Positions 1 to 49,876 of a stretch of DNA of 49,876 bases are shown here, piece after piece. This DNA is from Candidatus Izemoplasma sp. (lineage in GTDB: Bacteria > Bacillota_I > Bacilli_A > Izemoplasmatales > Izemoplasmataceae). The position numbers and the translations under genes are program-made. The stretch spans positions 1 through 49,876 of the forward strand of contig SLOP01000033.1 of NCBI GenBank assembly GCA_007132465.1, given 5' to 3'. Every line of letters starts with the position of its first letter. The first letter of the stretch is position 1. Below the pieces are notes generated by a model, which worked only from the letters and a program-made list of their open reading frames with translations, searched no databases and was not told the origin of the DNA.

Positions 1-33
1 GAACGCTTCATTGTTGATCAGGACAAGTCGTAA
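1..33 (+). CDS. 3' end of an upstream gene (partial)
   Basis: Reading from base 1, ten sense codons (ERFIVDQDKS) end at a TAA at 31-33, and a 12-bp hairpin begins four bases later. This fits the C-terminus of a gene that starts before the window. Only ten residues are visible, so the product cannot be named and the reading could be chance. Confidence 0.4.
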   Translation, partial: ERFIVDQDKS

Positions 34-36
34 ACG

Positions 37-66
37 AGCGCTTTCGCCGATGGCGGTGAAAGCGCT
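37..66 (+). terminator. 12-bp hairpin after the upstream gene
   Basis: Arms at 37-48 and 55-66 pair over 12 bp with one G-U pair and a 6-base loop. Only a weak T-run follows (TGATTTTA), so termination may be inefficient. The 3' arm includes TGAAAGCGCTTGAT (57-70), which resembles a CcpA catabolite-responsive element, and it abuts the -35 box of the next promoter. The element could be a terminator, an operator, or both. Confidence 0.4.
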
Positions 67-94
67 TGATTTTACGAGGGTAAGCGGTTATAAT
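66..94 (+). promoter_or_regulatory. Promoter of the mgtC-family gene
   Basis: TTGATT (66-71) and TATAAT (89-94) are separated by 17 bp, a good sigma-A-type promoter. The -35 box overlaps the end of the cre-like palindrome at 57-70. Confidence 0.7.
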
Positions 95-136
95 ATGTAG
101 TTACAACACGACATTCCAAGATAAAGCGGTGATTGT

Positions 137-613
137 ATGGACCAAGCAGTCGACATAATTTATATCTTACGTGGCCTCGGGTTGACGGCAGTTTTCGTCG
201 GCCTAATCGGTTATGAACGCCAACGCCGCAACAAAATCGCCGGGCTGACCACCCACGTCCTCGTCGCGCTTGGCGCGTCAGGATTGACAATGGTCCAACA
301 ACACATGGTCTATGAAGCGCTCATGTTCGCCGAAACCTACCAAGGCTTGGCGGAAATCACCATCGAACGCCAACGGATCGTCGCTCAGATTGTCTCTGGG
401 ATTGGCTTCTTAGGCACCGGCGCCATCATCAAGACAAACGGCTACATCAGCGGTCTCACGACCGCTTCGACCTTATGGATCGGCGCCATCATCGGCATCA
501 TCTTCGGCTATAACCTCTGGGAACTCGGCGTGTCGTTATCGCTGCTTACCTTATTTGTGCTCACCATCATCAAGAACTTCTTCCGACACATGGTCGAAGA
601 CCCCGGACATTAA
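137..613 (+). CDS. MgtC/SapB family membrane protein
   Basis: This 158-residue protein has the MgtC family pattern: a first helix, then GLIGYERQRRNKIAGLTTHVLVALGAS (residues about 23-49), then the conserved GIGFLGTGAIIK segment (about 89-100) and TTASTLWI before two last helices. Family members are inner-membrane proteins linked to magnesium limitation and virulence; the biochemical activity is debated. It matches the membrane domain only and lacks the extra C-terminal domain of long MgtC proteins. It has its own promoter and a strong terminator, so it is a single-gene unit. The ribosome-binding site is weak (GGTGAT, 5 bases before ATG). Family is confident; role is not. Confidence 0.85.
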   Translation: MDQAVDIIYILRGLGLTAVFVGLIGYERQRRNKIAGLTTHVLVALGASGLTMVQQHMVYEALMFAETYQGLAEITIERQRIVAQIVSGIGFLGTGAIIKTNGYISGLTTASTLWIGAIIGIIFGYNLWELGVSLSLLTLFVLTIIKNFFRHMVEDPGH

Positions 614-620
614 CCAATGC

Positions 621-648
621 GGTGCCGCACAACGCGGCACCTTTTTTT
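621..648 (+). terminator. Rho-independent terminator
   Basis: Perfect 8-bp stem (621-628 with 634-641), 5-base loop, followed by seven T. It ends the mgtC-family unit. Confidence 0.9.
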
Positions 649-694
649 GGCCCGAAAGTTAATCGTTTCATTCGCTTTTAGACCCTGTTTTTTG

Positions 695-700
695 TACAAT
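695..700 (+). promoter_or_regulatory. Probable -10 box of the suf operon
   Basis: TACAAT lies 29 bases before sufC and just after a terminator, where the operon promoter is expected. No convincing -35 box is seen at 16-18 bp. No SufR/IscR-type operator was recognised. Confidence 0.4.
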
Positions 701-728
701 AAGTATGGACTTTTAAGGAGGAATCATC

Positions 729-1562
729 ATGCCTGAACTGAAAATAGAAAACCTTCACGCTCGCGTTGAAGGGAACGAGATATTGAAAGGCGTCTCACTG
801 ACCGTCAAAGGCGGCGAGACGCATGCCATCATGGGCCCTAACGGCACCGGAAAAAGCACGCTCGCAAGCGTCGTCATGGGCCATCCCCGCTACGAGGTGA
901 CCGAAGGGACAATCACCCTTGATGATGTAGACGTGCTTAAGATGAGCGTCGACGAGCGCGCCCGCGCCGGCCTTTTCCTCGCGATGCAGTCGCCGGCTGA
1001 AGTGCCCGGCGTCACCAACAGCGACTTCATCAAAACCGCCATCAACGCCCGTCGCAGTGACGATGAGAAATTGTCGCTTTTTCAGTTTGTCCGTATCTAC
1101 GACAAAGCCGTGCGCGAACTGAAGATGAGCGAAGACCTGCCCCACCGTTACTTAAACGAAGGCTTCAGCGGCGGCGAGAAAAAGCGTAACGAAATTCTTC
1201 AACTAAAGATGCTCAAACCGCGCATCGCCATCTTGGATGAAATCGACTCAGGCTTAGATGTCGACGCGCTTAAAGTCGTCGGCGACAACGTCACGGAGAT
1301 GAAAAACCCCGAGATGGGTATGCTGCTGATCACGCATTACCAACGCTTGCTTGATTACATCACCGCCGACACCGTGCACGTGATGATGCAAGGCCGCATC
1401 GTCAAAACCGGCGGGGTTGATCTGATGAAGAAAATCGACGAAGAGGGCTACGAGTGGATTAAGGACGAACTCGGCATCGAGGACGAACGCGTGATGCCCG
1501 AAGAAGATGAACGCGTGTTGCTTGAAAACTGTGCGACCAAGGAGGCGCTGGAAGGGAAATGA
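729..1562 (+). CDS. sufC: Fe-S cluster assembly ATPase SufC
   Basis: SufC is the cytosolic ABC-type ATPase of the SufBC2D scaffold that builds iron-sulfur clusters. Walker A GPNGTGKST is at residues 36-44, the signature FSGGE at 146-150, and Walker B with ILDEIDSGLD at about 167-177, the SufC-typical form. At 277 residues it is about 25 longer than usual SufC; the extra residues are an acidic C-terminal tail. The ATG has an AAGGAGG-type site (715-721). It is first in a five-gene operon and overlaps sufD by ATGA (1559-1562), so the two are probably translationally coupled. Confidence 0.97.
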   Translation: MPELKIENLHARVEGNEILKGVSLTVKGGETHAIMGPNGTGKSTLASVVMGHPRYEVTEGTITLDDVDVLKMSVDERARAGLFLAMQSPAEVPGVTNSDFIKTAINARRSDDEKLSLFQFVRIYDKAVRELKMSEDLPHRYLNEGFSGGEKKRNEILQLKMLKPRIAILDEIDSGLDVDALKVVGDNVTEMKNPEMGMLLITHYQRLLDYITADTVHVMMQGRIVKTGGVDLMKKIDEEGYEWIKDELGIEDERVMPEEDERVLLENCATKEALEGK

Positions 1563-2578
1563 CCCTTTCACCGGCTCTGGAAACGCTCATCGACGCGCTT
1601 CCCTCAGTGGTGGTCTACGTCGATGACAAGCTCTATTTTGAGCGCCGCGACAAGGCGCACGAGGCAGTCACACTCAGCGACATCAAAGCGAGCATCGACA
1701 GCCGTTTTCCTTATGAAAAAGACGCCTTGCCTCCCACCGACGCCACCACGCCCCTGACCATCCACGTCCCACCCACCATCGCGTCTAAGCTGCCGCTCGC
1801 GCTTGTTCACATCGCACGCGACAAAGACCTCGACCGCCACGTCCACCTCGAACTCGACCGCCACGCGGAACTCACCCTCATCCACCTTGTCCATCACGAA
1901 GCCGACCGCGCTGTGACCATGCGTCTGAACGTGCTCGCTGGCGACAACGCCCACTTGAACATTCTCAGCGTCATCTCAAGCGAAGGCGACGGCGCCCACG
2001 CGACGAGAAACCGCGTGCACATTAACCAACACGCCCGTGTAGTCTACACCGGCGGCGTGTTTACTCACGGCCCAACACACCACGACACCGAGGTCACCTT
2101 AGCCGGCCCATATGCCGAGAACGATACCAACATCATCGCCTTAACCGACCACGCCCAAGAAAGCCTCATCAACACCCGCGTTGTTCATCGGGCACCACGC
2201 ACCCGTGGCCAAATCGACCACGCCGGTGTCGCTGCCGACGACAGCACGCTGCTTTTTGAAGGCGTCGGCAAAATCCACAAAGGCATGATCAAAAGCCAAG
2301 CCTTTCAACATAACCGCGGCGTCGTTTTAGGCGACAACGCCCGCCTGGATGCCAACCCGCTTTTGCTCATTGATGAACACGACGTCGAAGCGGGCCATGG
2401 TGCCGCCATCGGCCGCATCGACGAAAACCAACTCTACTACCTCATGAGTCGAGGCATGACCAAAACCGACGCTGAAAAACTGATTATCCAAGGCTACCTC
2501 GCGCCGCTCAAACGCGCCATTGACCACGACGCGCTCCACGCGCGGCTCGACACGCTTCTCCACGATAAAATCAAGTAG
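1559..2578 (+). CDS. sufD: Fe-S cluster assembly protein SufD
   Basis: SufD partners SufB in the SufBC2D scaffold. The 339-residue protein has a short divergent N-terminus and the right-handed beta-helix core of the SufB/D family. Its C-terminus contains the family signature HNRGVVLGDNARLDANPLLLI, then DVEAGHGAAIGRIDENQLYYLMSRGM (residues about 277-302), including the conserved His-Gly and Tyr-Leu-Met-Ser-Arg-Gly segments. It is shorter than SufD of Bacillus (about 437), which is common for reduced genomes. It starts inside the sufC stop codon and is followed directly by sufS. Confidence 0.93.
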   Translation: MTLSPALETLIDALPSVVVYVDDKLYFERRDKAHEAVTLSDIKASIDSRFPYEKDALPPTDATTPLTIHVPPTIASKLPLALVHIARDKDLDRHVHLELDRHAELTLIHLVHHEADRAVTMRLNVLAGDNAHLNILSVISSEGDGAHATRNRVHINQHARVVYTGGVFTHGPTHHDTEVTLAGPYAENDTNIIALTDHAQESLINTRVVHRAPRTRGQIDHAGVAADDSTLLFEGVGKIHKGMIKSQAFQHNRGVVLGDNARLDANPLLLIDEHDVEAGHGAAIGRIDENQLYYLMSRGMTKTDAEKLIIQGYLAPLKRAIDHDALHARLDTLLHDKIK

Positions 2579-2587
2579 GTGACCTTT

Positions 2588-3790
2588 ATGAAGGCACGCA
2601 AAGACGAATTTCCCATCTTGACCTCGCAGCGGCTTGTCTATTTAGACACCGCTGCCTCAAGCTTGACGCCTAAACGCGTCATCGAAAAGATGAACGAATA
2701 CTACGGCGAATACCCCGTGAACGTTCACCGGGGCGTGTATGCGCTCAGCCACCGCGCAACCGAACAATACACAAACGCCCGCCAGACCATCGCCGATTTC
2801 ATCGGCGCCGCGTTCGAAGAGGTCGTCTTCACCCGTGGTGCCTCAAGCGCGTTAAACCTCGTCGCCCTCACCTACGGCGCGCAACACCTCAACAGCGGCG
2901 ATGAGGTTATCGTCAGCGAACTCGAACACCATTCTCACGTCCTCCCCTGGCAACAAATCGCCAAGAAAACGGGCGCCAAGCTGATTTATGTCCCGCTTGC
3001 GAAAGACGGACGAATCACCGTTGAGGCCTTCAAGTCGGTGCTCACCGACAAGACGAAAATCGTCGCCCTCACCCATGTATCCAACGTCATGGGCTACGTG
3101 ACACCGCTTGAGGAAATCATCCCACTCGCCCACGAAAAAGGCGCCATCGTCAGCGTTGATGCGGCTCAATCGGCGCCGCATATGCCGCTTGATGTGAAAC
3201 AACTCGATGCCGACTTCTTGGCCTTTTCCGGCCACAAGATGTGCGGTCCGACAGGGATTGGTGTCTTATACGGCAAACGCGCGTTGCTCGAAGGGTTAGA
3301 ACCGCTCGAGTACGGCGGCGACATGAACGACAACGTCGAGAAAGACGGTGGCACCTGGAAGGACACGCCCTACAAGTTCGAAACCGGCACGCCACCAATC
3401 GCCGAAGCGCTCGGCCTCGCCGAAGCGATTCACTACTTGAGTTCGATTGGCTTTGACACCGTGCGCGCCCACGAACACGCGCTCTTCAAACGCGCGCTTG
3501 CAGGTTTAAGGACCATACCGGACATCACCGTCTATAACCCGGAAGCCGACACCGGCATTGTGAACTTCAACATCGACGGGGTTCATCCGCACGACGCGGT
3601 CAGCTTCTTTGACGAAGATCACGTCGCTTTGCGCGCGGGCCATCATTGCGCGCAGTTGCTTATTAAATGGTTGGCGGTGCCCGCGACGTTGCGCGCGTCG
3701 TTTTACGTCTACAACGATGAACGCGATGTCGACACGTTCCTCGACGTGGTGCGCCGTGCTCGTGATTTCTTTAAAGAGATCGGCTTTTAG
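2588..3790 (+). CDS. sufS: Cysteine desulfurase SufS
   Basis: This PLP enzyme takes sulfur from cysteine and passes it as a persulfide to SufU. It has the PLP lysine motif SGHKMCGPTGIGVLYG, VDAAQSAPHMPLDV, the loop ETGTPPIAEALGL, and the catalytic cysteine in RAGHHCAQLL near the C-terminus. I chose ATG 2588 (400 residues): AGGTG overlapping the sufD stop lies at good spacing, whereas an in-frame GTG at 2579 sits inside that site. It is also the only cysteine desulfurase in the window, so it may supply ThiI (17481-18704) too. Confidence 0.96.
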   Translation: MKARKDEFPILTSQRLVYLDTAASSLTPKRVIEKMNEYYGEYPVNVHRGVYALSHRATEQYTNARQTIADFIGAAFEEVVFTRGASSALNLVALTYGAQHLNSGDEVIVSELEHHSHVLPWQQIAKKTGAKLIYVPLAKDGRITVEAFKSVLTDKTKIVALTHVSNVMGYVTPLEEIIPLAHEKGAIVSVDAAQSAPHMPLDVKQLDADFLAFSGHKMCGPTGIGVLYGKRALLEGLEPLEYGGDMNDNVEKDGGTWKDTPYKFETGTPPIAEALGLAEAIHYLSSIGFDTVRAHEHALFKRALAGLRTIPDITVYNPEADTGIVNFNIDGVHPHDAVSFFDEDHVALRAGHHCAQLLIKWLAVPATLRASFYVYNDERDVDTFLDVVRRARDFFKEIGF

Positions 3791-3801
3791 GAGGGAACCG
3801 C

Positions 3802-4230
3802 ATGCATCAACTTGAAAACCTGTACCGACAGATCATCATGGACCATTACAAGCACCCGAGAAACAAAGGCCTAAAAGATGATCCTACATACCAAACGCGT
3901 CGCATCAAAAACCCGAGTTGCGGGGATGATGTGACGATTCAAAGCAAAGTCGTAAACGGCATTGTGAAAGACGTCCGACACGATGGATCAGGCTGCAGCA
4001 TTTGTTGCTCAAGCGCAAGCGTGCTGAGCCAACGCATGAAAGACGAAACCGTCGACGACGCGCTGGCGCTTGTCGACGATTACCTTACGATGATTATCAA
4101 TAAAGATAAAAAACTCAACGAGGCATTAGACGATGCGCTCGCCTATCAAGGCGTTCGCGACTTTCCAGCCCGCGTCAAGTGCGCGACCATTGCATGGAAG
4201 GCGTTTGCTGACACGTTGAAAAAAGGGTGA
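3802..4230 (+). CDS. sufU: Sulfur-transfer/scaffold protein SufU
   Basis: SufU is the zinc-binding IscU-like partner of SufS in Gram-positive bacteria and accepts sulfur from it. The three expected cysteine regions are present: NPSCGDDV with its Asp, [13 protein letters not shown], and RVKCATIAW near the C-terminus. The second region reads CSICCSSAS where Bacillus SufU has CSIS, so there is an additional cysteine. Length (142 residues) is normal. A GGAGGG site precedes ATG 3802; sufB follows 4 bases after the stop. Confidence 0.95.
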
Positions 4231-4234
4231 AGAC

Positions 4235-5647
4235 ATGAGCGATAAAACCAAACAAGCCATTCAAGACATCATCGGCGATTATAAATACGGTTTCAAAACC
4301 GAAACCACATCGGTCATCGACACAGGCAAAGGCCTGACCGATGACATTGTCAAAGAGATTTCTGAGATTAAAGGCGAACCCGAGTGGATGCTCGATTTTC
4401 GCCTAAAATCGTATAACCATTTCATCAACACCCCGAACCAAACCTGGGGGCCTGATTTGAATCAAATTAACTTCGAAGACATCACCTACTACATCAAACC
4501 CTCAGAGCGTAGCGAGCGTTCGTGGGACGACGTGCCTGCCGAAATCAAAGACACCTTCGACAAACTCGGCATTCCCGAAGCCGAACAAAAGTTCCTCGCC
4601 GGGGTGGGCGCGCAGTTTGAAAGCGAAGTGGTTTATCACTCAACGATGAAAGAACTTGAGGCCCAAGGCGTCATATTCACCGATACCGACACCGCGCTTC
4701 GTGATTATCCTGAGATTTTCAAAGAGTACTTCAGCAAATCGGTTCCCTTTGACGACAATAAATATGCCGCGTTAAACAGCGCCGTCTGGAGCGGTGGATC
4801 GTTTATCTACGTCCCTAAAGGCGTCAAGGTTGAAAAACCGTTGCAATCGTATTTCCGCATCAACTCCGAACAGATGGGGCAATTCGAACGCACCTTGATT
4901 GTCGTTGATGAAGGCGCCGAAGTAAACTACGTCGAAGGCTGCACGGCACCGATATACACCACCTACAGTCTGCACGCCGCGGTGGTGGAAATCTTTGTGC
5001 GCAAAGGCGGCCATTGCCGTTACACAACGATTCAAAACTGGGCGAGCAACATCGTCAACCTCGTCACCAAACGCGCCATCGTCGAGGAAGACGCCCACAT
5101 GGAATGGATCGATGGCAACATTGGCTCAGGCATCAACATGAAGTACCCTTCGTGCATCCTTTTGGGCGACCGCGCTAAAGGCACGACGATTTCGATTGCC
5201 TTCGCCGGTAAAAACATGCACCAAGACACCGGCGCGAAAATGATTCACATCGGCAAAGACACCACCAGTTCAATCGTCAGCAAATCGATGAGCGCCAAAG
5301 GCGGCAAGGTGAACTACCGCGGCATCGTCCGCCACGGCAAACACGCCACCGGTGCCAAAAGCAACGTCGAGTGCGACACGATCATTTTGGATGGTGATAG
5401 CGCGTCGGACACCTTGCCTTACAACGTCGTTGAAAACAACCAAGCGACCGTGCAACACGAAGCGACCGTCTCAAAAGTTAGCGAAGAACAACTCTTTTAC
5501 CTGATGAGCCGCGGCCTGAGTGAAGAACAAGCCGTCGAAATGATTATCATGGGCTTTATTGAGCCCTTCGCCAAGGAACTTCCGATGGAGTATGCCGTCG
5601 AACTCAACCAACTCATCAAGCTCGAGATGGAAGGATCCATTGGCTAA
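4235..5647 (+). CDS. sufB: Fe-S cluster assembly protein SufB
   Basis: SufB is the main scaffold subunit on which the nascent cluster forms. The 470-residue length is typical. The N-terminus ([29 protein letters not shown]), the central VEGCTAP segment and the C-terminal [26 protein letters not shown] segment are classic SufB. The Cys in NVECDTII corresponds to the conserved cluster-ligand region. It closes the suf operon and is followed within 2 bases by a terminator. Confidence 0.97.
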
Positions 5648-5648
5648 A

Positions 5649-5672
5649 ACACGACACATGTCGTGTTTTTTT
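5649..5672 (+). terminator. Rho-independent terminator of the suf operon
   Basis: A 7-bp stem (5649-5655 with 5660-5666) with a 4-base loop is followed by seven T. It begins right after the sufB stop. Confidence 0.85.
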
Positions 5673-5730
5673 CCGCCTAAGCCTCCGGCAATCATCCCCT
5701 TTTTCCGTTTCACTTTTGGCCGCTTTACGT

Positions 5731-5736
5731 TATAAT
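5731..5736 (+). promoter_or_regulatory. -10 box of tkt
   Basis: TATAAT 33 bases before the tkt start. The best -35 candidate 17 bp upstream is TTTCAC (5708-5713), only a partial match. Confidence 0.5.
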
Positions 5737-5768
5737 AACCATGAGTCTTGAAGAAAGAAGGAGATACG

Positions 5769-7715
5769 ATGCAAAAATCCATTAACGCCATCCGGTTTCT
5801 CGGCCTCGACATGGTCAACAAAGCCAACAGCGGACACCCGGGGATTGTCCTCGGCGCCGCGCCGGTGATGCACACGCTGTTCACCAAACACCTGAAAGTC
5901 ACGCCCAACCAATCCGAGTGGTTCGACCGCGACCGCTTCGTGCTGTCGGCCGGGCATGGTTCGGCTCTGCTTTATGCGACCTTGCACCTCTCAGGCTACG
6001 AACTGAGCATGGAAGAACTCAAACGGTTCCGTCAGCTTGAATCCCGCACACCGGGACACCCCGAGTACCGCCACACCGACGGCGTCGAATCGACGACCGG
6101 CCCCTTGGGTCAAGGCATCGCCAACGCCGTAGGCATGGCGATCGCCGAATGCTACCTTCGCGACACCTTCAACCGCCCAGGATTTGACGTCATCGACCAT
6201 TATACCTATACGCTGTGCGGCGATGGCGACTTGCAGGAAGGCATCGCCCTTGAAGCTTTGTCGCTCGCCGGTCACCTCGGCCTGTCGAAGCTGATTCTCA
6301 TGTTTGACTCAAACGACGTTCAGCTCGACGGTCCAACCCGCGAAACGACCAGCGACAACATCAAGATGAAAATGGAAAGCATGAACTGGGATTATCAGCT
6401 TGTCAAAGACGCCAACGACACCGACGCCGTTAATCAAGCCATCGCTCACGCCAAAACCACCGATAAACCGTCTTTCATCGAAATCAAAAGCGTGATTGGC
6501 TACGGATCAGAAAAACAAGGCACAAGCGCCACCCATGGGGCCCCCATCGGCACAGAAGAGACCGCGCAGATGCGCGAAGCCTTCGATTACCCGTATGAGC
6601 CTTTTGTCGTGCCCGAAGATGTCTACCGAGACTTCTACGAAAACGTCGCCGAACGTAACAACCGCATCTATGGTGAATGGGTCGAGATGATGGACGAGTA
6701 CGCCGACCGCCACCCCAACCTTTTCAGCAAACTCGAACAGATCATCACCCGCGACCTCGACCTCGACCTCGACAACGTTACCGACCCGGTGGACCTCGGC
6801 ACGAAAGAAGCCACCCGCGCCGCCATTGGCAATTTGTTGCCCCAATACTCCGAAGCCATTGTCGAACTCGTCGGCGGCTCAGCCGATTTGAGCGGGTCAA
6901 CCAAAGTTAAAGGCATCAACGGCAACTTCTCTGCCAAGACCCCAAGCGGCCGAAACATCAATTTCGGCGTCCGCGAACATGCCATGGCCGGCATCGTCAA
7001 CGGCATGACGCTCCACAACCTCCGCGGATTTTCCGGCGGCTTCCTCATCTTCAGCGACTACATGAAACCCTCAATCCGCCTCGCGGCCCTCAGCGAGATT
7101 CCTTCGCTTTTCATCTTCAGCCACGACTCGGTCGCCGTCGGTGAGGACGGCCCGACGCACGAACCGATCGAACAGCTTTCGGTCTTCCGCACGACCCCAC
7201 ACATCGTCACCATCCGTCCGGCGCACACCAACGAAGTGCGCCACGCCTTGCGCTACGCCCTCGAATCGAAACGCACCCCCGTGGCAATCGTCACAACCCG
7301 CCAAGCCACGACCGTCACGACCGACATCAGCTACGGCACGTTCAAACGCGGCGCCTACGTCGCCAAGGATGAAGCCGATTTCGACGGCGTGTTGATCGCC
7401 ACGGGCAGCGAACTCGAACTCGCCCTTGACGCGCAGACCCTGCTCAAAGAGAAACACAACATCCCCGTGCGCGTCGTCTCGATGCCCTCGATGGAACTCT
7501 TCCTCGACCAACCGAAGAAGTTCCGCGATAGCATCATCCCACCGGAGTGCAAAAAACGCCTTGCAATCGAGATGGGCGCGAGTGGGCTATGGTACCGCTT
7601 CGCCGATGAGGTCATGGGCATCGACCGCTACGGCATGAGCGCCCCGGGTGAGGATGTCATAAAATACTTCGGCTTCACCCCAGAAAACGTCGCCAAAACC
7701 TATAGATCGATGTGA
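5769..7715 (+). CDS. tkt: Transketolase
   Basis: Thiamine-diphosphate transketolase of the pentose phosphate pathway. It has SGHPG at the N-terminus, the ThDP/Mg site CGDGDLQEGIALEA, the FGVREHAMAGIVNGM segment of the pyrimidine domain, and EDGPTHEPIEQL. Three domains are present at normal length (648 residues). ATG 5769 is chosen because AAGGAGA (5757-5764) precedes it; upstream in-frame TTG at 5748 would overlap that site. The protein is monocistronic, between its own promoter and a strong terminator. Confidence 0.97.
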   Translation: MQKSINAIRFLGLDMVNKANSGHPGIVLGAAPVMHTLFTKHLKVTPNQSEWFDRDRFVLSAGHGSALLYATLHLSGYELSMEELKRFRQLESRTPGHPEYRHTDGVESTTGPLGQGIANAVGMAIAECYLRDTFNRPGFDVIDHYTYTLCGDGDLQEGIALEALSLAGHLGLSKLILMFDSNDVQLDGPTRETTSDNIKMKMESMNWDYQLVKDANDTDAVNQAIAHAKTTDKPSFIEIKSVIGYGSEKQGTSATHGAPIGTEETAQMREAFDYPYEPFVVPEDVYRDFYENVAERNNRIYGEWVEMMDEYADRHPNLFSKLEQIITRDLDLDLDNVTDPVDLGTKEATRAAIGNLLPQYSEAIVELVGGSADLSGSTKVKGINGNFSAKTPSGRNINFGVREHAMAGIVNGMTLHNLRGFSGGFLIFSDYMKPSIRLAALSEIPSLFIFSHDSVAVGEDGPTHEPIEQLSVFRTTPHIVTIRPAHTNEVRHALRYALESKRTPVAIVTTRQATTVTTDISYGTFKRGAYVAKDEADFDGVLIATGSELELALDAQTLLKEKHNIPVRVVSMPSMELFLDQPKKFRDSIIPPECKKRLAIEMGASGLWYRFADEVMGIDRYGMSAPGEDVIKYFGFTPENVAKTYRSM

Positions 7716-7719
7716 CACC

Positions 7720-7748
7720 GTCCCGGGGCAACCCCGGGACGTTTTTTT
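7720..7748 (+). terminator. Rho-independent terminator of tkt
   Basis: A GC-rich 9-bp stem (7720-7728 with 7732-7740), 3-base loop, then G and seven T. Confidence 0.93.
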
Positions 7749-7809
7749 CAACCGAAACCCGACCGCAACGTGCCTTCCATGCGTTACACTCGAAGTGGGA
7801 GGCGATGAC

Positions 7810-8271
7810 ATGCATTATGTGCACAAGACAGACCAAGGCATTCACGTGAAGGACGCTGCTGGGGAACGCACGCTCAACAAAGGCTTGCTCCAGTATTTAA
7901 ACGAACAACTCATCGCGCGGTTATCCACGTATGATGGGCGCATGCGCGCGGTAAAAACCATCACCGGAAAAAAGCGACACGTGCCCATTCTTATCGATGA
8001 GGCGTGTTGCTTGTATACGACCGATGCGCTAAGGAGTCCGTTCGTGGCGTGCATCAATTACCATGCAGTGTTGAGCGTCCGACGGCACGAAAGCGGCACC
8101 GCTACGGTGTGGTTTAAAGATTTAACGGCGCTCAACACCACCGTGCCTTATGAGACGCTGGCGAAACGACACGCCCGGACCGGCGCGTTTTTACGCACCT
8201 TGCGTCAAACCCTTCAACAAGAAAGTGTTTTCAGCGAAGCAGCACGCATGGATTTTATGCACGATATTTAG
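7810..8271 (+). CDS. ComK-like regulator
   Basis: The 153-residue protein fits the ComK family, the DNA-binding master regulator of competence in Bacillus. Matching features in order: [11 protein letters not shown] (ComK SSYAGRKAG), [30 protein letters not shown] (ComK PIMVDPSNQIFLFPT then CGWISHVHV), [34 protein letters not shown] (ComK DDTEVTFSNGKTMELPISYNSFENQVYRTAWLR). It lacks ComK's longer C-terminal tail. Start at ATG 7810 is supported by GGGAGG at 7797-7802; an in-frame GTG at 7795 overlaps that site. The gene stands alone before pgk. Family fairly sure; whether it drives competence here is unknown. Confidence 0.75.
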
Positions 8272-8277
8272 TATAAT
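8272..8277 (+). promoter_or_regulatory. -10 box of the pgk operon
   Basis: TATAAT begins at the base after the ComK-like stop codon, 35 bases before pgk. The -35 region is weak. Its position suggests pgk-regulator-tpiA is transcribed separately from the ComK-like gene. Confidence 0.5.
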
Positions 8278-8311
8278 ACGTGTGTATGAGATTTTGAGAA
8301 GGAGTTGCCTT

Positions 8312-9508
8312 ATGAAAAAGAAAACGCTACGCGACGTCGAAGTCGCCAACAAAACCGTCCTCGTGCGCGTCGACTTCAACGTGCCGATGGACGATGGAAA
8401 AATCACCGACGACAACCGCATCCGCCAAGCTGTGCCCACGCTTGAGCACCTGATTGAGAAAAACGCCAAGGTTGTGTGCTTTTCACACCTCGGCCGCGTG
8501 AAAAGCGAAGACGACAAAGCCAAACTGACGTTGAAACCCGTCGCCGAGGCCTTGTCCGCGCACCTTAAACGCGACGTCACCTTCGTGCCCGAAACCCGAG
8601 GCGAAGCGCTTGAAAAAGCGATTGACACGCTAAAACCGGGTGACGTGTTGATGATTGAAAACACCCGATTTGAAGACCTTGATGGCAAAAAAGAATCAAA
8701 AAATGATCCCGACCTCGGCAAATACTGGGCTTCGCTTGGCGACGTGTTTATCAACGACGCCTTCGGCACCGCCCATCGCGCGCACGCCTCAAACGTCGGC
8801 ATTGCCGCGAACATCGCTGAAAGCGCAGCGGGGTTCTTATTGGAAAAAGAAATCGCGTTTATCGGCAACGCCATTAATGACCCGACGCGTCCTTTCATCG
8901 CCATTTTAGGTGGCGTGAAAGTCAGCGACAAAATCGGCGTCATCAAAAACTTGCTTGACAAAGCCGACATGATTTTGATCGGTGGTGGGATGAGCTACAC
9001 ATTCCTAAAAAGCCAAGGCATCGAAGTCGGTACCAGCGTGGTTGAAGAAGACAAACTTGAGCTCGCAAACCAGCTATTGAAAGATGCGTACGGGAAGATT
9101 GTGTTGCCGCTGGATTTCCGCGTCACAAAAACGTTTGCAAACGACGCCCCCTCACGCATTGCGGCGGCCAACGACATCAAACCTGATGAGATGGGTCTGG
9201 ACATCGGGCCAGAAACCCTCGAAAAATACCAGAAACTACTTAAAAACGCACGCACCGTCGTGTGGAACGGCCCTGTGGGTGTGTTTGAGTTTGAAAACTA
9301 CCGACACGGTACCCTTGGTGTCTGCGAGACAGTGGCCAACCTTGAGGATGCCACCACCATCATCGGCGGTGGAGATTCGGCAAGCGCCGCCATCAACTTC
9401 GGTTTCGCCGACGCGTTCAGCCATATCTCTACTGGCGGTGGCGCGAGCCTCGAGTTCCTTGAAGGCAAGACCTTACCAGGACTCGCTTGTTTGGATGACG
9501 CGTCGTGA
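8312..9508 (+). CDS. pgk: Phosphoglycerate kinase
   Basis: Glycolytic enzyme converting 1,3-bisphosphoglycerate and ADP to 3-phosphoglycerate and ATP. It shows [12 protein letters not shown], the HLGR substrate motif, [13 protein letters not shown], and the nucleotide-binding GGGDSASA near the C-terminus. Length is 398 residues, normal for bacteria. ATG 8312 follows AAGGAG; the longer in-frame reading from 8150 would overlap the preceding gene. Its last codon overlaps the following regulator (GTGA at 9505-9508). The usual gap gene is not next to it. Confidence 0.97.
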
Positions 9509-10053
9509 TCGAAAAAGACATTGGCGACAAGATTAAAGCGTTGCGCTTGGAAAACGGACTGACGCAAGAAGAACTCGCCAATCGCTGTGAGCTTACTAAA
9601 GGCTTCATCAGTCAAATCGAACGCCATCTGACCAGCCCATCCATTGCGACGTTACGTGACATGTTGGAAGTGCTCGGCACGACGCTCGGGGATTTTTTCC
9701 GCGAAAAAAAAGAAGATTTCTTCATCTTCACACCGAAAGATTTTTACGCTAAAACCGACGATCAGCGTCGACACACCATCACATGGATTGTGCCCAACGC
9801 ACAAAAATACGCCATGGAGCCGATTATCATCGACATTGACCCAGGTGGTGAGAGTTTCGAAGATAAACCGCACACGGGTGAAGAGTTCGGTTACGTTTTA
9901 GAAGGTGAAATCACGCTCAAGGTCGGCGAGAAGACACGCACCGTTAAAAAAGGAGAAACATTCTATTACTTGACGAACCAACCCCATGTCATGAAAAACC
10001 AAACGCCTCGACCGGCCAAAGTGCTCTGGGTCAGCACGCCACCGATGTTTTAA
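9505..10053 (+). CDS. XRE-family regulator with C-terminal cupin domain
   Basis: The 182-residue protein has an HTH_3 domain at about residues 5-60 ([41 protein letters not shown]) and a cupin domain at about 105-180 ([53 protein letters not shown]), with His and Glu positions that could bind metal or a small ligand. This architecture is that of PuuR-type regulators, whose ligands include polyamines and amino acids. It starts with GTG inside the pgk stop and shows no clear ribosome-binding site, suggesting translational coupling to pgk. It sits between two glycolytic genes, so a sugar-phosphate or energy signal is possible but is inference. Confidence 0.88.
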
Positions 10054-10070
10054 GAAAAAGGATGAGACCA

Positions 10071-10829
10071 ATGAGGAAACCGATTATTGCAGGAAACTGG
10101 AAAATGAACAAAACGCGCGATGAAGCGCTGCAATTTATCTACGCCGTCAACATGGATTTACCTTCTCGAGAGTATGTCGAGACGGTGATTTGTCCGCAAG
10201 CCCCTGTGCTCCGCGACCTTGTCAAACGGCAAGGAGAAGCCTTGCGGATTGGCGCGCAAACCATGCACGAAGCGACCGACGGCGCCTACACCGGTGAAAT
10301 CAGCGCCGCCTTGCTGGAAAACCTTGGCGTCGATTATGTCATCATCGGCCACAGCGAGCGTCGTGAATACTTTGGAGACACCGATGCGCGCGTCAACCTG
10401 AAGCTTCACCAAGCCTTTCGCCACCATTTAACGCCGATCCTCTGCATCGGCGAACAGCTTGAAGACCGTGAAAACGACGCAACAGAGACCGTGGTTGGCA
10501 CGCAGCTTGATGCCGCCCTCAAAGGCCTCGGCAAAGACCAAATTGAACATTTAGTCATCGCTTATGAGCCGGTGTGGGCCATCGGCACCGGAAAAACCGC
10601 GACAATCGAGCAAGCCGAAGCCACCATCGCCTTCATCCGTCGCCGCATCACCGAGACCATTGACGAAGCGGTGGCCGACAAGGTACGCATTCTCTATGGT
10701 GGCAGCGTCAACCCCGATAACCTACCGGCGTTGCTTAAAACACCCAACATCGACGGTGCCTTGATTGGCGGTGCGTCGCTGAGCGCCAAGGCGTTTATTC
10801 AGATGGCCGACGCCGCGTTAAATCGCTAA
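10071..10829 (+). CDS. tpiA: Triosephosphate isomerase
   Basis: Interconverts dihydroxyacetone phosphate and glyceraldehyde 3-phosphate. Visible motifs are GNWKMNKT with the catalytic Lys, IIGHSERRE with the catalytic His, the loop-6 region YEPVWAIGTGKTAT with the catalytic Glu, and YGGSVNPDN and GALIGGASL phosphate-binding loops. Length 252 residues. ATG 10071 is preferred over ATG 10062 because AAAAGG (10055-10060) is too close to the latter and the family starts RKPIIAGNWK. Last gene of the pgk operon, ended by a terminator. Confidence 0.97.
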   Translation: MRKPIIAGNWKMNKTRDEALQFIYAVNMDLPSREYVETVICPQAPVLRDLVKRQGEALRIGAQTMHEATDGAYTGEISAALLENLGVDYVIIGHSERREYFGDTDARVNLKLHQAFRHHLTPILCIGEQLEDRENDATETVVGTQLDAALKGLGKDQIEHLVIAYEPVWAIGTGKTATIEQAEATIAFIRRRITETIDEAVADKVRILYGGSVNPDNLPALLKTPNIDGALIGGASLSAKAFIQMADAALNR

Positions 10830-10847
10830 AAATGATTGACTGCACCG

Positions 10848-10876
10848 ACAGCGAAACCACTGGTTTCGCTGTTTTT
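10848..10876 (+). terminator. Rho-independent terminator of the pgk-tpiA operon
   Basis: 11-bp perfect stem (10848-10858 with 10862-10872), 3-base loop, then T-run. Confidence 0.93.
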
Positions 10877-10888
10877 ATGCCCTTTGCG

Positions 10889-10917
10889 TTGCCATTATTG
10901 GCCATTTATGGTATCGT
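10889..10917 (+). promoter_or_regulatory. Promoter of the HdeD-like gene
   Basis: TTGCCA (10889-10894), 17 bp, TATCGT (10912-10917), with an upstream TG giving an extended -10. Confidence 0.55.
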
Positions 10918-10934
10918 AAAGACGAGGTGAGATT

Positions 10935-11702
10935 ATGAAAAAATACGTCACAACCAATCCCCTGTGGAACGTCATCCTCGCCGCGGTGCTAATCATCCTC
11001 GGCGTGTTGACACTTGTGTTCAGCGAGCAAGCCACGGAGGGCATTCGCTGGATGGTCGCGCTGGTGGCTGTTGGCTACACGTTTGTGCGGCTCGGAAGCG
11101 AACTGAAATCGTTTAAAACCGATGCGGCCAAAGGCATCGTCTTCACCGATGCGATTTTAACGCTCGTGTTTGCGGTTGCGCTGGTGATCAACAGCACGTG
11201 GATGCCGCTGCATGTTTTCATCGGACTTGTTTTATACTTAAAAGGACTCAGTTATCTTGGCGCGTTCATCGCGATGAAGCAAAGCCCGAAACCAAGCTCG
11301 TTTGTGTTTAAGATGCTGCTCGTAACCGTCGGTGCATACGTGTGGTTTTCCGGCTGGTCGATTGAACAAACCATGCTTTATATCATCGCCGCCGTGCTCA
11401 TCTTGTACGCCCTGGTGTTCATCGGGTATGCGATTGCCCAATGGCAAGCGCAAAAGGCAGCGAAACCAACCCAAACCCCCCCGAACAAACCCAAACCTGA
11501 AGCCAAAGCGGAGAAAACCACGCCATCAACGTACACCAAAGCAGCCTTGATGAAAAAGTCTGTCGATGAACTGCGAGCGATGTCTAAAGCCCGAAACTTA
11601 AAGGGCTATTCGGGCCTACGTAAAGATCAATTGGTTGAAAAACTCTGGTTGTTCGACCAGGAAGCAGGGGCGGAAACCGCGCCGCAAGAAAAACGAAAAT
11701 AA
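10935..11702 (+). CDS. Six-helix membrane protein with C-terminal Rho-N/SAP-like domain
   Basis: The first 170 of 255 residues hold about six hydrophobic helices in three hairpins, resembling the HdeD/DUF308 family (WNVILAAVLIILGVLTLVF, then repeated helix pairs). A basic, proline-rich linker (about 175-200) leads to a short domain at about 205-240: KKSVDELRAMSKARNLKGYSGLRKDQLVEKL, the pattern of the Rho N-terminal/SAP-like helix-extended-loop-helix fold, often a nucleic-acid binder. The fusion would place a possible DNA/RNA-binding module on the cytoplasmic face of the membrane. It is a single-gene unit with own promoter and terminator. Function unknown. Confidence 0.75.
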   Translation: MKKYVTTNPLWNVILAAVLIILGVLTLVFSEQATEGIRWMVALVAVGYTFVRLGSELKSFKTDAAKGIVFTDAILTLVFAVALVINSTWMPLHVFIGLVLYLKGLSYLGAFIAMKQSPKPSSFVFKMLLVTVGAYVWFSGWSIEQTMLYIIAAVLILYALVFIGYAIAQWQAQKAAKPTQTPPNKPKPEAKAEKTTPSTYTKAALMKKSVDELRAMSKARNLKGYSGLRKDQLVEKLWLFDQEAGAETAPQEKRK

Positions 11703-11710
11703 CCAGTTAA

Positions 11711-11737
11711 AAAGCACTCATCTGAGTGCTTTTTTTC
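11711..11737. terminator. Bidirectional terminator
   Basis: Stem 11715-11721 with 11724-11730, flanked by A4 on the left and T7 on the right, so it can serve both the gene on its left and the converging gene on its right. Confidence 0.9.
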
Positions 11738-12452
11738 AGACGCTTCTAGGTCGGTTGGCGGGCATCGGCGAGGTGGTGGCATCGGCCACTTTGTGTCCAA
11801 TCCAATAGAGGATGTTGAAGTACACGAAGAGGGCTAAACTGAGGAGGATAAAGAAACCAATCGGTGAGATGCCAGGAAGGATTAATCGGGCAATGGTGAC
11901 GTTGCCAAGATGAAAATACTCGCCGCCGAGCCAAGCGTTGATTGGGATAAACAATGTGGTCGTGGTAAGCAGCGCCAGCGGAATCACGTAGACAAGCCGA
12001 TAGGATGGCCGATAATCTTTGACCAGCAAAAGGTAAAACGGCATCAACCCTAACAGGGTATGGTCAATAAAATAATATTCGGTCAGTTCGGGGATGGCAG
12101 CGATGGAGCCGTTGGTGATAAACACGCCCCAGATGCCGGTGGCGGTCAGGTAAAAAACCCAAGGGTGCGCTCGCTCATCACGACGAACCAAGTAATAAAG
12201 CAAGACAACGCTGGACACGCGACACGTTTGAAACGGCAGATGTTCAGCCACCAAAAACGTGTTGGTGAGGATCGGCATGCCATAGCGAATAAGTTGGCTG
12301 TACGCAAGCAGCGCGAAGATTACCCACAACACGGTACGATCGTGCTTACGCAAAAATGCGCGATGTCGAACCATGGCGAACAAGAGCGCAAACGTCAACA
12401 GGTTATAAACCAAGTAAATGAGTGTCGGGTCGGCAAAGTCAAACACAATCAT
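11736..12452 (-). CDS. YwaF-like (TIGR02206) integral membrane protein
   Basis: About seven hydrophobic helices fill this 238-residue protein. The HLPFQTCRVSSVVLLYYL segment corresponds to the conserved LP-x-H/Q-x-C region of the YwaF/TIGR02206 family, and HTLLGLMPFYLLLVKDYR to its later conserved helix. The family has no assigned function. Start ATG 12452 is preferred: GGGAGGG lies 6 bases upstream, whereas the ATG at 12458 touches it. It faces the preceding gene across a shared terminator. Confidence 0.8.
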   Translation of the reverse strand: MIVFDFADPTLIYLVYNLLTFALLFAMVRHRAFLRKHDRTVLWVIFALLAYSQLIRYGMPILTNTFLVAEHLPFQTCRVSSVVLLYYLVRRDERAHPWVFYLTATGIWGVFITNGSIAAIPELTEYYFIDHTLLGLMPFYLLLVKDYRPSYRLVYVIPLALLTTTTLFIPINAWLGGEYFHLGNVTIARLILPGISPIGFFILLSLALFVYFNILYWIGHKVADATTSPMPANRPRSV

Positions 12453-12475
12453 CGGCATCCCTCCCAGACACCATC

Positions 12476-12504
12476 ATTGTACCACCAAACCGCCTCAGGG
12501 TGAA
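12476..12504 (-). promoter_or_regulatory. Promoter of the YwaF-like gene
   Basis: On the minus strand TTCACC (12499-12504), 17 bp, TACAAT (12476-12481). Confidence 0.5.
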
Positions 12505-12773
12505 GTCTCAGTGAATACGTTTACATCAACGAAGAGTATTAGCCTTAATAAAGCGCTTCAGAAGCATTTATAATAAGGAGACGCGCCCGCACGGTGAATC
12601 CGCCTGCATTAAGGTGACCATAAAAACCCTATGTGGAGCCCCGTGTTCATTATGAAAAAATTTCATAAAGAGTTGTAAAATCAACGCAAAACGGCATCAA
12701 TCTAAGCTAAAAAGACCTTGTTTAAGGGAAAAAAACGTATCATGGATTCCTTGAGTTACATTAAGCGTGAAAG
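12505..12773. other. Intergenic region with unassigned structured sequence
   Basis: No gene is recognised in this stretch. On the plus strand TTAATA (12545-12550) and TATAAT (12569-12574) with an 18-bp spacer could start a transcript near 12581. The following 90 bases are GC-rich unlike their surroundings and contain complementary pieces: GCACGG with CCGTGT, and CATA with TATG around an A-rich loop. An 8-bp perfect hairpin (12650-12657 with 12661-12668) follows. I could not match it to a known RNA family. Confidence 0.35.
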
Positions 12774-12801
12774 TTGAATTTTTTCTTAAACATGATATAG
12801 T
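12774..12801 (+). promoter_or_regulatory. Promoter of the opuA operon
   Basis: TTGAAT (12774-12779), 16 bp, TATAGT (12796-12801). It leaves a leader of about 105 bases before opuAA. Confidence 0.65.
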
Positions 12802-12913
12802 AATATACAAGAGCAAACACGATGACAATCGAGTATGCTTTTTTAATACCAGGGATGCACGATAACCACGACGCCCTGTTGAATCGACACCACGAAGCAT
12901 CACGGAGGTAAAC

Positions 12914-14104
12914 ATGCCAAAACTAGCCGTTAAAAACCTGTACAAGATTTTCGGACCTTCACCCAAAAAAGCATTGCAGCTTAGTAAAGAAGGAAAAACG
13001 AAAGAAGACATTCTCAAAGAAACCGGCAACACCATCGGCGTTAAAGACGCCAGTTTCTCTGTGGAAGAAGGCGAAACGTTTGTCATCATGGGACTGTCAG
13101 GAAGCGGTAAGTCCACGCTGATTCGCAACCTAAATCGGTTGCAAGAACCGACGAGTGGCACCGTAGAGTACAATGGTGAAAACATTGTTGAAATGAGCGC
13201 AGAAGCCTTGCGTGAGGTTCGCCGCAAGAAGATGGCGATGGTGTTTCAAAACTTTGGTCTCTTCCCCCATCGGAGTGTCATACAAAACGTTGATTACGGC
13301 CTTGAAATTCAAAAAGTTCCGCTTGAAGAACGTCGAAAGAAAGCGTACGATGTGCTGGAAATGGTGGGACTCAAAGGCTATGAAAACAGCAAACCCTCTG
13401 AGCTGTCAGGCGGCATGCAACAGCGTGTCGGCTTAGCACGTGCGCTTGTGCTTGATCCGGAGATTCTCTTGATGGATGAAGCCTTTAGCGCCTTAGATCC
13501 GCTTATTAAACGGCAGATGCAAGATGAACTGCTGGCGCTTCAGGAAAAAGTGCAAAAAACCATCGTGTTCATTACCCATGACCTTGATGAAGCCCTAAAG
13601 TTAGGCGACCGCATTGCGGTCATGTACGATGGCGAAATCGTTCAGATTGGCACGCCTGAGAACATTCTTACCGAACCCGCCAACGACTATGTCAGAAACT
13701 TCGTTGAAAACGTGGATCGCTCTAAGGTCCTCACAGCCGCTAACATCATGAAAAAACCGCTTGCGGTGGTTGATTCGAAAGAAGGACCCAAAGCGGCGGC
13801 ACGCAAGATGGAAAAAGAACAAATTAGCAGCATCTTTGTGGTCAACGCCAAGAAACAACTCCAAGGGGTTGTCGACATTGAAGACGTGCAAGCCCTAGCG
13901 GATAAAGGCGTTAAATCCTTAAAAGAGGCCCTGAAGAACAACTACTATACAACCAATCCCGACACCTTGATTTCCGATCTTCTTTCCATGGCAAGCACCT
14001 CGACATACCCGATTGCTGTTGTGAATGACGATCAGCGTCTGCTCGGTGTGATTGTTCGCGTCTCGGTCATTGCGGGCATTGCTAGAAAAGGTGATGTATC
14101 ATGA
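12914..14104 (+). CDS. opuAA: Glycine betaine/proline ABC transporter ATPase
   Basis: ATPase of an OpuA/ProV-type osmoprotectant importer. Walker [10 protein letters not shown] is at residues 60-68, the signature LSGGMQQR at 164-171 and Walker B ILLMDEA at 184-190. The N-terminal extension ([28 protein letters not shown]) is typical of ProV/OpuAA. Residues about 275-395 form a CBS-domain pair, the module that senses ionic strength or cyclic-di-AMP in related transporters. Start ATG 12914 follows GGAGG. It overlaps the permease gene by ATGA. Confidence 0.95.
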
Positions 14105-15054
14105 CACACACAGCATTCCAATTCGCTATTCCCAGGGTTCCTATTGGCGATTTTTTCACACGACTCATCGACTTTCTGCAACGTTTCTTCGGATGGTTCT
14201 TTGACGGCATCAAGTTTTTGCTAGCGTACATGATCGAATGGGTAGAAAGCCTCTTGAAACTCAGCTTTATTCCATCCAGCGCCCTCGGCTTCATGTCCGA
14301 AGGGTTGAGAGATTTTGTCTTGGCTTTCATCATCATCCTCACGTTTGTCGGGTTAGCGCTGCTTGTGGTTCCGACGAAGAAGCGAAAAATCATCCTAGCC
14401 ACCGGCACCTTTTTAGGGCTCATGCTCGTTTACTCGATGAACCTTTGGGCCGCGACGATGGAAACGTTATCGCTGGTGTTTGTGTCATCCATCATGGCGC
14501 TTACCATCGGGATACCGATTGGCATCTTCGCCGCCCGAAAAGCGAACGCCAATAACGTCGTCATCAAACCGATCTTGGACTTTATGCAAACCATGCCGGC
14601 CTTTGTGTACTTGCTGCCTGCGGTAGCCTTATTCAGCGGCGGTCTCTCGGTCCGCATGATATCCAACGTCCAAGGGGCGGTGGCGACAATCATCTTCTCG
14701 ATGCCACCGGTTGTACGCTTGACGACGTTGGGCATCCAGCAAGTGCCTAAAGAAGTGGTCGAAGCCGCTAAATCACTCGGTTCAAGCGGTAAGCAGTTGT
14801 TGTTTAAAGTGCAACTGCCCGTCGCCTTACCGACGATCTTTGCCGGCATCAACCAAACCATCATGCTGGCGCTTTCCATGGTCGTCATCGCCTCCATGGT
14901 TGGGGCGCGCGGACTTGGCTATAACGTCCGCTTTGCCTTAGCGCGGGGTATTAGTGAAATCGGCAGCGGCTTTGAGGCTGGCTTAGCCGTGGTCATCATC
15001 GCCATTATCATTGACCGCTTGACGGCCTCGTTGGCTGAACGTGCCAAGATATAG
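14101..15054 (+). CDS. opuAB: Glycine betaine/proline ABC transporter permease
   Basis: Permease of the same importer: 317 residues with a long amphipathic N-terminus, then about seven membrane helices. The ABC permease EAA-type loop is visible as [35 protein letters not shown] (about residues 219-253), and the helix before it ([19 protein letters not shown]) is typical of ProW/OpuAB. It lacks the fused C-terminal binding domain of lactococcal OpuABC; the binding protein is encoded separately downstream. Confidence 0.95.
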
Positions 15055-15089
15055 ATTCAGTAAGCATCACCATTAAGGTTAGTTACATC

Positions 15090-15107
15090 GATTGTGTTGA
15101 CACAATC
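15090..15107 (+). other. Hairpin between opuAB and opuAC
   Basis: Perfect 8-bp stem (15090-15097 with 15100-15107) with a 2-base loop and no T-run, so it is unlikely to be a terminator. In transporter operons such hairpins often protect an mRNA end or set higher binding-protein expression; that role is inferred. Confidence 0.5.
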
Positions 15108-15132
15108 TAAAAATACATAGGAGGAATTATTT

Positions 15133-16011
15133 ATGAGAAAAGCATTACTCGCACTACCGTTAATGACATTGTTGCTCGTGTTAGCCGCATGCGACACGGG
15201 CACCCAAGAGGATGGTTTCGAGTACGGAGAAATCATCGGAATCGACCCCGGCGCTGGCATCATGGAAGCAACCAATAATGCCATTGATGAATATGACTTG
15301 GACTTTGAAGTAATTTCCGGATCAGGCCCATCGATGGTTGCGTCACTTGACCAAGCCATTCAAAACGAAGAATGGGTTATCGTCACGGGCTGGGAACCGC
15401 ATTTCAAGTTTGCGGATTATGACCTGAAATTCTTAGAAGATCCCGAAGGCATTTTTGGGGACATTGAAAACATTCACACCGTCGCCCGCGGCGATGTTGA
15501 AGACGACTTCCCCGAGTTAGCGGACTTCTTTAGAAATTTCTACCTTACCAGCGAAGAACTCGGTGACCTGATGGGTCATATGCAAGGCGCCGACGATAAC
15601 GCCACCGCAGCCAGAGAATGGATGGAAGATAATGAAGATGTCTATTCACCATGGCTTGAAGGCATCGATGTGGACGGCGAAGGACAACGCGTTGACTTGC
15701 TCTACGTAAACTGGGCAGAAGGCATCGCCATGAACTACCTCGCTGAAGCCATCATCGAAGATTATTTCAACTACGATGTCGAGTCCACTGAACAAGATCC
15801 TGGCCTGCTCTTTGGCAACCTTGCTGAGGGCAACGGCGACTTCTTCCTCGACGCGTGGCTTCCGGTCACTCACCAAGCGTATTGGGATGACTATTCTGAT
15901 GATCTTCTTGATTTAGGTTACAACTTTGAAGGCGCACGCATTGGCCTGGTTGTACCGGCTTATGTGACCATCGACAGCATCGAAGAACTGAACGACGCAC
16001 TGCTTGATTAA
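15133..16011 (+). CDS. opuAC: Glycine betaine-binding lipoprotein
   Basis: Extracellular substrate-binding protein of the importer, anchored by a lipid. The N-terminus has a signal peptide and lipobox LAAC with Cys at residue 20. The mature part is a OpuAC/ProX-type domain: GEIIGIDPGAGIMEAT, EWVIVTGWEPHFKFADYDLKFLEDP and FLDAWLPVTHQAYWDDY, with tryptophans of the sort that cage the trimethylammonium group. Length 292 residues. The mature protein is strongly acidic. GGAGGAAT precedes the ATG. Last gene of the operon. Confidence 0.95.
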   Translation: MRKALLALPLMTLLLVLAACDTGTQEDGFEYGEIIGIDPGAGIMEATNNAIDEYDLDFEVISGSGPSMVASLDQAIQNEEWVIVTGWEPHFKFADYDLKFLEDPEGIFGDIENIHTVARGDVEDDFPELADFFRNFYLTSEELGDLMGHMQGADDNATAAREWMEDNEDVYSPWLEGIDVDGEGQRVDLLYVNWAEGIAMNYLAEAIIEDYFNYDVESTEQDPGLLFGNLAEGNGDFFLDAWLPVTHQAYWDDYSDDLLDLGYNFEGARIGLVVPAYVTIDSIEELNDALLD

Positions 16012-16080
16012 CCATCTCGACGTGGCACGTTACCATTCACTTGTGAGTGCATCGCGCCATCAGAAAACGTCACACGCACA

Positions 16081-16117
16081 AAAAAAATGCCAGGCCGGAT
16101 GGCTTGGCATTTTCTTT
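16081..16117. terminator. Bidirectional terminator between opuAC and rpsD
   Basis: 11-bp stem (16086-16096 with 16101-16111, one G-U) and a 4-base loop. A run of A on the left serves as a strong T-tract for rpsD on the minus strand; TTTTCTTT serves opuAC. Confidence 0.88.
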
Positions 16118-16119
16118 GG

Positions 16120-16719
16120 TTAACGGTTGTAAAATTCAACGATGAGGTTCTCTTTAATCTCCGAGAGAATCTCTTTGCGTTCTGGGAAGCGCGTGTAGGT
16201 AAAGGCGGCGTTGTTTTCATCGTAGTCGATGAATGCGAGGCGCTCGACGACGTTTTCTAAGTTATCCTTGATGATGTCAAGTTTGCGTGAGCGTTCCTTC
16301 AGCGTCACCTTCTGACCCGGCTGGACGCGGTATGACGGGATGTCGACTTTCTTACCGTTGATGAGAAAATGTCCGTGAGCAACCAATTGGCGTGATTGGC
16401 GACGGGTTTTGGCAAACCCGGCACGATACACAAGGTTGTCAAGACGGCTTTCCAGCAAGAACAAGAAGTTCTCCCCTTGGCGACCGCTCATTTTCTTCGC
16501 TTCGTTGAAGGTTTTGCGGAACTGACGTTCGTTGACACCGTAGGTGTAACGCACTTTTTGTTTTTCTTGAAGCTGGATGCCGTATTCACTCAGTTTGCCG
16601 CGGCGTTGTCCGTGCTGTCCAGGTGAATAGGGGCGTTTGCCGAGTTCTTTGCCGGTTTCCAACGTCGAATATTTCAAGCGACGCGAAATTTTCCATTTTG
16701 GTCCAGTGTAGCGAGACAT
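16120..16719 (-). CDS. rpsD: 30S ribosomal protein S4
   Basis: Primary 16S rRNA-binding protein of the small subunit. The 199-residue protein has the S4 N-terminal region and, at about 90-150, the S4 RNA-binding fold ([47 protein letters not shown]). The N-terminus has no zinc-binding cysteines, so it is the zinc-independent form. Start ATG 16719 is set by AAGGAGGAA; the longer reading continues into the leader. It is monocistronic with a perfect promoter and a 175-base leader, as expected for S4 autoregulation in Bacillota. Confidence 0.97.
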
Positions 16720-16894
16720 ACGTATTCCTCCTTTGTTCGATTTTGCATAAGCACAAAAGCGAGTCATACCAGTCGCAAGGACAGAACAATTTATCGCGTT
16801 TCATCTCGCCAGCAGAGACTACTTCGCCGCCCCGTTATCGGGGATTGTTCAGCGGTCTTGAAACCATGTATGTAGCTGCCTTTATTACGCATGC
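16720..16894 (-). promoter_or_regulatory. Long 5' leader of rpsD, probable S4 autoregulatory RNA
   Basis: From the predicted start near 16894 to the rpsD ATG there is about 175 bases of untranslated RNA. It contains a GC-rich hairpin (CCCCG, ATAA loop, CGGGG) and complementary ATTGTTC/GAACAAT segments flanking it. Firmicute rpsD genes carry a structured leader bound by S4; that this leader is such an element is inferred from position, length and structure. Confidence 0.5.
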
Positions 16895-16900
16895 GCAAGC

Positions 16901-16929
16901 ATTATATAACAATCACGGCAGGATGTCAA
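16901..16929 (-). promoter_or_regulatory. Consensus promoter of rpsD
   Basis: On the minus strand TTGACA (16924-16929), 17 bp, TATAAT (16901-16906): a perfect sigma-A promoter. Its -35 box lies inside the 3' end of the upstream fRMsr gene. Confidence 0.93.
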
Positions 16930-17395
16930 CCACCATGGCCACGACATGCTCGAGCAACGCTCGGTCGGTCTCATCAAACCGTGCGACCGTGGGGCTGTCC
17001 ACATCGAGCACCCCGAAAACGTCTCCGTCTTTCACCATCGGCACGACGATTTCGCTGCGGCTGTTCGGGTCGCAAACAATGTGGTTGTCGATGGCGGTGA
17101 CGTCGTGAATCACCTGCGTTTGATGAGACGACGCCGCTAGCCCACACACGCCGCGCCCAAGCGCGATGGTGGTGCAAGCGGGAAGGCCTTGAAAAGGGCC
17201 GAGCACGAGCTTTTGTCCGTCGGAGAGGTAAAACCCTACCCAGTTGATGTCATCAAGGTAGACGTTAAGTAAGGCACTCACGTTGGCGAGGTTGGTCACG
17301 ATGGTGTCCTCGCGGCATAAAAAATGTGGTAGATGGGTTTTTAACAGCGTGTAATTGTCGTTGCGACAAGGGGTTACTTGAAACGTGTTTTGCAT
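16913..17395 (-). CDS. msrC: Free methionine-(R)-sulfoxide reductase (GAF domain)
   Basis: Reduces free methionine-R-sulfoxide, an oxidative-damage repair step. The 160-residue protein is one GAF domain. From ATG 17395 the three family cysteines are C74 (GLPAC), C84 (GVCG) and C108 (VCDPNSRSEIVVP); the spacing of 10 and 24 equals that of E. coli fRMsr (C84, C94, C118). In-frame ATG 17401 is an alternative start; GGGTG lies upstream of both. It is divergent from thiI. A MsrC/YtsP name is by family. Confidence 0.9.
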   Translation of the reverse strand: MQNTFQVTPCRNDNYTLLKTHLPHFLCREDTIVTNLANVSALLNVYLDDINWVGFYLSDGQKLVLGPFQGLPACTTIALGRGVCGLAASSHQTQVIHDVTAIDNHIVCDPNSRSEIVVPMVKDGDVFGVLDVDSPTVARFDETDRALLEHVVAMVVDILP

Positions 17396-17412
17396 ATGCA
17401 TCACCCGCAATC

Positions 17413-17441
17413 ATGATAATAAAAACCCCGCAAAAAGACAA
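17413..17441 (-). promoter_or_regulatory. Promoter of the fRMsr gene
   Basis: Minus-strand TTGTCT (17436-17441), 17 bp, TATCAT (17413-17418). Confidence 0.55.
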
Positions 17442-17447
17442 GAATTA

Positions 17448-17456
17448 TGGTAAAAT
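17448..17456 (+). promoter_or_regulatory. Extended -10 promoter of thiI
   Basis: TGG followed by TAAAAT (17451-17456), 24 bases before thiI; no clear -35 box. It is divergent from and interleaved with the fRMsr promoter. Confidence 0.45.
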
Positions 17457-17480
17457 AGTGTGTGATTCGGAGATGATGAC

Positions 17481-18704
17481 ATGGAGAGACTGCTGCTTGT
17501 CCGCTACGGCGATTTGATGCTGAAAGGACAAAACAAGAAACGTTTCATTAAGCAAGCCGTGAACAACGCCAAAGCCATGGTGTCGGATGACCGTGTGCGC
17601 TTTGAGCCGGCCCACGATCGGCTTTATGTATACCCTGAAGGCGCTGACATCGAGCGCGTTGCCAACCTGCTTGCGCGCGTCAGCGGGTTGGGCAGTTACT
17701 CATATGTGGTGCGCACATCAAGGCAGCTTGAAGACATCATCAACGCCGCTAAAACTTTGCTTCGCTCACACATTCACGGGGCGATGACCTTTGCTGTGTC
17801 GACCAAACGGGCGGATAAACTATTCCCGATTCGTTCCATCGACATCACCAAAAAGGTTGCGACGGCGTTGCTAAAGACATACGATGAACTCACCGTTGAC
17901 CTCGGTGACCCCGACATCACCCTCTACATTGAAGTGCGCCGGCATGGCGTGTACTTGTACCATGAAAAAATACCCATGATGGGTGGGTTCCCCGTCGGCA
18001 TTGGTGGAAAAGGTGTGCTGTTGCTTTCTGGAGGCATCGATTCACCGGTGGCCGGGTTTCTAACGATGAAACAAGGCGTAGAACTTGAAGCGATGCATTT
18101 TGAGTCGACGCCGCTCACCACCATCGAATCGGCGCAAAAAGCCATTGATTTAACCAAAACGCTCGCTACTTATAACCTCGGCATGCGCATGACCTTACAC
18201 CTAGTGCCGTTTTACGCCCTTCATCGTGCGCTCATGGATCATGTGCCAGAACCCTATCACATCACCATCATGCGCCGGTTGATGGTCCGCGTTGCCGATC
18301 GCTACGCCGAAACGCAACACATTCCCGTGCTCATCAGCGGTGAATCGATCGGCCAAGTGGCATCGCAAACGCTCGAAAGCTTGCATGTCACCGACAACGC
18401 ATGCACCCGCCCGGTCATTCGTCCGCTGGCGACCACCGACAAAAACGCCATTGTCGACATCGCCCGTGACATCAACACGTTTTCCATATCCACCCGACCT
18501 TTTGATGATTGTTGCAGCGTCTACACGCCCTCGCGCCCTGCGACTAAACCGCGCGTGTATTACGCCGAACGATACGAACGGTTATTTGCCGTCGACGCGC
18601 TTGTGAACGAGGCGCTCACCACCATCCGACGCGTCACGTTGACACCAACGAGTGAACTCAATCTCGTCGCCCAGGGACTCACGGTGGGTGAGGCGCTTGA
18701 TTAA
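17481..18704 (+). CDS. thiI: tRNA 4-thiouridine synthase ThiI
   Basis: Adenylates U8 of tRNA and inserts sulfur; it can also feed thiamine synthesis. An NFLD/THUMP RNA-binding region fills residues about 1-165, then the PP-loop SGGIDSP at 183-189. C344, in FDDCCSVYTP, aligns with the conserved sulfur-carrying Cys344 of the family; C345 is next to it. The rhodanese domain of E. coli ThiI is absent (407 residues), as usual in Bacillota. Many relatives have a NifS-type desulfurase next door; here there is none, so sulfur may come from SufS. Confidence 0.94.
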   Translation: MERLLLVRYGDLMLKGQNKKRFIKQAVNNAKAMVSDDRVRFEPAHDRLYVYPEGADIERVANLLARVSGLGSYSYVVRTSRQLEDIINAAKTLLRSHIHGAMTFAVSTKRADKLFPIRSIDITKKVATALLKTYDELTVDLGDPDITLYIEVRRHGVYLYHEKIPMMGGFPVGIGGKGVLLLSGGIDSPVAGFLTMKQGVELEAMHFESTPLTTIESAQKAIDLTKTLATYNLGMRMTLHLVPFYALHRALMDHVPEPYHITIMRRLMVRVADRYAETQHIPVLISGESIGQVASQTLESLHVTDNACTRPVIRPLATTDKNAIVDIARDINTFSISTRPFDDCCSVYTPSRPATKPRVYYAERYERLFAVDALVNEALTTIRRVTLTPTSELNLVAQGLTVGEALD

Positions 18705-18717
18705 GGAGGCCAAAACC

Positions 18718-19431
18718 ATGCCACTAAGCCCGAATAACCCGCGCGTCAAAGCGCTTGCCAAGCTAAAAATGAAAAAACACCGCGACCACATCGGACGCTT
18801 TTTGGTCGAAGGCGACCATCTCGTTGAAGCTGCGCTTCACGCCGGGGCGACAGATGACGTCTTCGTGCTTGAGGGTGTCGAGGCATTTCCCGAGGCGACC
18901 GTGTTATCGCGTTTGGCCATGCAAAAGATCACTGGCACCAAAAATCCCCCAAAAGCCCTGGCCGTTTGCGACCACACACCGCCTGTGCAGATTGGTGATA
19001 AGGTGCTCATTTTAGAACATGTCCAAGATCCAGGAAACGTCGGCACCTTACTTCGGAGCGCCCGTGCCTTTGGCTTTCACACCGTGGTGTTTGACGCCGC
19101 TTGTGATCCTTACAGTCCGAAAGTGCTTCGCGCCACCCAAGGCGCAATATTTGACCTAGCCATCGTGAAAATGAGCGTCGCGGAGTTCGCGCAAACCCAC
19201 CCGAACCACCGTCTCATCGTAACCGCCCCATCAGGGGGAGAGGCTCCCCAAAAACCTCTCCCACCATACGCCCTGGTGCTTGGCAACGAAGGCGCCGGCA
19301 TCACCCCGATGACCATGGACGCCGCCGCCATGCGTGTGTCTGTGCCCACCGAAGGCGTTGAGTCGCTCAACGTCGCAGTGGCCGGCAGTGTTTTGATGCA
19401 TGCGTTGTCGGACGCCCGTGTGTTTGACTAG
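18718..19431 (+). CDS. TrmH/SpoU-family RNA 2'-O-methyltransferase
   Basis: S-adenosylmethionine-dependent methyltransferase of the SPOUT class acting on rRNA or tRNA ribose. The 237-residue protein has an N-terminal substrate-binding domain (NPRVKALAKLKMKKHRDHIGRFLVEGDHLVEAAL) and the SpoU trefoil-knot motifs: VLILEHVQDPGNVGTLLRSARAFGF, YALVLGNEGAGI and SLNVAVAGSVLMH. The start at ATG 18718 follows AAGGAGG, 13 bases after thiI. The exact RNA target cannot be told from sequence; YsgA-like rRNA methylases are closest in form. Confidence 0.9.
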   Translation: MPLSPNNPRVKALAKLKMKKHRDHIGRFLVEGDHLVEAALHAGATDDVFVLEGVEAFPEATVLSRLAMQKITGTKNPPKALAVCDHTPPVQIGDKVLILEHVQDPGNVGTLLRSARAFGFHTVVFDAACDPYSPKVLRATQGAIFDLAIVKMSVAEFAQTHPNHRLIVTAPSGGEAPQKPLPPYALVLGNEGAGITPMTMDAAAMRVSVPTEGVESLNVAVAGSVLMHALSDARVFD

Positions 19432-19478
19432 GGCACCATCAACCGCAAAATTGTCATGTCTCGACTGGAGTGTAAATC

Positions 19479-20693
19479 ATGAAAAAACACCGTATGAAGG
19501 GCTTCTTAGTGATCCTCTTAATCACCGCACTGTCCATGACCGTCGCGCATGGGCCCCTGGTTGCGCAGTCACCCGAACCGGATCGTCAGATCGTGTTTAT
19601 CGACGAATCCGTCTGTTCAGTGTGTGCGCGCGTCCACGACCACGGCGTCATCACTGGCTTAGAAGCGCAAGGTGTTGAGGTCATCGTCTATGACATTCAC
19701 CTCGGTGGAGAAGACCTTACGAACGCCGCAAAGTACGCCCAAGCGTATGGCTTTGATTTAACCGTGCCCGTCATCATCGCTGGCGATGACGTGTTCATCG
19801 GTGCCGATGACATCATCGTGGCGTATGATGAGGGCGACATTTATGCACAGGCGCAGTACCCACTGCGCAGCATCGAGGATATCGTGTTGGAAGACCTCCC
19901 GTTTTTTGAAGGCCTTTGGCTCGTCACCATCGGCGGGTTGTTAAGTGGGTTTAACCCATGCGCCATCGCGATGTTGCTGATGTTTATTTCGATGATTGGG
20001 TTCATTAGAGAATCAAAAATCATCATCATCGTGAGCGCGGCATACATTGCCGCTGTGTTTGTCACCCATTTTGCCATCGTGTATGGCTTTTTAGCCTTAC
20101 TTGGGCTTTCGCGTACGCTTTTTGGTAATGTGTCTATCTATCTCTATGCATTTTTTGGTCTTTTGACCTTGTTTTTAGCGGTGCTGACGTTTTATGATTT
20201 TCTCATGGCGAGAAGCGATAAGTACGAGAACGTGAAAAACCAGTTGCCGGGATTTATCCGAAAATTCAACGAGAAAATCATGATTCGCTTCACCACGGCT
20301 ATCGACACCGATGCCACGCGCCGCCGCCGCGTGCTTTGGCTCGTGGGTATCCCTGTGCTGATTGGTATCCTCGTCGGCATCACCGAAGCCGCCTGCACGG
20401 CACAACCGATGCTCATCGCCTTTGCCCGTCTCGAAGGCAGCATGACACCGGGCGTGGGCACCATTAAGCTCGTTTACCTGCTCGTATCCAACGTGATGTT
20501 TATCATGCCGTTGGTCATTATTGCCATCGTCGCCATCAAGTCGAAAAGCACCATGGCCTTGGCAAACTTCATCCGGTCTCACCTGTCCAAAATCAAGCTG
20601 GCCACCGCGCTGTTTTTCTTCATCATGTCCATCTACTTTGTGCGGTCGGTGCTCACCAATCTCAACGTCATCGTCGCCATTCTTCCCTTGTAG
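19479..20693 (+). CDS. DsbD/CcdA-like thiol-disulfide membrane protein
   Basis: The 404-residue protein starts with a signal sequence (about 1-30), then a glutaredoxin/thioredoxin-like domain with CSVC at 46-49 (IVFIDESVCSVCARVHDHG) and a cis-Pro-like TVPVII. From about 145 on it has six or more membrane helices with two CcdA/DsbD-type cysteines, C161 in SGFNPCAIAMLL and C306 in ITEAACTAQP. It could carry reducing power from the cytoplasm across the membrane. A lipoprotein with a CPAC motif follows and may be its partner. The order (outer thioredoxin-like domain before the membrane part) resembles DsbD. Not confidently any named subfamily. Confidence 0.8.
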   Translation: MKKHRMKGFLVILLITALSMTVAHGPLVAQSPEPDRQIVFIDESVCSVCARVHDHGVITGLEAQGVEVIVYDIHLGGEDLTNAAKYAQAYGFDLTVPVIIAGDDVFIGADDIIVAYDEGDIYAQAQYPLRSIEDIVLEDLPFFEGLWLVTIGGLLSGFNPCAIAMLLMFISMIGFIRESKIIIIVSAAYIAAVFVTHFAIVYGFLALLGLSRTLFGNVSIYLYAFFGLLTLFLAVLTFYDFLMARSDKYENVKNQLPGFIRKFNEKIMIRFTTAIDTDATRRRRVLWLVGIPVLIGILVGITEAACTAQPMLIAFARLEGSMTPGVGTIKLVYLLVSNVMFIMPLVIIAIVAIKSKSTMALANFIRSHLSKIKLATALFFFIMSIYFVRSVLTNLNVIVAILPL

Positions 20694-20766
20694 TTTTTGG
20701 TATGGGTACACACACAATCTGTGTGAACGACAGCGCACATCATCAGGCATTGCCCGTGAGATAGTG

Positions 20767-20772
20767 TATAAT
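20767..20772 (+). promoter_or_regulatory. -10 box before the thioredoxin-like lipoprotein
   Basis: TATAAT 49 bases before ATG 20821; the -35 region is weak. A small hairpin (CACACA/TGTGTG, 20711-20725) lies between the upstream stop and this box. Confidence 0.45.
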
Positions 20773-20820
20773 AGGGGTGCATCGCACGAACACGTTCCGC
20801 TTACACAAGGAGATGATGAA

Positions 20821-21213
20821 ATGCATCGTTTGATAATTGCCCCGCTAATAGCCCTCGTTTTTTTGACCTTAGCCGCGTGCGGCGGAGAAAAAACATACGA
20901 CGATTTTGACCACATCAACCACTGGGATGACCTCGACCAATTGACAGGCGATCAGTCGCTGGTGTATTTTTACACACGCACGTGTCCTGCCTGTACGTCG
21001 ATCAAAACCGATGTGCTTGACATGTTGTCGCAGTTAATGGATGATGTGGAAGTATATCTCGTCGATGCGACGGTTGTCCAAGGCCAACCGCCCATTGAAC
21101 TGCGATACGTTCCCACGTTGATTGTGTTTCACGACGGGGTGGTTAGCGATCATATGATTGGCCCACAACCCGTGCTAACCTACTTAGGCAATGAACTGGC
21201 CGCGCGTGAGTGA
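20821..21213 (+). CDS. Thioredoxin-like lipoprotein
   Basis: A 130-residue protein with a lipobox LAAC (Cys 20) and a thioredoxin fold with the redox motif CPAC at 55-58 (LVYFYTRTCPACTSIK) and the cis-Pro segment RYVPTLIVF. It would be anchored outside the membrane, where the upstream DsbD-like protein could keep it reduced. Probable tasks are repair or isomerisation of disulfides in exported proteins, or reduction of an extracytoplasmic target; this is inference. The ATG follows AAGGAGATGATGAA. Confidence 0.88.
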   Translation: MHRLIIAPLIALVFLTLAACGGEKTYDDFDHINHWDDLDQLTGDQSLVYFYTRTCPACTSIKTDVLDMLSQLMDDVEVYLVDATVVQGQPPIELRYVPTLIVFHDGVVSDHMIGPQPVLTYLGNELAARE

Positions 21214-21290
21214 CGTTAACTTATCGATACGACACGATCAATGCGCCACGCGATTGGTCATGTAATTTGGCTGGTATTGTCGCTTCGCGC

Positions 21291-21319
21291 TTGCCTTTGC
21301 GCTAGGGATATGGTACAAT
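21291..21319 (+). promoter_or_regulatory. Promoter of the rimP-nusA-infB operon
   Basis: TTGCCT (21291-21296), 17 bp, TACAAT (21314-21319). Confidence 0.75.
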
Positions 21320-21339
21320 GTTTTTGCATATGGGTTAGA

Positions 21340-21368
21340 GGAGTGGGTCAATACCCGCTCTTTTTATT
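21340..21368 (+). terminator. Promoter-proximal terminator/attenuator of the nusA operon
   Basis: An 8-bp stem GAGTGGGT/ACCCGCTC (21341-21348 with 21353-21360) followed by TTTTTATT lies only about 15-20 bases after the predicted start of transcription and before rimP. In Bacillus the rimP-nusA leader holds a NusA-dependent terminator for autoregulation; the arrangement here is the same kind, though stem coordinates should be read as plus or minus one base. Confidence 0.65.
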
Positions 21369-21389
21369 GAAAAAACGGAGGATACCACC

Positions 21390-21821
21390 ATGGAAGCCAT
21401 GCACCAAGCAATCAAAACCATTGTTGAATCAATGGGATATTATGTTTACGACATCACCTACGGCTCACGACAAGAAGGCAACGTGCTCAGCGTTGAAATC
21501 GATCATGAAAACGGCATCGCCATCGACGATTGCGTCGCCGTGAGCGAACGCCTTAACGTCTATCTTGATGAGACCGATCCAATCAACGAATCGTACAGCC
21601 TTGAAGTCATCAGTGCCGGCGCCGAACACGAGCTTCGTAACGACGACGAAGTGCGTCGTGCGCGCGGGAAGCGCGTGCATGTCCGCACCGTTGAACAGAC
21701 CATTGAAGGGGTGCTCGAAACCATCACCGACACCTCAATCACCATCCGTGATAACCATAAAAACACGATCACAATACTCATGGCCGACGTCGAGTTCATC
21801 CGACTCGCCATCGACTTTTAA
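21390..21821 (+). CDS. rimP: Ribosome maturation factor RimP
   Basis: Needed for maturation of the 30S subunit. The 143-residue protein has the RimP N-terminal domain (DITYGSRQEGNVLSVEIDHENGIAIDDCVAVSERLNVYLDETDPINESYSLEVISAG, with the conserved Asp and Leu-Glu-Val-Ser-type patch) and an SH3-like C-terminal domain. It starts at ATG after CGGAGGA, and leads the conserved nusA-infB operon. Confidence 0.94.
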   Translation: MEAMHQAIKTIVESMGYYVYDITYGSRQEGNVLSVEIDHENGIAIDDCVAVSERLNVYLDETDPINESYSLEVISAGAEHELRNDDEVRRARGKRVHVRTVEQTIEGVLETITDTSITIRDNHKNTITILMADVEFIRLAIDF

Positions 21822-21833
21822 GGAGGCATCACG

Positions 21834-22931
21834 ATGCAAAGCAAAGAATTTTTCGCCGCGCTGAATCAGATTGCTGAGGTGCGCGGACTCGACAAGGACA
21901 AGCTGCTTGAAGTGATGGAACGCGGGCTGTTAAACGCCGTGAAAAAAGAGTTGGACTACAACGAAAACATCACCATCGAATTCAACGAAGACAAAGAACA
22001 AATCAAGGTGTTTGAAAACCTGCTGATTGTCAAAGACGACCCCGACAACGGCGAAATTTCACTCGCTGAGGCCAAACAAGAACGCAAGACCGCAAAAGTC
22101 GGTGAGATCCTCAATCGCGAAGTGAAGATTAAGGAATTCGGCCGCATCGCCGCCGTCAGTGTCAAACAAATTCTCACCCAAGGATTAAAACAACTCGAAC
22201 GAGAAAAAATCTATGAGATTTTCAAAGAAAAAGAAAACGAGATGATCAACACAAAAATCTCGGCCCTGAACAAAGAGTACGTCACCTTAGACCTTGGCCA
22301 TGATTTAGAAACGAGTTTGCCGAGAAAAGAACTGCTCCGCACTGATGAATCACGGATTAATGCCAAACTTAAAGTGTACGTTACCAAGGTTGAAATGACG
22401 CCCAAAGGCCCCAAAGTCTACGTCTCGCGTAACGACAAGAACCTTGTCAAACGACTGATTGAACAAACGGTTCCGGAAATTCAAGATGGCACCGTCGAAA
22501 TCATGGGCCTCGCGCGCGATGCGGGCGAACGCAGCAAGGTTTCGGTCTACAGCCACGACGAGAATGTCGACCCGGTGGGGAGCGTCGTCGGCTACCGTGG
22601 ACAGCGCATTAACGAAGTCCTTGAAGCCTTACAAGGTGAGCGCGTCGATATCTACGAGTGGTCAAAAGACCCCGCCGAATTGATCCGTAACGCGCTGGAA
22701 CCGGCACGCATCATTGCCATCAATCCGGACGTAAAAACGAAAATCGCCATCGTCATTGTCGACGATAAAAATTTCACCAGCGCCATTGGCTCAAAAGGTC
22801 AAAACGTCAGACTTGCCGCCCAATCTAGCGGCTGGAAAATCGACATCAAGAGCACCACGGATGCCGAAGAAATGGGCATCAACTATCGCCCCATTGACGA
22901 GGAGGACGCCGAGGATGAAGAAGCCACGTAA
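21834..22931 (+). CDS. nusA: Transcription termination/antitermination protein NusA
   Basis: Binds RNA polymerase and nascent RNA. The 365-residue protein has the N-terminal domain (about 1-125), an S1 domain (about 135-200), and two KH domains (about 230-345) with GYRGQRINEVL and AIGSKGQNVRLAA GxxG loops. The acidic repeats of E. coli NusA are absent, which is normal for Bacillota. Its tail is acidic (EEDAEDEEAT). It overlaps ylxR by 17 bases. Confidence 0.96.
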   Translation: MQSKEFFAALNQIAEVRGLDKDKLLEVMERGLLNAVKKELDYNENITIEFNEDKEQIKVFENLLIVKDDPDNGEISLAEAKQERKTAKVGEILNREVKIKEFGRIAAVSVKQILTQGLKQLEREKIYEIFKEKENEMINTKISALNKEYVTLDLGHDLETSLPRKELLRTDESRINAKLKVYVTKVEMTPKGPKVYVSRNDKNLVKRLIEQTVPEIQDGTVEIMGLARDAGERSKVSVYSHDENVDPVGSVVGYRGQRINEVLEALQGERVDIYEWSKDPAELIRNALEPARIIAINPDVKTKIAIVIVDDKNFTSAIGSKGQNVRLAAQSSGWKIDIKSTTDAEEMGINYRPIDEEDAEDEEAT

Positions 22932-23187
22932 AATTCCGATTCGCAAATGCGTCGTCAGCGGTGAACAACTCCCCAAAGCCGAGTTGCTGCGTGTGGTGAA
23001 AACCAAGGAGGGCAACGTCTTCGTTGACCCGAGCGGGAAAATGAACGGACGTGGGGCGTATGTGAAACGCAGCCGTGCCGTCATCGATAAGGCACAAAAA
23101 AATAAAAGGCTCGATCGCGCGCTTAACATCACCATCACCGATGACGTGTTTGAAGCCTTGCGTCGCCAACTTGACGATGACGCCTGA
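22915..23187 (+). CDS. ylxR: YlxR/RnpM family RNA-binding protein
   Basis: A 90-residue protein starting inside nusA. It has the DUF448 pattern: IRKCVVSGEQLPKAELLRVVK, then VDPSGKMNGRGAYV and a Lys-rich segment RAVIDKAQKNKRLDRAL. Family members bind RNA; the Bacillus protein has been linked to RNase P regulation. Position between nusA and ylxQ is the conserved Bacillota order. Confidence 0.93.
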   Translation: MKKPRKIPIRKCVVSGEQLPKAELLRVVKTKEGNVFVDPSGKMNGRGAYVKRSRAVIDKAQKNKRLDRALNITITDDVFEALRRQLDDDA

Positions 23188-23464
23188 TCCGATCTTACAA
23201 GCCCTCGGGCTTGCGCGCCGTGCCGGACGCATCATTGACGGTGAATCTCAGGTGCTCGTGAGTTTAGCCAAACACGATCAGGGCGTGGTGTTTCTCGCCA
23301 GCGACGCCGGGGATAACATCCGAAAAAAAATCGTCGATAAATGTCGCAGTTTCGGCATTCGACTACACACCAATTACACCAGCGATCAACTGTCTCGAGC
23401 GCTCGGTAAACTCCATCGCAAAGTGGTGTTGCTGATCGACCCGAGATTCATTGACAAAAATTAG
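23177..23464 (+). CDS. ylxQ: L7Ae-like ribosomal protein YlxQ
   Basis: A 95-residue L7Ae/L30e/S12e/Gadd45 fold protein expected to bind kink-turn RNA. It has [39 protein letters not shown], and a C-terminal [14 protein letters not shown]. The start ATG 23177 overlaps the end of ylxR by 11 bases. It is the conserved gene between ylxR and infB in Bacillota. Confidence 0.92.
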
Positions 23465-23493
23465 TTTCACAAACAGAAAGAGGTGAGTTTTTG

Positions 23494-25347
23494 ATGTCAC
23501 AGACCAAAGGACGCAAAAAGCACATCAAAAAACAGCGAAAACCCAACGACACCCGGAAACAAAACACCCCTAAAAAGCAAGAAAAAATCGTCGAACCCGA
23601 CGTGCTCTATTACAAACCAAACATGACGCTAGGCGAGTTGGCCGGGCAATTGAACAAACCGGTCAACATTGTCATCAAACAGGCGATGAAAATCGGCATC
23701 ATGGCCACACAAAATCAATCGCTTGATCGTGACAGCGCTGAATTGATCGCCTTAGAATTTGACAAAGAACTCCTCGATGAAGTCGTCACCGACCCGTCGC
23801 GTTTTGACGAATTTGTCATCGATGATGAGGAAGAAAACTTAAAAGAACGTCCCCCCGTTGTCACCATCATGGGCCACGTTGATCACGGAAAAACGACCTT
23901 GCTTGACACCATTCGTCATGCCCGCGTGGTGGACGGAGAAGCCGGTGGCATCACCCAACACATCGGCGCCTATCAGTACGTTAAAAACGGCAAAGCCATC
24001 ACCTTTATCGACACCCCCGGCCACGCCGCCTTCACCGAAATGCGTGCCAGAGGAGCATCGATTACCGACATCGTCGTGCTGGTGGTTGCTGCCGACGATG
24101 GTGTCATGCCCCAGACGCGTGAAGCGATTGATCATGCCAAAGCGGCTGAGTGCCCGATCATCGTCGCCGTCAACAAAATGGACCGCCCCGGCGCCAACCC
24201 CGACAAAGTGAAACAAGAGCTCACCGAATTCGATCTCGTTCCGGAAGAATGGGGCGGAAGCACCGTGTTTGTCGAACTTTCTGCCCTCAAAGGCGAAGGC
24301 GTTGATGAGCTTTTGGAGATGTTGCTGTTGTCGGCTGAAGTCGAACAGTTTAAAGCCAACCCCAAACGCCTCGCCATCGGCGCCGTCATCGAATCCAAAC
24401 TCGATAAGGGCCGCGGCCCGGTCGCAACCTTGCTCGTGCAAAACGGCACCTTGAAAACCGGCAACATGCTCGTCGTGGGTGACACGTACGGTCGGGTTCG
24501 CACCATGCAAGACGACCTCGGCAAACCCCAAGACATCGCGTTGCCGTCTTCGGCGGTTGAAGTCACTGGGCTAAACGACGTGCCGCAAGCCGGCGACCGA
24601 TTCATGGTATTTCAAGATGAAAAAGAAGCGCGCCAAGTGTCTGAACAACGTACCCACCGCACATGGCGCGAAGAACGCGGCGTCGGCCGCGCCATCAGTT
24701 TGGATGAAATGTTTGCCAATGCCCAAGAAGGCGACACCAAAGAACTGCGGGTCATCATTAAAGGCGACACGCACGGCTCCATCGAAGCGCTCAAGTCATC
24801 GCTTGAAAACATCGATGTCGAGGGCGCAAACATCGACGTCATTCGCGCCAGCGTCGGCACCGTGACAGAAACCGATGTGTCGCTTGCCCAAGCAAGCGGG
24901 GCCATCATCATTGGCTTTAACGTCCGTCCAAACGCCGTCGTTCGCGACGCCGCGAGCGCTCAAGGCGTCGACATTCGCCTTTACAACATCATCTACAAAG
25001 CCATTGAAGAAATCGAACAAGCCATGACCGGCTTGCTCGATCCTGAATACAAAGAAGTCGTGACTGGCCAAGCCGAAGTGCGCGACACCTTCAAAATTTC
25101 CAAAGTCGGAACCATCGCCGGATGCTACGTCACCGACGGACGCATCGAACGCAACGCGCTTGTGCGCGTCGTGCGCGATGGCGTGGTGGTCTACGAAGGA
25201 AAACTCGCAAGCCTCAAACGGTTTAAAGACGACGCCAAAGAAGTTCGCCAAGGTTTTGAGTGCGGCATCATGGTTGAAAACTTTAACGACATCAAAGTCG
25301 GCGACGTCATCGAAGCCTCAGTGATGAAGGAGGTTAAACGACAATGA
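23494..25347 (+). CDS. infB: Translation initiation factor IF-2
   Basis: GTPase that delivers initiator tRNA to the 30S subunit. The N-terminal part is short and very basic (residues 1-35), followed by an IF2-N domain ([22 protein letters not shown]). The G1 motif GHVDHGKT is at about 127-134, then DTPGHAAF and NKMD. Domains II, III and the C-terminal tRNA-binding domain complete 617 residues, less than Bacillus IF2 mainly at the N-terminus. ATG 23494 fits GAGGTG better than the TTG at 23491. It overlaps rbfA by ATGA. Confidence 0.97.
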
Positions 25348-25685
25348 GCAAAATCGCCCGTTTAGAAACCGATCTGCTTCGCGCCATCACCCGCATCCTC
25401 GCGCGTGAGGTGAAAGACCCTGCCGTCGGGTTCACCACCGTGACCGCCGTCAAGCTGACGAGCGATCACTCGTACCTGACAATCTATTACACCACGTTAG
25501 AGGAAGGTAAACGCGAAACCACCGCCAAAGCGCTTGAACGCTCAAAACCGTTCATCAGAACCACGCTTGGCAAACACGTCACGATGCGTAAACTGCCAGC
25601 CCTGGTGTTCAAATACGACGAGTCGCTTGATCGCGGCAACCGGATTGAGCGCGGCCTGAAAGATGTCATGAAAAAAGACGAGTAA
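25344..25685 (+). CDS. rbfA: Ribosome-binding factor A
   Basis: Cold-shock factor that matures the 16S rRNA 5' end in the 30S subunit. The 113-residue protein has the RbfA KH-like fold: [45 protein letters not shown], and the C-terminal [21 protein letters not shown]. It overlaps infB and ends the operon at a terminator. Confidence 0.95.
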
Positions 25686-25689
25686 CATG

Positions 25690-25713
25690 AAGGCGGTCAC
25701 GACCGCCTTTTTT
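25690..25713 (+). terminator. Rho-independent terminator of the nusA-infB operon
   Basis: Seven GC-rich base pairs (25692-25698 with 25701-25707), extendable by A-T pairs, a 2-base loop and six T. Confidence 0.9.
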
Positions 25714-25714
25714 A

Positions 25715-25723
25715 TGCTATAAT
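25715..25723 (+). promoter_or_regulatory. Extended -10 promoter of uvrC
   Basis: TGC directly before TATAAT (25718-25723), just after the terminator; no good -35 box, as usual for extended -10 promoters. Confidence 0.6.
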
Positions 25724-25746
25724 AATCAGCGTAAGGAGGCGTGCGC

Positions 25747-27513
25747 ATGCTCAAAGAAAAACTCGCTCACGTGCCACAAAAACCAGGCTCATATCAAATG
25801 CGCGATGCGCACGGAAACATCGTGTATGTCGGCAAGGCAAAGAACCTTAAACACCGCCTGACCAGCTACTTTACCGGTTCGCACGATCACAAAACCACAA
25901 AGCTGCTCACCGTCGTTGAAGACATCGATTATATCGTTACCAAGAGCGAACTCGAAGCCTTGATCTTAGAGATTGACTTAATCAAAAAACATCAACCGCG
26001 CTATAACGTTCTCCTCACCGACGACAAAACCTACCCCTACATCGAAATCACCGATGAACGGCACCCGAAGTTGGTGGTTACGCGCACGTTGGCAAAAACC
26101 AAAAAGCATCTTTTCGGGCCTTACCCAAACGTCCATGCTGCCCGCGAAACCCTCGACGTGCTGAACAAACTTTACCCGCTTCGCAAATGCCAAACCTTGC
26201 CCAATGAACCATGCCTATATTACCATTTAGGTCAGTGCCTTGCGCCCTGCATTCACCAGGTTGATCAACGCGAATACGAGGGCATCATCAAAGAGATTAC
26301 GGCTTTTCTCAAAGGACGCACCCAACCGGTGGTCGACACCTTGAAAACGAAGATGCACGCCGCCGCCGACGCCCTCGAGTTCGAGCGGGCTCAAGAATAC
26401 AAAGACACCATCGATGCCATTCATACAACCACGAGCAAGCAAGCCGTGAACCTCGACGACCTTGCCGATCGTGATGTCATCGCCATCGCCCATGACGACA
26501 ACCATGTGGCCGTAGACATGTTTTTCGTGCGCAGCGGTAAAATCGTTGCCCGTGACAAACGGCTGGTGCCATACTACCTCGACACGACCCACGCCGTCTT
26601 GGATTACGTCACGCAGTTTTATGAAGCCTACCCGGTGCCCAGCGAAATCCTCACCAACGAACCCGAGACCCTCGCGCCGCTTGAGGCCTTGCATAACACC
26701 GTCGTACGCCACCCCAAACGGGGCGCTAAGCGGCGTTTACTGGAGCTGTCTTTCGATAACGCCAACGAACAACTCACGGCAGAAACCGGCCGCTTGCGGG
26801 CGCAAACGGAGAAGACGTTTGGTGCGCTCGATGACCTTGCCGAACTCCTTGACATTCCAACGCCCTATCACATCGAAGCGTTCGACAACTCGCACTTGTT
26901 TGGCACCTACCCCGTCAGCAGCATGGTGGTGTTCAAAAACGGCAAACCGGCAAAACAAGATTATCGGAAATACAAGTTAAACCAAACCGACACCCAACAA
27001 GGCGACACCCAACAGATGGAAGAGGTGCTTTATCGTCGCTACCGGCGCGTGTTGCTCGATGACCTCACACGGCCCGACTTAATCGTGGTCGACGGAGGCA
27101 TTCATCAGATGAACACCGCCAAACGCGTGCTCGCTGCCCTCGACATCGACATTCCCGTGGTCGGGCTGGCCAAAGATAAGCGCCATATCACCAGCCACCT
27201 CATCGATTGGCGGGACAATGCCTTTGAACTCGACCGCCATTCCCCGTTGTTTAGGTTGCTGGCCTTTATCCAAGAAGAAGCGCACCGTTTTGCGGTAAGT
27301 TTCCATCAAACCTTACGCGCCAAAGGCGTGTACGCGACCATCCTTGACACGATTGATGGCGTCGGTGCGAAAACGAAGAAAAAGCTGCTTGACCGTTTTA
27401 AAACCGTCGAGGCCATGAAAAAAGCCGAGTTCGATGCGTTTATCGCCCTTGGCATTCCCAAAAAAACGGTGCAAAACATCCAACGCGCGTTGAAAGAAAA
27501 TGGTGATGCATGA
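25747..27513 (+). CDS. uvrC: UvrABC excinuclease subunit UvrC
   Basis: Makes both incisions during nucleotide excision repair. The N-terminal GIY-YIG nuclease is visible (PGSYQMRDAHGNIVYVGKAKNLKHRLTSYF), then a UVR segment, then the RNase-H-like nuclease (HIEAFDNSHLFGTYPVSSMVVFKNGKP, LIVVDGGIHQMNTAKRVL) and C-terminal helix-hairpin-helix (TIDGVGAKTKKKLLDRF). 588 residues. ATG 25747 is 7 bases after AAGGAGG; an in-frame GTG at 25741 is too close. Confidence 0.97.
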   Translation: MLKEKLAHVPQKPGSYQMRDAHGNIVYVGKAKNLKHRLTSYFTGSHDHKTTKLLTVVEDIDYIVTKSELEALILEIDLIKKHQPRYNVLLTDDKTYPYIEITDERHPKLVVTRTLAKTKKHLFGPYPNVHAARETLDVLNKLYPLRKCQTLPNEPCLYYHLGQCLAPCIHQVDQREYEGIIKEITAFLKGRTQPVVDTLKTKMHAAADALEFERAQEYKDTIDAIHTTTSKQAVNLDDLADRDVIAIAHDDNHVAVDMFFVRSGKIVARDKRLVPYYLDTTHAVLDYVTQFYEAYPVPSEILTNEPETLAPLEALHNTVVRHPKRGAKRRLLELSFDNANEQLTAETGRLRAQTEKTFGALDDLAELLDIPTPYHIEAFDNSHLFGTYPVSSMVVFKNGKPAKQDYRKYKLNQTDTQQGDTQQMEEVLYRRYRRVLLDDLTRPDLIVVDGGIHQMNTAKRVLAALDIDIPVVGLAKDKRHITSHLIDWRDNAFELDRHSPLFRLLAFIQEEAHRFAVSFHQTLRAKGVYATILDTIDGVGAKTKKKLLDRFKTVEAMKKAEFDAFIALGIPKKTVQNIQRALKENGDA

Positions 27514-27514
27514 C

Positions 27515-28396
27515 ATGCAGATGATCTACGGAAAAATACTCAACATCGACGACGATTTGCGCACGTTAACGCTTGATGTGCGACGCCGTCGCATGACGTT
27601 TTACATTCAGCGCAGCACCTTCTCACGCTATCTACCTTACTTTCAGAAGGGCAACATGATCGTGGCTACCTACCACACCCGCGACACCGTCAAACACGCA
27701 CATCGTCGCCACACCGTGAACGACATCGTGCGCATCGTCAAACCGGCACGAAGGGGCGGGCACGAACTGTTTAGCCACCGCGCCTTAAAACACCAAACGC
27801 GCGCCTTCATCAACGGGCTGCGGCATAAGGTGTTTCTCGATCTTGAAATGGCGATGCACCCGTTTTATCGCCAAGACGATTTCACGCAAGAAGTCATTCA
27901 GGCGGCTTATGTGTTGACCGATGAGCGCGATAACATCGTGACCTCTTACGCCGCTTTTGTCCAACCGACGAAACATAAAAAACTCACCAAACGAACGCTT
28001 AAGTTTCTTGGCATCACCCAAGACGACGTCGACGAAGGCATCTCGTTTGAAGCGTTTTATCAACACTTTCTCGAGGTCATCAACACCTACGACCCGGCCG
28101 TGATCACCTGGGGTGGCAACGACGCCATTGCGATGGCCGAAAGCGCGCGCATCAACAACCTGCCTCCGCTCGGTGGAGACGCACGATTTGTCAACTTGCT
28201 CAACTTGCACAAGAACGTGTTCCGTCTCCAAAACGATCTCGGGTTGCTTAGGGCGTACAACGTGTACGGCCATACCCGCGAAAACCAGCGTCACGACGCC
28301 ATGGAAGACGCAATGATGACAATGAAAATCTTCAACGGGTTCAAAGCTTACTTGAACGACGCGTTAACCCTCGATTCCGAGGTCATGCCTAAATAG
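27515..28396 (+). CDS. DEDDh-family 3'-5' exonuclease
   Basis: About 293 residues. An N-terminal domain of about 100 residues is uncharacterised. The C-terminal part is an RNase T/DnaQ-type exonuclease: ExoI FLDLEMA, ExoII-like ITWGGNDAIAM, and ExoIII HDAMEDAMMT, so the catalytic D-E-D-H-D set looks complete. The start is uncertain: the gene overlaps uvrC and several in-frame ATGs (27500, 27506, 27515, 27521) exist; GGTGAT before 27515 fits best. The family overlap resembles KapD/PolC-type exonucleases; the substrate is unknown. Confidence 0.82.
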   Translation: MQMIYGKILNIDDDLRTLTLDVRRRRMTFYIQRSTFSRYLPYFQKGNMIVATYHTRDTVKHAHRRHTVNDIVRIVKPARRGGHELFSHRALKHQTRAFINGLRHKVFLDLEMAMHPFYRQDDFTQEVIQAAYVLTDERDNIVTSYAAFVQPTKHKKLTKRTLKFLGITQDDVDEGISFEAFYQHFLEVINTYDPAVITWGGNDAIAMAESARINNLPPLGGDARFVNLLNLHKNVFRLQNDLGLLRAYNVYGHTRENQRHDAMEDAMMTMKIFNGFKAYLNDALTLDSEVMPK

Positions 28397-28407
28397 GAGG
28401 TGTCTGG

Positions 28408-29559
28408 ATGTTTGAGATGGTAAAGAAACACCACAAGCAACACCACAAAAAAGCCCCAGTGGGTGTGGTGTTTGTTCCAGGGCGGTTGGCGTTTATCGGC
28501 GAACATCTCGAAGAACACGGCGGGCATGCGCTGCTTGGCGCAACCAAGGAAGGCGTGACACTTGCCTATGGCGAGCATCCTGAAAGGGAAATTCGTTATT
28601 TTGATGACACGATGGAGTCGCCGCGACGCATCGATCCGTTGGCTGAACCCGGTCTATCGGAGAGTCAACAAGCGTGCGTCGTTGAAGCCGTGATGCACAA
28701 ACTCCACAAAGAACTCGGCGACTTCCCCAAGGGCGTTCAGTTGACGATGACGCACGATTTACCCCAGTTCGCTTCGTATGCAGGCGACACGGCTTTGGCG
28801 CTTGCCATTATCGAGGCGCTATGCGCCATGTTTGGGTGTGATATTGAAGCCGAAAAACGCGTCCGTATTGTCAACGGTGCCTTTCGCGACATCCTGCGAA
28901 CATCGCGGCGCGATAACGACCTTATCACGCAAACCTTCGCCAAAAAAGACCACCTCGTCTACAACCACACAGTGGCACAAACACATGCGTTGTTGCCGTT
29001 TAAGTTTGATCATCTCGTGATTCGTGCCTACGCACCTGACAAGGTGCACGACGAATCCTATGAACGCCATAAAAAACGCGTCCGCACCCTCAATGAGGTG
29101 GCCGACGTCTTGGCGACATACCGCCCCATCAACCACCTTTGTGACATGGCGATCAAGGACTTCACGGCCTGCAAACCGCACTTGAGCGGCGGCAGCGTGC
29201 TGAAACACGCCGAACACATGGTTTTTGAAAGCGATCGTGTCATGAACATTAAAACGGCGCTTGACATTGAAGACCTCGAGTGGTTCGCGGCGGCCATCGA
29301 ACAATCAAGCCGCTCGCTGGTGGAACTCTATGAGTACGTGCCAAACGACCTTGGCTTTTTGCTTGACATCGCCACCACACAACACACACTTGCAGCCCGC
29401 GCCGCCAATAAAACTCCCTATCAACTTGTCTACACTCTCGCCACCGAAGTTCCTTCGGCGGAAAACGAAATTGTTGAACGCTACGAACGGACGTACAAGA
29501 AAAAACTCACCATCCTTAATTTCGTGGCTTCAGACGGCCTTAGACGCTATAGCGTTTAA
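28408..29559 (+). CDS. Galactokinase-like GHMP protein, probably a pseudokinase
   Basis: The 383-residue protein aligns with galactokinase at the N-terminus: FVPGRLAFIGEHLEEHGGHALLGATKEGVTLAYG (residues 22-55) matches the sugar-binding signature of GalK. The ATP-binding motif 2, normally PxGxGLSSSAA, reads DLPQFASYAGDTALA (118-132). The motif-3 Gly-rich loop near the C-terminus is also missing, replaced by AARAANKTPYQLVYTLA. An Asp at about 169-171 could be the catalytic base. ATP binding is therefore doubtful, and the function is unknown. An AGGAGGTG site precedes ATG 28408. Confidence 0.72.
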   Translation: MFEMVKKHHKQHHKKAPVGVVFVPGRLAFIGEHLEEHGGHALLGATKEGVTLAYGEHPEREIRYFDDTMESPRRIDPLAEPGLSESQQACVVEAVMHKLHKELGDFPKGVQLTMTHDLPQFASYAGDTALALAIIEALCAMFGCDIEAEKRVRIVNGAFRDILRTSRRDNDLITQTFAKKDHLVYNHTVAQTHALLPFKFDHLVIRAYAPDKVHDESYERHKKRVRTLNEVADVLATYRPINHLCDMAIKDFTACKPHLSGGSVLKHAEHMVFESDRVMNIKTALDIEDLEWFAAAIEQSSRSLVELYEYVPNDLGFLLDIATTQHTLAARAANKTPYQLVYTLATEVPSAENEIVERYERTYKKKLTILNFVASDGLRRYSV

Positions 29560-29560
29560 A

Positions 29561-29590
29561 AAAGAGCCCATCGCAACCTGCGATGGGCTT
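29561..29590. terminator. Bidirectional terminator before rnjA
   Basis: 11-bp perfect stem (29565-29575 with 29579-29589) with 3-base loop. On the minus strand it is followed by a T-rich tract (complement of a run of A), ending the RNase J gene; on plus it follows the GHMP gene. Confidence 0.88.
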
Positions 29591-29593
29591 TGC

Positions 29594-31270
29594 TTATACC
29601 GTTTTGATGACGGGTAAAATCATTGGGTTACGTTCAGTCTTGGTGTAGATGTGGTCGTTAAGCAGACGCGTGATGTCACGACGCAGTTGGGAAAGGTTCA
29701 TCGTCGGGTGGCTTGTGAGTTTTTCACTGACGAGGGCGTGCACCATGTCGCTGATTTCGTTGGTGAGCACGGTATGATCACGCATGTACACAAACCCACG
29801 CGACATGATGACGGGCTTACCAATCGGTTTATGTTTGTCTTTGTCAAGCGTCACAATGGCGCTAAGCAAACCGTCTTCGCTTAACATTTTTCGGTCGCGA
29901 AGCACCACCGAGCCGACGTCGCCAATGCCCTTGCCGTCGATGTAGATGCTGCCGGCTTGAATCTTGCCGGCGATGCGGGCGTTGTTTTGGCTGACGGCGA
30001 GCACATCGCCATTATCCATCAAGAACGTGTTTTCACGTTTCACGCCACAAGCAATGCCGATTTCCGCATGCGCTTTCAACATCCGGTACTCACCGTGAAC
30101 CGGCATGAAATACGTCGGTTTAATCAACTTCAGCATCAATTGAAGCTCTGGCTTTCCGGCGTGGCCGGACGTGTGCGTGTCGGTGAGCGGTGAGTGCGTG
30201 ATGACGTTAGCGCCGCGCCTAAAGAGCTGATTGACGGTACGCGACACGCTGGTTTGATTGCCGGGAATAGGGCTCGATGAAAAGATTACCGTGTCACCGG
30301 ATTGGATCTTGATTTGCCGGTGCGAGCCGTTGGCGATACGCGAAAGCGCCGCAAACGGTTCACCTTGTGACCCGGTGCAGATGATGGTGATTTCATTATC
30401 TTTGAAATGTTTCAGCGCACGCGGTCCGACAAACGTGCCGTGGGGCGCTTTGATGTAGCCCATCTCTTGACCAACTTCAATGGTGCGCTCCATGCTGCGT
30501 CCAAAGACGGCGATCTTACGGTTCGTGCTGATTGATGCCTCAACCATCTGTTGCACGCGATGGATGTTTGACGCGAAGGTGGCGACGATGGCCCGGCCTT
30601 CGATTTTGGCGAAAATCTCACGGAGGTTTTCACTGACCGTGGTCTCGCTTTTGGTGAAGGCGTCGAGCTCGGCGTTGGTGGAATCGCTGAGCAAAAGCAG
30701 CGTTCCTTTTTGGCCAAGACGAGCCATTTTGGTGTAACTGGCATCTGGGCCAGTCGGGGTGAAGTCGAATTTGAAGTCGCCTGTCAGCACAATGTTGCCT
30801 TCGGGCGTACGAACGACGACGCCATGGGAATCGGGTATCGAGTGATTGGTCCGGAAAAAGCCGACGCTCACCTGCTTAAAACGCAATATGTCGTTATCGA
30901 AATATTCAAGCAGTTGGTAGTTAATGTGGCTGTGTTCTTGCATCTTGTTTTTAATCAAGCCGACCGCCAATCCGTTGGCGTAAATCTTCGGAATGGTGAT
31001 GTCTCGAAGAAGCCAAGGGATGCCGCCGATGTGATCTTCATGACCGTGCGTAATCACAAGCGCTTTGATTTTATGCTCGTTTTCTTTCAGATACGTGTAA
31101 TCGGGAATGACGTAATCGATGCCAAGCAGATGTTCGTCTGGGAACATGATGCCGGCGTCGATGATGATGATTTCATCCTGATACTCAACACAATACATGT
31201 TTTTTCCGACTTCGCCGAGACCGCCCAATGCAAACACACCGACTTCGTGTCGTTTCAAAAGTTGCTGCAT
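29594..31270 (-). CDS. rnj: Ribonuclease J
   Basis: Metallo-beta-lactamase/beta-CASP nuclease with 5' exonuclease and endonuclease activity in mRNA turnover and rRNA maturation. The zinc-binding HGHEDHIGG is at residues 75-83; TGDFKFD and the beta-CASP signature GSQGEPFAALSRIA follow, then SGHAGKPELQLMLKLIKPTYFMPVHGEYRML. Length 558 is normal for RNase J1/J2. The ATG 31270 follows AGGAGGA on the minus strand. It is a single copy in this window and monocistronic. J1 or J2 cannot be decided. Confidence 0.96.
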   Translation of the reverse strand: MQQLLKRHEVGVFALGGLGEVGKNMYCVEYQDEIIIIDAGIMFPDEHLLGIDYVIPDYTYLKENEHKIKALVITHGHEDHIGGIPWLLRDITIPKIYANGLAVGLIKNKMQEHSHINYQLLEYFDNDILRFKQVSVGFFRTNHSIPDSHGVVVRTPEGNIVLTGDFKFDFTPTGPDASYTKMARLGQKGTLLLLSDSTNAELDAFTKSETTVSENLREIFAKIEGRAIVATFASNIHRVQQMVEASISTNRKIAVFGRSMERTIEVGQEMGYIKAPHGTFVGPRALKHFKDNEITIICTGSQGEPFAALSRIANGSHRQIKIQSGDTVIFSSSPIPGNQTSVSRTVNQLFRRGANVITHSPLTDTHTSGHAGKPELQLMLKLIKPTYFMPVHGEYRMLKAHAEIGIACGVKRENTFLMDNGDVLAVSQNNARIAGKIQAGSIYIDGKGIGDVGSVVLRDRKMLSEDGLLSAIVTLDKDKHKPIGKPVIMSRGFVYMRDHTVLTNEISDMVHALVSEKLTSHPTMNLSQLRRDITRLLNDHIYTKTERNPMILPVIKTV

Positions 31271-31312
31271 TATGGTGTCCTCCTAAAAAAAAGTGCGATT
31301 TTTCATACGCTT

Positions 31313-31341
31313 ATTATATCTTATTTGGCGCGATAAACCAA
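31313..31341 (-). promoter_or_regulatory. Promoter of the RNase J gene
   Basis: Minus-strand TTGGTT (31336-31341), 17 bp, TATAAT (31313-31318). It is divergent from the promoter at 31350-31358. Confidence 0.6.
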
Positions 31342-31349
31342 CGTATATA

Positions 31350-31358
31350 TGTTATAAT
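31350..31358 (+). promoter_or_regulatory. Extended -10 promoter of the HAD-priA-fmt unit
   Basis: TGT then TATAAT (31353-31358), 18 bases before ATG 31377. No clear -35 box. Confidence 0.5.
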
Positions 31359-31376
31359 TTTTTCGAAGGTGATGCC

Positions 31377-32165
31377 ATGAAAACGCAAAAAATCGTCTTT
31401 TTCGACCTCGATCATACCGTCTTCGATCCAATCGCAAAAACCGTTCCCCACTCGACAAAGGAGGCGTTTTCAAGATTGGCCGAACGCGGGGATGTCTATA
31501 TTGCGCTCGCCACCGGCCGAGCGCTTTATATGTTGGATGTGGTAAAACAACTGTTGCCCTACATCGACACCTTCGTCACAATCAACGGGCAGATCATCAC
31601 CCACCGAGGCAAAACCATTCATGATGCGCCGCTTAATGCTGACATAGTCGAGGCGGTCGAAGCAGTGTTCAAACGCCATGATTTAACCTATGGCTGCATC
31701 GGCAAGCACACGCAAGCCATCAACCGGCTCGATGATTTTGCCCGCAAAGAATTCGCCGGCGCGAGCATGCCGCTGCCGCCGGTTGACCCGGCCTTTTCAA
31801 CGCACGCCGACGTTTATCAACTGTGGGCATTTGCCAACAAGGAAACGTTCCTCCGCGTTCGAGCCGATCTTCAAGGATATAACGTCGTGCCGTGGCTAAG
31901 CGACGGATTTGATGTGGTGCCGCACAATCAATCGAAAAAAGATGGCATCACCAAAGTGCTAGCGCACCTGGCCATTCCCTTGGCCAACGCCTACGCCTTT
32001 GGTGATGGCGAGAACGACATTGAAATGCTAGCTTACGTACCGCATTCTGTGGCCATGGGTAACGCCAAACCACACGTTAAAGACACTGCCACGCACGTCA
32101 CCACAGGGTATGACGATGACGGCGTGCATCGTGCCCTGGTTAAACTCGGTCTGATAGAGGAGTGA
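31377..32165 (+). CDS. Cof-type HAD-superfamily hydrolase
   Basis: A 262-residue HAD phosphatase, subfamily IIB (Cof-like). Motif I is FFDLDHTVFDP with nucleophile Asp, motif II ALATGRAL, motif III the Lys in SKKDGI, and motif IV GDGENDIEML. Substrates are usually sugar phosphates, FMN or phosphorylated cofactors and cannot be told here. Start ATG 31377 follows GAAGGTGAT. It is followed by priA after 4 bases. Confidence 0.92.
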   Translation: MKTQKIVFFDLDHTVFDPIAKTVPHSTKEAFSRLAERGDVYIALATGRALYMLDVVKQLLPYIDTFVTINGQIITHRGKTIHDAPLNADIVEAVEAVFKRHDLTYGCIGKHTQAINRLDDFARKEFAGASMPLPPVDPAFSTHADVYQLWAFANKETFLRVRADLQGYNVVPWLSDGFDVVPHNQSKKDGITKVLAHLAIPLANAYAFGDGENDIEMLAYVPHSVAMGNAKPHVKDTATHVTTGYDDDGVHRALVKLGLIEE

Positions 32166-32169
32166 TTCG

Positions 32170-34509
32170 ATGATTGCATGCGTCACCGTTGACGTCGAAC
32201 ACCGTGCCGTCGACCAAACCTTCGATTACCTCGTTCCGGATAATCTCGAAGAAGCCATTGAGGTTGGTCAACGCGTGCGCATCCCCTTCGGCCACCGGAC
32301 AATCACGGGAATCGTTGTCGATACGCAAACGACAAGCGCCATAGAGAAGCTTAAACCAATCCTCGGCATCGTCGATATTGAGCCGCTTTTTACCCCGGAA
32401 CACCTTGACCTTTCCGAGACGCTTTCCAACGATTATCTCACCCCGCGCATGCGCTACTTAAACGCGATGTTGCCAGGTGCGTTACGGATGCGTTACACAC
32501 GCAAACTGGTGCTCAAAGACAAAGCGTCTCTCCCCCAAGCCTTACACCACCGCTTTGCCAACAAAACCACCATCCCTGTGGATGCCGAGCTATCACGCCA
32601 CCCCGCCTTGATCAAACGGGCGGTGCGTGAGGGCGCCATTGACATCGTCACTGAACCCCGGCAAAAGCACGGAAAAAAACGTATTCCATACGTGGTCTTA
32701 AACGATGCCTCCCCGTTAACCGGGTCCAAACAGCAAGCCGTCATTGACTACTTGGTCCAACGCGGGCGCGTCGCGAAAAAAACCGTTCTCGATGCCACCG
32801 GGGCATCACACGACACGATTCGACGCTTACAAGCCCGTGGCGCCATCAGCGTGGAAAATGAAGAAGTGTACCGAGACGCAGTCAACCGCATCGAGGTCGC
32901 CGATGTTAACCACGTCCTCACCTCGGCCCAAACCGTTGCTGTCGAGGCGGTTGAATCGGCGTTTGGACGCGCCGCCACGTTTTTGTTGCACGGCATCACC
33001 TCAAGCGGAAAAACCGAGGTGTACATGCGGTTGACCGAACGCGTGCTGGCCCGTGGTGAAAGCGTGTTGATGCTGGTACCAGAAATCGCGTTAACCCCAC
33101 TTTTGGTCGCCCGCTTCAAAGCGCGGTTTCATGAGCAAGTGGCCATCTACCATAGCCGTCTTTCGCTCGGCGAACAATACGACGAATGGCGTCGAGTCAA
33201 ACGCGGAGAAGCCACCATCCTTATCGGCGCACGAAGCGCCGTGTTTACCCCCATGAACAACCTCGGGTTGATTCTCATCGACGAAGAACACAGCGACACC
33301 TATAAACAGGAAGATTCGCCACCATACCACGCGAAAGACGTCGCTTTTTGGCGTGCCAATCGTCACCAAACCCCGGTGGTGTTAGGCAGTGCCACGCCAT
33401 CGATTGAAAGTTATTATCGCAGTGAACAAGGCGACATCACGCGCTTAAGACTGCCTGAGCGTGTCGGTGAAAGCCGACTTCCCACCGTCGATATTGTCGA
33501 CATGAAGCGCGAGTTTGCACAGGGAAATCGGACGTTTTTTTCAACCCCCCTTCACGAAGCCATGCAAGCGACGCACAACCGTGGCGAACAAACGCTTTTA
33601 CTCATCAACCGTCGCGGACACGCTAATTTCATTTTATGCCGTGCGTGCGGCCACACGGTGCGTTGTGATGATTGCGACGTCTCGATGACCTACCACCGTC
33701 ATGATCAGACGCTTAAATGCCATTACTGCGATGCCAACAAAGCGGTGCCGACGGTGTGCCCGGCGTGCCACAGTCCGCACATTCGTTACATGGGCTTGGG
33801 GAGCGAACGCGTGGAGGCAACATTAAAAACCGTGTTTCCAACGGCCAAGGTGTATCGAATGGATCGCGATACGACGTCACAAAAAGACGGTCACGCTGCC
33901 GTGTTGGATGCGTTTGAAAACGACGGTGACTTTCTCGTCGGCACCCAGATGATATCCAAAGGCCTTGATTTTGACAACGTCACGTTGGTGGGGATTTTAA
34001 GTGCCGACATGGCGCTCTTTGTGCCTGATTTCCGGGCGCGAGAAGAAACCTTTGCGCTGCTTACGCAAATGGCCGGACGAAGCGGCCGACGACAAACACC
34101 CGGACGCGTCATCGTGCAAGCCTACGATCATGACCATCCGGTGCTTGACTATGTGAAAAACCACGAGTACCGACGCTTCTACGATCATGAAATCGTCGCC
34201 CGTGCCCATGCCGATGTCTCGCCGTTTCGCGACATGCTTGCGGTGACGGTGACACACGCGGAAGCGTCGCGTGTGTTTCACCGCGCCGCGGACTTGACCG
34301 GACGGTTACGGCGTCAATTATCCGACGACGCGCGCGTCATCGGCCCGATTAGACCCGCAATTGGAAAAACGCATGGTAAACACCGCATGCACGTGCTTGT
34401 TAAACATCACAAGGAACCGGCGTTGATGCAAACAATCAAAGCATGGGCTGATGCGTTGGATAGCCATGATGTGTCGTTTATCATTGACCGACAACCAGGA
34501 TTGCTTTAG
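32170..34509 (+). CDS. priA: Primosomal protein N' (helicase PriA)
   Basis: Restarts collapsed replication forks. It has an N-terminal 3'-end-binding domain, the superfamily 2 helicase motifs (GITSSGKTEVYMRL, DEEHSDTYKQED, GSATPSIES), and the Cys-rich zinc domain CRACGHTVRCDDCDVSMTYHRH..CHYC..CPACH (eight cysteines). Length 779 is normal. GAGGAGTGA precedes the ATG. fmt follows, as in many Bacillota, though def is not present here. Confidence 0.96.
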   Translation: MIACVTVDVEHRAVDQTFDYLVPDNLEEAIEVGQRVRIPFGHRTITGIVVDTQTTSAIEKLKPILGIVDIEPLFTPEHLDLSETLSNDYLTPRMRYLNAMLPGALRMRYTRKLVLKDKASLPQALHHRFANKTTIPVDAELSRHPALIKRAVREGAIDIVTEPRQKHGKKRIPYVVLNDASPLTGSKQQAVIDYLVQRGRVAKKTVLDATGASHDTIRRLQARGAISVENEEVYRDAVNRIEVADVNHVLTSAQTVAVEAVESAFGRAATFLLHGITSSGKTEVYMRLTERVLARGESVLMLVPEIALTPLLVARFKARFHEQVAIYHSRLSLGEQYDEWRRVKRGEATILIGARSAVFTPMNNLGLILIDEEHSDTYKQEDSPPYHAKDVAFWRANRHQTPVVLGSATPSIESYYRSEQGDITRLRLPERVGESRLPTVDIVDMKREFAQGNRTFFSTPLHEAMQATHNRGEQTLLLINRRGHANFILCRACGHTVRCDDCDVSMTYHRHDQTLKCHYCDANKAVPTVCPACHSPHIRYMGLGSERVEATLKTVFPTAKVYRMDRDTTSQKDGHAAVLDAFENDGDFLVGTQMISKGLDFDNVTLVGILSADMALFVPDFRAREETFALLTQMAGRSGRRQTPGRVIVQAYDHDHPVLDYVKNHEYRRFYDHEIVARAHADVSPFRDMLAVTVTHAEASRVFHRAADLTGRLRRQLSDDARVIGPIRPAIGKTHGKHRMHVLVKHHKEPALMQTIKAWADALDSHDVSFIIDRQPGLL

Positions 34510-34520
34510 GAGGTATCAGG

Positions 34521-35453
34521 ATGAAAATTGTGTTTATGGGCACCCCGGCGTTCGCCGTGCCGATGCTAAAGGCTGTCGCAACACAACATGAGGTGACGCT
34601 GGTTGTGACGCAACCGGACGCGAAAAAGGGTCGGCGAAGAGCCTTGAGTGAACCGGCGGTAAAACAAGCGGCCCTAGCCTTAGGGATTCCGGTGTTTCAA
34701 CCGTCCATCATCGGCAACGATATCACACCGATTGCTGAAGCCGAACCGGATGTTATTGTCACCGTGGCTTACGGACAGTTCCTTCCCAGCCGTGTGCTTA
34801 GCCTTGCCAAGAAAGACGCCATCAATGTGCACGCGAGTTTGCTTCCAGCTTTACGCGGTGGCGCTCCGGTGCAACGGGCCATTGAACGCGGACACCGTGT
34901 CACGGGCATCAGCGTCATACGGATGGTGAAACAGATGGATGCCGGCCCGGTCCTCGTGCAAAAACGCGTGGCCATCGCCAGCGATGAAACGGCAGGGACG
35001 CTGTTTGCGAAGCTAGAACCACTTGGCGTCGAAGCGCTGATGGATGCGCTTAAACAACTCGAGGATAGCCGCGCGACGTTCACCGCGCAAGATCACGATA
35101 ACGCCACCTTCGCGTACGCCATTCGTCGAGACGAAGAAGCCCTGGATTTTACCCGAGACGCCCACGCCCTTGAGCGGCAAGTGCGGGCGTTTTATCCACA
35201 GCCTAACGTGATGACAACGGTGAGCGGAAAACGCCTTAAAGTCCTTGCTTCCGCCGTGGTACCAACCCGTGACTCGGCCGAAGCGGGCACCGTCATAGAC
35301 GCCGATAACCATAACCTGGTGGTGCGCTGTGGACGCGAGGCGCTCGCCTTCGAGCGGGTGCACCTTGAAGGCAAAAAACCCATGGACGTAAAAACGTTCA
35401 TGAACGGTGCCGGACGCTCACTGATAAAGACAGGCATGAAACTCCCTAGTTAA
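34521..35453 (+). CDS. fmt: Methionyl-tRNA formyltransferase
   Basis: Formylates initiator Met-tRNA with 10-formyltetrahydrofolate. Features are the formyltransferase core MGTPAFAVPMLKAV, then NVHASLLPALRGGAPVQRAIERG with the conserved His and the variant Leu-Pro-Ala-Leu-Arg-Gly loop, and a C-terminal OB-like domain. Length 310. The ATG follows AGGAGGT. Peptide deformylase, often adjacent, lies elsewhere. Confidence 0.96.
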   Translation: MKIVFMGTPAFAVPMLKAVATQHEVTLVVTQPDAKKGRRRALSEPAVKQAALALGIPVFQPSIIGNDITPIAEAEPDVIVTVAYGQFLPSRVLSLAKKDAINVHASLLPALRGGAPVQRAIERGHRVTGISVIRMVKQMDAGPVLVQKRVAIASDETAGTLFAKLEPLGVEALMDALKQLEDSRATFTAQDHDNATFAYAIRRDEEALDFTRDAHALERQVRAFYPQPNVMTTVSGKRLKVLASAVVPTRDSAEAGTVIDADNHNLVVRCGREALAFERVHLEGKKPMDVKTFMNGAGRSLIKTGMKLPS

Positions 35454-35464
35454 GGGGTTTTATG

Positions 35465-35493
35465 TTTAACTATTATAGAAAAAATGCTATAAT
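35465..35493 (+). promoter_or_regulatory. Promoter of the PgpA-like gene
   Basis: TTTAAC (35465-35470), 17 bp, TATAAT (35488-35493) with TGC extension. Confidence 0.65.
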
Positions 35494-35524
35494 GAGTTCA
35501 CGTTACCGGAAAGGAGCCAATACC

Positions 35525-36088
35525 ATGAAACCCCGTTCACTTTTCAACCGGGATGAGATGTTACAGATGAATGTCGCCACGTTAAAAGAACGTGGTGTGG
35601 CAGTTGAAGAAATCGCCGAAATTGCCTACATGCAACAGTCGAAATGGAGCGATGAAATTTCGATGCGCGATTGCGTTGATTCGGTGGAGAAAATCCTTTC
35701 GCTTCGCGACACGTTCCATCTATTGCAACTAGGCGCGGAAATCGATCGCTTGGCTGAGGAGAATTTGATTCGCGAACCGATGCGTGAGATTCTTAATTCT
35801 GATCTCGGCATGTTCGGCATTGACGAACTTTTTGGCCTAGAACTCGCAGGCTTATACGGCACCATCGGCAAAACGAACTTTGGCGACATCGACGTGAATA
35901 AACCGGGTGTTGTCGACCGGCTGAACACCGACGGAAAGTCAGAAACCCAAAAGTGTCACACGTTCCTCGATGACATCGTTGGTGCCATTGCGGCGGCCGC
36001 CTCAACGCGGGTCGCTCAAATGCTCAACGAGAAAGAAGCTCGTAAAGATCCCAACTACAAGGAAATCAAACTCGACTTTGATCTATAG
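35525..36088 (+). CDS. PgpA/YutG-like phosphatidylglycerophosphatase
   Basis: The 187-residue protein resembles the YutG family of PgpA-type lipid phosphatases, which make phosphatidylglycerol. Shared parts are NVATLKERGVAVEEIAEIAYMQQ near the N-terminus, SDLGMFGIDELFGLELAGLYGTIGKTNFGDIDVNKPGVVDRLN (residues about 94-137), and HTFLDDIVGAIAAAASTRVAQML at the C-terminus, the conserved Asp-Asp signature. No membrane helix is obvious. Start ATG 35525 follows AAAGGAG. The degenerate HD-GYP protein follows 11 bases downstream. Confidence 0.88.
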   Translation: MKPRSLFNRDEMLQMNVATLKERGVAVEEIAEIAYMQQSKWSDEISMRDCVDSVEKILSLRDTFHLLQLGAEIDRLAEENLIREPMREILNSDLGMFGIDELFGLELAGLYGTIGKTNFGDIDVNKPGVVDRLNTDGKSETQKCHTFLDDIVGAIAAAASTRVAQMLNEKEARKDPNYKEIKLDFDL

Positions 36089-36099
36089 GACGTGGAACC

Positions 36100-37665
36100 A
36101 TGGCGAAACACGACAAAAACCTCGAAGACTTTTTCAAGAAAGCGGACCAAGATCCCAAAGAACTCGACGAGTACGTTGAAAAAGTCAGTAAGGGTGCCGA
36201 CCCGAACAAACCGACACGCTGGGATCGCATCGCGATGTTTTTCAAACGAAACATCGACCGCATAAAAATAGACTCAACCAAAGACCCCGATAAAGAGGTT
36301 CCCACCTGGCGTCGGCGTTTTCGCGTGTTTTATAAGCGATTGTTTAGGCGCTTTAGCGACAAGTTTAATTTTGAAGCCGGCGTCGACGTGCTCGACGACA
36401 AAAGCGTGCTATATCGCCGCAACCGCGTCATCAAAAACATTCTTGTCATCACCAACATTGTGTTTTTGTTTTTCACGCTCATCGGCGCTGAAGAACCAAA
36501 CTATATTTTGATTTTCGGACTGGGGATCGTGATGTTTGCGATCAACACGACCTTGAAACGGATTATTCGTGAAGAACCCCGCACGCTTTTGAAACAACAG
36601 ATGGCCATGTATATCTCGTCGGTCTACATCGTGCTTGCCTCAATTGGTGTCTACATCAAACTGCGTGTAGGCGCGGTGTTGGAAGGGGATGGCACCGAGG
36701 CGTGGATCGGCTGGTTTTCGATCACCCAAGCGGGCTATGCCTTGATTTACTTTGCCCTCGTGGTGGTCGCGTTGTACCAAGATGCGAAACTGCTTAGGTT
36801 CCTCTTTAAATGGGTGATTGTCTTCATGACCGTCATCCACGTGTCCATCATGCATCCTTTGTATCAATATGCCGACAGCCTGCAAGGGTTATACGACTAC
36901 CTTAGCGGCGAAGGACGAGGCGTCGCCATCGATATTTTGCTGCGGACCTTCGTCTTAATCATCTTCTTCATTGCCCTTTATTCGTCGGTGGTCATCGGTG
37001 AGATGATGAATGAAAAACGCAAAGAAGAACTGATAAAACGCCGGGAAATGGAAAACGACTTTAAAGCTGTCGTCGGCGATGTCTTCGACGTCATCGGCGT
37101 CTTTAACAGCCGATCAATGCTCGAAGACAAATCAAGCGCACACCGCGTCGCCGAAATCGCCAGTCGCCTTGGCAACGTGCTTGGTTTAAGCCCGAACGTG
37201 TGCACTGAGATTTACGAGTACTCAAAAATCCATGTGGAGCGATTGGATGATCTATCGATTGTTGAGTATGAGAAGAAAGATGTCTTAAACGAACGGGACT
37301 ATCAAGTCATTCGTGATAAGACAATCCTCGGAAGCGTCATCATCAAGCGCCTACAGTTAAACCAAAAAAGCGAGGACATCATCCGAGCGCACTTCGAAAA
37401 AACCGCCGACAAAACGTTTGCTGAGCGGATGAAGCGGATTCAACGGAGCCAAGAAGGCCAAATCATCTTAATGGCAGAAATGTATGAAATTCTTCGTCAG
37501 GCCAGAAACTACAAAACCGAACTCACCCATAAGCGCGCCATCGAACTACTCGACCTTGAGTTCAAACAATACTTTGAACCCTATATTCTTGATCGATTCT
37601 TGAAGTATGCCAGCGAGTTTGAAGATTATTACCAACGATTCAAAATAAAAACCGCCAACGCATAA
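36100..37665 (+). CDS. Membrane protein with eroded HD-GYP-like domain
   Basis: The 521-residue protein has a charged cytoplasmic N-terminus, about six membrane helices (residues about 110-300) and a soluble C-terminal part (about 345-505) shaped like an HD-GYP phosphodiesterase. Yet its metal ligands are lost: the HD pair region reads YSKIHVERLDD (375-384), the later HHE site reads AHFE (430-433) and the GYP motif is absent. The surrounding frame survives (SAHRVAEIASRLGNVLGLS, ERDYQVIRDKTILGSVI, ILMAEMYEILRQARNYKTELTHKRAIELL, FEPYILDRFLKY). It could be a ligand sensor or scaffold rather than a phosphodiesterase; this is inference. Confidence 0.7.
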   Translation: MAKHDKNLEDFFKKADQDPKELDEYVEKVSKGADPNKPTRWDRIAMFFKRNIDRIKIDSTKDPDKEVPTWRRRFRVFYKRLFRRFSDKFNFEAGVDVLDDKSVLYRRNRVIKNILVITNIVFLFFTLIGAEEPNYILIFGLGIVMFAINTTLKRIIREEPRTLLKQQMAMYISSVYIVLASIGVYIKLRVGAVLEGDGTEAWIGWFSITQAGYALIYFALVVVALYQDAKLLRFLFKWVIVFMTVIHVSIMHPLYQYADSLQGLYDYLSGEGRGVAIDILLRTFVLIIFFIALYSSVVIGEMMNEKRKEELIKRREMENDFKAVVGDVFDVIGVFNSRSMLEDKSSAHRVAEIASRLGNVLGLSPNVCTEIYEYSKIHVERLDDLSIVEYEKKDVLNERDYQVIRDKTILGSVIIKRLQLNQKSEDIIRAHFEKTADKTFAERMKRIQRSQEGQIILMAEMYEILRQARNYKTELTHKRAIELLDLEFKQYFEPYILDRFLKYASEFEDYYQRFKIKTANA

Positions 37666-37674
37666 CCTCAAAAA

Positions 37675-37699
37675 CGCACCCATGTGGGTGCGTTTTTTT
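37675..37699 (+). terminator. Rho-independent terminator after the HD-GYP-like gene
   Basis: 8-bp stem (37675-37682 with 37685-37692), 2-base loop, seven T. Confidence 0.92.
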
Positions 37700-37729
37700 C
37701 AGTGATAATCCGCCAACCATAAACAAACA

Positions 37730-37743
37730 CTAAAGCGCTTACA
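37730..37743 (+). promoter_or_regulatory. cre-like palindrome upstream of the glm-cit promoter
   Basis: CTAAAGCGCTTACA differs from the catabolite-responsive-element consensus at its first two positions only. Its centre is about 60 bases upstream of the predicted transcription start, the position used for CcpA activation at Bacillus ackA and pta. No CcpA gene is in the window. Confidence 0.4.
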
Positions 37744-37761
37744 AAAAAAACCTGAAAGCCC

Positions 37762-37789
37762 TTGATTTTCCACCGTATCACGTTATAAT
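37762..37789 (+). promoter_or_regulatory. Promoter of the glm-cit operon
   Basis: TTGATT (37762-37767), 16 bp, TATAAT (37784-37789). Transcription would start near 37796. Confidence 0.75.
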
Positions 37790-37796
37790 TAGTAAT

Positions 37797-38002
37797 GTGA
37801 TGGTCACCAAAATTCTAACCAGAATAATCGAGGATAGGTAAATGGTTCGCACACAAAACGAACACCGACAAGCGACGCCGACCTTTGCCGCTGCCGCTCA
37901 CTGCGACGATTGTTTTTGGTTAACGCAAAAACACAAACAGAAGGATGATTTTCCGGTGAAAATTGTCCTTTTTCTCATTTTACACCCCGGAAGGATGATC
38001 GC
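37797..38002 (+). promoter_or_regulatory. Leader RNA of the glm-cit operon with SD-sequestering hairpin
   Basis: Two small hairpins open the leader (GTGA/TCAC at 37797-37807 and ATTCT/AGAAT at 37812-37825). Near its end a long hairpin pairs TTCC (37951-37954), GGTG (37955-37958) and AAAAT (37959-37963) with GGAA (37989-37992), CACC (37983-37986) and ATTTT (37977-37981): 13 bp with a 2-base and a 1-base bulge. The 3' arm contains the GGAAGGA ribosome-binding site of glmS. A 10-base direct repeat GAAGGATGAT (37940-37949, 37990-37999) brackets the hairpin. No cobalamin-riboswitch core was recognised. Confidence 0.6.
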
Positions 38003-38006
38003 ATGA
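37842..38006 (+). CDS. 54-codon leader ORF overlapping glmS
   Basis: An ATG at 37842, with GAGG 8 bases upstream, opens a 54-codon frame that ends in TGA sharing ATGA with the glmS start (38003-38006). The frame runs through the hairpin that hides the glmS ribosome-binding site. The peptide begins [10 protein letters not shown], has an Ala-rich middle, CDDCFW, then a Lys-rich and finally hydrophobic end. It shows no known domain. If translated it would open the hairpin and couple to glmS. It may instead be fortuitous. Confidence 0.5.
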
Positions 38007-38407
38007 AAACCGTCGTTATCGGCGTCATCGGCGCGGACGTACACGCCGTCGGCAACAAAATCATCGAACACGTGCTCACCGAACACGGCTTCAACGTCGT
38101 GAACATCGGTGTGTTAAGCAGTCAGGAAGATTTCATACACGCAGCGATTGAAACCAACGCTGAAGCGATGCTGGTTTCTTCTCTATACGGTCACGGTGAA
38201 ATCGATTGCAAGTACATGCGCGAAAACTGTGACGAAGCAGGCCTTGACAAAATCAAGCTCTATGTCGGCGGAAACATTGTGGTCGGCAAGCAGGACTTCA
38301 AAGAAGTCGAACAACGTTTCAAAAAAATGGGTTTTGATCGGGTCTATCCACCTGGGACCGACATTGAAGACGCTGTCAAGCATCTACGAGAGGATATAGG
38401 TGAATAA
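38003..38407 (+). CDS. glmS: Glutamate mutase, sigma (S) subunit
   Basis: Cobalamin-binding subunit of coenzyme-B12 glutamate mutase, which rearranges L-glutamate to (2S,3S)-3-methylaspartate. The 134-residue protein has the base-off/His-on motif DVHAVG (D12, H14, G17), the second loop SLYGHGEID and the third VGGNIVVG. Length matches MutS/GlmS of clostridia (137). The ATG is overlapped by the leader ORF stop, and the gene overlaps glmL by one base (TAATG). Confidence 0.96.
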
Positions 38408-39786
38408 TGGGCACACACTTGCTCGTCGATTTTGGCTCCACGTACACGAAACTCACCGCGGTTGATCTCGAACGAGAAGCGCTCATCGGAACCTCAAAAG
38501 CGATGACCACCGTCAAAACGGATGTGCTTGAGGGGTTTGAGCATGCGTTATCGAAACTGAAAGCGGCGCATCCGGACATGCCGGACATTACCGCTGTTTC
38601 CGCATGCTCAAGCGCCGCAGGTGGCCTTAAAATGGCAGCCATCGGGCTGGTAGAAGAGCTCACGGTTGAAGCGGCTAAACGGGCTTGTCTCGGCGCCGGG
38701 GCGTTGGTTGAGCAAGTGTATAGTCACCACTTAAGCAAAAAAGAAATCAAAGCTTTGAAGCAGGCCGACATCGACATTGTGTTGCTTGCGGGCGGCACCG
38801 ACGGCGGTAATAAAGAATGCATCATCCATAACGCTAAAAAACTTCGCGACGCGGCCTTGGGCGTTCCCATCATCGTCGCCGGAAACAAAGACGCTGCCGA
38901 CGAAATTGAAGAAATATTCGATGATTCGAGTCAAGAGTATTACCTCGTTGAAAACGTCATGCCTAAACTAAAACAGTTGAATGTCAAAGAAGCCAAAGAA
39001 GTCATAAGACAAATATTTATCACCAAAATTATCGAAGCCAAAGGCATCAAAAAAGCCGAGCGTATTACCGGGTCTATCATCATGCCGACGCCGGAAGCCG
39101 TGTTGCTTGCGGCTGAGTTGCTGGCCAAAGGGTATGAAGATGAAGAGGGGTTTGGCGAGTTGATGCTCGTTGACGTCGGTGGGGCAACCACCGATGTTCA
39201 CACGATTGGCAAAGGGTTTCCAAAACGCTCGGAGGTCGTCCTTAAGGGCTTGCAAGAACCGTTTGCCAAGCGCACCGTGGAAGGCGACCTCGGCATGCGC
39301 TACAGCGCCAACGCGTTGCTCAGTTTGGTGTCTCCCTTTGAATTTAAACGCTACTACGAGTATGACAATGCCAACATTGAAGCATCGGCGAAAAAACGCC
39401 ACGATAACATTGATTACCTTCCCGACACCGAAGAAGAAAAAGCCTTTGATGAAGCGCTTGCGCGGATTTGCTGCGATTATTCAGTTAGCCGGCATGTGGG
39501 TCATGTCGAAGTGGTCTACACCCCCCTTGGTAACATGTATTACCAAACCGGTAAAGACCTTACCGATCTGAAATATGTCATCGGCACCGGTGGGGTGCTC
39601 ATCAACAACGAACACGCCAAAGAAATACTGAAAGAAGTCAACCAAAAAAGCGACAAAAAACTCGAACTGCGCCCTACCGACCCCGTCGTGCTTATCGATC
39701 GCAAGTACATCCTTGCCGCCATGGGGTTGTTTGGTCAAAAGCATCCGAAGATGGCGCTTAAGTTGATGAAAGAACATCTGGTGTAG
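38407..39786 (+). CDS. glmL: Glutamate mutase-associated protein GlmL
   Basis: MutL-type ASKHA ATPase found between the S and E subunit genes of glutamate mutase; it is thought to act as a reactivase or chaperone. The 459-residue protein has ASKHA phosphate motifs [16 protein letters not shown] (residues about 4-19) and [17 protein letters not shown] (about 250-266), plus [14 protein letters not shown] and IGTGGVLI. It overlaps glmS and precedes glmE by 13 bases. Length and order match clostridial glmL. Confidence 0.95.
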
Positions 39787-39799
39787 GAGGCTCTATGGC

Positions 39800-41272
39800 A
39801 TGATTGAAAATAAAAAAATACCGTGGGACACGTTCCTCGCCAAACGCAAACACATCTTGACGCAATGGGAAACGGGCAATAGCCCGCTTCTTGATTTGGA
39901 AACGGCGGTTGAGACGTTACGACGCGTGCCCGATCACAAAAACTTCGCAAAGAAGCTTCGCCACGCTAAGGCCGAAGGCATCACCATGATTCAACCACGG
40001 GCCGGCGTGGCGTTAATCGATGAACACATCAAACTGATGCAATACCTCGAAAAGGAAGGCGAAGCGGACTTTTTGCCCTCAACCATCGACTCTTACACCC
40101 GCCAAAACCGTTACCAACATGCGCAAGATGGCATCAAGGAATCGGAACGTGCCGGACGAAGCCTGCTTAATGGCTTTCCAGCCGTTAACTATGGCGTTGA
40201 AGGGTGCCAACGTGTCCTCGATAGCATCCATGTACCCATCCAAGCCCGACACGGCACACCGGATGCACGTCTCTTAACAGAAATTATCCACGCTGCAGGC
40301 TGGACGTCTAACGAAGGCGGGGGGATATCATACAACATTCCCTACGCCAAAAACATCGGCCTCGAAGACACCATCCGTTACTGGCAATACTGCGATCGAT
40401 TGGTGGGGTATTACGCGGAACAAGGCATCGAAATTAACCGGGAACCCTACGGCCCTTTAACCGGCACGTTAGTGCCCCCCTCTATTAGTCACACTGTGGC
40501 CATCATTGAGGCGTTGCTTGCTGCCGAACAAGGTGTTATGAACATCACCGTCGGTTACGGTCAAGGCGGCAACATCGTGCAAGACATCGCCGCCCTTCAG
40601 ACCTTGGACGAACTGACGAACTACTATCTCAAACTGTTCGGCTACGGCGACGTGTTTGTGACCACCGTGTTTCACCAGTGGATGGGCGGCTTTCCAGCGG
40701 ACGAAGCGAAAGCCATGGGGGTCATCGGCCTGGCGGCGACCGTTGCCGCGCAAGGCAAAGCGACCAAGATGATTACCAAATCTCCGCATGAATCGCAAGG
40801 CATTCCAACCAAGGAAGCTAACGCCGAAGGCCTTCGCGCCTCAAAAATTATCACCCGTTTGCTTCAAGATCAAACCTATCCGTCATCCAAAAAACTCAAG
40901 GCAGAAAAAGACATCATTAAAAAAGAAGTGAACGCGCTCATCTACGCTATTTTGAATGTTGGCAAAGGCGATTTCGCTCGCGGCGTGGTCAGCGCCTTTG
41001 AACGCGGCATCATCGACATTCCTTTTGCCCCAAGTGAAATGAATGCCGGCAAAATTTTACCGGCGCGCGACGTCGAGGGATGCATTCGGATTTTGGAGTT
41101 TGGCAACCTTGCGTTCGACGATGAAATCAAAGCATTCCACAGGGAAAAACTGCAAAAACGCGCTGAACAAGAAGGCCGCGACGTGTCGTTTAAAATGACC
41201 ATTGACGACGTCTATGCCGTCAGCATGGGACGACTCATCGGCAAACCAAAAAAACGGGAGGCCGGGTCATGA
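39800..41272 (+). CDS. glmE: Glutamate mutase, epsilon (E) catalytic subunit
   Basis: Catalytic subunit of glutamate mutase; forms a TIM barrel covering the cobalamin held by GlmS. The 490-residue protein matches the family length (483). Conserved features are [68 protein letters not shown] and [15 protein letters not shown] 39800 follows GGAGG by 9 bases; a closer ATG at 39795 gives only a two-codon frame. It overlaps mal by ATGA. Confidence 0.96.
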
Positions 41273-42519
41273 AAATCATTGATGCGCTGTGCGCCAAGGG
41301 ACTGACAGGGTTTTATTTTGACGACCAACGCGCCATTAAACAAGGCGCGCTTATGGATGGTTTCATGTACAAAGGCGAGCCAGTTACTGAGAAGTTCACG
41401 GCGATTCGCCAACCCGGTGAGTCGCTTTCTGTGATGCTTGTGCTCGAGGACGAATCGATTGCGCTTGGCGATGCGGCCGCGGTGCAATATTCGGGCGCTG
41501 GTGGCCGGGACCCGCTCTTTTTGGCCGACGAACAAGCCGACCTTTTCAACACCCACATTCGCTCTAAACTGATCGGCCTTGACGTGACGCTTTTTCGTCG
41601 GAATGCCGAGGTGTTTGACAGTTTAAAAATTGATGGCGTGCGTTTGCACACGGCCATGCGCTACGGCGTTACCGGCGCGCTCCTTTCCGCCGCTGCTAAG
41701 GCGCAACGGTGCACCATGAGTGAAGTGGTACGCAGCGCTTATCACCTACATAACGACACGTATCATGCCATCCCGCTCTTTGCGCAAACCGGCGATGAAC
41801 GTTACACCAACGTTGACAAAATGATTATCAAAGAAGTCGATGTCATGCCACATGCCCTCATCAACAACATCGACACGAAACTCGGACGCGAAGGGGAAAT
41901 TTTGAAGGAATATGTGCAGTGGTTACGTAACCGCATCATGCAAAAGCGGATGCGCGAAGACTATGAACCCGTGCTTCACATCGACGTGTATGGCACGATC
42001 GGCATCATTTTTGATTACAATCTCAAAAAGGTCTTTCAGTACTTAAAAGAACTCTCCGACATCGCCAAACCGTTTTTATTACGGATTGAAGGCCCCATTG
42101 ATGAAGGCAATCGCGAAGATACGATGCTTGCGCTCAAAGCGCTACGCGAAATGATCGATGGCGACGACGCGGTTCACGTTGAAATTGTCGCTGACGAATG
42201 GTGCAACACGCTTGACGATGTGAAGTACTTTACCGATCACAAAGCCGGTCACATGGTGCAGGTGAAAACCCCTGACCTCGGTGGCGTCAACAACATCATT
42301 GAAGCGCTTCGTTATTGCCTCACCCATAACATGGGGGCCTACAGCGGCGGTACCTGCAACGAAACCAACGTGTCGGCAGAAATCACCACCTCGATTGCCA
42401 TGGCGTGTGAAGCGGCGCAGGTGCTCGCTAAACCAGGCATGGGGGCTGATGAGGGCATCATGATTGTTAAAAATCACATGGCTCGAGAACTCGCGCTGAT
42501 TGCGAGGCGAAAACGATGA
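41269..42519 (+). CDS. mal: 3-Methylaspartate ammonia-lyase
   Basis: Enolase-superfamily enzyme converting 3-methylaspartate to mesaconate and ammonia, the step after glutamate mutase. The 416-residue protein (family 413) has the metal ligands HIDVYGTIG (Asp), [10 protein letters not shown] (Glu) and [13 protein letters not shown] (Asp), and the catalytic lysine in [13 protein letters not shown], followed by [14 protein letters not shown] and KPGMGADEG. It is coupled to glmE and citD by ATGA overlaps at both ends. Confidence 0.96.
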
Positions 42520-42782
42520 AGACCATCGTTGTCGGCAGTCTCGAGTCGAGCGACTGCCTGATCACTTTACAACCAGCCGACAAGACGACCATCGACATTG
42601 AAAGCGTCGTGTACGATGCGTATGGGAAACGGATTCGCCACGTCATCGAACGCGTGCTTAGCGCACACCAACTCACGCGTGTCCACGTGCGCTGCCAAGA
42701 CAAAGGCGCGCTCGATTATGCTATCGAAGCACGCCTTGAAACGGCGATAAAACGCCACAAGGAGGTCAACCATGGCGCGTAG
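42516..42782 (+). CDS. citD: Citramalate/citrate lyase acyl carrier protein
   Basis: The 88-residue gamma subunit carries the acetyl thioester on 2'-(5''-phosphoribosyl)-3'-dephospho-CoA. GSLESSDC near the N-terminus matches the modification site GTLESSDV of Klebsiella CitD, so the attachment serine is probably S11. The length is slightly shorter than CitD (about 98). It overlaps mal (4 bases) and citE (11 bases), so all three are one coupled unit. Confidence 0.93.
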   Translation: MKTIVVGSLESSDCLITLQPADKTTIDIESVVYDAYGKRIRHVIERVLSAHQLTRVHVRCQDKGALDYAIEARLETAIKRHKEVNHGA

Positions 42783-43611
42783 TTATCTGTTTATCCCCGG
42801 TGATGTGCCGCGGATGCTGCAAAACATGGACGTGTTTGAAGCCGACGCGGTGATTGTCGATTTTGAAGACGCCATCGCCACCCATACCAAGGACGAAGCG
42901 CGCGACTTGACGCGTGCGTTTATCACCAAACACCATGAAAACCTTCCTGACATTTACGTGCGTGTCAACGCCGTTGAGCACGACGATTTTATGCGCGACA
43001 TCGATGCCCTCTTTGGCCTTGATATCACCGGCATCGTGTTGCCCAAAGCCGACACACATGCCCTGAAACGCTATCGTGAAACGTTTGAAAAAAAAGGCGA
43101 ACACCCGCTTCACCTCATCGCCTTAATCGAGACCCCGCGGGCGTGTTTGGACATGCTTGCCATCGCCGATTATCCATTGGTGAGGGCACTCATGCTCGGG
43201 GGCGAAGATTTAACCAGCGCGCTGGCAACCGCACGCACCAACGCTCGCACGGAGATTGCCACAGCCCGCGGATTGATGGTGCTTGCCGCCGCGGCCGCCG
43301 GCATTGATAGCATCGACACCCCCTATCCTGTCGTCGATCATCCCGAAGGTTTGCAAGCAGACATCGCCCAGTCGGTGGCATTTGGGTTTAGCGCCAAAGC
43401 CTGCATTCACCCCAACCATGTCGACGCGGTCAATCGCGCCTTTACGCCAAGTCAAGCTGCCGTTGACGAGGCCCGACGGATTTTAGCGATGCATGAAAAA
43501 ACTGGCAGCACCCGCTTTAGCCTCGATGGAAACATGATCGACAAGCCAATCATCGAGCGCGCCAAAAACGTGATTAAGCAAGCCGGCATTCACGGGCGTG
43601 ATTTACCGTGA
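42772..43611 (+). CDS. citE: Citryl/citramalyl-CoA lyase-type beta subunit
   Basis: TIM-barrel lyase that cleaves the acyl-ACP into acetyl-ACP and a keto acid. The 279-residue protein has RSYLFIPGDVPRML, the acidic metal site VIVDFEDAIATHTKDEAR, IVLPKAD, LIALIETPRACLDM, and LMLGGEDLTSALAT, with ACIHPNHVDAVNRAF near the end. Sequence alone does not decide between citrate and citramalate; the operon favours citramalate (products pyruvate and acetyl-ACP). It overlaps citF by GTGA. Confidence 0.93.
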   Translation: MARSYLFIPGDVPRMLQNMDVFEADAVIVDFEDAIATHTKDEARDLTRAFITKHHENLPDIYVRVNAVEHDDFMRDIDALFGLDITGIVLPKADTHALKRYRETFEKKGEHPLHLIALIETPRACLDMLAIADYPLVRALMLGGEDLTSALATARTNARTEIATARGLMVLAAAAAGIDSIDTPYPVVDHPEGLQADIAQSVAFGFSAKACIHPNHVDAVNRAFTPSQAAVDEARRILAMHEKTGSTRFSLDGNMIDKPIIERAKNVIKQAGIHGRDLP

Positions 43612-45005
43612 AGCCATATAAGGACATCGCCCATCTATTTGATGATTTAGGCATTCGACACGGCGCCTCACTCTCGTTCCACCATCACCTTCGAAACGGT
43701 GACGCCGTGCAAAACCTCGTCCTTGATGAAGTCAAGCGGCGCAACCTTAAGGCGCTCGATCTATATCCATCGGCGGTGTTTCCGGTTCACACGACGTTGT
43801 TATCGCTGCTCAAAGCCGGCCACATCAAGCGCCTCACCACCAACTATCTCAACGGCCCCGTGGCAGATTACTTCGCCACGCACGGGACCCCAGACATGCT
43901 TCGAATGCAAAGTCACGGTGGGCGTGCACGGGCCATTATCGAAGGCGACAACGCCATCGACGTGGCCTTCATCGCCGCCCCCGCGGTCGACCGCGAGGGT
44001 AACGCGACCGGCCTTGAGGGCCCGGCTGCTTGCGGCAGCCTCGGGTATGCCATGGAAGATGTCAAACACGCCTCCACCGTGGTGCTCATCACCGATACCC
44101 TTGTCGACCGACTTGACGGTGCGCAAATCATCGGTGCCGATGTCGATCACGTGCTTCTCGTCAACTCGATTGGCGACGCCACAGGCATCCTTAGCGGCAC
44201 CTTATCGCTTACCCGCGATCCAATCGGTGTGAAGATTGCCCGCACGGCGATGCGTCTGCTCGACGCTCTCGACGTAGTCAACGACGGGTTTTCTTTTCAA
44301 AGCGGTGCTGGCGGCATCAGCTTGCGTGTCGTGGACATGCTGCATGAGAAGATGAAGCGAGACCACATCCGAGCGTCGTTTTTCTCGGGCGGCATCACTG
44401 CTTATCATGTCACCATGTTGGAAAGTGGCCTTGTCGAAACGCTCTATGATGTACAGTGTTTTGACCTTGAGGCTGTCGCCAGTTTGAAACGCAACGCAAA
44501 CCACATCGCGATTTCCGCAGACCGCTATGCGAATCCGCGCAACGACGCACGCGTCATCGCGACCCTCGATTGTGTCATCCTCGGGGCCACGGAAATCGAT
44601 ACAGATTTCAACGTCAATGTGACGACCGATTCACACAACACCATCATCGGTGGTTCCGGTGGGCATAGCGACACCGCCGAAGACGCTGGCTTGAGCATCA
44701 TTGTCACGCCGCTCATTAAAGGCCGGATTCCCGTCATCAAAGACCGTGTGACCACCATCACAACCCCGGGTAGCACCATCGATGTTCTCATCACCGAACG
44801 TGGCGTGGCCGTCAACCCGGCGCGTTCCGACATTCAAACGCGTCTTGATAAGGCTGGATTCTCGACCACGTCAATCACCGATTTGATGCGAACCGCACAC
44901 GCGTTGTGCGGCGTCCCGGCTACCACCGCACGCCAAGTGAACCCGGTGGGGTTTGTCGAAAGCCGGCATGGTAAACGCCTCGACACGCTGTACACGAAGG
45001 AGTGA
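43608..45005 (+). CDS. citF: Citramalate/citrate lyase alpha subunit (CoA-transferase type)
   Basis: Transfers the acyl carrier from acetate to citramalate (or citrate). The 465-residue protein is short relative to enterobacterial CitF (about 510) because of a short N-terminus. It has the CoA-transferase-like SFHHHLRNGD, GRARAIIEGD, AAPAVDREGNATG and FSGGITAYHV segments, and HNTIIGGSGGHSDTA plus TTPGSTIDVLITERGVAVNP near the C-terminus. The start is GTG at 43608, inside the citE stop. Confidence 0.94.
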   Translation: MKPYKDIAHLFDDLGIRHGASLSFHHHLRNGDAVQNLVLDEVKRRNLKALDLYPSAVFPVHTTLLSLLKAGHIKRLTTNYLNGPVADYFATHGTPDMLRMQSHGGRARAIIEGDNAIDVAFIAAPAVDREGNATGLEGPAACGSLGYAMEDVKHASTVVLITDTLVDRLDGAQIIGADVDHVLLVNSIGDATGILSGTLSLTRDPIGVKIARTAMRLLDALDVVNDGFSFQSGAGGISLRVVDMLHEKMKRDHIRASFFSGGITAYHVTMLESGLVETLYDVQCFDLEAVASLKRNANHIAISADRYANPRNDARVIATLDCVILGATEIDTDFNVNVTTDSHNTIIGGSGGHSDTAEDAGLSIIVTPLIKGRIPVIKDRVTTITTPGSTIDVLITERGVAVNPARSDIQTRLDKAGFSTTSITDLMRTAHALCGVPATTARQVNPVGFVESRHGKRLDTLYTKE

Positions 45006-45009
45006 TACG

Positions 45010-46023
45010 ATGCGCCTATACGACGTCATCCTCGAACGTGAAAAAGCGACCGTTGCCACCTTTTTAGCGGAACACGACCTGGCGTATGACGACGACGTTG
45101 ATGACACCATCGTCGCCAAACATGACGGGAAGCTCATTGCCACTGCCTCAAGCGCCGGCAATGTCATTAAATGCGTTGCCGTCGACCCTGACCATCGCGG
45201 TGAAAACCTGATGGCTCGCCTCGTTGGCGAGATGCTCAAACGGCTTGCCAATCGCGACATCACCCACGTGTTCATCTATGCCGCGCGCGAACACACGGCA
45301 ATGTTTCAGTCCCTCGGTTTCTCGCTCATCGTGAAAACCAATCGTGTTGCCTTGCTTGAAACCGGCGGCTCAATCCACGCGCGTTTGCACACAATCAAGC
45401 AACAAGCGGCCCTTGATGACACCCCAAAAGCCGCCGTTGTCATCAACGCCAATCCGATGACCAACGGTCACCTTCACCTAATCAAAACGGCTGCCAAACA
45501 CCATGATCAAACGCTGGTGTTCGTCGTCAGCGAAGAAGCAAGCACGTTCCCATTCGCCCTGCGTTACGCCATCGTCAACGACGTTTGCGCGTCGATTCCC
45601 GGCGTCCATGTCGTGGAGAGCGGCGAATACTTGGTTTCCTTTGCGACGTTTCCGAAGTACTTCTTGAAAACCGAGACGCTCGTGCGCGAAGCGCACGCGC
45701 TCCTCGACGTGTTGGTGTTTAAACATCACTATGTCCCCACCTTCAACATCGTCGCGCGTTATGTCGGCGATGAACCCTTCAGTCCGATGACCGACGCGTA
45801 TAACCGCACAATGAAAACCCACCTAGGCACCATGCTTCACATCATCCCACGCATCGCCCATGAAGGGCAAATTGTGAGTGCCTCACACGTCCGTCGCCTC
45901 ATGAAAATTGACACGTTAGACGCCATTAAACCTTACGTGCCGCACGCCACCATCAAGCGCTTAAACACCCCTTCAGGAAAGGAAGCCATCGATGCCCTCA
46001 AACGCCGCGACACACGACATTGA
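45010..46023 (+). CDS. citC: Citrate lyase ligase (acetate:SH-lyase ligase)
   Basis: Activates the lyase by acetylating the reduced prosthetic group of CitD with ATP and acetate. The 337-residue protein has an N-terminal GNAT domain (VIKCVAVDPDHRGENLMARLVGEML) and a nucleotidyltransferase domain with VVINANPMTNGHLHLI (Thr-x-Gly-His motif) and VSASHVRRLM. ATG 45010 follows AGGAGTGAT, 4 bases after the citF stop; the frame extends upstream but inside citF. It overlaps the citXG fusion by 32 bases. Confidence 0.94.
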   Translation: MRLYDVILEREKATVATFLAEHDLAYDDDVDDTIVAKHDGKLIATASSAGNVIKCVAVDPDHRGENLMARLVGEMLKRLANRDITHVFIYAAREHTAMFQSLGFSLIVKTNRVALLETGGSIHARLHTIKQQAALDDTPKAAVVINANPMTNGHLHLIKTAAKHHDQTLVFVVSEEASTFPFALRYAIVNDVCASIPGVHVVESGEYLVSFATFPKYFLKTETLVREAHALLDVLVFKHHYVPTFNIVARYVGDEPFSPMTDAYNRTMKTHLGTMLHIIPRIAHEGQIVSASHVRRLMKIDTLDAIKPYVPHATIKRLNTPSGKEAIDALKRRDTRH

Positions 46024-47281
46024 ACGCGCGCTCCTCGCCGCTCGCGACAGCCAAGATAAAGCCCGTCGCGACTTGCAGAAACAGTGGAAAGGCACCGTCC
46101 TCGTGCTTAAGACCAACATCCCCGGCAACCCCAAAAACACCTGGTACGCCACCGTAATCCAGAAACTTTTTAGTCGCCTGATTGAGGCGCGTTTTCCAGT
46201 CCAACACCGCCGGCGCCATGTGTCTGAGGCCGGCGAAACCATGGTTTACGCCATCGATTTTGACGCCGAGTTGGCCAAACGTGACGCCGTGCGCTTGGAA
46301 ACCGAGCACCCGCTCGGACGTTTTGCCGATCTTGACGTCTATCAAAAAAAGCACCAACTAACGCGCGACACCCTCACCCTACCCCCGCGGCCATGTTTTG
46401 TGTGTGACCGTCCGGCGCATGCGTGTGCCCGCGCAAAAACCCATTCGCTTGACGCGCTTCGCGCCCACATCGAAAACCGCACGATTGAGTTCCTGCTTGA
46501 ACACCTGAGCCAAGACGCCGTCCGTGCGCTGGAAGAAGAACTTGCCCTGCATCCAAAGTTTGGGCTGGTCACCGCCCGTGATTCCGGGTGTCACACCGAC
46601 ATGGACGCGACGCATTTTGACGCCGCCATCAAAGCCTTACGTCCCTGGCTGAAAACGTTTCTTGACGTCGGCAACGACCTCGACAACAACCTGACCAAAC
46701 TTCGTGCGTTTGGCAAGGCTGCTGAAAAGGCGATGTTTGAAGCCACCGGCGGGGTGAACACGCACAAAGGGGCGATTTTCATCTTCGGCGCTTTCTTGCC
46801 TTTTTTCATGGACGGCATCCGTCGCCAAGCCTCGCTCTCCACCATGATTCATACGATGAAAACCTGGGTTCAGGATGCGACAAAACACGATTTCGACCAC
46901 CTCGACGAAACCGCGTCGCTCACCGCCGGCGAATCCATTTATCTCAAGTACGGGCTTAGGGGTATTCGTGGCGAGGTGGCCTCAGGGTTTCCGAGCGTGA
47001 TGGGGTGGTACCCGCACAAAGCGTACAACGATTACCAAAAACTGTGTGCCATTATTAGCCGTCTTGACGACACCACCATCATTAAGCGGCATAATTACAC
47101 GACGCTTAAAGAAACGAAAGCCGAGGTGCGCGCGGTGCTCGACAAGCCATTCGACATGCACCTGTACCAAACGCTTTCGACGCGACTTAAAGAAAAAGGC
47201 GTCTCCCCGGGAGGGAGCGCCGATCTGTTGGCGCTGGTGCTGTTTTTGGACCGCACAAGGCATTTGTTGGCGGGCGTGTAG
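45992..47281 (+). CDS. citXG: Fused holo-lyase synthase CitX and prosthetic-group synthase CitG
   Basis: Two maturation enzymes fused in one 429-residue chain. Residues about 1-165 form CitX, the apo-CitD phosphoribosyl-dephospho-CoA transferase, with the signature PRPCFVCDRPAHACARAKTHS (132-152) and HPLGRFADLDVY. Residues about 165-429 form CitG, which makes triphosphoribosyl-dephospho-CoA from ATP and dephospho-CoA: HPKFGLVTARDSGCHTDMD and the motif GVNTHKG (254-260). CitX-CitG fusions are known in several bacteria. AGGAAAGGA lies about 12 bases before ATG 45992. Its stop codon falls inside the terminator hairpin. Confidence 0.94.
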   Translation: MPSNAATHDIERALLAARDSQDKARRDLQKQWKGTVLVLKTNIPGNPKNTWYATVIQKLFSRLIEARFPVQHRRRHVSEAGETMVYAIDFDAELAKRDAVRLETEHPLGRFADLDVYQKKHQLTRDTLTLPPRPCFVCDRPAHACARAKTHSLDALRAHIENRTIEFLLEHLSQDAVRALEEELALHPKFGLVTARDSGCHTDMDATHFDAAIKALRPWLKTFLDVGNDLDNNLTKLRAFGKAAEKAMFEATGGVNTHKGAIFIFGAFLPFFMDGIRRQASLSTMIHTMKTWVQDATKHDFDHLDETASLTAGESIYLKYGLRGIRGEVASGFPSVMGWYPHKAYNDYQKLCAIISRLDDTTIIKRHNYTTLKETKAEVRAVLDKPFDMHLYQTLSTRLKEKGVSPGGSADLLALVLFLDRTRHLLAGV

Positions 47282-47296
47282 CCCGCCTATTTATTT
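47269..47296 (+). terminator. Terminator of the glm-cit operon
   Basis: 7-bp stem (47269-47275 with 47281-47287), 5-base loop including the citXG stop, then TATTTATTT. On the other strand it overlaps the end of the convergent radical SAM gene. Confidence 0.75.
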
Positions 47297-48223
47297 GACG
47301 TAACGCGCTCCCTGATGTGTGTTGAGCGCCCGCATCCGTTTATCAATTTCATTCATCACCACGAACTTTTTAAGTGTCCACGTGGGCGCGATTAAAGCCG
47401 CTTTGGGGCTGTCTCCCGTGAGGCGGTGGATGACCAGATCGGGGCGCAAGTGCTCCAGTTGATTGACAACGATGTCAACGTAGGATGGTAAACTCAACAA
47501 AGGAAACGGCGCGGCGGTGTAAGCGGCACCAAGCGTCGTGTTTTTCATCACATGTAACATGTGAATTTTTACGCCATGCAGTGGTAAGGTGTTGAGGTGT
47601 CTGACGGTGTTGAGCATCATCGCCGGGGTTTCTCCGGGAAGGCCGTTAATGATGTGCACAACAACCTCAACACCGGTGCGCGCGAGCTGCTTAACGGCGT
47701 CATCAAAACAGGCTAGATCATGGCCGCGGTTAATGCGTGCTGCCGTGGTGTCATGCATGGTTTGGAGGCCGAGTTCTACCGTCACATCCACGCGTTTTGA
47801 TAATTGATCGAGGTAGGCGATTTTTTCTGCATCAAGCGCATCGGGGCGGGTGGCGATGGCCAAGGCGACAATGCGTGGATGCAAAGCGATGGCGGTATCG
47901 AAGTTCCGCTTCAACGTGGCCACATCCGCGTAGGTGTTCGTGTTGGCTTGGAAATACGCGATGTAGGCCGCTTCAGGCCATTTTTCATGCAGCCTTTCGC
48001 GGCCACGGTCAAACTGTTCTTTAAGCGGTAATCGCGGATCGCCGGCAAAGTCGCCGCTGCCGCTTGGACTGCAAAAAACACACCCACCGGTGCCCTTCGT
48101 GCCGTCTTTGTTGGGGCAGGTAAAGCCGCCATCAAGCGGTACTTTGAAGATTTTTCGCCCGTATCGCTCGCGGTAATGATCGTTGAGCGCACGGTAACGC
48201 TTGGTCGATAATGTGTTGTGCAT
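47291..48223 (-). CDS. TIGR01212/YtqA-family radical SAM protein
   Basis: The 310-residue protein starts MHNTLSTKRYRALNDHYRERYGRKIFKVPLDGGFTCPNKDG, which matches the YtqA/TIGR01212 family, and has the cysteine cluster CPNKDG...CVFC (a Cys-x(n)-Cys-x2-Cys spacing wider than CxxxCxxC) that binds the 4Fe-4S cluster. RQANTNTYADVATLKRNF-like and VELGLQTMHDTTAARINRGHD segments follow. YtqA-type proteins are linked to tRNA modification. ATG 48223 follows CAGGTGAT on the minus strand. It is divergent from the DUF1189-like gene. Confidence 0.88.
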   Translation of the reverse strand: MHNTLSTKRYRALNDHYRERYGRKIFKVPLDGGFTCPNKDGTKGTGGCVFCSPSGSGDFAGDPRLPLKEQFDRGRERLHEKWPEAAYIAYFQANTNTYADVATLKRNFDTAIALHPRIVALAIATRPDALDAEKIAYLDQLSKRVDVTVELGLQTMHDTTAARINRGHDLACFDDAVKQLARTGVEVVVHIINGLPGETPAMMLNTVRHLNTLPLHGVKIHMLHVMKNTTLGAAYTAAPFPLLSLPSYVDIVVNQLEHLRPDLVIHRLTGDSPKAALIAPTWTLKKFVVMNEIDKRMRALNTHQGARYVK

Positions 48224-48239
48224 GCAATCACCTGACAAC

Positions 48240-48248
48240 ATTGTAGCA
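48240..48248 (-). promoter_or_regulatory. Extended -10 promoter of the radical SAM gene
   Basis: Minus-strand TGC then TACAAT (complement at 48240-48245). It lies 7-40 bases from the divergent plus-strand promoter. Confidence 0.5.
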
Positions 48249-48254
48249 CACTTC

Positions 48255-48281
48255 TTGAAAAACGAGAATTTGTGCTATAAT
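48255..48281 (+). promoter_or_regulatory. Promoter of the DUF1189-like gene
   Basis: TTGAAA (48255-48260), 15 bp, TATAAT (48276-48281) with a TGC extension, 15 bases before ATG 48297. Confidence 0.6.
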
Positions 48282-48296
48282 ACGCTTGGTGATGTT

Positions 48297-49142
48297 ATGT
48301 TTGATAAAATTCGCACCGCAATCGTCTCGCCACAGGGACTGATCCTCTACCGCAAAGACCGGCTTATCAAGGCGTTGTTTTACGTCTTTCTTTTCGCGTT
48401 GTTGATGGCGGCTGTGCCGGCGCTTGACGCCAACTTGCGCAGCGATCTCACGCCGGATGAACGTGCCCTTGTGCGCGATAATTATGTCCGTCCCGACGAA
48501 AATTGCGCCATTCTCAATGCCACGCTTGTCTGCGAGGGCGAAGCGGCCCGTCACACGGTGCTTCGGGGAATCGCCGGAAGGCAGACCATGACCGGCCTTG
48601 ATGTGACGCTTGACAGCCATCAAGTTTTCGATCCAAGCGGGTATGAGCGGTTTCGTGTGCACTTGGTCGTGCACGATGAAACAGCCTACATGGTCGTCAT
48701 GGGGAACGTCCTGAGCGAAACGCCGCTCGCCGACTACGAGATGTCGCTGACGGAGCTGAATTTCACCTACGACGAAGCGCAACCTCGAGCGTTTTACGAC
48801 GCGTTTTTGGTGCTTCTCGACCAATCGATTTACCCAGCGCGTGGGTTTTTTACTTGGGTAAACTTGTTGGCATCAGCGATTGGCAACTTTTTGTTGTTCA
48901 ACGTGTTCGTGTTACTCAACGCGTTTTTGACTCGGTTGCGGATTCCGCAAGTGCCGTTTAAGCAAATGTATGTGATGATGTCTTATGCCGCGACCATGCT
49001 CTTTGTCGTGATGATTTTTCACGAGCTCTTCAGCGTGGTTTACAACATCTCGTTCTTTATCTTCATCATCGCACTCTTTTTAGCCTTCCGTCAGATGAAC
49101 CGGTTGTCGATGGAACTTTTCCGACGAATTTATCGTCAGTAA
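48297..49142 (+). CDS. DUF1189-like membrane protein
   Basis: The 281-residue protein has a first helix at about 26-42, an extracytoplasmic region of about 130 residues with two cysteines (CAILNATLVC, likely a disulfide), and three or four helices in the C-terminal third. The N-terminus MFDKIRTAIVSPQGLILYRKDRLIKALFYVFLFALL and layout resemble the DUF1189 family, whose role is unknown. The start at ATG 48297 follows GGTGATGTT; an upstream reading from 48201 has no ribosome-binding site. Confidence 0.65.
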   Translation: MFDKIRTAIVSPQGLILYRKDRLIKALFYVFLFALLMAAVPALDANLRSDLTPDERALVRDNYVRPDENCAILNATLVCEGEAARHTVLRGIAGRQTMTGLDVTLDSHQVFDPSGYERFRVHLVVHDETAYMVVMGNVLSETPLADYEMSLTELNFTYDEAQPRAFYDAFLVLLDQSIYPARGFFTWVNLLASAIGNFLLFNVFVLLNAFLTRLRIPQVPFKQMYVMMSYAATMLFVVMIFHELFSVVYNISFFIFIIALFLAFRQMNRLSMELFRRIYRQ

Positions 49143-49146
49143 ATCT

Positions 49147-49175
49147 TGCCCATTGGTGGGCAATATGGTAAGATA
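49147..49175 (+). promoter_or_regulatory. Promoter of leuS
   Basis: TTGCCC (49147-49152), 17 bp, TAAGAT (49170-49175). The -35 box is one arm of a 7-bp palindrome TTGCCCA/TGGGCAA (49147-49164). Confidence 0.6.
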
Positions 49176-49179
49176 GACC

Positions 49180-49379
49180 AAAGTGAAGACGCGGAAGCAG
49201 TAGCGCTCAAGCACCTCAAGCGAGCCGGTGGGTGGTGTGAACCGGTGGTGTGGCCTCGTGAACTTGTCCGTTGAGCTTATCGTTGCCCGCGTTAAGGGCG
49301 CTAAAGAGCCGGCTAAGCCGGAACAAAGGTGGTACCGCGGACCGCAGTGTTCGTCCTTGCAAGAGGACGGGCTTTTTTT
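49180..49379 (+). promoter_or_regulatory. T-box leader of leuS
   Basis: Tandem T-box-riboswitch features upstream of leuS: a stem I with AGTAG and the distal loop sequence GAGCCGGTGGGTGGTGTG, a likely specifier CUC (Leu) on its 3' side near 49254-49256 (CCTCGTGAAC), the T-box AAAGGTGGTACCGCGG (49325-49340), and a terminator (49349-49357 with 49364-49372, T7). The TGGT bulge pairs with the 3' end of tRNA-Leu (A73-CCA). It senses uncharged tRNA-Leu by transcription attenuation. Confidence 0.88.
49349..49379 (+). terminator. T-box terminator hairpin
   Basis: 9-bp stem with two G-U pairs (49349-49357 with 49364-49372), a 6-base loop and seven T. It is mutually exclusive with the antiterminator that uses the T-box sequence. 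Confidence 0.8.
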
Positions 49380-49400
49380 ATACGAATAAGGAGTGGTAAT

Positions 49401-49876
49401 ATGCGTTACGATCCCAAAACCATCGAACCGAAATGGCAACAACGGTGGTACGACAACAACCTGTTTGCCGCCAAAGATTTTGACAACAAACCCAAATACT
49501 ATGCGCTGGTGGAGTTTCCTTATCCCTCGGGCACCGGCATGCACGTGGGGCACATCCGCGCTTACACAAGTTTAGAAATCATCGCACGAAAACGTCGCAT
49601 GGAAGGACATAACGTGTTGTTTCCAATCGGTTTTGACGCGTTTGGTCTGCCGACTGAAAACTACGCCATGCAAGCGAAAATTCATCCTCGCGTGGTGACC
49701 GATCGCAACATCAAAATCTTCACCAAACAACTCAAAGACGTTGGGTTCAGTTTTGATTTCGATCGCGTCGTCGACACCACCGACCCCGCATACTACCGAT
49801 GGACGCAGTGGATTTTTTTGAAGCTGTTCGAACACGGCCTTGCCTACCGCAGCAAAACCGACGTCAATTACTGCCC
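49401..49876 (+). CDS. leuS: Leucyl-tRNA synthetase (5' part)
   Basis: Class I synthetase truncated by the window end: 158 codons are present and no stop is reached. Residues 34-59 read YALVEFPYPSGTGMHVGHIRAYTSLE, with the HIGH-type signature HVGH at 48-51, followed by FPIGFDAFGLPTENYAM, typical of LeuRS. The start ATG 49401 follows AAGGAGTG. The T-box upstream with a leucine specifier supports the name. Confidence 0.95.
   Translation, partial: MRYDPKTIEPKWQQRWYDNNLFAAKDFDNKPKYYALVEFPYPSGTGMHVGHIRAYTSLEIIARKRRMEGHNVLFPIGFDAFGLPTENYAMQAKIHPRVVTDRNIKIFTKQLKDVGFSFDFDRVVDTTDPAYYRWTQWIFLKLFEHGLAYRSKTDVNYC

Follow-up and report, generated by a model that had tools for sequence, protein, structure and literature searches.

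A galactokinase-derived pseudokinase gene next to kapD in Izimaplasma-like bacteria, probably kept for a non-kinase function

Sequence comparisons support the conclusion that a galactokinase (GalK) homolog encoded next to the exonuclease gene kapD in Izimaplasma-like bacteria has lost its catalytic motifs throughout one clade while purifying selection holds the gene in place. We consider it probable that this dead galactokinase, a pseudokinase with the GHMP fold, owes its retention to a second, non-kinase function and works as a module that binds proteins or serves as an adaptor, with KapD as a candidate partner. The gene lies in what we call the window, the whole stretch of DNA analysed here, a contig of 49,876 bases from a draft genome of 1.43 Mb (99% complete) that belongs to a group of wall-less marine bacteria.

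The window gene, its neighbours and its product

The pseudokinase gene is the third gene of a presumed transcription unit and is followed by a convergent gene for RNase J1. The features of the locus are, by position in the window:

25689-25710, + strand: terminator-like hairpin 5' of uvrC (consensus match only)
25741-27513, + strand: uvrC, which opens the presumed transcription unit uvrC-kapD-pseudokinase (Pfam/NCBIfam)
27500-28396, + strand: kapD-like DEDD exonuclease gene, adjoining the pseudokinase gene upstream (Pfam/NCBIfam)
28395-28402, + strand: AGGAGGTG, resembling a ribosome-binding site and overlapping the kapD stop codon (read from the sequence)
28408-29559, + strand: GalK-derived pseudokinase gene, 383 amino acids (homology searches, trees, landmark alignment)
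28477-28524, + strand: residual sugar signature PGRLAFIGEHLEEHGG, canonically PGRVNLIGEHTDYxGG (landmark alignment)
28762-28797, + strand: nucleotide-motif position, with PQFASYAGDTAL replacing P..xGLSSSAAL (landmark alignment)
28897-28935, + strand: catalytic-base segment, RRDNDLI for SGIMDQF, with Asp D171 retained (landmark alignment)
29398-29424, + strand: position of the C-terminal Gly-rich loop, with RAANKTPYQ replacing RMTGAGFGG (landmark alignment)
29565-29589, - strand: terminator-like hairpin separating the pseudokinase gene from convergent rnjA (consensus match only)
29594-31270, - strand: rnjA (RNase J1), the convergent downstream neighbour (Pfam/NCBIfam)

The gene opens with an ATG and runs through 383 codons in an undamaged frame at exactly 28408-29559 (+), as a preliminary description of the sequence had stated, and the profile matches upstream, to uvrC and to a KapD-like DEDD exonuclease, agree with the genomic setting given there. 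The two hairpins bracket uvrC, kapD and the pseudokinase gene; both are consensus matches only, and the regional total of such matches is near the shuffled mean. In the KapD-like protein, the RNase_T domain is preceded by about 110 N-terminal residues that match no Pfam family.

On the evidence of its sequence, the product is certainly a distant, full-length homolog of GalK. It matches the Pfam family GalKase_gal_bdg (PF10509) above the cut-off (8.5e-09, 35.3 bits against 23.1), and this domain is found at E <= 0.01 in all 13 rows of alignment A1. The GHMP N-terminal ATP domain PF00288 scores 22.1 bits against a cut-off of 22.3 with the protein and 24.3 bits in a six-frame search, and is matched by 4 of the same 13 rows. 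The NCBIfam galactokinase model NF003705 is hit at 9e-29, yet with 100.4 bits against a curated cut-off of 385. The match of the window protein to the galactokinase of L. lactis (1pie) stands at 1.8e-07, and a profile of 13 eroded relatives reaches the same protein at 1.2e-53 over positions 15-357 of 385.

Two AlphaFold models were obtained, one from the window protein and L038 (pLDDT 31.7) and another from an alignment that included two GalKs from viral contigs (mean pLDDT 56.2, mostly above 65 in the N-terminal part and below 50 in residues 297-383), which can be used in its N-terminal part only. The best structural matches of the second model are galactokinases, 1pie with Z 20.5 and rmsd 9.4, and 6zfh_B with Z 19.9 and rmsd 2.5 over 187 aligned residues of the N-terminal part, although this agreement is partly circular because GalKs were present in the model's input alignment.

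Erosion of the active site and selection on the gene

Searches with the window protein gave matches in 41 of 61 genomes, and searches with the eroded profile in 76 of 90 genomes of the order. After ORF extraction, both nucleotide motifs were found to be eroded in 18 copies, all within the window's own, Izimaplasma-like family and thus in 18 of its 49 genomes. By genus they are distributed over g1, that of the window (5/5), g14 (6/6), g16 (5/6), g2 (1/1) and g13 (1/1). Among 296 genomes drawn from the class, none of the matches listed (E <= 1e-60, 50 of 296) exceeded 300 bits outside the family. A contig scan found a 73% identical copy on a 'Candidatus Izimaplasma' metagenome contig, and scans of viral contigs yielded few GalKs or none. 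Within the eroded clade, identity falls to about 20%.

We compared the 18 eroded copies with 43 intact GalKs in a landmark alignment that, like all the analyses built on it, leaves out the broken GalK of G082; the 43 are the extracted rows only, and further GalK matches exist. The roles of the landmarks as sugar, nucleotide and catalytic residues are known from the galactokinase literature. Each landmark is retained in 41-43 of the 43 intact rows. The eroded rows keep the Arg of the sugar signature in 4, the Glu in 10, the His in 5 and the Asp of HTD in 10 of 18 cases, and the three Ser of GLSSS in 2, 1 and 0, counts that are partly definitional since the labels eroded and intact were set by eye on the motifs. 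The catalytic Asp and the Tyr column survive in three rows each; for the C-terminal loop, its four Gly are found in 2, 6, 1 and 1 rows. A complete GAGFGG occurs in none of the 18, the nearest form being GLGFGG in G005, and no catalytic landmark is retained clade-wide, the remnants differing from member to member (GLSS in G016, for instance). Two of the otherwise intact GalKs, L043 and L044 (G006, G021), read GIMDP where nearly all others have GIMDQ.

The window protein still carries R26, E32 and H33 within PGRLAFIGEHLEEHGG as well as the catalytic D171, with Glu in place of the HTD aspartate. A recognisable sugar signature together with the disappearance of GLSSS and of the C-terminal Gly loop had been noted in the preliminary description, and the alignment confirms each of these observations (PGRLAFIGEHLEEHGG, PQFASYAGDTAL and RAANKTPYQ). 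Because both nucleotide motifs are missing, phosphotransfer by the window protein appears very unlikely. The losses are real and not a matter of chance, because a relative of 72% identity shows the same ones and 16 further relatives are eroded too. A sequencing frameshift was likewise rejected, given that the alignment is unbroken throughout and the 72% identical relative agrees.

Conservation in the eroded clade, taken per column, falls in the catalytic segments, where the landmark positions are among the most variable of all (pair identity 0.07-0.39), and rises in segments 97-112, 225-288 and 353-368. Seven positions, H9, K98, E102, R239, F252, E269 and F273 in the numbering of the window protein, are invariant in all 18 eroded copies. 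These seven vary in ordinary GalKs, K98 being present in 4, E102 in 7 and E269 in 6 of the 43 intact rows.

That the gene is under selection, as had been proposed from the undamaged frame, is borne out by the codon-position bias in a clade whose catalytic motifs are eroded in 18 of 18 members. The window copy and its 72% identical counterpart in G002 differ at 77, 55 and 216 first, second and third codon positions, with pS 0.744 and pN 0.174; dN/dS is left out for this pair because synonymous change is near saturation, and amounts to 0.160 for a second eroded pair, G027 and G086. An open frame of about 380-400 amino acids is present in 18 of 18 eroded copies. The one feature that would suit a decaying pseudogene on its way to being lost is the rate of change, the pseudokinase being 72% identical between the window and G002 genomes as against 78-92% for infB, rbfA, uvrC, kapD, rnjA and HAD, and less conserved than uvrC, kapD and rnjA in every eroded pair compared. 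The strong third-position bias, the universally open frame and the seven positions that stay invariant at about 20% identity leave that reading with a negligible chance, and we rejected it on the codon-position bias and the invariant positions. For the intact pair G006/G021, kapD is less conserved than GalK. A galK that is truly decaying does exist at the uvrC-kapD site of G082 (C9:47307-48463, L127), where it is broken up and a 321-codon ORF is left; the undamaged window gene differs from it.

Signature positions and the order of events

Four genomes, G006, G021, G015 and G007, carry at the same uvrC-kapD site a GalK that is catalytically intact by its motifs, behind a LacI-type regulator. 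Downstream of the GalK, G006, G015 and G007 have galE and/or galT together with an alpha-galactosidase-like gene, and in G021 the contig ends there; the neighbour labels at the intact loci were verified by Pfam for ten proteins. In the GalK trees all four stand outside the eroded clade, in which 18 of 18 members are eroded, so the comparison of orthologs for an intact PxGxGLSSSAA motif leaves the pseudokinase reading standing.

We defined a signature of 13 positions, picked as conserved in the eroded clade and poorly conserved in intact GalKs. Eroded members match it at 11-13 positions; among intact GalKs, G006 and G021 match at 13 and G015 at 12, the other 40 at 0-6. Between the pairs of this trio, signature identity is 0.92, 0.77 and 0.85 as against 0.68, 0.46 and 0.48 elsewhere in the protein, and in 517 other intact GalK pairs of 0.40-0.60 overall identity it has a mean of 0.19 and a maximum of 0.62, a control biased low by the way in which the 13 positions had been picked. 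The trio mean of 0.85 compares with 0.32 (sd 0.08) at variability-matched positions and was reached in 0 of 20000 draws, the sharing between sisters being partly plain ancestry. The sequence data show that the signature arose neither together with the loss of catalysis nor later. As it is already found in three GalKs with intact catalytic motifs, the second, non-kinase constraint seems to be older than that loss.

How often catalysis was lost is judged differently by different trees. The eroded rows form one clade in GalK trees of 41 rows (13 eroded; support 99/97) and of 62 rows (18 eroded; 100/97; G039, with its very long branch, left out), as well as after removal of the catalytic and signature columns (92/93; G082 and eight o_ rows left out), and the nearest intact rows to it are G006, G021 and G015 (98/94 with 62 rows, 98/88 with the trait columns removed). 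These trees, together with an AU test of one clade of 'g1 eroded + 4 intact' (p 0.046), speak for a single loss in the ancestor of the eroded copies, after which a galK operon would have re-entered the kapD site in G006, G021, G015 and G007. Trees of the surrounding genes place the same four genomes with eroded g1, both for infB+uvrC (100/99; 29 rows, without G004 and G016) and for five flanking genes (99; 31 rows, with eroded G016 apart); moreover, fast rows may attract each other. The AU tests as a whole are borderline, a second value of 0.106 (G082 and eight o_ rows left out, as for 0.046) and one of 0.12 with the trait columns removed giving no rejection. The different catalytic remnants of the eroded members (GLSS in G016, GLGFGG in G005, the Asp in three) favour an ancestor whose site was still largely intact. 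Taken together, this suggests two or more losses of catalysis among the descendants of a signature-bearing ancestor, a history towards which we lean slightly, and we allow the single loss a substantial chance that stays short of even.

Very divergent GalK-like proteins in G039 (C4, L077), with matches in genus g18, belong to another family of the order. GLSSS is still present in the G039 protein, whose branch is the longest in the tree; the substrate of these proteins may be other than galactose.

Possible roles of the pseudokinase and comparison with known systems

In all 18 eroded loci kapD lies directly upstream on the same strand. The next gene is convergent rnjA in 12 of them; it lies 1-2 kb further away in three (G005, G078, G088), was not seen in G080 within the 2.4 kb up to the contig end, and in G019 and G079 the contig ends too early to show it. 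In G005 (L067:5903-7292) the pseudokinase gene is separated from rnjA by two additional ORFs, one of which has a CGYACP motif. The kapD gene is present in 42 of the 49 family genomes, many of which are without the pseudokinase.

We picture the ancestor at this site as a bifunctional protein, kinase and something else at once, comparable to K. lactis Gal1; upon loss of the gal operon at the site the enzyme half would decay and the other half stay. The present protein, presumably made from the uvrC-kapD transcript, would most likely serve as a module for protein binding or as an adaptor, using helical surfaces that lie away from the former active site, a role that we propose because the helical framework and charged and aromatic positions outside the catalytic segments stay conserved. 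KapD would be the first candidate partner because it is the sole neighbour present in 18 of 18 loci, which is a guess from gene order alone; mere operon inertia may account for the adjacency and explains the 18 of 18 equally well. More tentatively, and with considerable doubt, we suggest that some galactokinases of the family are bifunctional and that their second role, embodied in H9, K98, E102, R239, F252, E269 and F273, was retained as a pseudokinase after kapD, usually before rnjA, when two or more lineages had each lost the gal operon on their own. This would be a bacterial replay of the step from GAL1 to GAL3, perhaps in the service of nucleic-acid metabolism.

There are two rival readings of the protein's role. 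The protein might still be an enzyme or ligand-binding protein whose pocket was re-tooled for a new substrate in each subclade, as conserved letters specific to subclades in the old active-site segments would suggest (RPKFILNADI and LPKNLGxHA in g14, PAHHL in g16, NKT in g1). Such motifs may, however, reflect close kinship only, and clade-wide the landmark positions are among the most variable while the new constraint lies elsewhere, so we hold this reading to be unlikely. Less probable again is a sensor of galactose and nucleotide that works without phosphorylation, a role like that of yeast Gal3, which the preliminary description had considered possible. R26, E32 and H33 of the window protein are a remnant in its favour, and the clade profile finds the Gal3 structures 3v5r and 3v2u, as any GalK profile would. 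The yeast sensors are described as binding galactose and ATP (PMC7556753), and of the residues concerned the eroded rows keep the Arg, the His, the catalytic Asp and the Tyr column in 4, 5, 3 and 3 of 18. In the window genome no other GalK was detected, the remaining GHMP matches scoring little against galactokinase, nor was a GalT. Galactose sensing is therefore improbable, the sugar-site residues being mostly lost in the clade, and the suggestion is not supported. Across the eroded genomes, a second, intact GalK is encoded elsewhere in 6 of 18 (G004, G005, G016, G017, G079, G080) and GalT in 4 (G005, G017, G079, G080); GalT was not found in the other 14, the drafts being incomplete, and is present in 10 of the 10 family genomes tried that have an intact GalK only.

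Returning to the protein-binding module, its relation to ordinary bacterial GalKs (L. lactis 1pie, NF003705) is one of full-length homology and, in the model, apparently the same N-terminal fold; unlike them, the eroded clade is without the nucleotide motifs and most catalytic residues, and the window protein falls far below the NF003705 cut-off. The GHMP fold has been reused elsewhere without ATP chemistry, in the C. elegans sex-determination protein XOL-1, which lacks kinase activity. XOL-1 is eukaryotic, and we know of no GalK origin of this kind for it. Sugar-kinase-like proteins placed in another machine are also found in plants, where FRUCTOKINASE-LIKE 1 and 2 of the pfkB family are described as components of the plastid RNA polymerase (PMC3409070); theirs is a different kinase superfamily, and the polymerase association is theirs. 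The closest parallel is yeast Gal3, described as a galactokinase-derived pseudoenzyme with a bifunctional relative in K. lactis Gal1, so that a galactokinase fold there has outlived its activity in a non-kinase role (PMC7556753). The yeast proteins are reported in the same source to bind galactose and ATP and to act on Gal80, whereas in the bacterial clade, which follows uvrC and kapD, both sites are eroded and the window genome is without a detected galactose pathway. In the titles and abstract beginnings of the open-licence papers searched, no bacterial galactokinase-derived pseudokinase was found.

The well-studied galactokinase pseudoenzyme, Gal3, is eukaryotic. Here, intact signature-bearing GalKs and eroded relatives occur at one chromosomal site, so that the proposed succession, with the second function coming first and the loss of catalysis later, can be tested from sequences and at the bench. 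If the proposal is true, some bacterial GalKs that are annotated simply as galactokinase would have an unrecognised non-kinase role.
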